Positions 1 through 23,639 of a DNA stretch of 23,639 nucleotides are shown piece by piece. Each line of letters starts with the position of its first letter. Within the stretch, counting starts at the first letter, position 1. Origin of the DNA: a virus; IMG/VR virus record IMGVR_UViG_3300036829_000182, positions 1 to 23,639 of that record; one strand, 5' to 3'. The notes under the pieces are model-generated. The model was not told the origin of the DNA. It saw only the letters and a list, made by a program, of their open reading frames with translations, and did not search any database. The translations under genes and the position numbers were made by a program.

Positions 1-780
1 CCCTTGCCGACGTGGGACAAATGCCGCGTGGGTCTGGGCCCGCAGATGTTCGAAGAAACTTTGGTCGGCAAAGATTGTTTTGCCGGACTGGATCTGGGTT
101 GGCGCGACGACTTTGCATGCCTCGGCGAAGTTTTCCCAACGCGGATCAAGATCGAGCACCCCGAACTGCCCGCCGATGGGCCGGTCTTCGCTGATGACGA
201 TCAGATTGCCCCACCAGGCCCGATGGCTCAGGCGCGGTGGAAGATACTCAAGTGCGCTGTCAAGCTGCATTGCTGGATCCCGGCCGAGGGACGACGGGAC
301 ATCACGCAAGCTCCGTTGTGCAACTGGATCCGCGATGGTCTCGTGACCGTCGTCCCTGGCAATACCAACGATCCGCAGCTCATCCTGTCACAGTTGGAAC
401 GTGATCGCAAGCAATATCGCATTGCCGAATTAGGTTTAGATCCAAATAACGCCCGGCAGTTCGGATTGGAAGCGATGGAGCTCGGACTGCAGGTGTTCGA
501 ATTCTGGCAGACGAAACGCAATTACAACGAACCGTGCCGCGAGTTCGAACGGCTGGCCGCGGCCGGCCTGCTCGAGCACGACGGCAACGCCCTCCTCAGA
601 TGGATGATCGGCAACGTAGTGATGGAGGCCGATGCCCGCGGCTACGTGATGCCGGCGAAACAGAAATCGGCCGACAAGATCGACGGCCCGGTTTCGCTGC
701 TGATGGGTTTCGCCCGGGCGATGTTCGGCGAAATCGAGACCGGCTCCGTGTATGAGCGTCGTGGGATGCTCATTTTGTAA
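1..780 (+). CDS. Terminase large subunit, C-terminal part (partial at window start)
   Basis: This is the nuclease end of the phage DNA-packaging motor, which cuts concatemeric DNA during head filling. The reading frame is open at the left edge, so the ATPase half lies outside the window. The RNase H-like nuclease signature is visible: GLDLGWRDD (first acidic residue about residue 30 from the TTG at position 4), LGLDPNNA (Asp about 146), and the closing ADKIDGPVSLLMGFARA (Asp about 227). The stretch LLRWMIGNVVMEAD followed by a lysine-rich segment is typical of HK97-type (Terminase_1) large terminases. It lies two genes upstream of the portal, the expected position. The stop codon is followed at once by an inverted repeat. 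Confidence 0.9.
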   Translation, partial: PLPTWDKCRVGLGPQMFEETLVGKDCFAGLDLGWRDDFACLGEVFPTRIKIEHPELPADGPVFADDDQIAPPGPMAQARWKILKCAVKLHCWIPAEGRRDITQAPLCNWIRDGLVTVVPGNTNDPQLILSQLERDRKQYRIAELGLDPNNARQFGLEAMELGLQVFEFWQTKRNYNEPCREFERLAAAGLLEHDGNALLRWMIGNVVMEADARGYVMPAKQKSADKIDGPVSLLMGFARAMFGEIETGSVYERRGMLIL

Positions 781-784
781 TCGG

Positions 785-848
785 TGGCAGAACAATGTGG
801 GCAGAACAATAAAGATGCCGCTATCGTTCTGCCCCCATCGTTCTGCCA
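785..848. repeat. Inverted repeat, family A (GCAGAACAAT words)
   Basis: Left arm 785-810 and right arm 823-848 are near-perfect complements of 26 bases around a 12-base loop. Each arm holds the word GCAGAACAAT (or GCAGAACGAT) twice. It starts five bases after the terminase stop. The same design with GCAGAAAAAT occurs at 2913-2991 and 13055-13138. No T tract follows, so it does not look like a standard terminator. Confidence 0.9.
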
Positions 849-858
849 TCCGTCTGTT

Positions 859-916
859 TGGAAGTCAAATTTCACTTCCATATTTCACTTCCGCAATGGG
901 TTTCACTTCCGCAATG
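859..916. repeat. Direct repeats of TTTCACTTCC with a short inverted copy
   Basis: TTTCACTTCC occurs at 870-879, 883-892 and 901-910. The last two copies continue identically with GCAATG. A partial inverse, GGAAGTCAAA, lies at 860-869 and can form a small hairpin. The final copy runs into the start codon at 914. It resembles the other word-repeat hairpins of the window but is less regular. Confidence 0.75.
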
Positions 917-1138
917 AATGACATGATTGCTCTGGCCGGTTTCGTCGCCCTGGTCGTCGGGCTGTGGTGGATCCACCCGCCCACGGCGCTCGTGATTGGC
1001 GGCACGCTGATCTTCGGCCTGGGCTGCTCGGGCGCGGCGAATGACCGCCGCCGGCGGGCGATCGCCAGGCGGACGAAACGCATCGAGCTGGCCCGCAGCC
1101 GCAACGAACCGTTGTCGTCGATCGACGAAACCGACTGA
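914..1138 (+). CDS. Small two-helix membrane protein between terminase and portal
   Basis: A 74-residue protein with two predicted membrane segments (about residues 4-20 and 22-40, split by HPP) and a strongly basic cytoplasmic-looking tail (DRRRRAIARRTKRIELARSRN). The ATG at 914 was chosen over the longer frame from 752 because the extra 54 residues would be encoded by the repeat DNA. Small membrane proteins of this type often sit between terminase and portal genes in siphoviruses, and their function is not known to me. A holin-like role is possible from topology alone, but there is no lysin beside it. No clear ribosome binding site precedes the start. Confidence 0.6.
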   Translation: MNDMIALAGFVALVVGLWWIHPPTALVIGGTLIFGLGCSGAANDRRRRAIARRTKRIELARSRNEPLSSIDETD

Positions 1139-1147
1139 AGAACAATA

Positions 1148-1211
1148 ACCACGGATTACACGGATGGCACGGATAAAAACCGTCATCAGTGCCATCCGTG
1201 AAATCCGTGGT
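1148..1211. repeat. Inverted repeat, family B (CCACGGAT words)
   Basis: Left arm 1148-1170 and right arm 1189-1211 pair at 22 of 23 positions. Words are CCACGGAT, CACGGAT and GGCACGGAT. A T-rich stretch (TCTCTTCCTTTTT) follows the right arm on the plus strand, so weak intrinsic termination before the portal gene is possible. Confidence 0.9.
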
Positions 1212-1234
1212 CTCTTCCTTTTTGTGTGATGTAA

Positions 1235-2914
1235 ATGGGCTTTCTCGGTAAATTACTGCCGCATTTTTCGAACAGCCTCGAAAACCCGCGCGTGTCGCTG
1301 AACGATCCCCGCGCCTGGGACGAATTGTTCGGCATTAACCTCTCGGACACCGGCGTGCGCATCACGCCGCAAACGGCCATCGGCTACTCGCCGCTATGGC
1401 GCGGCATCAATCTCATTTGCAACGTGCTGATGCGCTTGCCGCTGCATGTGTATAAGGCGGTGGGCCACGGCAACAGCAAAGACTTCAGCGGGGCCGATCG
1501 CTGGCTGATCGACAGCAAACATCCGGCTTACAAGCTCGTGCATTGGAAGGTGAATGACTACCTGTCGGCCGGGTTGTGGAAACAGGTCATGGGTTACCAC
1601 GCCCTGTTTCGCGGCAACGGTTACAGCGCCATCTGGCGCAATGCCCGCGGCGAGCCCCTCGAGCTCTTGCCTCTCTCGCCGACCGACACAATCCCCGTGA
1701 TCGCCGACGGCAAGTTGTGGTATGCCTCCAAAATCGAAGGCATCAAACGCAAGCTGCCGGCGGACGACGTGTTTCACCTCAAGGGCCTGTCGTATGACGG
1801 CCTGGTCGGACATGACGTGCTGACGATCATGAAGGACGAGCTGGGATTAGGTGTCGGCGCGCGCAAATACGCGAGCAAGTACTTTGCCAACGGCGCCTCG
1901 ACCGGGGGCGTGCTGATGATTCCCCGCGGCATGTCGGAGGCCGCGGCGAAGCAGCTCAAGAAAGATTGGAAGGATTACCAGGAAGGGATGGACAACGCCT
2001 TTCGGACGGCCGTCCTCGAAGACGGCGCGAAATGGGTGCCCACCACGTTCGACCCCGAGAAATCGCAACTGATCGCCGCGCGGCAATTCTCGGTCCGCGA
2101 CGTGGCCAACATCCTGGGGCTTCCGCCGCACAAGCTGGGGGACGATTCGCGACTATCCTACAATTCTCTGGAGCAAGAGAATAACGCCACGCTCGACGAC
2201 TCGTATGATCCCTGGTTGCACCGGATCGAGGAAGAAGCCGATTTGAAGCTGCTCTCGCAACAGCAGCGCGACAACGCCAGTCATTTCTTTGGTTTCGATC
2301 GCCGGCCGCTGAAACGACCGGACGCCAAGACGCAAGCGGAGATCGACGCCCAGCGCATCAACAGCGGCCGCAACACGCTCAACGAAGTGCGGGCCGAGAA
2401 CAACGAGCCGCCGGTCGACCCGGCGATCGGCGACGTGATTCGCATTCCGACGAATGTCACTCTGGGGGCGCCGAAAGTCACGGCAGAGTCGAGCAATGGG
2501 ACTGATGGGACAAATGCGACGGATAAGTCCTCTAAGTCGCCTAAGTCCCATTCGTCGAGCGTCAACAAGGCCCACCGCGCCTTGCTGGCCGATCGGCTCG
2601 ATCGGTTCGCCGCGATCGATGCTGAGCAGTGCAAGAAAGCCCGCGATCGGTATACTGATTCGCTGCCCGGCTTTGCCGGCTGGGCGGGGACCTGGTTCGG
2701 GCAACAGGAAAAAAAGGTGACCGATGCACTGTCGCCGATCTTTGCAGCCATCTTCGCCGTGTCGAATAAAAGCGGGGCCCCGGAAGCCGCAGCGGCCTTC
2801 GCCCAATCCTATTGTGCGTCCGCACGAGACGTCGCGTTAGCGACGAGCTCTGGGCCGCCACCATTCGATCTCCTGCGCGACTCGATGCTCGACCAGGTGT
2901 TCAACGACTCATAG
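1235..2914 (+). CDS. Phage portal protein, HK97 family
   Basis: Forms the dodecameric ring at one head vertex through which DNA enters and leaves. The 559-residue product carries the HK97 portal pattern: an N-terminal region with QTAIGYSPLWRGINLICN, then GNGYSAIWRNARGEPLELLPL, a helical stem region around ANILGLPPHKLGDDSRLSYNSLEQ, and a crown ending near NEPPVDPAIGDVIRIP. Length to that point (about 410 residues) matches the family. A further 145 residues follow: a Ser/Thr/Lys linker partly encoded by a repeat (2495-2552), then an Ala-rich helical tail of unknown role. The start at 1235 has no good Shine-Dalgarno sequence. The stop lies in the first bases of the next inverted repeat. Confidence 0.93.
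   Translation: MGFLGKLLPHFSNSLENPRVSLNDPRAWDELFGINLSDTGVRITPQTAIGYSPLWRGINLICNVLMRLPLHVYKAVGHGNSKDFSGADRWLIDSKHPAYKLVHWKVNDYLSAGLWKQVMGYHALFRGNGYSAIWRNARGEPLELLPLSPTDTIPVIADGKLWYASKIEGIKRKLPADDVFHLKGLSYDGLVGHDVLTIMKDELGLGVGARKYASKYFANGASTGGVLMIPRGMSEAAAKQLKKDWKDYQEGMDNAFRTAVLEDGAKWVPTTFDPEKSQLIAARQFSVRDVANILGLPPHKLGDDSRLSYNSLEQENNATLDDSYDPWLHRIEEEADLKLLSQQQRDNASHFFGFDRRPLKRPDAKTQAEIDAQRINSGRNTLNEVRAENNEPPVDPAIGDVIRIPTNVTLGAPKVTAESSNGTDGTNATDKSSKSPKSHSSSVNKAHRALLADRLDRFAAIDAEQCKKARDRYTDSLPGFAGWAGTWFGQQEKKVTDALSPIFAAIFAVSNKSGAPEAAAAFAQSYCASARDVALATSSGPPPFDLLRDSMLDQVFNDS
2495..2552. repeat. Inverted repeat, family G (TGGGAC / TAAGTC words), inside the portal gene
   Basis: AATGGGACT (2495-2503) is the exact complement of AGTCCCATT (2544-2552). 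Between them the words TGGGAC and CTAAGTC recur, giving longer imperfect pairing. It is translated in frame as a low-complexity linker (NGTDGTNATDKSSKSPKSHS). A related half element (GGGACGGATAGGACTCATA) lies at 19335-19353. Confidence 0.7.
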
Positions 2915-2991
2915 GCAGAAAAATGGGGGGCAGAAAAATCGCTCCCGCGGCCGCCCGTCATTCATTTTTCTGCCCCTTTATTTTTCTGCCT
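2913..2991. repeat. Inverted repeat, family A (GCAGAAAAAT words)
   Basis: Left arm 2913-2939 has two GCAGAAAAAT words separated by GGGGG. Right arm 2964-2991 is its complement with minor changes. It overlaps the portal stop codon and is followed by CTCTTTTTTCG on the plus strand, which would suit an intrinsic terminator or attenuator ahead of the protease. Confidence 0.9.
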
Positions 2992-3017
2992 GGCTCTTTT
3001 TTCGTAAGGACAAATAA

Positions 3018-3734
3018 ATGACGAAGGCACTCACGATCCGCAATGCAGGGACCCGGCCGGAAATCTTGCTGTACGGCACGATCGGTTACGATTGGGGTGA
3101 CGACTACGTGTCGGCCAAGCAATTCGCCGATACGCTGGCCGGCCTCGGGAATGCGGCCGAGATCGGCGTACGCATCAATTCGATGGGGGGCAGCGTGGCG
3201 GATGGCTTTGCCATGTACAATGCGCTCAAAGAGAATCCCGCGAAGATCATCGTCGACGTCGTGGGCTTCGCCGTCAGTGCCGCGTCGACCGTGGCGATGG
3301 GCGGCGACGAAATCCGCATGCACGCCAACGCGGTCATGATGATTCACCCGCCGGCCAATTACGTGTGGGGGTTCGCCGACGATTTTCGGAAGCAGGCCGA
3401 AGTGCTCGACAAGCTGCAAGCGTCGATCGCCGGCGTGTATGCCAGCCGCGCGGGGAAAACGGCTGATGAATTTTCGAAGCTGATGGACGCCGAGACCTGG
3501 TTCAACGCCGAGGAGGCGTTGGCGGCGGGCCTGGCGACGGCCATTGTGCCCAACGCGGGGGCGGAGACCGAGGCGCCGGCCGAGAATGCGGAAGACGATC
3601 CGGCCATGCTCAACTTGTACCGCAACGTGCCGACCTGGGTGCGCGAGAAAATGGTCAACCGGTTCGGCCGCGAGAAATTCACAAACGTGCTTCGCCGGCG
3701 ACGGCTGGAATTGCTGGAGAAGGCGACGTCGTGA
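3018..3734 (+). CDS. Prohead protease, ClpP-like serine peptidase (S14 type)
   Basis: Likely cleaves the capsid N-terminal scaffold domain during head maturation. The 238-residue product has the ClpP fold pattern: INSMGGSVADGFAMYNAL at 54-70 (oxyanion-loop strand), nucleophile Ser87 in GFAVSAAS, His110 in MMIHPP and Asp157 in LMDAETWF. The Ser-His-Asp spacing agrees with ClpP. The C-terminal 60 residues are acidic then basic and end beyond the core fold. The start is supported by AAGGA seven bases upstream, one of few clear ribosome binding sites among the structural genes. It follows the portal, as in HK97-like phages, but the capsid gene is displaced 3.3 kb away by an opposite-strand cassette. 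Confidence 0.9.
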   Translation: MTKALTIRNAGTRPEILLYGTIGYDWGDDYVSAKQFADTLAGLGNAAEIGVRINSMGGSVADGFAMYNALKENPAKIIVDVVGFAVSAASTVAMGGDEIRMHANAVMMIHPPANYVWGFADDFRKQAEVLDKLQASIAGVYASRAGKTADEFSKLMDAETWFNAEEALAAGLATAIVPNAGAETEAPAENAEDDPAMLNLYRNVPTWVREKMVNRFGREKFTNVLRRRRLELLEKATS

Positions 3735-3822
3735 AGAGGCACGCGGCTTGACGGTCGCGCGCAACACCGGACGTCGATCGACTTTCCCCGTCATTGCGGG
3801 CCGTCATGTGGCTTGCCTCTTC
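3733..3822. repeat. Inverted repeat element, family E, copy 1
   Basis: Arms 3733-3759 and 3797-3822 (GAAGAGGCAMGC ... GCTTGCCTCTTC) enclose a loop holding the palindrome GTCGATCGAC. The element at 9191-9279 matches this one over its whole length when read on the opposite strand, including the loop (CGCGCGCAACAMCGGACG), so the two are homologous copies in inverted orientation. It overlaps the protease stop codon. Confidence 0.85.
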
Positions 3823-3827
3823 GCGAT

Positions 3828-4361
3828 TCAGTCGGGCCGCTTCTCTTTCGCGCGCTTCGCCGCGTCACGGGCCCACTGCGACAACTCCGGCAGCTCCCCC
3901 TCGATCTCCTGGCGGACCTGCCCATCCTGCTCGCGGCGATCGGCCGCGAGCGCCACCGGGGGCACGCTCTGGCCGTCGACGACGGCCTTCCCCGGCCACT
4001 GGCGCAGCCCGACGCTATGCCGCGTCGCGCCGTGCGCCAGTGTCACGATCAGCACGCGCATCCGCGAGAGGAGCGAGTCGCGCCGCTGCGGCAGATGATC
4101 GTCGTGCACGATGTAGCCCAGCGACCCATTGAGCCCGTCCAGTTTCGCAGGCGGCAATTCGACGGTGATCGTCCCGAGTTGGGCCGCCTGAATCGTTTCA
4201 TCCACATCGGGCAGCCGCCGGGCCGCCAGTGCCAGCGGATCGGCCTGCGCGTCGTGCTCATCCTCCAGTGACAGCGGCAGACAAATGCGCAGCTCGCGGC
4301 CGTTGACGTACAGGTCTTTGCGCTGGCGGTTCGACAGGCGGAAAATCACGCGCTCGCTCAT
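3828..4361 (-). CDS. Hypothetical protein, last gene of the opposite-strand cassette
   Basis: A 177-residue soluble protein with no motif I can place. It starts MSERVIFRLSNRQRKDLYVN and contains acidic, basic and Gln-rich patches, ending in a basic tail (ARDAAKRAKEKRPD). The start at 4361 rather than 4445 is decided by a strong AGGAG seven bases upstream. The sequence IFRLSNRQRKDLYVNGRELRICLPLSLEDE reads like a compact beta domain. It is the 3' gene of a minus-strand group, convergent with the protease across a family E inverted repeat. Function unknown. Confidence 0.75.
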   Translation of the reverse strand: MSERVIFRLSNRQRKDLYVNGRELRICLPLSLEDEHDAQADPLALAARRLPDVDETIQAAQLGTITVELPPAKLDGLNGSLGYIVHDDHLPQRRDSLLSRMRVLIVTLAHGATRHSVGLRQWPGKAVVDGQSVPPVALAADRREQDGQVRQEIEGELPELSQWARDAAKRAKEKRPD

Positions 4362-4438
4362 GATGGCTCCTGAAATGTAAAACATGCCGCCCCGCGGAAA
4401 AACTTGGCATCGTCGCCGCCGCCATTCATTCAGCAACA

Positions 4439-4464
4439 GCTTCAATGGGGCCGCGGGGCGGCCC
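4439..4464 (-). repeat. CRISPR-repeat-like hairpin, unit 2
   Basis: On the minus strand this reads GGGCCGC CCC GCGGCCC followed by CATTGAAGC, that is a 7-bp GC stem with a 3-base loop and an ATTGAAGC tail. Many type I CRISPR repeats have this layout: a central stem, then an 8-base ATTGAAAC-like handle. GCTTCAATGGGGCCGC is identical to the unit at 4539-4554, exactly 100 bases away. A second complement, CCGCCCCGCGG near 4386-4396, could compete for pairing. It lies in the 207-base gap between two cassette genes. Confidence 0.5.
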
Positions 4465-4538
4465 GAAAAATCAAATCAAAACAATGCCGGCGGCGGAATT
4501 CTCTCGGCGAATGAATCGCAACAAGCTGCAATGACTCC

Positions 4539-4563
4539 GCTTCAATGGGGCCGCCGCCGGCCC
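4539..4563 (-). repeat. CRISPR-repeat-like hairpin, unit 1
   Basis: On the minus strand this reads GGGCCG GCGG CGGCCC then CATTGAAGC. It shares 16 identical bases with unit 2 while its stem differs but still pairs, so the hairpin shape is kept although the bases changed. It ends six bases before the stop codon of the 4569-5204 gene. The 100-base period is too long for an ordinary repeat plus spacer unit, so this is not called as an array. Confidence 0.45.
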
Positions 4564-4568
4564 AAACA

Positions 4569-5204
4569 CTAATAAACGAACTCCATGATTCTGGCCCGGT
4601 CGCCCCCCCACACGGCCAGGGCGTAGAATTCTCCCGGCGCATCCTTCCACTCGACGACGATTGCCGGGTCGGGGTTGACCTCCTGCCATTCCTCCGGCTG
4701 GTAGAGGACGCCGACCCATTTCGCGCGGCGGCGGACTTTCTCGTCGCGCAGAATTTCACGGGCCCGACGGGGGATGACGGGCATCCCCAGCGGGACGAAG
4801 GCCCGCACTCCGTCGGCCTGGTCGTGCGGGCGATAGCGCACGTAGAGACTGCTGCAGCGGTCGCCGGCCATCGCGACATAAAATGTGCCGTCGCTGTCGC
4901 GCTTACCGTTGCCGGCGCTGATTGACACGGTCGGATCGACAATGGCCCACAGGGGCAGTCCGTCCGCGCGGTGCTCCGACAGCAGTCCCGCCAGGTCGAT
5001 CCGCCGACCGCGGCGGCGCGCGACGAGCGCGCGTTGCGACTGCCGCAGGCCGATCATCAGCTTATCGCGCGATTGCAGCTCGGCCGGCAGCCCTCCGCGG
5101 TAGCGGTCCATGATCGCCTGCCGCCGTCGCAGAATTTCTCCCGCCGCTTTTCTGGCCGCGCCGCGCTTCAGCCGCGGCTCGACACTCGTCATAATGTCCG
5201 CCAT
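4569..5204 (-). CDS. Hypothetical protein of the opposite-strand cassette
   Basis: A 211-residue protein, MADIMTSVEPRLKRGAARKA onward, with a basic helical N-terminal third (many Arg/Lys up to about residue 75) and a beta-rich C-terminal part (GTFYVAMAGDRCSSLYVRYR; WVGVLYQPEEWQEV; FYALAVWGGDRARIMEFVY). I do not recognise the family. The N-terminal part could bind nucleic acid, but this is inference from charge only. The start at 5204, not 5528, is set by AGGGAG about eight bases upstream. The 98-base gap before it holds two stable hairpins. Confidence 0.75.
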   Translation of the reverse strand: MADIMTSVEPRLKRGAARKAAGEILRRRQAIMDRYRGGLPAELQSRDKLMIGLRQSQRALVARRRGRRIDLAGLLSEHRADGLPLWAIVDPTVSISAGNGKRDSDGTFYVAMAGDRCSSLYVRYRPHDQADGVRAFVPLGMPVIPRRAREILRDEKVRRRAKWVGVLYQPEEWQEVNPDPAIVVEWKDAPGEFYALAVWGGDRARIMEFVY

Positions 5205-5233
5205 GATCTCATCTCCCTTTCGAGATGGGGTCT

Positions 5234-5301
5234 GGCCGGCGGGAGGTGAACTCTCCCGCCGGCCGTTTCGTCTCGGGCCGCGAGCGGCGCTCGCGGAGCC
5301 C
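5234..5301. other. Two tandem GC-rich hairpins in a cassette intergenic gap
   Basis: Hairpin one pairs 5234-5245 with 5253-5264 (GGCCGGCGGGAG, perfect, 7-base loop). Hairpin two pairs 5278-5285 with 5289-5296 (CCGCGAGC, perfect, 3-base loop), extended by GGG/CCC. Both lie between the stop of the 5303-5530 gene and the ribosome binding site of the 5204 gene. Neither is followed by a T tract on the minus strand, so a role in mRNA processing or stability seems likelier than termination. Confidence 0.7.
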
Positions 5302-5302
5302 A

Positions 5303-5530
5303 CTAACTCTCTTGGCGGCGCTTGAGCTCGAGCAGGGCCGCCGGTGACCCGTGCTCGATTAACAGATCGTCGCCGGCCAGGGCCAGCAGGGCATCGTATT
5401 TCTCGACGCGGCGGCAGTGGATCTTGCTCAGATTCTCCCGCTGCCGCGAGCCGGGGGCGAAGTGCCGCATGTCGTCCAGCGCCCGCCGGCATTGCGATTC
5501 CGCAAAAACTAATTGGTCGATGGTGCACAT
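5303..5530 (-). CDS. Small hypothetical protein (75 residues)
   Basis: The product MCTIDQLVFAESQCRRALDDM onward is mostly helical and ends LLALAGDDLLIEHGSPAALLELKRRQES. No known motif is visible. The start at 5530 is supported by AGGGG six bases upstream and lies just two bases from the stop of the preceding 5533-5814 gene, so the two are probably translated from one message. The longer frame from 5713 overlaps that gene and is not used. Confidence 0.7.
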   Translation of the reverse strand: MCTIDQLVFAESQCRRALDDMRHFAPGSRQRENLSKIHCRRVEKYDALLALAGDDLLIEHGSPAALLELKRRQES

Positions 5531-5532
5531 AA

Positions 5533-5814
5533 TTAACCCCTGGCGAACCATTCGCGGCCGACGGTGACAGCCAGCGTCGAGCAGTGATACCAGGTCGGCC
5601 AGCCGTAGGCGTTCGGGTATCGCACTTCGGTCTTGCCGCTCAATGTCGTCCAGTAGTACGAGCGGCCGGTCATCCGCGGGGCCGCGTCGCCGTCGACCAG
5701 GTCGACCGGGCAATTGCTGTGGGCGTTGGCGGCCTGGCGGGCGGCGCGGCGTTGGGCCAGGGTGAGAGCGCGGGGGGCGAAGAAATTGGCGAAGGTCGCG
5801 AGAATCGGGTGCAT
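5533..5814 (-). CDS. Small hypothetical protein, first gene after the cassette's main promoter
   Basis: A 93-residue protein beginning MHPILATFANFFAPRALTLA, with a short hydrophobic and basic N-terminal stretch and an aromatic C-terminal half (SYYWTTLSGK; YPNAYGWPTWYH). No family recognised. AAGGAA lies shortly before the ATG. It is the first gene downstream of the operator-controlled promoter near 6019-6046, reached after a leader of about 200 bases that contains a long-range stem (5888-6001). Confidence 0.7.
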   Translation of the reverse strand: MHPILATFANFFAPRALTLAQRRAARQAANAHSNCPVDLVDGDAAPRMTGRSYYWTTLSGKTEVRYPNAYGWPTWYHCSTLAVTVGREWFARG

Positions 5815-5887
5815 GTCATTTCCTTCAGGGCCTCGGTGTCGCCCACCGAGGGAGGCTGGCGGCGATTAGCAGCCGGAAAAATCACGA

Positions 5888-6001
5888 GCGAACCAACTCG
5901 ACCCCCGCCGAGCAACTGAGTAGCTATACCCTCGAGTCTGGCCGTCTACTGCGGGGCAGGCGAGCATCCGAATGCTGTGCGGGGGGGTCGGGTTGGTTCG
6001 T
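5888..6001 (-). other. Structured leader RNA candidate of the minus-strand cassette
   Basis: GCGAACCAACTCGACCCCCG (from 5888) pairs with CGGGGGGGTCGGGTTGGTTC (near 5980-5999), closing a loop of about 70 bases with a stem of roughly 20 pairs. Inside, AGCAT/ATGCT (5963-5976) makes a perfect 5-bp hairpin with a 4-base loop, and CTCGAG is a small palindrome. On the minus strand the closing arm is followed by GTGATTTTTC, a short U run. The structure lies between the predicted promoter (6019-6046) and the 5814 start codon, so it could be an attenuator, a terminator or a separate small RNA. Confidence 0.55.
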
Positions 6002-6018
6002 TCGCATGTCATGTCCCT

Positions 6019-6046
6019 ATTATACTTATTGTCGGATGTCCGTCAA
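6019..6046 (-). promoter_or_regulatory. Sigma-70-like promoter of the small-gene cassette
   Basis: Read on the minus strand: TTGACG (6046-6041), a 16-base spacer, then TATAAT (6024-6019). The -10 is a perfect consensus and the -35 has one mismatch. The operator palindrome 6030-6045 covers most of the -35 and the spacer, so a bound repressor would block polymerase. Transcription would start near 6012 and read toward the gene at 5814. Confidence 0.75.
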
Positions 6047-6072
6047 TATGCAATTGACGGAATTCCGACAAT
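6028..6072. promoter_or_regulatory. Double operator: two 16-bp imperfect palindromes
   Basis: TGTCGGATGTCCGTCA at 6030-6045 and TGACGGAATTCCGACA at 6055-6070 are each close to the perfect palindrome TGTCGGATATCCGACA at 6333-6348. They are also complements of each other across 6028-6047 and 6053-6072 (18 of 20). Centre spacing is 25 bases. They lie upstream of and overlapping the cassette promoter, just downstream of the helix-turn-helix gene, the likely source of the binding protein. Confidence 0.75.
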
Positions 6073-6087
6073 TTTCCAGAAATAAAT

Positions 6088-6318
6088 TCAGCCCGCATTT
6101 TCCCGCTGTTTTCGCGCTCGTTTCGGCCGGTCCGTCGTCGCCGGGCGGCCCGGCCCTGGGCGAATGAGTCCCCGCAGCCGGTCGGCGTCGGCGGGAGTGA
6201 AGATCCAGGTCGTCCCCACCTGCTCGCCGATCTGGTTGGCCCGCGCCACGCGCGAGACGGTGTCAGGCGTGCAGCCGATCGAGGCGGCGATCGAGGCGGT
6301 CGTGTGGTGCGTGCTCAT
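6088..6318 (-). CDS. Small helix-turn-helix regulator (MerR / excisionase-like fold)
   Basis: A 76-residue DNA-binding protein. Residues 7-27 (TASIAASIGCTPDTVSRVARA) form a helix-turn-helix, and residues 30-41 (IGEQVGTTWIFT) match the wing strand of MerR/excisionase-type domains. The C-terminus is basic (RPKRARKQRE). The start at 6318 is preferred to 6387 because it begins at the domain, while the upstream stretch is promoter and operator DNA. No Shine-Dalgarno is seen, and the predicted transcript start is only a few bases upstream, suggesting a leaderless message. The 16-bp palindromes at its own promoter and the neighbouring one suggest autoregulation and control of the cassette. Confidence 0.78.
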   Translation of the reverse strand: MSTHHTTASIAASIGCTPDTVSRVARANQIGEQVGTTWIFTPADADRLRGLIRPGPGRPATTDRPKRARKQRENAG

Positions 6319-6324
6319 GCGCTC

Positions 6325-6356
6325 TATATATATGTCGGATATCCGACAATTGTCAA
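6325..6356 (-). promoter_or_regulatory. Promoter of the regulator gene with operator in the spacer
   Basis: Minus strand: TTGACA (6356-6351, perfect -35), an 18-base spacer, then TATATA (6332-6327). The perfect 16-bp palindrome TGTCGGATATCCGACA (6333-6348) fills the spacer, a typical autorepressor site. The expected transcription start is near 6320, next to the ATG at 6318. Confidence 0.78.
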
Positions 6357-6382
6357 CAGCGGATAACGACGGACGGGTAAGG

Positions 6383-6462
6383 CCCACGGATGGCTAGGCA
6401 ATCCCACGGATTTTTCTGCGTCTGTTTTTCTTTATCCGTGGGATTGCCTAGCCATCCGTGGG
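6383..6462. repeat. Inverted repeat, family B, perfect 29-bp arms
   Basis: Left arm 6383-6411 and right arm 6434-6462 are exact complements, with CCCACGGAT twice in each and GGCTAGGCAA between. On the plus strand TTTTCTCTTTTT follows. The 32 bases 6431-6462 are identical to 15265-15296. It separates the regulator from the 6494-6724 gene. Confidence 0.95.
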
Positions 6463-6493
6463 TTTTCTCTTTTTGCGCGCTGACCGATGGTCA

Positions 6494-6724
6494 TTACGCA
6501 ATCTTGCCATAGCGGTCGATCAGCGCGCCAATGACTGCTTCCAGGGGCATGCCGCCCAGTACGAAGATCTCGCTGACGCCAGGGGTGAATCGTTCACGCC
6601 GATAATGCACGTTCTCATACAGACCGCCACTGACGGCCGCGGGGACGACGACGTCATTTAGTCTCGGGTCGATCGGGATCCGGCGCCCGTCATAAGGGCC
6701 GCCGATGAAGAGGATATCGTGCAT
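6494..6724 (-). CDS. Small hypothetical phage protein with GGPYDG motif
   Basis: A 76-residue product, MHDILFIGGPYDGRRIPIDP onward, ending IGALIDRYGKIA. The N-terminal GGPYDGRR followed by a predicted strand is common among short phage and actinobacterial or planctomycete hypothetical proteins, with no known function. It is the most upstream gene of the minus-strand group, separated from the regulator by the perfect family B hairpin and therefore probably transcribed separately. Only a weak purine stretch (AGAAGA) precedes the start. Confidence 0.65.
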   Translation of the reverse strand: MHDILFIGGPYDGRRIPIDPRLNDVVVPAAVSGGLYENVHYRRERFTPGVSEIFVLGGMPLEAVIGALIDRYGKIA

Positions 6725-6781
6725 GGCTCAATCTTCTATCTGCGTTTCGATTTCTCCGCAATCGGCTCTTGCCAAAGGCAA

Positions 6782-6805
6782 GTGACGTCACGTCTAGTCG
6801 GATTG
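6782..6805 (+). repeat. 24-base dispersed direct repeat, copy 1
   Basis: GTGACGTCACGTCTA, one variable base, then TCGGATTG. It matches 20580-20603 at 23 of 24 positions. The first ten bases are a perfect palindrome (GTGACGTCAC). The second copy lies 23 bases after the integrase stop codon. Confidence 0.8.
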
Positions 6806-6981
6806 AACAGTGTCATCTGACGCCACGCGGCCAAACCTAGTTGCGGCTGCGTCTGTGTGAGTTGACCAGATGCAGGCTTTCAACGCCCGCCTTGTCCGGC
6901 GTTCGAACCGCGCACCGAAAAAACAATACGTCACACCCCGTATTCGTGCCCGCAGGTCCGCCGGACTTTTCTTCGATTTGC

Positions 6982-7056
6982 CAGTTGTCAGTAGTCCGTT
7001 GTCAGTTGTCGTCGCCGGCAGCTCGTCACAACTGACCACTGACAACTGACGACTGA
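6982..7056. repeat. Inverted repeat, family C (GTCAGTTGTC words)
   Basis: Left part 6982-7010 (CAGTTGTCAGTAGTC, GTTGTCAGTTGTC) pairs with right part 7027-7056 (CAACTGACCACTGAC, AACTGACGACTGAC). It ends 16 bases before the capsid start codon. The same family lies at 10553-10620. Confidence 0.88.
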
Positions 7057-7072
7057 CCTCCCGAAAGAACAC

Positions 7073-8533
7073 ATGACCGCAAAAGAACTGCGCGCCAAGC
7101 GCGCCGGCGTCGTTGAAAATTCCCGCAAGCTGCTCGACACGGTCGAGAAAAACGGCAAGGGTTTCACGGCCGAAGACGAAACGGCCTGGAAGAATTTCAA
7201 TGCCGAGATCGACGCCCTGGGCGCGTCGATCGAACGGGCCGACTTGCAGGAGAAGCGCGAGGCGCAAGTCGCCAACGAAATCGCCAACCTGCCCCCCGGC
7301 ATGCCGAAGCCGACCGGCAGCGCGGTGCCCCCGGCCGGCAAGGAAGAAGACACCGGCGTCATCCCCATGAACGAGGCCCGCGCCCTGGCGGTGCAGGGCT
7401 GGTTCATGCGCAATTCGTCCGATGATGACGTCAAGGAACAATTCACCGAACGGCACGCCCGCGCGCAGAAGCAGACGGGCATCGGACGCAACAGCAAAAT
7501 GCTGAATGTGCCGTCGCCCGTCATGGGCGCCAATCCCGCCGCGCCGGAAGGCCCGCTGCAAAGCATCTCGAATTACAACCGGATCCGGCAGCAGTTGCGC
7601 AAGCGGCTGGCCTGGGACGGCGCGCACGGGAATTACGTCAACGTCAATCCGCTCACCACTCAGCAGCTCGCCGGCGGCGGGGCCCTGATCCCGGAAGGTT
7701 TTTCGACGTCGTTCGAAACGGCCCTCCTGGCCTACGGCTACATGCTGCAAGTCGCCGACGTGATGACCACGCCCGGCGCGAACCCGCTCCCCTGGCCGAC
7801 GGCGAATGACACGGGCAACAAGGGCCGGCGGCTGAATCAGAATGCGGCCGTGAACAACACCGGCGCGAACATCGCTTACCCGACATTCGGCGCGGTCATG
7901 TTCTACGCTTACAAATACACCAGCGACGAAATCCTGGTGCCGTTCGAATTGATCCGCGACAACGCGGTCGGCCTGGTCGAATGGCTGGGCGAGGCCCTCG
8001 GGATCCGCATTGGCCGCGCCGAAAACGACGACTGGACGAACGGCACCGGCAGCGATCAGCCCAAGGGGATCGTCCCCGCGAGCACGCTCGGAAAAACGGC
8101 CGCGGGCGCCACGGCGATCAAGTTCGACGAAGTGATCGACCTGGAACACAGCGTCGACCCGGCCTATCGCGGTTCGCCCGGCGTGGGCTACATGTGCCAC
8201 GACGGCATCGTGCAATACCTGCGCAAGCTGAAAGACGGCGAAGGCCGGTACCTGTGGCAGATGAGCGCCAACAGCGGCGAGCCCGATCGGCTCAACAACC
8301 GGCCCCTGACGCGCAACCAGTCGATGCAGGCGACCGTCGCCACCGGCACGAAGACTCTGCTCTTCGGCGATCTCAGCAAATACAAGATCCGCCGCGTCGG
8401 CAGTCTCCGCATGTACCGCCTGGTCGAGCGCTACCGCGACAACGATCAGGATGCCTTCCTGGGCTTCGAAGAAGCGGACGGCAATTTGATCGACGCGGGA
8501 ACGCATCCGGTCAAGTACCTGATGCAGGCTTAG
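7073..8533 (+). CDS. Major capsid protein, HK97 fold
   Basis: Builds the icosahedral head. The 486-residue precursor has an N-terminal helical delta (scaffold) domain of about 70 residues (ELRAKRAGVVENSRKLLDTV; ETAWKNFNAEIDALGASIER), then a Pro/Gly-rich and mixed linker to about residue 190. The mature HK97 fold follows, starting near GGGALIPEGFSTSFETALLA (201-220), with MTTPGANPLPWPTANDTG and YKYTSDEILVPFELIRD as family hallmarks. SDQPKGIVPAST and YRDNDQDAFLGFEEADG are typical late segments. The upstream protease probably removes the delta domain. Its start follows a family C inverted repeat with only a weak purine stretch (GAAAGAA) as ribosome binding site. Confidence 0.95.
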   Translation: MTAKELRAKRAGVVENSRKLLDTVEKNGKGFTAEDETAWKNFNAEIDALGASIERADLQEKREAQVANEIANLPPGMPKPTGSAVPPAGKEEDTGVIPMNEARALAVQGWFMRNSSDDDVKEQFTERHARAQKQTGIGRNSKMLNVPSPVMGANPAAPEGPLQSISNYNRIRQQLRKRLAWDGAHGNYVNVNPLTTQQLAGGGALIPEGFSTSFETALLAYGYMLQVADVMTTPGANPLPWPTANDTGNKGRRLNQNAAVNNTGANIAYPTFGAVMFYAYKYTSDEILVPFELIRDNAVGLVEWLGEALGIRIGRAENDDWTNGTGSDQPKGIVPASTLGKTAAGATAIKFDEVIDLEHSVDPAYRGSPGVGYMCHDGIVQYLRKLKDGEGRYLWQMSANSGEPDRLNNRPLTRNQSMQATVATGTKTLLFGDLSKYKIRRVGSLRMYRLVERYRDNDQDAFLGFEEADGNLIDAGTHPVKYLMQA

Positions 8534-8704
8534 TCCATAACGCCTCTGCCGCTGCGAGGGCCTTACGAGAGTCCCTTCAGCGGTATGCGTGGAATGAAAA
8601 GTCCCGAGCCCGCGGCCGTCAACGCCGCGGGCTTAGGGCACTGAGAGACCGATCGCGGCGTGCTCGCGTTCCTAAGTTCTTAATCTTCCAATCGCCGGTG
8701 AAAA
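8534..8704. other. Gap after the capsid gene with two hairpins
   Basis: No gene seen. CCGCTGCGAGGG (8549-8560) pairs with CCCTTCAGCGG (8573-8583), extended by ACGC/GCGT. AGCCCGCGG (8607-8615) pairs with CCGCGGGCT (8625-8633) around a 9-base loop. The second resembles a GC hairpin repeat I associate with planctomycete genomes (recollection). Neither has a T tract, so they may stabilise the abundant capsid message rather than end it. Confidence 0.6.
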
Positions 8705-9166
8705 ATGCTCGGAAATGTGAACCTGCTCGAAATCGCCGAGATCAGGAAAATCGACAACGGCCACGCGGCCGGGACGACGACGATCACGCCCACGTCGATC
8801 GACATGTCGGGCTTCGATGCGATCGCCGTCGTCGTCGACCTGGGGGCGGTGACCGACGGCTCGGTCATGGACCTGAAATTGCAGTCGGGCGCGGCGAGCA
8901 ACGGCAGCGACGCGGCCGACATGAAGGACGCGGCCGGCAACGTGCTGCACGCCGGCCTGACCGGCGCGACGAGCTCGAACGCGATGATCGCCGTCGACGC
9001 CACGCGCCCGAACCAGCGGTATGTGACCGCCGTCTTCGCGCGGGGCACGCAGAACGCCGTCATCAATACGATGATCGCCATCCTGTACCGCTTCCGCAAT
9101 TCAGCGCCCGTGGCGCAGGGGGCGACCGTGCTGGCGAGCAAGATTGCGCCCGTGGCGGGGAACTAA
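8705..9166 (+). CDS. Probable head-associated structural protein
   Basis: A 153-residue protein with alternating strands and Gly/Ala-rich loops: IRKIDNGHAAGTTTITPTSI, FDAIAVVVDLGAVTDGSVMD, RYVTAVFARGTQNAVINTMI. This pattern (DGHAAGTT, an RYV...RGTQNAVI segment) recurs in small proteins encoded directly after capsid genes in many siphoviruses. A decoration or head-completion role is likely from position but not shown. GGTGA just upstream of the ATG is a partial ribosome binding site. No signal peptide or membrane segment is visible. Confidence 0.75.
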   Translation: MLGNVNLLEIAEIRKIDNGHAAGTTTITPTSIDMSGFDAIAVVVDLGAVTDGSVMDLKLQSGAASNGSDAADMKDAAGNVLHAGLTGATSSNAMIAVDATRPNQRYVTAVFARGTQNAVINTMIAILYRFRNSAPVAQGATVLASKIAPVAGN

Positions 9167-9190
9167 CGAGCGAACAGTAGGCGACGGCGC

Positions 9191-9279
9191 GAAGAGGCAA
9201 GCCACATGACGGCCTCACGCGCAAAGACAGTCGATCGACGTCCGTTGTTGCGCGCGACCGTCATGTCGCTTGCCTCTTC
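9191..9279. repeat. Inverted repeat element, family E, copy 2 (reverse orientation)
   Basis: Arms 9191-9212 and 9258-9279 (GAAGAGGCAAGC... / ...GCTTGCCTCTTC). Read on the minus strand it aligns along its whole length with 3733-3822, including the loop with GTCGATCGAC. A third fragment, GGCTTGCCTCTTCACG, lies at 19492-19507. Confidence 0.85.
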
Positions 9280-9308
9280 ACGATCCCGTTTTTGAAAAGC
9301 GCTTCCTT

Positions 9309-9800
9309 ATGGCCATCGACCCCACGCTCGACGTCGTCAATCAGCAGCTCCAAGGCGGGGCCGACTGGGAAGTCGGCGGCAAGCTCAATCTGGACACGGT
9401 CGCCGGCGGCAATTTGCAGGTCGACGACAAGCCCGTGCCCCTCAAGGCGACGTTCTCGCCGGCGGCCGGCGCGGCGAACGTCTGCCTGGTGACTCTGCAG
9501 CTCGGGGACGGCAACGGCAATATGGCCTTCCCGGCGATCGTCGACATCTATCTCTCCGACGCCGCGGCCGGCGGGGCACTGACCGCCACGACCGCCAGCG
9601 GCGCCGTGGCAGCCGGCGCCTCGGGAACCGATCTCGATGCGATGGTGGCCAAGAAAGCCTTGCGGGTCCTGACCGACGCCACGGGCAAATACATCCTGTC
9701 GATCACCGACAGCGCCAAGACGCTGTTCGTCCCCTGCGTGATGCTGCCCTGCGGCAGGCACGTGGCGGGCACGGCGTTAGTCGTCGGCAATTACGGGTAA
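9309..9800 (+). CDS. Probable head or neck structural protein with Ig-like beta domain
   Basis: A 163-residue product, MAIDPTLDVVNQQLQGGADW onward. The middle (ANVCLVTLQLGDGNGNMAFP, AIVDIYLSDAAAGG) and C-terminal parts (LRVLTDATGKYILSITDSAK) read as an immunoglobulin-like beta sandwich of the type found in accessory head proteins of tailed phages. The start at 9309 is the first ATG after the family E repeat; the longer frame from 9270 would translate the repeat. No ribosome binding site is seen. A decoration role is inferred from its place between capsid and connector. Confidence 0.7.
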   Translation: MAIDPTLDVVNQQLQGGADWEVGGKLNLDTVAGGNLQVDDKPVPLKATFSPAAGAANVCLVTLQLGDGNGNMAFPAIVDIYLSDAAAGGALTATTASGAVAAGASGTDLDAMVAKKALRVLTDATGKYILSITDSAKTLFVPCVMLPCGRHVAGTALVVGNYG

Positions 9801-9806
9801 CGAATT

Positions 9807-9879
9807 GTGTTTGGTGTTTTGTGTTTAGTGTTTGACGCGCCGCCGGAAATCTAAACACCAAACACCAAACACCAAACAC
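9807..9879. repeat. Inverted repeat, family D (AAACACC words)
   Basis: Left arm 9807-9833 (GTGTTTGGTG TTTTGTGTTT AGTGTTT) pairs with right arm 9853-9879 made of AAACACC tandem heptamers. The right arm ends three bases before the connector ATG, leaving no room for an SD sequence. Confidence 0.92.
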
Positions 9880-9882
9880 ACC

Positions 9883-10551
9883 ATGCTCTTCCACGAAATC
9901 CCTTGGTACATCAGTGAGGTCCCGGCGCAATCCTACATCGAGCCCGTCACGATCGACGAGCTCAAGGTGCAATGCCGGGTCGATTCGGACGACGAAAACC
10001 CCTGGTTGACGACGGCCGGCCAGGCCGCACGCGAATTACTCGAGATAGACACTCGCCGGGCGTTTATCCAACGCTCGTTTTTGTTGACCGTCGACCAGTT
10101 CCCTTATTGGGGCCAGCTCGATCGGCAGTCGATCGAACGCACCAGCCAGGCTGTGGGGGTCTTTTACGGCGGCGGCTTTTTGGTCCGCCGCTGTCCGGTC
10201 GTCAGCATTGACCAATTCAAATACATCGACACGACGGGCACACTGCAAACCCTGGCCAGCGACGGCAGCGCTTACATCACTGATCTGACGAGCGAGCCGG
10301 CCCGGATTTATCCGGCGTACGGCGTGGCCTGGCCGATTTCGCGTTGGCAGAACAAGGCGATTCAAATCACATTCACCGCCGGCTACGGACTGCTCGCAGC
10401 GAGCGTGCCGGCCAGGGCCAAAGCGGCGATCAAGATGCTCGTTGCTCACTGGTTTTACCATCGTGAAAGCGTGGGCGTCGTCGGCGACGAAGTGAAGCAG
10501 GGGTATCAGTCGTGTGTGAATTCGTTGCGCTGGAGCGCGTCGCCAGTTTAG
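9883..10551 (+). CDS. Head-tail connector protein, gp6-like
   Basis: Forms the first adaptor ring below the portal. The 222-residue product has the gp6-like layout: EPVTIDELKVQCRVDSDDEN near residues 19-38, then a helix (WLTTAGQAARELLEIDTRRA) and a C-terminal region (PARAKAAIKMLVAHWFYHRE), both classic for this family. A larger middle insert, roughly residues 60-165, contains beta-rich sequence (GFLVRRCPVVSIDQFKYIDT; FTAGYG). The ATG at 9883 was chosen because the longer frame from 9832 encodes the family D repeat. There is no ribosome binding site between the repeat and the start. Confidence 0.85.
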   Translation: MLFHEIPWYISEVPAQSYIEPVTIDELKVQCRVDSDDENPWLTTAGQAARELLEIDTRRAFIQRSFLLTVDQFPYWGQLDRQSIERTSQAVGVFYGGGFLVRRCPVVSIDQFKYIDTTGTLQTLASDGSAYITDLTSEPARIYPAYGVAWPISRWQNKAIQITFTAGYGLLAASVPARAKAAIKMLVAHWFYHRESVGVVGDEVKQGYQSCVNSLRWSASPV

Positions 10552-10552
10552 G

Positions 10553-10620
10553 CAGTTGTCAGTTGTCAGTAGTCAGTTGTCGGTAGCAGCAACTGACCAC
10601 TAACCACTGACCACTGACAA
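10553..10620. repeat. Inverted repeat, family C (GTCAGTTGTC words)
   Basis: CAGTTGTCAGTTGTCAGT and neighbours (10553-10580) pair with AACTGACCACTAACCACTGA and following bases (10590-10620). It starts right after the connector stop and ends four bases before the next ATG. Confidence 0.88.
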
Positions 10621-10624
10621 TTCC

Positions 10625-10981
10625 ATGCAAGCGAAACCGTCAACGGGTCGAGGCGCCGGTGAGTACAACAACCGCGTCACGATCGAATTGAATACGCCGA
10701 CCGACAGCGCCAGCGGCCAGCCGGTACCGGCCTGGGGAGCGTTCATCCATCGCTGGGCCAGGATCCTGCCCAGGGGCGGCCGCGAACAGTGGCGATTCGA
10801 GCAGCTCAGGGCGGAAGTCGATTATTTAGTTCACCTGCGCAACGACAGCGACACGCGCACGCTGAAGGCCAGCGTGAACCGCATCAACTGGGGCGGCGTG
10901 ATTTTGAACGTGGAATCGATCGTCGACGTGGACAGCCGACGCGTCGAGCTCGAATTACGGTGCGTGAGCGTGACGAGGTAG
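10625..10981 (+). CDS. Head-tail adaptor (joining) protein
   Basis: A 118-residue beta protein of the phage head-tail joining family. It shows the expected order: RVTIELNTPTDSASGQPVPA with WGAFIHRWARILP (strand plus tryptophan motif), then GGREQWRFEQLRAEVDYLVH LRNDSDTRT, and a last strand pair (NRINWGGVILNVESIVDVDS). Length is typical. It follows the connector and precedes the gp10-like gene, the standard order. The start lies directly after a family C inverted repeat without a recognisable ribosome binding site. Confidence 0.85.
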   Translation: MQAKPSTGRGAGEYNNRVTIELNTPTDSASGQPVPAWGAFIHRWARILPRGGREQWRFEQLRAEVDYLVHLRNDSDTRTLKASVNRINWGGVILNVESIVDVDSRRVELELRCVSVTR

Positions 10982-10984
10982 CGC

Positions 10985-11614
10985 GTGCCACAGCCGACGA
11001 TCAAAATGGCGTTGCTGGGACACGAGCAGCTCGAAGCGAATCTCAAACGGCTGCCGGAGAAATGTCAGAAGACGGTCGTGCGCGGCGCGTTGTCGGCCGC
11101 GGCCCGGGTCCTGGCGCAGTATCAACGCCGGGTTGCCCCGGTCGGTCCGACCGGCACGCTCAAAGGGGCAATCGGCTCGCGCGTGATGGCACGCCGCGGG
11201 CAGATGATCGCCAAAGCGGGGATCAACGTCGGCCGCAAAGGCTGGCAGGGCCTGCAGGTCGTCAACGTCGGCAATGCCTGGAAATCGGGAGCGAAGAAAA
11301 GACGGCGCGGCGCACTGCGAGCTGCCAAGGCCCTGACTGCCGCGCCTCATGCGCATTTGGTCGGGCTGGGGACGAAGCCGCGCTTCACGCGCGGCTCCGG
11401 ACCGCAGACCGGCTGGGAACAAGTCGGCACGAAGATGCGGGCCAAACGAGCCGGCGCCGGAGCGTTCCGGGGAACGATGCCCAGGAACGACTTTATTCAC
11501 CGGGCTTTCGCGGCCGGCCAGGGCCCGGCGCTGTTCGCCATGCGCGAGCGGATCGCCAAAGGCGTGGGCCGCGAATGGAGCAAGCTGCAAAAGAAAATCG
11601 GCGGTCGTTACTAA
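10985..11614 (+). CDS. HK97 gp10-like head-tail / tail protein
   Basis: A 209-residue basic protein with the gp10 pattern: HEQLEANLKRLPEKCQKTVV RGALSAAARVLAQYQRRVAP near the N-terminus, TGTLKGAIGS as the conserved loop, and a basic C-terminal half. Its length exceeds many gp10 proteins because of the basic insert GAKKRRRGALRAAKALTAAP and following residues. The proposed start is GTG at 10985, three bases after the previous stop; an internal ATG at residue 8 is an alternative. The stop is immediately followed by the next ATG (TAAATG). It probably acts in head-tail joining. Confidence 0.82.
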   Translation: MPQPTIKMALLGHEQLEANLKRLPEKCQKTVVRGALSAAARVLAQYQRRVAPVGPTGTLKGAIGSRVMARRGQMIAKAGINVGRKGWQGLQVVNVGNAWKSGAKKRRRGALRAAKALTAAPHAHLVGLGTKPRFTRGSGPQTGWEQVGTKMRAKRAGAGAFRGTMPRNDFIHRAFAAGQGPALFAMRERIAKGVGREWSKLQKKIGGRY

Positions 11615-12064
11615 ATGCCTGTTGCTTCCAGCATCGAAGATGCATTGCGATCGCTGATCGGCGGACTGTCCGCCGTGACGGCGATCGGGCCGGCCATTCG
11701 TCCGTACAAAATTGAGCAGACGGACGATCCCGCCGTCGGCATCGTCCTGATCGAAGTCGAGGAAGAAACCGAGATCGAAGATCTCGACGGGCTGGTCGGC
11801 CTGGTGCAGAGCAAAGTCCACGTTACGGCGATCGCCGAGACGTTCGACGCGGCCTGGACCTTGAGCGAATCGATCCGGACCAACGGCGCCACGCCGTCGA
11901 CGGGCTTGCACGATCACACGGGGACGACGCTGGGCATCGTGATTCAGCGCTGCTCGTCGACGGGCCGGCCGAAGCGGGGCTATGTGGCCTACGAGGACGG
12001 CAGCGACGCGGGATTTTGCTACGTCGTCCAAACGTATTCGATTGATTACCAGGAAAGCACATGA
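11615..12064 (+). CDS. Tail completion protein, gp17 / DUF3168-like
   Basis: A 149-residue protein starting MPVASSIEDALRSLIGGLSA, with GIVLIEVEEETEIEDLDGLV, VHVTAIAETFDAAWTLSESI and SYYVVQTYSIDY-like ending (CYVVQTYSIDYQEST). The helix, strands, helix, final strand order matches small tail-terminator proteins that cap the tail tube and bind the connector. Its place after the gp10-like gene and before the tail tube gene fits. Translation is coupled on both sides: TAAATG with the previous gene and ATGA with the next. Confidence 0.8.
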   Translation: MPVASSIEDALRSLIGGLSAVTAIGPAIRPYKIEQTDDPAVGIVLIEVEEETEIEDLDGLVGLVQSKVHVTAIAETFDAAWTLSESIRTNGATPSTGLHDHTGTTLGIVIQRCSSTGRPKRGYVAYEDGSDAGFCYVVQTYSIDYQEST

Positions 12065-12474
12065 GCACCAAGTACTCGGCCAAGGGCCTGACTCTCCTGC
12101 TGTCGATCAGCTCCGTCTATACGGCGATCGGCGGCGTCAGCACGCTGGCGGGCCCGGACGCGGAAGTCGAGCGGGTCGGCACGACGGCCCTCGATAGCGG
12201 CGTCGGCAAAGAGAAACTGCCCACCGGATACACCGACGGCGGGACGGTCACGGGGACGTGTTTCTTCGACCCGGCCAACGTATCGCAGAAAGCGTGCACG
12301 GCCTTGCTGGCCGCGCCCGCGGTGAGCGCCTGGAAGACGACCTATCCCGACGTCGCCCCGACGTCGTGGACCTACTCGGGCATCCTGTTCAAGTTCACGC
12401 CCAAGGGGGAAGTCGGCCAGGTCCTCACTGCTGACTTCAGTATTGATGTCACCGGTCTTGTGACCGGGTGGTAA
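12061..12474 (+). CDS. Major tail tube protein
   Basis: A 137-residue protein with a beta-barrel-like pattern: YSAKGLTLLLSISSVYTAIG, GGTVTGTCFFDPANVSQKAC, and FTPKGEVGQVLTADFSIDVT GLVTGW at the end. It is short for a siphovirus tail tube but within range. Assignment rests on its position before the chaperone frames and tape measure gene and on the typical tail tube ending (a strand with a conserved Gly-Val/Leu-Thr). It overlaps the previous gene by ATGA. A large family B inverted repeat follows, as may be needed to set its expression apart. Confidence 0.75.
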   Translation: MSTKYSAKGLTLLLSISSVYTAIGGVSTLAGPDAEVERVGTTALDSGVGKEKLPTGYTDGGTVTGTCFFDPANVSQKACTALLAAPAVSAWKTTYPDVAPTSWTYSGILFKFTPKGEVGQVLTADFSIDVTGLVTGW

Positions 12475-12476
12475 CG

Positions 12477-12578
12477 GACGGACGGAAAATCCCACGGATA
12501 AAAGCGGGCCACGGATTTCCCGGCGTCGGTCCTTTCTTTTTATCCGTGGGCCTGCTGCATCCGTGGGAATCGTCTGTC
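12477..12578. repeat. Inverted repeat, family B (CCCACGGAT words), imperfect
   Basis: Left part 12477-12515 and right part 12542-12578 share GACGGACG / CGTCTGTC, CCCACGGAT and GGGCCACGGAT with several mismatches. TTTTTT follows the right arm directly on the plus strand, making this the best intrinsic-terminator candidate of the set, located after the tail tube gene. Confidence 0.85.
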
Positions 12579-12600
12579 TTTTTTCGCGAGTCTGCGCCTC

Positions 12601-13038
12601 ATGAAATGTACATTGATCGTCGACAGTCTCGGCCCCAATCCTGCATTCGATCCGCCGCAGCGGGATCACTTTCCCGACGACGAAGCCTATCACGACGCGC
12701 TGGCGCTGTACGAGGTGCCCCCCGACATCATGGTACCGGCGGGGACGGTGCTCAGCGGGCCGTTCGCCTGGCTGCATTGTCTCCCCGATCAGTCGGGCTG
12801 GGGACGTGACGCCCAGGGCAAGCCGGTCCGCGTGCGGCCTGGCGTCGTGCGCTCCGTGCCGCTCGATGCTCCCTGCCAGGTCAAGGTGGCCAAAGAAGTC
12901 CAAGCCCTGGCCGCCAAGCGCAAGGTGTTGCCGGCGGTCGTCATGGCCGAAATCGACGCCGCGATCAAGAAATCGCAGGACGCCCAGGCGGCGAACAGCA
13001 AGCCCGCGCCGGCGACGGCCGTGAAGCCGGCGGCGTGA
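12601..13038 (+). CDS. Hypothetical tail-region protein
   Basis: A 145-residue protein, MKCTLIVDSLGPNPAFDPPQ onward. The first 90 residues hold a compact acidic domain (DEAYHDALALYEVPPDIMVP; GPFAWLHCLPDQSGWGRDAQ). The last 50 are helical, rich in Ala and Lys, ending in an Ala/Pro tail. I do not recognise the family. Its place between tail tube and chaperone genes suggests a tail role. No ribosome binding site is apparent, and it is flanked by a family B repeat upstream and a family A repeat downstream. Confidence 0.7.
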   Translation: MKCTLIVDSLGPNPAFDPPQRDHFPDDEAYHDALALYEVPPDIMVPAGTVLSGPFAWLHCLPDQSGWGRDAQGKPVRVRPGVVRSVPLDAPCQVKVAKEVQALAAKRKVLPAVVMAEIDAAIKKSQDAQAANSKPAPATAVKPAA

Positions 13039-13054
13039 AACTGAAACAAGCAGA

Positions 13055-13138
13055 AGGCAGAAAAATCTGGGGCAGAAAAATAGCCCCGTTTGATTCGGCA
13101 GTCTCTTGGTCATTTTTCTGCCCCCCATTTTTCTGCCT
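13055..13138. repeat. Inverted repeat, family A (GCAGAAAAAT words)
   Basis: Arms 13055-13081 and 13112-13138 (27 bases each) are nearly perfect complements, each with two GCAGAAAAAT words. It is the third family A element and resembles 2913-2991 closely. Confidence 0.93.
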
Positions 13139-13154
13139 CTGAGTTCGAACAGAA

Positions 13155-13586
13155 ATGACTTCCATGCAATCGTTCGCCAGTCGTGCCGCGTTCCTGGCTG
13201 CCTGCCAGGCCCCGCGGCGGTACGGCAGCTTCACGCTCCCCGTGTGCGGTGTGACGGTGCAGTATCGTTCGCTGTCCGATCTGGAATTCTCCGAATTCCA
13301 AATGGCCGGCATGAAGCGCAACGAAGAAGGGCAAATGCTCTCGGACGAAGACCGGATGCGAGACAGCCGGCCGCGCTTGATCTGCCTGTGTCTGTGTGAC
13401 GACGCCGGCGAACGGCTGTTGAACGACGGCGACCAGGCCGCGGTGGCCGGAATGAACTCGGCCGACGTCGTGGCGCTCAATGCCGAGCTGCGTCGGTTCG
13501 TCGGACTCGACACGTATCGGCAGCAACAGGCCGACTTGAAAAAAAACTCGAACACGACACCCGCGGACGATTCGCCCGCCGCTTAG
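13155..13586 (+). CDS. Tail assembly chaperone, short form (gpG-like)
   Basis: A 143-residue product that likely coats the tape measure protein during tail assembly. It shows the features of gpG-type proteins: an N-terminal compact domain (FTLPVCGVTVQYRSLSDLEF SEFQ), a central helix, and a hydrophilic end (QQQADLKKNSNTTPADDSPA A). Near its 3' end the codons AAA AAC at 13542-13547 form a -1 slippery heptamer with the preceding A. The second chaperone part lies in the -1 frame, so a fraction of ribosomes would make a fused protein of about 239 residues. It directly precedes the tape measure gene, as expected. Confidence 0.85.
   Translation: MTSMQSFASRAAFLAACQAPRRYGSFTLPVCGVTVQYRSLSDLEFSEFQMAGMKRNEEGQMLSDEDRMRDSRPRLICLCLCDDAGERLLNDGDQAAVAGMNSADVVALNAELRRFVGLDTYRQQQADLKKNSNTTPADDSPAA
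13541..13547 (+). promoter_or_regulatory. Programmed -1 ribosomal frameshift site, A AAA AAC
   Basis: The heptamer is in the correct phase relative to the 13155 frame (A | AAA | AAC) and sits inside a run of eight As. After slippage the new frame is open without a stop from 13547 to 13873. GCCGC / GCGGC shortly downstream (about 13579-13597) could form a stimulating hairpin. This is the classic arrangement for phage G/GT tail chaperones. Confidence 0.88.
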
Positions 13587-13873
13587 CCCTGGCGGCCGGC
13601 ATCGTCGACGTCGACGCCATGCGGGCCGGCATGTCCCCCGAGCAGCTCGACGGCTGGATGGCTTTTGATGCCGTCGAGCCCGGCGCGATCGGGCCGGGCA
13701 TGTTGCAGCACATTCTGTCGCGCATCGGCTCGTTTGTGTGCGCTGCCCAGGGAATTGAAGTCGCCCCCGCGCAGTTTCTTCCGTTTCGCGACGGCGACCA
13801 GGCGGAGGCCGTGCTGCCGATGCAATCGGTCGACGAACAGATCGCGATCATGGAACGCATGGCCGCCAGGTGA
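13547..13873 (+). CDS. Tail assembly chaperone, frameshift extension (T part of GT)
   Basis: This frame continues from the slippery site as LEHDTRGRFARRLALAAGIV and then DVDAMRAGMSPEQLDGWMAF, giving about 108 residues to the stop at 13871-13873. The RRLALAAG...DVDAM...MSPEQLDGWMAF signature is characteristic of the second chaperone segment in siphoviruses. The ATG at 13619 could give a free 84-residue product, but the upstream residues that complete the signature are only translated by frameshifting from 13155. In known systems the GT fusion recruits tail tube subunits to the tape measure complex. Confidence 0.85.
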   Translation, partial: LEHDTRGRFARRLALAAGIVDVDAMRAGMSPEQLDGWMAFDAVEPGAIGPGMLQHILSRIGSFVCAAQGIEVAPAQFLPFRDGDQAEAVLPMQSVDEQIAIMERMAAR

Positions 13874-13881
13874 ACCTTTTA

Positions 13882-13948
13882 TCCTTTGCGTCCTTTGCGC
13901 CTTTGCGTGAGGAAATGTTTTCACGCAAAGGCGCAAAGCACGCAAAGA
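13882..13948. repeat. Inverted repeat, family F (GCGCAAAG words)
   Basis: Left part 13882-13910 (CCTTTGCGTCCTTTGCGCC, TTTGCGTGA) pairs with 13921-13948 (TCACGCAAAGGCGCAAAGC, ACGCAAAGA) around a 10-base loop. It separates the chaperone and tape measure genes and ends 15 bases before the tape measure ATG. Confidence 0.92.
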
Positions 13949-13962
13949 CGAGAAAGAAATAA

Positions 13963-15231
13963 ATGTCCGTTGGCGGCGGCGACCTGGTAACCGTGATGAC
14001 GCTCGATGATTTCGAGTTCGTGACGGGGTTGCGCCGATCGGCCAACGAGACATCGAAATTCGCCGGCCAGGTGAACGGCGCGGGAAGCAGCTTGTCCGGC
14101 GGGTTCGGCCGGGCGATCGGCCAGATGGGTTTCGCCGCGCAGGATTTTTCCAGCGTGATGAGCATGGGGGGCAAGAACGCCCTCGGCCGCGCGTTGATGG
14201 GGACAATGAACAACGTCCAGATGCTGGGGGCGGCGTTCGGGCCCGCCGGCATGGCCATCACGTCCGTCGCCGGTGCGCTGGGCTCGATCTTCATCCCCAA
14301 ACTGTTCGAGGCCGAGGCGGCCAGCGACGCGCTGGCCAAAAAGATCCAGACCACGGCGACCGAGGCCGAGCGGGCGTCCGACAGCTTCGAACGCATGGCC
14401 AGGTTCAGCGCGAAAATCGCGGCGATCAAAACGGCGTCGGGCGCCGAGTCGATGGCCACTGGTTTGTCGACCGACATCAAGGTCACCGAGCACCGGGCCA
14501 AGATGCTGTCGCGGGCGGCCGATCAGAGCGGCAACGCGTTGTTGTCGTCGGGCAATTATTTTCTCCCCTCTTACGCCAAGGATTATTCCGTCGCCGATCA
14601 GTTGCGCAACGTCAAAAACAAAAAGGGGGATTCGGACAAAGACCCCAACCTGATCGAGGCCAAGAAGCTGGCGGACGATCTGGAGAAGGCGGAACGCGAG
14701 GCGGCCAAGCTGCGGGCCGAACGCAGCCAGGTTGGTGACGCGCAAAAACGGCTCACCGAAGAAGAGGCCATCACGAAAGAGATGGAAGATCAGCGCGACC
14801 TGGCCAAAGACATGATGGCCGAGAACCGCAAGGAAGAGCGCGAGCTGAAGCAGGCGCGCGAGAAGAAGGAACGGGACGCCGAGCGGTTCGCCGAGCATGT
14901 GCGGCGCGACAATATGACGCCGTTCGAAAAAGCGCAAGAGCAGTTGGCGCAGATCAACGACGCCAGCGGCCTGGATGACGACGCCAAGGCCAAAGCCAAG
15001 GCCCGGATCATCGACGATTTCGCCAAGCAGAAAGGGACCAAAGATCCCGAGAACAACGTGGCGCTCAAAGGCTCGGCCGAGGCGGCGAGCGCGATTCGCG
15101 ACGCGATCACGTCGCAGGCGAAAAGCGAAGACAGCGAGCAGGTCAAGCTGCTCAAGCGGATCGCCGACGCGGCGGAGGCGAAGAAGCCCGACGCGCCCGT
15201 GAAGATCGAGGTCGTCGGTATCGAAGACTGA
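13963..15231 (+). CDS. Tail length tape measure protein (short)
   Basis: A 422-residue protein that sets tail length. The N-terminal part (LDDFEFVTGLRRSANETSKF AGQVNGAG) is the usual tape measure start. A Gly/Ala/Met-rich hydrophobic stretch follows at about 78-115 (LMGTMNNVQMLGAAFGPAGM, AITSVAGALGSIF). Long charged helices with coiled-coil character run from about 215 to 330 (AKKLADDLEKAEREAAKLRA; RKEERELKQAREKKERDAER). It is small for a siphovirus. With the rule of about 0.15 nm per residue the tail would be roughly 60 nm. Position after the chaperone frames strongly supports the call. Confidence 0.85.
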   Translation: MSVGGGDLVTVMTLDDFEFVTGLRRSANETSKFAGQVNGAGSSLSGGFGRAIGQMGFAAQDFSSVMSMGGKNALGRALMGTMNNVQMLGAAFGPAGMAITSVAGALGSIFIPKLFEAEAASDALAKKIQTTATEAERASDSFERMARFSAKIAAIKTASGAESMATGLSTDIKVTEHRAKMLSRAADQSGNALLSSGNYFLPSYAKDYSVADQLRNVKNKKGDSDKDPNLIEAKKLADDLEKAEREAAKLRAERSQVGDAQKRLTEEEAITKEMEDQRDLAKDMMAENRKEERELKQAREKKERDAERFAEHVRRDNMTPFEKAQEQLAQINDASGLDDDAKAKAKARIIDDFAKQKGTKDPENNVALKGSAEAASAIRDAITSQAKSEDSEQVKLLKRIADAAEAKKPDAPVKIEVVGIED

Positions 15232-15244
15232 CAAAAAAGAAAAC

Positions 15245-15297
15245 TCCCACGGATGCTGTCGTCTTTTATCCGTGGGATTGCCTAGCCATCCGTGGGA
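15245..15297. repeat. Inverted repeat, family B, shortened copy
   Basis: TCCCACGGATG (15245-15255) pairs with CATCCGTGGGA (15287-15297). The right part, 15265-15296, is identical over 32 bases to 6431-6462. The left arm lacks the GGCTAGGCAA segment, so it looks like a deleted derivative of the same element. Confidence 0.88.
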
Positions 15298-15307
15298 ATT
15301 CTCCGTC

Positions 15308-16252
15308 ATGTCCGTTGTCAGTGTGCGCGAAATTCCCGATGGAAGGGGCGGCGACAGCGAGGGCATTACCAAGACTCGCAGCGACCGCATCTTTCGCGTC
15401 GTGTGCAACAGCACGAGCGACAACCAATTCACGATCCTGCAGGCGGGTCTCTTGCCCGCGCAGTACAGCTTCTATCCGGGGAACATCTTCCTCACCTGCC
15501 GCACGATGGACATCCGCCAGGAGAAGGGCGGGTTCATCTGGATCGCCAAGGCGGGTTACTCGAGCGAGCCGATCCCGCAGGAGAAAATCGACCGGGAGCA
15601 ATACCCGAACCCGGCCGATCGGCCGTGCCGCGTCAGCGCGCGGGCCGATCAGTATCGCAAGATCGTCACGTATGCGGCCCTGGTCGCGCCCGAAGACGGC
15701 GTGATCAGCGTCGACGGATCGGACGACCTGGCGGACACGGGCGTGGCCGGGGACCTGGGGGCCCTGCTCAACTCGGCCGGCGACGAATTCGACGACGTGA
15801 CGGAAGCCGACGACTCCCGCCAGGTCATCATCCTGCGGAAGAATTTTTCCGAGCCGCCGACCGATCTCTTCATGCTGGAGAATCGGGTCAATGATGACGT
15901 CGTGACGATCTGGCGGAACGACTTTCCGACGCGCACGCTCAAGTGCAAAGGGACGACGATTGGCGAGATGCAAACCGAAAACGGGTACGACTATTACCCG
16001 TGGGAATGCGAGTTGACGTACAACCAGGACGGCTGGGATTTCGAAATCCTCGACAAGGGCCTGTACTACCTCGACAGCGGGACGCACACGCGGATTAAAG
16101 ACAGCAAGGGCGTCGACGTCTCAGTCTCCCAACTGCTCGACGGCTCGGGGGGCATTCTCGCCAGCCCGACCAGTGCGACGGCCGTGTATCGGGTGTATCG
16201 CTATTACAAGGACGGCGACTTTTCGCAGTTGCCGCTGGAACCGCAGCAATAA
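15308..16252 (+). CDS. Tail protein downstream of tape measure (function not recognised)
   Basis: A 314-residue, beta-rich acidic protein: MSVVSVREIPDGRGGDSEGI, then FRVVCNSTSDNQFTILQAGL and YSFYPGNIFLTCRTMDIRQE. A central part has DGVISVDGSDDLADTGVAGD, and the C-terminal part holds YYPWECELTYNQDGWDFEIL DKGLYYL. The genome position right after the tape measure gene is that of distal tail or baseplate hub proteins, but I see no motif that decides between them. The start at 15308 follows the family B repeat; the longer frame from 15272 would encode repeat DNA. Confidence 0.75.
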   Translation: MSVVSVREIPDGRGGDSEGITKTRSDRIFRVVCNSTSDNQFTILQAGLLPAQYSFYPGNIFLTCRTMDIRQEKGGFIWIAKAGYSSEPIPQEKIDREQYPNPADRPCRVSARADQYRKIVTYAALVAPEDGVISVDGSDDLADTGVAGDLGALLNSAGDEFDDVTEADDSRQVIILRKNFSEPPTDLFMLENRVNDDVVTIWRNDFPTRTLKCKGTTIGEMQTENGYDYYPWECELTYNQDGWDFEILDKGLYYLDSGTHTRIKDSKGVDVSVSQLLDGSGGILASPTSATAVYRVYRYYKDGDFSQLPLEPQQ

Positions 16253-16268
16253 GTGTTTGGTACTGACA

Positions 16269-16643
16269 ATGGCCAACGAAATTACGCTCACGATCAACAA
16301 CGCCCTGAAGAACGGCGCGCTGGCCGACAGCTACAATCCGGGGCGGATCCAGATCACTCAGGCGGTGCAACTGCTGTTCGCCGACGTCGTGTCGCTCGTC
16401 GCCGCGACGGATACGGTCATCACGTTCGGCCACATTGTGACGGCCGGCCTGGTGCACCTGATCAATCTCGATCCCACGAATTACGTGGAATGGGGCCCCG
16501 AGTCGGCCGGTGCCCTGGTGCCGGTCGGCAAGCTCATGCCGGCCGACGCGCCGGCCATCTTTCGCTTTGATCCGGGGGCCACGCTGCGGATGAAGGCGCA
16601 CACCGGCGCCTGCGACGTGCTGGTCATGTGCTGGAACAATTGA
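16269..16643 (+). CDS. Small virion protein, minor tail type
   Basis: A 124-residue beta protein: MANEITLTINNALKNGALAD, QITQAVQLLFADVVSLVAAT, LVHLINLDPTNYVEWGPESA, GKLMPADAPAIFRFDPGATL RMKA. The pattern NLDPTNYVEWG...GKLMPAD...FRFDPGATL RMKA is frequent in small phage tail-tip or minor structural proteins of beta-sandwich type. A fragment of the family D repeat (GTGTTTGGTACT at 16253-16264) precedes its start, and no ribosome binding site is seen. Specific role unknown. Confidence 0.75.
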   Translation: MANEITLTINNALKNGALADSYNPGRIQITQAVQLLFADVVSLVAATDTVITFGHIVTAGLVHLINLDPTNYVEWGPESAGALVPVGKLMPADAPAIFRFDPGATLRMKAHTGACDVLVMCWNN

Positions 16644-16644
16644 A

Positions 16645-16710
16645 TTGGTGTTTGGTGTTTCGTGTTTAGTGTTTGGTACTAAACACCAAACACCAAACAC
16701 CAAACACCAT
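16645..16710. repeat. Inverted repeat, family D (AAACACC words)
   Basis: Left arm 16645-16677 (TTGGTGTTTGGTGTTTCGTG ... TTTGGT) pairs with right arm 16681-16709 of tandem AAACACC heptamers, leaving a 3-base loop. The right arm ends six bases before the next ATG. Close to the family D element at 9807-9879. Confidence 0.92.
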
Positions 16711-16715
16711 TGCCA

Positions 16716-17039
16716 ATGAAAACCTTCACCGACAAAGCCGTCGCGCGCATCCAGCGCGCCGTGCAAAAAAGCGAAAGCGATCGCCCGCAGGCCCCGCAGA
16801 GCTGGGGCCAGCGAATTTTGCAGGCGCTCCCCATCCGCCTGGGTAAGACGACGACGTCGCACACCAAGGGCTCGACGCACGACGTCAACGTGTATTGGGG
16901 GACGACGAAGGGCTCGGAGACCTGGGACAGCGTCGAAACCATTTCGGTGTATAACCGGTTTGCCAATGTGGCCAGCGGCAAATGGGTGTTTTGCATTTGG
17001 CTCTTGGGCGGCTGGGAAGTGTTCGTGGCCGAATGCTAA
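16716..17039 (+). CDS. Hypothetical protein, first gene of an overlapping five-gene chain
   Basis: A 107-residue protein. Residues 1-45 are basic and helical (FTDKAVARIQRAVQKSESDR), and the rest is beta-rich and aromatic (VNVYWGTTKGSETWDSVETI, KWVFCIWLLGGWEVFVAEC). I do not recognise it. It opens a run of five genes that all overlap their neighbour by a few bases, so they are probably translated as one unit. The ATG at 16716 is used rather than the TTG at 16710, which lies in the repeat arm. Confidence 0.65.
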   Translation: MKTFTDKAVARIQRAVQKSESDRPQAPQSWGQRILQALPIRLGKTTTSHTKGSTHDVNVYWGTTKGSETWDSVETISVYNRFANVASGKWVFCIWLLGGWEVFVAEC

Positions 17040-17629
17040 CGTCATTCCTGCGCGTGTTGCGTCCGGATTGGCGATCGCCACGCCAATGGAAGCGTCCCTG
17101 GCGCGAGCACGGCCGCGGGCTGTGGGCCGCCTTCGGCTGTGCGAACTGCGGCTGCTCGGCCCCTTCATCCGGACCGTCGCGGGTGTTCGCGTGCACCTGC
17201 AGCATGCCGCAGACAGTGCACGTCACGTTCGGCACCGACGTCAATTGCACACAGATTGCCGGCAATACCTACGCGCTGAACTTCGTGCCGGCGAACGGCA
17301 CGCCCCCCGGAAATAGCGGCGATTTCGGAAGCTGCCGCCGCGAAAAACCGAGCGGCATCGCTTTCGACGCCTGGTGGGGGACGTTCACTTGCGGCGGTGC
17401 GGAATCGTTTTGCATCTTTTTATTTTGCAATGGGACCCACTGGACGCTCACGCTCGTTGGCGGGATTGCAACATCCATATCGGGTTCGTGCGCCGACAGC
17501 CAATTCACCTGCTCGCCCCTGAATATTCCGTTCAATGGAGTGACCGGCGCTCAGCCCAACGTCCAAGGCGTAGGGTGCGCCTCGTGCAACGTCGCCGCAT
17601 CGGCCATCAATGCGACGGTGACCGCATGA
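17033..17629 (+). CDS. Cysteine-rich beta protein, probable virion surface component
   Basis: A 198-residue protein with 14 cysteines, starting MLTSFLRVLRPDWRSPRQWK with a short basic leader. CANCGCS and FACTCSMPQTVHVTFGTDVN begin a probable beta sandwich that continues with YALNFVPANGTPPG, AWWGTFTCGGAESFCIFLFC NGTHWTLTL and ends GVGCASCNVAAS. Paired cysteines suggest disulfides or metal sites. Similar C..P..v.v...C..l.G.Y.L patterns occur, as far as I recall, in planctomycete phage proteins. It overlaps the previous gene by 7 bases and the next by 4 (ATGA). A surface or tail-tip role is inference from position. Confidence 0.7.
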   Translation: MLTSFLRVLRPDWRSPRQWKRPWREHGRGLWAAFGCANCGCSAPSSGPSRVFACTCSMPQTVHVTFGTDVNCTQIAGNTYALNFVPANGTPPGNSGDFGSCRREKPSGIAFDAWWGTFTCGGAESFCIFLFCNGTHWTLTLVGGIATSISGSCADSQFTCSPLNIPFNGVTGAQPNVQGVGCASCNVAASAINATVTA

Positions 17630-17997
17630 GCTGCTGCGACAGGCTGATCGAAGCGGCCGGCACGACGACGCCGTGCGAATGCCCGGTCGCCGGTTACTGT
17701 GCGCGGCACAAATGCGACAAGGGCTCGCACTTTCACCGCTTGTGCAAGACGAGCATTCAATATTTCGCGCAGTACGAAAACTTCGCCACGGGGCTTTCTG
17801 ATTTTCCCGGACCGGGACAAGTCGTCATCCCGGCCGGCCCCCGCCGCTTCTCTCTGGGACTCGGCGACGTCGTCGCCTGGTGCGTTCGTTTCGTGACGTT
17901 CGGCCAGGTCGCTTTGTGCCCAGGGTGTCAGGGGCGCAAGGCGCGGCTCAATCGCGTTCGACTGTGGCCAATCCCGTGGCCGTGGAGCAACCGATGA
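17626..17997 (+). CDS. Cysteine-rich small protein with CECP..GYC.RH and GLGD...CPGCxxRKxxLN
   Basis: A 123-residue protein with two possible metal-binding clusters. The first is residues 17-40 (CECPVAGYCARHKCDKGSHF HRLC, several Cys and His). The second is CPGCQGRKARLNR at 98-110, preceded by GLGDVVAW at 78-85. GLGD followed later by a CxxC and RKxxLN is a pattern I know from small phage proteins of unknown role encoded near tail genes. The C-terminus is Trp/Pro-rich. It overlaps its neighbours by ATGA on both sides. Confidence 0.7.
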   Translation: MSCCDRLIEAAGTTTPCECPVAGYCARHKCDKGSHFHRLCKTSIQYFAQYENFATGLSDFPGPGQVVIPAGPRRFSLGLGDVVAWCVRFVTFGQVALCPGCQGRKARLNRVRLWPIPWPWSNR

Positions 17998-18593
17998 ATC
18001 TGGAAGATCTGTATCATCGCGCCTGGCAGGCTCCGGGGAACATCAACGAGCACCTGCCGGTGTTGCGGATGCTGGCTGCCGAGTCGCAATCAATTGTCGA
18101 GATTGGAACGGATGCTGCAAACTCGACGGTCGCTTTTCTCGCGGCCGAGCCCGCGCGGCTGACAACCATCGACATCAGGCCGTCGCCCGCGGCCGAAGCG
18201 CTCAGGCCGTTCATCCGCGATATTGGGACGCCCGCCAAGGCGCGGCTGTACACTGATTTTCGCATTCTGCAAGCCGATTCCCTGGCGATTGAAATCGAAG
18301 CGTGCGACCTGCTATTCATTGACTCGAAACACACGTGTGAGCAGCTATCCCAAGAGTTGCGTCTGCACGCCAACAAAGCGCGGCGGTGGATCGTCTTGCA
18401 CGATACCGTCACATTCGGGATGACGGGCGAGGACGGCGGGCGCGGCCTGGCGCCGGCGTTGAATGAATTCCTTACGCTGGAATTCGGCCGCTGGCGAGTG
18501 GTGGCCGAATGGAGAAACAACAACGGTCTGACTGTGCTGAAGAGGTATAAGACGGCCCTCGATTTCCCGCCCTATACAGAGGCCGCGCAGTGA
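17994..18593 (+). CDS. Class I SAM-dependent methyltransferase
   Basis: A 199-residue enzyme with a Rossmann fold. Motif I is SIVEIGTDAANST (33-45), the acidic end of strand two is TTID (57-60), and strand four is CDLLFIDSKHTCEQLSQEL (104-122). The post-strand LHDTVTFG (135-142) resembles the Methyltransf_24 / cephalosporin-hydroxylase-like group, which often methylate sugars or small molecules. Lying directly upstream of a possible glycosyltransferase, it may modify a surface glycan or virion component, but this is inference. It starts inside the previous stop (ATGA) and ends in GTGA. Confidence 0.85.
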   Translation: MNLEDLYHRAWQAPGNINEHLPVLRMLAAESQSIVEIGTDAANSTVAFLAAEPARLTTIDIRPSPAAEALRPFIRDIGTPAKARLYTDFRILQADSLAIEIEACDLLFIDSKHTCEQLSQELRLHANKARRWIVLHDTVTFGMTGEDGGRGLAPALNEFLTLEFGRWRVVAEWRNNNGLTVLKRYKTALDFPPYTEAAQ

Positions 18594-19318
18594 TCCGTAA
18601 CTTGGTCGTGCATTGCTATCCGCGCAAGTCGGGAAAGTGGCGGCGCACGCTGGCGCATCTGACGGCCGGCGATCGCTGGGCACAATTCACCGGTCGGAAG
18701 ATTGTCAGCGTGGCGCACGACGAATGCTGTGATGATCCGGACGACGTATGCAACGTGTGGCCGGCTGAATGCGAATTCATCGTCAGGCCAAACGACCGGC
18801 CGTTGCAGGAGGTGGCGAATTTCCTCCCGATGCTGGAGCGGGTCGCGTCGATCGACCGGGATGAATTCACGACCTACGTGCATTGCAAGGGGGCCACGCA
18901 ACCGGACGGGCACGCCTCGCACTTGTGGTGCGACGGTATGGCCGCGGCGAATCTGGATTATCCGCGGCTGCTGGAATGCTGCTTTGCAAACGGCGCGAAC
19001 ATCGCCGGCGCCTTCCGCTCGCACGGGCTGTGGAATTTTCCCGGCTACCACAATTGGCATTACGCTGGGACCTGGTTCACGTTTCGGCACTCGCGAATTT
19101 TCGGCCAGCTCGACTGGCGGAACATCCATCAGAATTTTATGGGGGTGGAGGCCTGGCCGGGGATTGTGCCCGCGGCCGAGTCGGCCTGCCTGTTTTTCGA
19201 CAATGCGGACACGGCCCATCTTTACAGCAATGAGTTTTGGCGAGACATCATCACGCCCTCGTTGGCGTGGTGGCATCGATCGTTGCAGCAGTGCGGGCTG
19301 ACGCCGGCCGGGCGCTAG
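18590..19318 (+). CDS. Putative glycosyltransferase
   Basis: A 242-residue protein starting at GTG (18590), overlapping the methyltransferase stop. YVHCKGATQPDG (96-107) resembles the HxKG segment of a group of bacterial glycosyltransferase-like proteins. YHNWHYAGTWFTFRHSRIF (153-171) and FMGVEAWPGIVPAAES (183-198) also fit that group, where a WxGxEAWPG segment is common. No DxD motif is obvious, so activity is uncertain. Together with the methyltransferase it suggests glycan synthesis or modification for virion or host surface. It ends the overlapping five-gene chain. Confidence 0.55.
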   Translation: MIRNLVVHCYPRKSGKWRRTLAHLTAGDRWAQFTGRKIVSVAHDECCDDPDDVCNVWPAECEFIVRPNDRPLQEVANFLPMLERVASIDRDEFTTYVHCKGATQPDGHASHLWCDGMAAANLDYPRLLECCFANGANIAGAFRSHGLWNFPGYHNWHYAGTWFTFRHSRIFGQLDWRNIHQNFMGVEAWPGIVPAAESACLFFDNADTAHLYSNEFWRDIITPSLAWWHRSLQQCGLTPAGR

Positions 19319-19714
19319 GCCACGCCCGCAGGATGGGACGGATAGGACTCATACGACGGATGCGTGCCGTCGTTCGCGCGGCGGCCGCCGCGAACCGGTA
19401 ATGACACGCAGTCAGCGCGCTTAGCCCGGCCCTCCCCGCCAGCTCGGTCCACCTGGTCGCGGCGATCGCCGGCACGACCGGCCCCTCGTCGGGCTTGCCT
19501 CTTCACGTTTTCCCGTTTTTCGCCCCTTCCCGATCGGGAACTGCAGTTTTTTCCCTCCGGACCGGCTTGCCGAGCTGGTAACGCTCGTTTTGACCCTCCG
19601 CGGGTCAAAATCGACGCACCAGGATGCCCCAGGAACGACGCACGGGCGTTGGTCCGACCCACGGGTCATCCCTTCCGACAGCTTTTCCTGCGCCCACGTG
19701 GGCGAGGCCCCGCC
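19319..19714. other. 396-base gap upstream of the integrase, rich in palindromes
   Basis: I see no convincing gene. It holds a half family G element (19335-19353), a family E arm fragment (GGCTTGCCTCTTCACG at 19492-19507), the perfect 14-base palindrome TTCCCGATCGGGAA (19527-19540), the hairpin TTTTGACCC-TCCGC-GGGTCAAAA (19588-19610), and the perfect palindrome CGCCCACGTGGGCG (19691-19704), which ends 10 bases before the integrase ATG. These could be integrase or regulator binding sites, or part of an attachment region. Confidence 0.55.
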
Positions 19715-20557
19715 ATGCTCGTCGCCGATCTCGTGACTGCTTTCCTGGGCTGGACTGCGCGCCATCGGGCGCCGGCCACGGCCCGATTCTATGCCAGCCG
19801 GTTAAAGGAATTCGTCCGGGCCTTCGGCAGCCGGGCCTGGTCGACGCTCAAGCCCCTCGACGTCGATGTGTATCTCGAGGCGGCTGGCCAGGGGCAGAGC
19901 GATTCGACCAGGCGGCACAACGCCGTCGCCCTGAAATCGCTGCAGACTTTCAGTCTCGCGCAAAAGCTGGCCGACGTGCCGATCTTCGGCAAGCTGGAAA
20001 AACCGCCGATGGGTCAACGCCAGCGGATCCCGACCGATGATGAGATCGATCGACTTCTCGAGCATGCGCCGCTTTCGTTTCGGCTGATCTATTCGGCACT
20101 CTCCCAAACTGGGGCCAGGCCTGGCGAACTGTGCGGCCTGCGCATCGAGCAGATCAATTTCGCGCACGGCCCGCACGGCCTGATCACGTTCCTCAAACAC
20201 AAGACGGCGCGCAAAACCGGCAAGCCGAGATATATACCAATAGGAAAGAAGTTCGCGGCCCTCCTCGCGGTGGCGATCGCCGGCAGGACGTCGGGCCCGG
20301 CATTCCGGACCGAACGGGGCAAAGCGTGGACAGTCGGCCACTTGAGCTCAATGCACCGGGCCCTGCGCGACCAGGCCGGCCTGCCGCAGGACCTGGTGCT
20401 ATATCTGACACGGCATGGGTTCGCCACGCGCCAGCTCGAGGCGGGGGCCGATCTCAAGACGGTGGCCGACATGCTGGGCCACAGCAGCGTCAAAACGACC
20501 GAGCGGTACACGCACCGCGATATCAGCACGCTGGCCGATGATCAGGATCGCATTTAG
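19715..20557 (+). CDS. Tyrosine recombinase / phage integrase
   Basis: Catalyses site-specific recombination. The 280-residue protein has an N-terminal core-binding domain (1-95: FLGWTARHRAPATARFYASR) and a catalytic domain with Arg135 (QTGARPGELCGL), Lys163 (KHKTARKTG), Arg233-His234 (YLTRHGFAT), His256 (LGHSSVKTTERY) and the nucleophile Tyr265. The first position of the HxxR box is Tyr230 rather than His, a known variation. Length is like Xer-type recombinases. The ATG at 19715 was chosen because the upstream frame to 19364 looks non-coding. It lies inside the structural region, unusual for phages, and a 24-base repeat follows its stop. Confidence 0.9.
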   Translation: MLVADLVTAFLGWTARHRAPATARFYASRLKEFVRAFGSRAWSTLKPLDVDVYLEAAGQGQSDSTRRHNAVALKSLQTFSLAQKLADVPIFGKLEKPPMGQRQRIPTDDEIDRLLEHAPLSFRLIYSALSQTGARPGELCGLRIEQINFAHGPHGLITFLKHKTARKTGKPRYIPIGKKFAALLAVAIAGRTSGPAFRTERGKAWTVGHLSSMHRALRDQAGLPQDLVLYLTRHGFATRQLEAGADLKTVADMLGHSSVKTTERYTHRDISTLADDQDRI

Positions 20558-20579
20558 AGAGCGCGATTCGCGCCCGCCG

Positions 20580-20603
20580 GTGACGTCACGTCTAATCGGA
20601 TTG
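20580..20603 (+). repeat. 24-base dispersed direct repeat, copy 2
   Basis: Same sequence as 6782-6805 except one base (A for G at position 16). It starts 23 bases after the integrase stop and ends two bases before the ATG of the next gene. It could be an attachment core or a shared regulatory element. Confidence 0.8.
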
Positions 20604-20605
20604 CC

Positions 20606-21130
20606 ATGCCCATAATCCTCACAGCCGCCAATCTGCGCACGTTTTTCGAGGCGCACCCCTCAACATACAAGCCGTCGATCGATCAGCAGCCCGACGTGCA
20701 AGCCGATGGCTATCTGGCCACGCCGCACATTTACAATCTGCTGACGGGCTCGTACGGGACGGTCGCGAACCCCGCCCCCGCGCCGCAGATCCCGCAGCCG
20801 GTGACGTTCGCGGCCCTCGCAGCCGCGTGTCCGCTGGCCCTGGCGACTGTGCCCGACGCTGATATCGCGCCGATCCAGGCGAAGCTCGACGCGCACGACA
20901 ACGCCGGCCTAGTCAATTGGGCCGTGTTGCTCAATGTGCGCACGATTGCCGGCAGCAAGATCATGTCGGACGGAGAAAAAGCGGCCGTCATCGCGCTGTG
21001 CTCCCAGACGATGGCTGATCCCGCCTGGCCGGCCAGCGTGCCGGCGCCATCCGTGATGGAGTCGGAATTCGGCGGCAGCGTCGCGCACGACGAGTTGATC
21101 GTGCTCATTCAAATCGCGCTCAGAAGGTAA
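20606..21130 (+). CDS. Hypothetical virion-region protein
   Basis: A 174-residue protein, MPIILTAANLRTFFEAHPST onward. It contains a Pro/Ala-rich hinge (NPAPAPQIPQPVTFAALAAA) and mainly helical sequence with AGLVNWAVLLNVRTIAGSKI and KAAVIALCSQTMADPAW. No family recognised. It lies between the integrase and two genes of probable structural type, with a two-base gap to the next gene, so a virion or tail-fibre assembly role is likely. The start directly follows a dispersed 24-base repeat with no ribosome binding site. Confidence 0.7.
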   Translation: MPIILTAANLRTFFEAHPSTYKPSIDQQPDVQADGYLATPHIYNLLTGSYGTVANPAPAPQIPQPVTFAALAAACPLALATVPDADIAPIQAKLDAHDNAGLVNWAVLLNVRTIAGSKIMSDGEKAAVIALCSQTMADPAWPASVPAPSVMESEFGGSVAHDELIVLIQIALRR

Positions 21131-21132
21131 GC

Positions 21133-21594
21133 ATGTCTGCACTCGTCGAAAAACAATTGCTGGGATCGTCGGCCGACATTCTCACAAGCGAGCTCAACAG
21201 CCTGGCCGCCAGCGCGTGGACCGCGCTGGGCGCGGCGTACAACAACACAATCGCGGGGGGCGGCGGCGACGGCTATGTGCAGGCGCTGGTGCGGCTGGTG
21301 TGCACGCTGGCGGCCAATGCCACGGCCGGCAGCGGATTCAATTTGATCCTGGCCAAGTCGCTCGACGCAGGCTCGACGTATGAGGACACGAGCACGGCCA
21401 GCGTCGCACTCAACCGCACGTTCGACGTGTTCCTGCCCTATACCACGGGGCAGGCAACGACGAACGTCAGCATTCCGATCTGGCTGCCGCCGGGGCTGTG
21501 GAAGCCCTACGGGCAGAATACCGACGCCTCGCACGCCATGACGTCGAGCGGCAACAAGGTTTCGATTCTCCCGTTCACGCGTGAGATCGTCTGA
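21133..21594 (+). CDS. Small virion protein
   Basis: A 153-residue, mostly beta protein: MSALVEKQLLGSSADILTSE LNSLAAS, LAANATAGSGFNLILAKSLD, ASVALNRTFDVFLPYTTGQA, ISIWLPPGLW-like SIPIWLPPGLWKPYGQNTDA. Tail-tip or fibre-associated small proteins in siphoviruses often look like this, with the segment describing strands of a jelly-roll-like domain. AAGG occurs shortly upstream of the start. The stop overlaps the next ATG by one base, so it is co-translated with the LamG-like protein. Confidence 0.7.
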   Translation: MSALVEKQLLGSSADILTSELNSLAASAWTALGAAYNNTIAGGGGDGYVQALVRLVCTLAANATAGSGFNLILAKSLDAGSTYEDTSTASVALNRTFDVFLPYTTGQATTNVSIPIWLPPGLWKPYGQNTDASHAMTSSGNKVSILPFTREIV

Positions 21595-22487
21595 TGTTTT
21601 CATTGCCGGGAAACATGCTGGAGGGGCTGAGCCCGGTGTTCGCGCCCAACCCAGTCAATCGCTATAGTCCCTGGGCGCAAGGTCTGACCTCGTTCGTCGC
21701 CGGCCTGCCAGGGCAAACGGGCGGTCCGCGATTGTGCGATCTGATGCGTCAGCAGTTGCCCCTGTCGGTGAATGGTCAGACGGCCAATATCAAATGGGCG
21801 AAAGTGCGTGCGCCCTCGGGCCTGGTCGGGTTGGATTTCTCGGCCTGCACAAACGCGGATACGCAATACGTCGCCTATCCGACGATCACGCTGGGCACTT
21901 CGTGGACGATCGGATGCTGGCTGTATTTCGTCCCCAATGCTCAATACCCGATCGTGCTGTTCGTCGGCGGCAAGAACGGATTTGTGCAGGAGCAAAACCT
22001 GCTCATCAATGCGGTGAAAAATGACGCGCTGTTCGCCGGCAGCTTCGCACCGACGGCCAATACCTGGGTGCATCTGATGTGCTCCTGGAACGGCGCGACG
22101 GCGGTATTTGCCGCGAACGGCAAAGCCGGCGCGGCCTCGCAAGCCGACAGCGGCTACATCGCAACCAACCAGATCGGGGGCCGGTTGCCGGGATTTGCCG
22201 GCCCGCAGAAAGGCATCGTCAGCGACTGCATCGTCTGGGGCAGCCGTGCTCTCTCCCAGGCCGACATGGCCCGATTCTACAACACGCAAGCCGCGCGCGG
22301 TTATCCGAGTCTGCTCAATCGCATGCAGCGCCGTTTGATGGGGCAGGCGACAGTCGTGATCACGACGGCACCGGACGCGACCTTTCAGCCGCGCACCCGC
22401 GGCCAAACATTTCAGCCGCACCCCCGCGGCCAGACATTCCAGCCCCGCGCCCGCGGCAGCGTCTTTTACCCCGTCCTCCCCCGCTAG
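21594..22487 (+). CDS. LamG-like (concanavalin-fold) tail fibre or adhesin protein
   Basis: A 297-residue probable receptor-binding or surface protein. Residues about 70-235 show the LamG / concanavalin-like jelly-roll pattern: TSWTIGCWLYFVP, ANTWVHLMCSWNGATAVFAA, and a final IVWGSRALSQADMARFYN, the segment that typically ends such domains. The C-terminus has three nine-residue repeats, TFQPRTRGQ, TFQPHPRGQ and TFQPRARGS, then VFYPVLPR. Short RG-rich repeats of this sort follow some phage structural domains. It overlaps its upstream neighbour by one base and lies near the 3' end of the virion genes. Confidence 0.78.
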   Translation: MFSLPGNMLEGLSPVFAPNPVNRYSPWAQGLTSFVAGLPGQTGGPRLCDLMRQQLPLSVNGQTANIKWAKVRAPSGLVGLDFSACTNADTQYVAYPTITLGTSWTIGCWLYFVPNAQYPIVLFVGGKNGFVQEQNLLINAVKNDALFAGSFAPTANTWVHLMCSWNGATAVFAANGKAGAASQADSGYIATNQIGGRLPGFAGPQKGIVSDCIVWGSRALSQADMARFYNTQAARGYPSLLNRMQRRLMGQATVVITTAPDATFQPRTRGQTFQPHPRGQTFQPRARGSVFYPVLPR

Positions 22488-22493
22488 AGCGCT

Positions 22494-22838
22494 ATGCCAC
22501 CCATCAATCTGACGACTAAGGCCAAAGATCCGAAGGTGATACACCCTCTCGAATCGATCTTGTACGGCGTCGACTTCACTCCACTCCTGGTCAGTGGCGA
22601 GCTGCTCACCGGGACGCCTACAGTAGCGCCCGTCACTGGCCTTACCATTGGCGCCCCCGTGGTCAACACAGCCACATTCCGCAACGACGCGGGCATATTG
22701 GTCGCAATAGGCGCCGGCGTACAGGTGCGCATCAGCGGCGCAACAGATGCGACCGACTACACTGTCACAGTGTCATGTGCCACCACCACCGGCAACACGC
22801 GCGCGGTCGCCTGCCCGCTCGAATGCCGCGCGTCCTAG
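22494..22838 (+). CDS. Small virion protein
   Basis: A 114-residue beta protein: MPPINLTTKAKDPKVIHPLE, YGVDFTPLLVSGELLTGTPT, LTIGAPVVNTATFRNDAGIL and VQVRISGATDATDYTVTVSC. The order YGVDFTPLL..GE.LTG.PTV...GAGVQVRISG..DATDYTVTV is typical of small proteins near the end of tail gene clusters in many phages. They are fibronectin-like in pattern, and function is not known. It follows the fibre gene after six bases and is the last clear plus-strand phage gene here. Confidence 0.72.
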   Translation: MPPINLTTKAKDPKVIHPLESILYGVDFTPLLVSGELLTGTPTVAPVTGLTIGAPVVNTATFRNDAGILVAIGAGVQVRISGATDATDYTVTVSCATTTGNTRAVACPLECRAS

Positions 22839-22885
22839 CGCGCGCTCATATCCGAGCGCAGCGCATCATTCATGGGTGTACAACA

Positions 22886-23014
22886 ATGCATCGCATCACC
22901 CTGCAACGCCGCAAATTGCGCGACGCAAACCGCAACAGCCCCCAGCCGAAATTTAATAGACCCTGCCCCTTCGAAACCGCGTGCCCAGCGCGCAAAGGCG
23001 CGTGCAGGTTTTGA
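22886..23014 (+). CDS. Possible small basic protein with three cysteines
   Basis: A 42-residue frame, MHRITLQRRKLRDANRNSPQ then PKFNRPCPFETACPARKGAC RF. The evenly spaced cysteines (CPFETACPARKGAC) are notable, but the frame is short, has no ribosome binding site and could be chance. A GC hairpin with stems at 22988-22993 and 22998-23003 overlaps its end. Confidence 0.3.
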   Translation: MHRITLQRRKLRDANRNSPQPKFNRPCPFETACPARKGACRF

Positions 23015-23026
23015 CAGGGGGGGGGG

Positions 23027-23440
23027 CTAATTGCGATCGCGGGTCCGGCGCTCGATTACAATCAAAATTTCAGCCGCCTGGCCGAGCCCAAGCTGCATGA
23101 GCCCGGAAATGCCCAGGGCGACGGCGGCCGTCACGCCGGCAACCTTGTCGACGCCGCTTCCGGCCAGGATCGAGCCGCCAACGATTAGACCGCCGGCGAT
23201 GCAAAGCATCCCACCAATTGCATAAATCTGCGCGAGCCCGCCCAGGAATGCAAACTCTCTGAATTTCGGCGGCGCCGGCGGTCTTCTGCGCGTGTTTCCG
23301 GCGTGAGCCGGCTGGGGATTATTCTTTTCGGTTTCGCGGGCGCAGATTGGGCAGAGCCCGTTAAAGTCTGCCTCGTCTTCCACAGGGATCTTGAAATCCC
23401 CGCCGCACATGTCGCAGGTGACCTGAATTTTTTGCGCCAT
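23027..23440 (-). CDS. Zinc-ribbon membrane protein of unknown function
   Basis: A 137-residue protein with an N-terminal CxxC...CxxC zinc ribbon (Cys 9, 12, 30, 33: VTCDMCGGDFKIP, LCPICARE), a Pro-rich linker (about 41-60) and two membrane segments (about 69-93 and 101-128), ending in a basic tail. The start is supported by GGAG about eight bases upstream. It runs against the phage genes and is convergent with them, so it could be a host gene at a phage boundary or an accessory gene. A run of ten Gs (23017-23026) lies immediately after its stop. Confidence 0.75.
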   Translation of the reverse strand: MAQKIQVTCDMCGGDFKIPVEDEADFNGLCPICARETEKNNPQPAHAGNTRRRPPAPPKFREFAFLGGLAQIYAIGGMLCIAGGLIVGGSILAGSGVDKVAGVTAAVALGISGLMQLGLGQAAEILIVIERRTRDRN

Positions 23441-23488
23441 AATTCACGCTCCGAATTGGTTGGATTGATAAAGCACAAAATACAGGCG

Positions 23489-23639
23489 TTAATTGGCCCG
23501 TTTTTTGGCGCACACTTGCACGCGGCGGCCAGCCGCTGTGGTCAAGTGTGCGCCGACGCTGACGTCGAATTCCACGCCTTCCAGGCTGCTGCGGCGAGGG
23601 TAGGAGGAGGCGGGGGCAGGGGATGTGTGGACGGTGATC
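23489..23639 (-). CDS. 3' end of an unknown gene, cut by the window edge
   Basis: On the minus strand a frame without stops runs from the window edge for 49 codons to TAA at 23491-23489. It reads SSLEGVEFDVSVGAHLTTAA then GRRVQVCAKKRAN at the end. Composition looks coding but the family is not recognisable from so little. It lies 48 bases upstream of the zinc-ribbon gene on the same strand. The inverted repeat GGCGCACACTT (23507-23517 / 23544-23554) lies within it. Confidence 0.45.
   Translation of the reverse strand, partial: ITVHTSPAPASSYPRRSSLEGVEFDVSVGAHLTTAAGRRVQVCAKKRAN

What the first reader, a model, noticed from the sequence alone, without database searches (positions are those of the whole stretch)
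3828..6724. Self-regulated opposite-strand gene cassette inserted between protease and capsid genes
In HK97-like phages the protease gene is normally followed directly by the capsid gene. Here 2.9 kb of six small minus-strand genes, with their own regulator and two promoters, separates them. Four of these genes have strong SD sequences, unlike most of the structural genes. This fits a moron expressed from the prophage while the late operon is off. Late transcripts would be antisense to it. None of the products has a recognised function, so they are candidates for superinfection exclusion, host-defence or anti-defence roles.
Basis: partly seen in the sequence, partly recalled or inferred. Interest (0 to 1): 0.66.

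Follow-up and report, generated by a model that had tools for sequence, protein, structure and literature searches.

The report
Phage cassette hiding CRISPR-like guide RNAs
A phage carries, between two of its structural genes, a self-regulated block of genes that also encodes two small hairpin RNAs built like single CRISPR guides without full repeats, a form that many other phages share and that some of them probably aim at rival phages.

Summary
In detail: six minus-strand genes with their own regulator and promoters sit at 3828-6724, between the protease and capsid genes. All six have in-frame codon bias. The slot is variable cargo: a 79%-identical relative has one nuclease gene there, and three more distant relatives have only a short gap. 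A distant relative (G014) has a same-layout cassette in that slot, on the other strand.

Each is a 3' CRISPR half-repeat (..GCGGCCCCATTGAAGC), a ~36-nt variable guide and a 5' half-repeat (TTCCGC..), closed by a long stem. 21 further units in other viral contigs share this anatomy; the stem covaries strongly (0.85 against 0.18 shuffled). True CRISPR arrays in phage contigs carry the same repeat ends. In G014 the unit also lies directly before the only P0001 homolog. Elsewhere, some guides are diverged copies of a nearby phage gene, as in virus-borne mini-arrays that attack relatives.

Best explanation: repeat-less, one-guide crRNA genes that use the host's CRISPR machinery against competitors. 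Main rival: decoys that block it. Targets of these two guides, CRISPR subtype and P0001's role are unknown.

The parts
3828..4361 (-). P0001, 177 aa, last gene of the operon, directly downstream of the RNA units
   Evidence: codon bias z 8.2; only homolog is in G014 (L098:5494-5889), 39% identity, also directly downstream of an RNA unit
4386..4462 (-). RNA unit u2: 5' arm, GCGGCCCCATTGAAGC, guide, TTCCGC, 3' arm, T-rich tail
   Evidence: covariance model R1 59.8 bits (the unit is in the model's training set); 12-bp outer stem; fold z -3.3 for the whole 207-nt gap
4485..4562 (-). RNA unit u1: same anatomy, different guide and arms
   Evidence: 61.3 bits (training set); 11-bp outer stem with compensatory differences from u2
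4569..5204 (-). P0002, 211 aa, orphan
   Evidence: codon bias z 9.2; no relatives
5303..5530 (-). P0003, 75 aa, orphan
   Evidence: codon bias z 5.2
5533..5814 (-). P0004, 93 aa, orphan, first gene of the operon
   Evidence: codon bias z 6.4
5876..6012 (-). structured leader: 22-nt arms that pair, then TGATTTTTC (attenuator or small RNA)
   Evidence: fold z -4.0, 0 of 200 shuffles; arms
6019..6046 (-). operon promoter TTGACG-16-TATAAT
   Evidence: 11 of 12
6030..6071 (.). two operator dyads (6030-6046, 6055-6071) on the operon promoter
6088..6318 (-). P0005, 76 aa, small HTH protein, presumed autoregulator
   Evidence: phrog_1840 (excisionase) E 1.4e-4; similar HTH with PGRP tail in the G014 cassette
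6327..6356 (-). P0005 promoter TTGACA-18-TATATA with operator 6333-6349 in the spacer
   Evidence: operator; promoter boxes read by eye
6383..6462 (.). 29-bp perfect inverted repeat between P0006 and P0005, T run on the plus side
6494..6724 (-). P0006, 76 aa, GGPYDGR motif, orphan, separated from the rest by the hairpin
   Evidence: codon bias z 5.0

Best explanation
The stretch 3828-6724 is a regulated cargo cassette in the protease-capsid slot. Its key parts are two tandem hairpin RNAs (u1, u2) directly before P0001. Shown: each is a CRISPR unit cut to the minimum, with the 3' half of a repeat (GCGG-CCCCATTGAAGC), a guide of about 36 nt and the 5' half of a repeat (TTCCGC), the two halves pairing with each other in an extended stem that covaries across phages. 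Inferred: the cassette is transcribed from operator-controlled promoters under the small HTH protein P0005. A host CRISPR RNA-processing enzyme cuts next to ATTGAAGC, leaving a normal-looking crRNA (handle, guide, 3' helix completed by the other arm). The host effector loads it and attacks DNA matching the guide, most likely a competing phage or mobile element. Without direct repeats such a unit could not lose its guide by repeat recombination. P0001 is probably a partner of the RNA or an anti-defence protein of the same operon.
For: CRISPR arrays with the same repeat ends in about ten distinct viral contigs; guide geometry is the same in units (mostly 38-46 nt to CCGC) and arrays (mostly 39-44). 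Stem covariation 0.846 against 0.176 shuffled, 0 of 500, and 0.859 against 0.157. Five of 70 guides in 38 viral records (7%) have a strong diverged match within 1.5 kb on their own contig, against 0.24% for other contigs' flanks and 0 reversed, with targets such as a tail spike, an SSB and a terminase gene. Unit followed by P0001 in two distant phages. Operators and promoter.
Against: The guides of u1 and u2 match nothing held: 22-24 of 36, which is background, and the gap or cassette has no credible hit in plasmids or phages. No cas1 and no Cas12f-like gene in 36 viral records with units or arrays, and the CRISPR subtype and host are unknown. A guide in a closed loop might not reach a target. 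One unit (G012) has almost no guide.
Confidence: 0.5

Rival explanations
1. RNA anti-CRISPR (Racr-like decoy). The hairpins imitate the repeat end of a crRNA, occupy the host's Cas proteins and block immunity; the guide part is filler.
For: Solitary repeat units in phages are known to act this way (PMC10651486). The outer stem closes the guide in a loop, G012 keeps the hairpin with a 12-nt loop, and u1/u2 have no target.
Against: The guide length is kept at CRISPR size in nearly all units, and several guides are diverged copies of phage genes next to the unit; filler would not need either.
Confidence: 0.27
2. The units are decayed remains of an ordinary two-repeat mini-array and have no present function; the cassette's effect comes from its proteins.
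For: Two-repeat mini-arrays with this repeat exist in other phages (L034, L035 and others).
Against: The arms extend to 10-30 bp with sequences different in every phage and compensatory changes throughout, which decay would destroy; the 14-nt handle is exact in 22 of 23 units, although the search asked for it.
Confidence: 0.08
3. RNA-guided homing: the guide cuts the allele of a co-infecting relative next to the unit's own place, so that repair copies the unit across, as free-standing homing endonucleases do.
For: In G028, G022, G020 and G017 the guide's diverged match lies 12-55 nt from the unit or array; the G014 cassette also carries an HNH nuclease.
Against: Proximity is also reported for virus mini-arrays with no sign of homing (PMC6858448); no evidence of movement; no such match for u1/u2.
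Confidence: 0.07
4. Ordinary transcription terminators or intergenic repeats between genes of an unrelated moron.
For: 9 of 23 units end in TTTT against 2.5% of random sites; this phage has many intergenic hairpins.
Against: A terminator does not need CCCCATTGAAGC, a 36-nt guide-sized loop or half of a CRISPR repeat on each side.
Confidence: 0.05

Closest known systems
Virus-borne mini-CRISPR arrays (SPV1/SPV2 and phage mini-arrays; PMC6858448, PMC11656645)
   Same: Few guides, no cas genes, intergenic in a viral genome, guides that resemble genes of related viruses near the array
   Different: Here no full repeat: one guide between two half-repeats that pair with each other; no leader found; the two guides of the window have no known target
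Solitary repeat units / RNA anti-CRISPRs (Racrs; PMC10651486)
   Same: Single CRISPR-repeat-derived structured RNA in phage genomes, sometimes beside small anti-defence genes
   Different: A Racr has one whole repeat; here the repeat is split and a guide-length segment lies inside the hairpin. The published finder asks for 90% repeat coverage and treats shorter matches as partial, so it would pass over these
Phage morons
   Same: Self-regulated insertion on the opposite strand inside a structural operon, variable between relatives
   Different: Carries guide-like RNAs as well as proteins

Membership tests
Mini-CRISPR array | At least two direct repeats flanking a spacer | tested here: not met
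   u1 and u2 have only half-repeats on each side
Mini-CRISPR array | Repeat similar to that of the host's CRISPR system | not testable with these tools
   host unknown; the same repeat ends occur in arrays on other viral contigs
Mini-CRISPR array | Guide matches a related virus | tested here: not met
   no match for u1/u2 in 1.13 Mb of held viral DNA; met in some other units
RNA anti-CRISPR (Racr / SRU) | One complete, solitary repeat | tested here: not met
   the repeat is split into two halves around a guide
RNA anti-CRISPR (Racr / SRU) | Inhibits a CRISPR-Cas system | not tested
   needs an experiment
Moron | Own promoter and regulation, absent from close relatives, not needed for virions | tested here: met
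   promoter and operators; absent in L010, L011, L017, L027; dispensability itself inferred from that absence
Excisionase (phrog_1840) for P0005 | Significant family match | tested here: inconclusive
   E 1.4e-4 in PHROGs, nothing over Pfam cut-offs; operator placement suggests an autorepressor instead

The most novel reading that the evidence does not exclude
A widespread, undescribed class of phage small RNA genes: circularly permuted, repeat-less, one-guide crRNAs, closed (and in part terminated) by their own stem, which use the host's CRISPR effector against rival phages and travel in regulated cassettes with a partner protein (P0001).
Probability: 0.42. Interest if true: 0.87.

Novelty: new variant of a known kind. 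Interest (0 to 1): 0.74.

Why it matters
If right, phages carry more CRISPR guides than repeat-based finders report, because those finders look for full repeats. The class gives a defined RNA motif to search for, a testable mechanism for phage-phage exclusion through the host's immune system, a naturally split crRNA design, and a first candidate (P0001) for a protein that works with such RNAs. It also turns an anonymous moron into a specific hypothesis.

Tried and rejected
Structural genes of the virion: rejected, relatives lack them. PADLOC, Pfam and NCBIfam for all six products: no match above a cut-off. Homologs of P0001, P0002, P0004 and P0006 in phage or viral collections, and of P0002 in plasmids: none. 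AlphaFold2 on P0001 (pLDDT 51.9) and P0002 (39.0): too poor, so no fold search was run. PDB sequence search with the P0001 profile: nothing. Rfam: only microRNA-like false positives on hairpins. Integron attC sites and plain terminators were considered for u1/u2 and dropped because of the invariant CCCCATTGAAGC and the arrays. CRISPR subtype: no cas1 or Cas12f-like gene in the records, and a text search of papers for the repeat end found nothing relevant. Genome-collection scans for the host: both used without a hit. Targets of u1/u2: none found. Limits: the pattern fixes GG, the handle and CCGC, so the innermost pairs and the handle's constancy are not independent evidence; pairs further out are. 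The 23 units were partly chosen for their stem, but swapping arms between units gives 10 or more consecutive pairs in 0.65% of draws. Some pattern hits show neither stem nor array and are probably chance.

Full report
The finding. They are there, in a 23.6-kb viral record. Codon usage trained on the structural genes marks all six as coding (z 5-9). The flanking genes are a ClpP-type head protease and a major capsid protein.

The slot. A relative with 79% capsid identity (L010; L009 matches the window with the same identities) keeps the gene order but has one plus-strand gene in the slot, a DNA/RNA non-specific endonuclease (PF01223, E 6e-33). None of the six cassette proteins is found there. 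More distant relatives L011, L017 and L027 have only a short gap between protease and capsid. So the cassette is cargo in a variable slot. Just upstream of the capsid gene a block of about 146 bp (6830-6973) is 83% conserved with L010 and holds several single-base indels, so it is probably not coding.

The regulator. The dyad TGTCGGANNTCCGNCAA lies at 6030, 6055 and 6333 only. The first two sit on a near-consensus promoter for the P0004-P0001 operon; the third fills the spacer of a TTGACA/TATATA pair before P0005 (boxes read by eye). P0005 is a small HTH protein. Autoregulation by P0005 is an inference from this layout. The operon leader folds into a strong hairpin followed by a T run (z -4.0).

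The hidden RNA. The 207-nt gap between P0002 and P0001 holds two tandem units whose stems differ by compensatory changes while GGCCCCATTGAAGC stays the same. Scanning viral contigs for GGCCCCATTGAAGC N30-48 CCGC gave 67 stretches. About ten distinct ones are CRISPR arrays (period mostly 71-80 nt, repeats of the form TTCCGC..GCGGCCCCATTGAAGC), some of them on contigs with tail or terminase genes. A group of near-identical two-repeat mini-arrays appears too, and some hits show neither stem nor repeat and are probably chance. The remaining class, 23 units including the window's two, has no full repeat: 3' half-repeat, guide, 5' half-repeat, closed by an outer stem of 10-30 bp.

Is the stem real? 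Over 23 units the 16-pair stem is paired in 90.8% of cells against 56.6% in shuffles, covariation 0.846 against 0.176, and it collapses if slid by one base. With guides kept in the alignment the 12-pair stem gives 97.2% and 0.859. Arms taken from different units pair over 10 or more consecutive bases in 0.65% of draws, real ones in 96%. A covariance model finds nothing in the cassette-less relatives. Nine of 23 units end in TTTT against 2.5% of random sites, and 7 of 23 have a -10-like box just upstream against 11%, so some are probably free-standing small RNA genes. A further unit, in G035, is followed by TTTTTT and lies beside a gene weakly similar to the HTH of the two cassettes.

Is the guide a guide? 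Among 70 guides of units and arrays in 38 viral records, five have a strong diverged match within 1.5 kb on their own contig. That level is reached by 0.24% of guides placed on other contigs' flanks and by no reversed guide (Mann-Whitney over all scores: p 7e-6 against permuted, 0.008 against reversed; whole-record comparison). Examples: G028, 30 of 36, in the adjacent tail spike gene; G022, 27 aligned bases beside the start of an SSB gene; G027, 29 of 36, in a terminase ORF; G017, 29 of 36, 55 nt away. Where read, differences fall mostly at third codon positions. This is what guides against a related phage would look like, the carrier's own copy having diverged, and it agrees with reports on viral mini-arrays whose targets lie near the array (PMC6858448). 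The window's two guides match nothing held.

The second cassette. G014 (L098) has portal and capsid homologs of the window (33% and 36%) but a different protease type (Peptidase_S78). In the same slot, on the plus strand, it has an HTH gene with a similar PGRP tail (26% identity), a promoter-like site overlapping a dyad, an HNH gene, a 312-aa gene, one RNA unit and then the only known homolog of P0001 (39%, E 1e-18 for the pair). The order unit-then-P0001 is therefore shared by two distant phages.

Mechanism. Most likely the units are minimal crRNA genes: a cut beside ATTGAAGC would give a handle, a guide and a 3' helix whose second strand is the other arm. This step, and use of the host's CRISPR machinery, are inferred; no cas1 or Cas12f-like gene was found in 36 such records, many of which are fragments. 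A decoy that blocks the host's CRISPR system is the main rival. Against it stand the kept guide length and the relative-like guides; for it stand the closed stem, the one near-guideless unit (G012) and the lack of targets for u1 and u2.

Known or new. Virus mini-arrays and RNA anti-CRISPRs are known (PMC6858448, PMC10651486, PMC11656645). In the papers found no half-repeat, stem-closed unit was described, and the published finder counts only matches that cover 90% of a repeat as full. Most subscription literature was not searchable, so novelty is not proven. Filed as a new variant of a known kind.

Noticed in passing
window 785-848, 1148-1211, 6982-7055, 9803-9880, 10553-10620, 13055-13138, 13884-13947, 16637-16718: Hairpins built of reiterated short motifs sit between genes all along the window. 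The one before the capsid gene is missing in L010, which has a different one after its nuclease gene, so they seem to move.
   Followed up: partly
window 3729-3825 and 9176-9289: A long hairpin just after the protease gene is repeated, in both orientations, after the gene that ends at 9166.
   Followed up: no
window 6830-6973 = L010 8830-8971: A probably noncoding block upstream of the capsid gene, 83% conserved with L010, with distal arms GTCCGGCG..CGCCGGAC followed by a T run; found in no other viral contig by an exact 21-mer.
   Followed up: partly
L034, L035, L038, L043, L045, L046, L047, L055, L056, L057, L075, L094: Near-identical two-repeat mini-arrays in many viral contigs, flanked by an outer palindrome GCGCGTCTC / GAGACGCGC.
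   Followed up: no
L102 (record G012) near 5023: A unit with the same hairpin but only 12 nt in place of the guide: a candidate pure decoy.
   Followed up: no
L072 9006-10255: A CRISPR array and a further repeat on either side of a DEDDh-type exonuclease gene in a viral contig; one guide is a 29-of-36 match to a site 55 nt from the array.
   Followed up: partly
L099 and L100 (record G005, 100 kb): One large viral contig carries two separate units with different guides and stems of 25 and 30 bp.
   Followed up: no
window 19364-20557: A tyrosine recombinase gene on the plus strand among the late genes, which suggests a temperate phage; no attachment site was looked for.
   Followed up: no

Follow-up and report, generated by a model that had tools for sequence, protein, structure and literature searches.

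Paired operators, autoregulation and a leaderless repressor mRNA are combined in phage lambda. The locus analysed here resembles phage CI/Cro systems in its paired palindromic operator-like sites placed on promoters, in the autoregulation predicted for its small regulator and in the leaderless regulator mRNA that would result. On the other hand, the fold of the regulator is different, a single regulator with no opposing partner is seen and both promoters point in the same direction. Proteins with a MerR-like winged helix provide the second comparison. According to PMC5859096, BldC binds head to tail on direct repeats, RacA binds DNA as a symmetric dimer, and TnrA and GlnR, which carry a MerR-like winged helix without coiled coil, act as homodimers on palindromic sites; the same source states that an arginine of BldC (Arg30) and of RacA reads a YpG step, and that in MerR-type activation the operator lies in a promoter spacer of 19-20 bp. 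For RdfS, repression of its own promoter is reported in PMC11963761.

The window, that is the whole stretch of 23,639 bases of viral DNA analysed here, is linear and probably a fragment. Its gene content includes terminase, portal, ClpP-type protease, capsid, connector and tail genes and an integrase gene, whose presence identifies the source as a temperate tailed phage. The structural genes and the integrase are on the plus strand, and a block of minus-strand ORFs is found between the protease gene (end 3734) and the capsid gene (start 7073). Within this block, positions 6088-6318 of the minus strand encode P0001, a candidate winged helix-turn-helix regulator of 76 residues which starts at an ATG at 6318 and has a basic tail from about residue 53; its GC3 of 0.84 is similar to that of the neighbouring genes. 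The window as a whole gave no match in the 'phages' collection. NCBIfam gave no match either, and PADLOC gave only two weak ones (E 0.03-0.04). No Rfam family reached its gathering score in the window, a weak miRNA match (E 0.94) being discarded as noise, and a scan of genome_contigs with the portal alignment found no host. As set out below, the data are best explained by negative autoregulation of P0001 together with repression of an adjacent gene cassette by the same protein, a reading to which we assign a probability of roughly 0.6.

Operator-like palindromes and promoter-like sites

Three related 16-bp palindromes, putative operators to which no strand is assigned, surround the P0001 gene. 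The perfect one, TGTCGGATATCCGACA (O3, 6333-6348), fills 16 of the 18 spacer bases of a promoter-like site TTGACA-18-TATATA in front of the regulator gene (minus strand, 6327-6356; -35 at 6356-6351, -10 at 6332-6327). The two others are found beyond the end of the gene, at a promoter-like site TTGACG-16-TATAAT that matches 11 of 12 consensus positions and would serve the cassette (minus strand, 6019-6046; -35 at 6046-6041, -10 at 6024-6019). O1 (6030-6045, 2 mismatches to the perfect copy) overlaps the -35 of this promoter and the greater part of its spacer, and O2 (6055-6070, 3 mismatches) lies directly upstream of the -35. Self-complementarity amounts to 8/8 pairs at 6333, 7/8 at 6055 and 6/8 at 6030. 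When extended, O1 (6028-6047) and O2 (6053-6072) both fit the 20-bp form ATTGWCGGANNTCCGWCAAT, and the pair makes up an inverted repeat with 20-nt arms (90%), 5 nt between the arms and a centre spacing of 25 bp, in agreement with the larger repeat proposed in the preliminary description.

The letters and coordinates of the three matched palindromes given there proved right as well, and the set is not expected by chance, since exactly three sites with at most 3 mismatches to the 16-mer exist in the window against a shuffle mean of 0.08, and none of 100 shuffles reaches three. Palindromes of 16 bp alone are about as common here as chance predicts (25 16-mers with at least 7/8 palindromic pairs versus 18.8 simulated, and 2 perfect ones versus 1.0). 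Only two of these 25, the members of this set at 6055 and 6333, have the two other copies no more than 400 bp away, while 1.7% of 2000 random 16-mers have at least two further copies within this distance, a background of local repeats which we think stems from the many hairpins of the record. The unusual feature is therefore the family of three palindromes inside 320 bp, not palindromes as such. The half-site TTGWCGGA occurs five times in the 23.6-kb record, each time inside one of the operators; the shorter word TGWCGGA is also found at 19674 and 20964, as isolated single copies.

The two promoters were also found as previously described, and they are the only sigma-70-like sites on either strand of the record with at least 10/12 matches and a -35 of at least 5/6. 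Each coincides with an operator, and both point the same way with the regulator gene between them. The promoters alone are not significant, as about 1.0 such site is expected (chance mean 1.03) and at least two turn up in 26% of simulations, and their coincidence with operators is partly built in because the -35 of the cassette promoter is itself part of O1. A promoter scanner whose -10 pattern has to end in T lists the cassette promoter only.

Other occurrences of the operator word bear on the identity of the binding protein. Neither operator 16-mer was found in the literature that best matched a search on operator words. In viral_contigs the exact 16-mer occurs at 11 loci (raw count), ten of which have no further near-copy with at most 3 mismatches. 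The remaining one, L011, carries three copies at 1318-1407, with 0, 2 and 3 mismatches, directly upstream of an HTH_3 repressor gene. The copies of L011 are situated between this gene (979-1296, minus strand) and a divergently oriented gene whose product has an HTH_36 domain. Since the same word thus stands beside an unrelated HTH_3 gene, it does not point to the P0001 family, and it warns that different folds may use one operator word. The 20-bp operator pattern was found at four other viral loci, none of them beside a P0001-like gene as judged by eye from the ORF list, and the degenerate pair pattern at one locus, L018, where two TGTCGGAATTCCGACA copies 24 bp apart lie downstream of a large gene. 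These two copies in L018 (8370-8409) are exact and are also upstream of small ORFs.

The L011 arrangement speaks for assigning the operators to a different regulator, either a main immunity repressor (e.g. of the XRE type) encoded outside the fragment or a host regulator, that would keep both P0001 and the cassette silent in the lysogen. As the record is a linear fragment, a main repressor beyond its ends could be the binder, and 16-bp palindromes are a good fit for dimeric XRE or Cro proteins. Such an assignment nevertheless seems unlikely, if worth serious consideration, given that the sites flank P0001 exactly and are found nowhere else in the 23.6 kb, that the model of P0001 is itself that of a DNA-binding domain and that neither HTH_3 (PF01381) nor HTH_17 (PF12728) domains were detected elsewhere in the record. 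The regulator-operator module previously proposed fits the arrangement and the winged-helix model of P0001, whereas binding by this protein is a prediction.

Predicted fold of P0001 and mode of binding

In the single-sequence AlphaFold model of P0001, residues 1-50 have block-mean pLDDT values of 79-90 and follow the order strand-helix-helix-strand-strand-helix, the two consecutive strands forming the wing. Past about residue 52 the model has low confidence and no regular structure. This is the order of the MerR/Xis/BldC-type domain of about 50 residues (strand-helix-helix-wing-helix), and P0001 would thus be a winged helix of this type with a disordered basic tail. No HTH_3-type (XRE/CI) domain is found in P0001, and with only 76 residues it has none of the C-terminal coiled coil and effector domain of classical MerR proteins.

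The PDB matches to the model are RacA (the best), pSK1 Par, BldC, MerR-type regulators, Pukovnik Xis and RdfS. The DNA-binding domain of RacA (Bacillus subtilis, PDB 5i44) is matched with a Foldseek E of 0.04, a probability of 1.00, a Z of 6.8 and 21-26% identity in structural alignments. No PDB match reaches a Foldseek E of 0.001 and all Z scores are below 8, which is modest, but the fold families matched by the model appear consistent with each other in spite of this. BLASTP gave no alignment between P0001 and RacA, which differs in being a chromosome-anchoring protein and is not known as a regulator of phage promoters. The one comparison with Pfam HTH_17 gave no match at E ≤ 1, and other HTH models matched P0001 weakly, below their cut-offs. 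Pfl6 Cro was tried as a relative and rejected (phmmer E 1.1, not significant). Homologues of P0001 were found neither in peptide-pattern scans of viral_contigs and genome_contigs, which are weak evidence of absence because such scans find close relatives only, nor by tblastn in 'phages' and 'plasmids', nor in 8 viral records.

An alignment places a common TVxR in the recognition helices of P0001, RacA and BldC, with Arg23 of P0001 aligned to Arg30 of BldC and to the equivalent arginine of RacA. The half-site contains TpG and CpG steps. Palindrome binding by P0001 is possible but not automatic, since of its structural relatives BldC binds head to tail and RacA as a symmetric dimer. BldC of Streptomyces is like P0001 in being a small stand-alone winged helix of the MerR type that acts on promoters, but its sites are direct repeats, AATTXXXX(C), bound head to tail, whereas the repeats at O1-O3 are inverted and the 25-bp direct spacing of O1 and O2 is unlike the 9-bp repeats of BldC. 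In a hand alignment of the BldC interface, Ile14, Val24 and Val35 of P0001 stand for Phe21, Trp31 and Leu43, so that the hydrophobic character is kept, while the Glu16-Arg22 pair and His46 of BldC are replaced by Ser, Gly and Thr and Lys26 is also lacking. On these comparisons the sequence leans tentatively towards symmetric binding.

Several points count against P0001 as the binder of palindromes. Its structural kin BldC, Xis and RdfS bind head to tail, and no dimerisation element is visible in the protein. The failure to find homologues, the negative HTH_17 and BLASTP comparisons, the PDB matches short of a Foldseek E of 0.001 and the four loci that have the 20-bp pattern but no P0001-like gene also weigh against the preferred reading. 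TnrA and GlnR, which like P0001 have the MerR-like winged helix without coiled coil, dimerise via N-terminal regions, an extension that P0001 does not have, and their C-terminal regions contact glutamine synthetase. The suggestion of cooperative dimers at O1 and O2 found no support, as 25 bp corresponds to about 2.4 turns (at 10.5 bp per turn) and simple cooperation on the same face of the helix is not favoured. Likewise, nothing beyond sequence symmetry speaks for the perfect site at the regulator's own promoter as the one bound most strongly, as had been predicted.

The sequence family nearest to P0001, PHROG 1840, is an excisionase family (E 1.4e-4). Together with the fold matches to Pukovnik Xis (Z 4.0) and RdfS (Z 3.8) and the presence of an integrase gene, this would suit a role of P0001 as excisionase, i.e. 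as recombination directionality factor, the palindromes being autoregulatory or incidental. RdfS offers a precedent of own-promoter repression (PMC11963761). However, the P0001 gene is 13 kb from the integrase and inside the block of head genes, no operator-like site (at most 3 mismatches) or cluster is found near the integrase, and the head-to-tail binding of the structural kin does not involve palindromes. We therefore regard an excisionase function as very unlikely.

Predicted repression of the regulator gene and the cassette

Under the preferred reading of autoregulation plus cassette repression, P0001 would be a small DNA-binding repressor that occupies ATTGWCGGANNTCCGWCAAT-like palindromes, probably with two subunits arranged symmetrically. 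At O3 it would lie over the spacer of the regulator promoter and, by negative feedback, block production of its own mRNA. Judged from the position of the -10 only, transcription of the regulator is predicted to start at about 6320, so that with the ATG at 6318 this mRNA would have no leader or almost none; no clear ribosome-binding site was found in the bases upstream of this ATG. At O1 and O2, P0001 would cover the -35, the spacer and the upstream flank of the second promoter, thereby repressing a leader RNA and a minus-strand accessory cassette of four genes between the protease and capsid genes. The spacers of 18 and 16 bp, near the normal 17, suit steric repression rather than MerR-type activation, for which spacers of 19-20 bp would be expected.

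Least probable of the readings considered is that P0001 is an activator or dual regulator which, from O2 (at about -50, upstream of the -35), aids RNA polymerase as MerR-fold proteins often do: the MerR-type fold and the operators in promoter spacers, the classical MerR position (PMC5859096), would fit, but O1 overlaps the -35, and with spacers of 16 and 18 bp close to the optimum and -35 and -10 boxes near consensus no activator is needed.

The cassette promoter is followed by a leader (minus strand, 5875-6013) with a hairpin of 22-nt arms (5885-5906 and 5983-6004) and then TGATTTTT, terminator- or attenuator-like in appearance, and about 200 nt separate the promoter from the first cassette ATG at 5814. 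The fold of the leader has a z of about -3; its end is listed as terminator-like, although such sites occur there at chance frequency (3 found, 3.0 expected). Directly downstream of the promoter, this leader could form a structured RNA about 140 nt long. Transcription from the cassette promoter may therefore produce a short RNA and reach the cassette genes by read-through. The leader belongs to no Rfam family and has no match in 'phages'.

The first cassette gene (93 aa, 5533-5814) has a relative in L035 and L036, with 62% protein identity over residues 36-87, and no match in 'phages'. Near this relative there is no operator in either record, every match to the degenerate 16-mer having 3 mismatches or more, and no similar regulator was seen among the listed ORFs. 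It is followed on the same minus strand by genes of 75 aa (5303-5530, an ORF only), 211 aa (4569-5204, no family match in profile searches run partly with a longer ORF form) and, as the last one, 177 aa (3828-4361, no convincing family when searched with a longer ORF form). For the cassette protein P0002 no relative was found, and its single-sequence model is uninformative (mean pLDDT 39).

In the related contigs L015 and L016/L020 (the latter two being one contig), the structural genes have about 68-79% DNA identity to those of the window, but the similarity breaks off at 3564 of the window and starts again at 6830. In both of the two related phages where this interval is visible, a nuclease gene is found instead of the cassette (in L016 at 6782-7645, plus strand, PHROG 14168, E 6.8e-21, with the same gene in L015), and none of these contigs has the operators. 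The cassette with its regulator is therefore a lineage-specific insert or replacement.

The regulatory architecture proposed is an ordinary one, its new details being the leaderless regulator mRNA and the terminator-like hairpin in the cassette leader. A fuller version, in which a stand-alone MerR-fold repressor of 76 residues reads palindromes in the manner of RacA and, with the leader of about 140 nt, gates a lineage-specific cassette in the head module against the direction of the late genes, is put forward tentatively and is on balance doubtful. If true, it would be a compact and testable case of a MerR-fold protein without dimerisation domain on palindromic operators, contrasting with BldC and Xis, and would supply a ready-made set of promoter, operator and repressor from a phage group whose close public relatives are few.

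Two observations concern the sequence around the cassette and the record at large. The segment 6830-6973, a stretch of some 145 bp that precedes the capsid gene and has no assigned gene, is 83% identical in L015 and L016, which exceeds the identity of the capsid gene itself to these contigs (78%); no tRNA was found in it. The record also contains twelve long hairpins with arms of 26-41 nt that are 76-100% complementary, apparently mostly at gene boundaries (785-848, 1148-1211, 3729-3826, 6383-6462, 6982-7057, 9188-9282, 9806-9880, 12490-12568, 13055-13138, 13884-13947, 15227-15315 and 16637-16718). Many of their arms are built of short direct repeats, in families of the CACGGAT, GGCAGAAMAAT, TTTGGTGTTT and GAAGAGGC types. 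Since the relative L020 has only one such hairpin in 21 kb (at 12884-12963), these elements seem to have multiplied in the lineage of the present phage.
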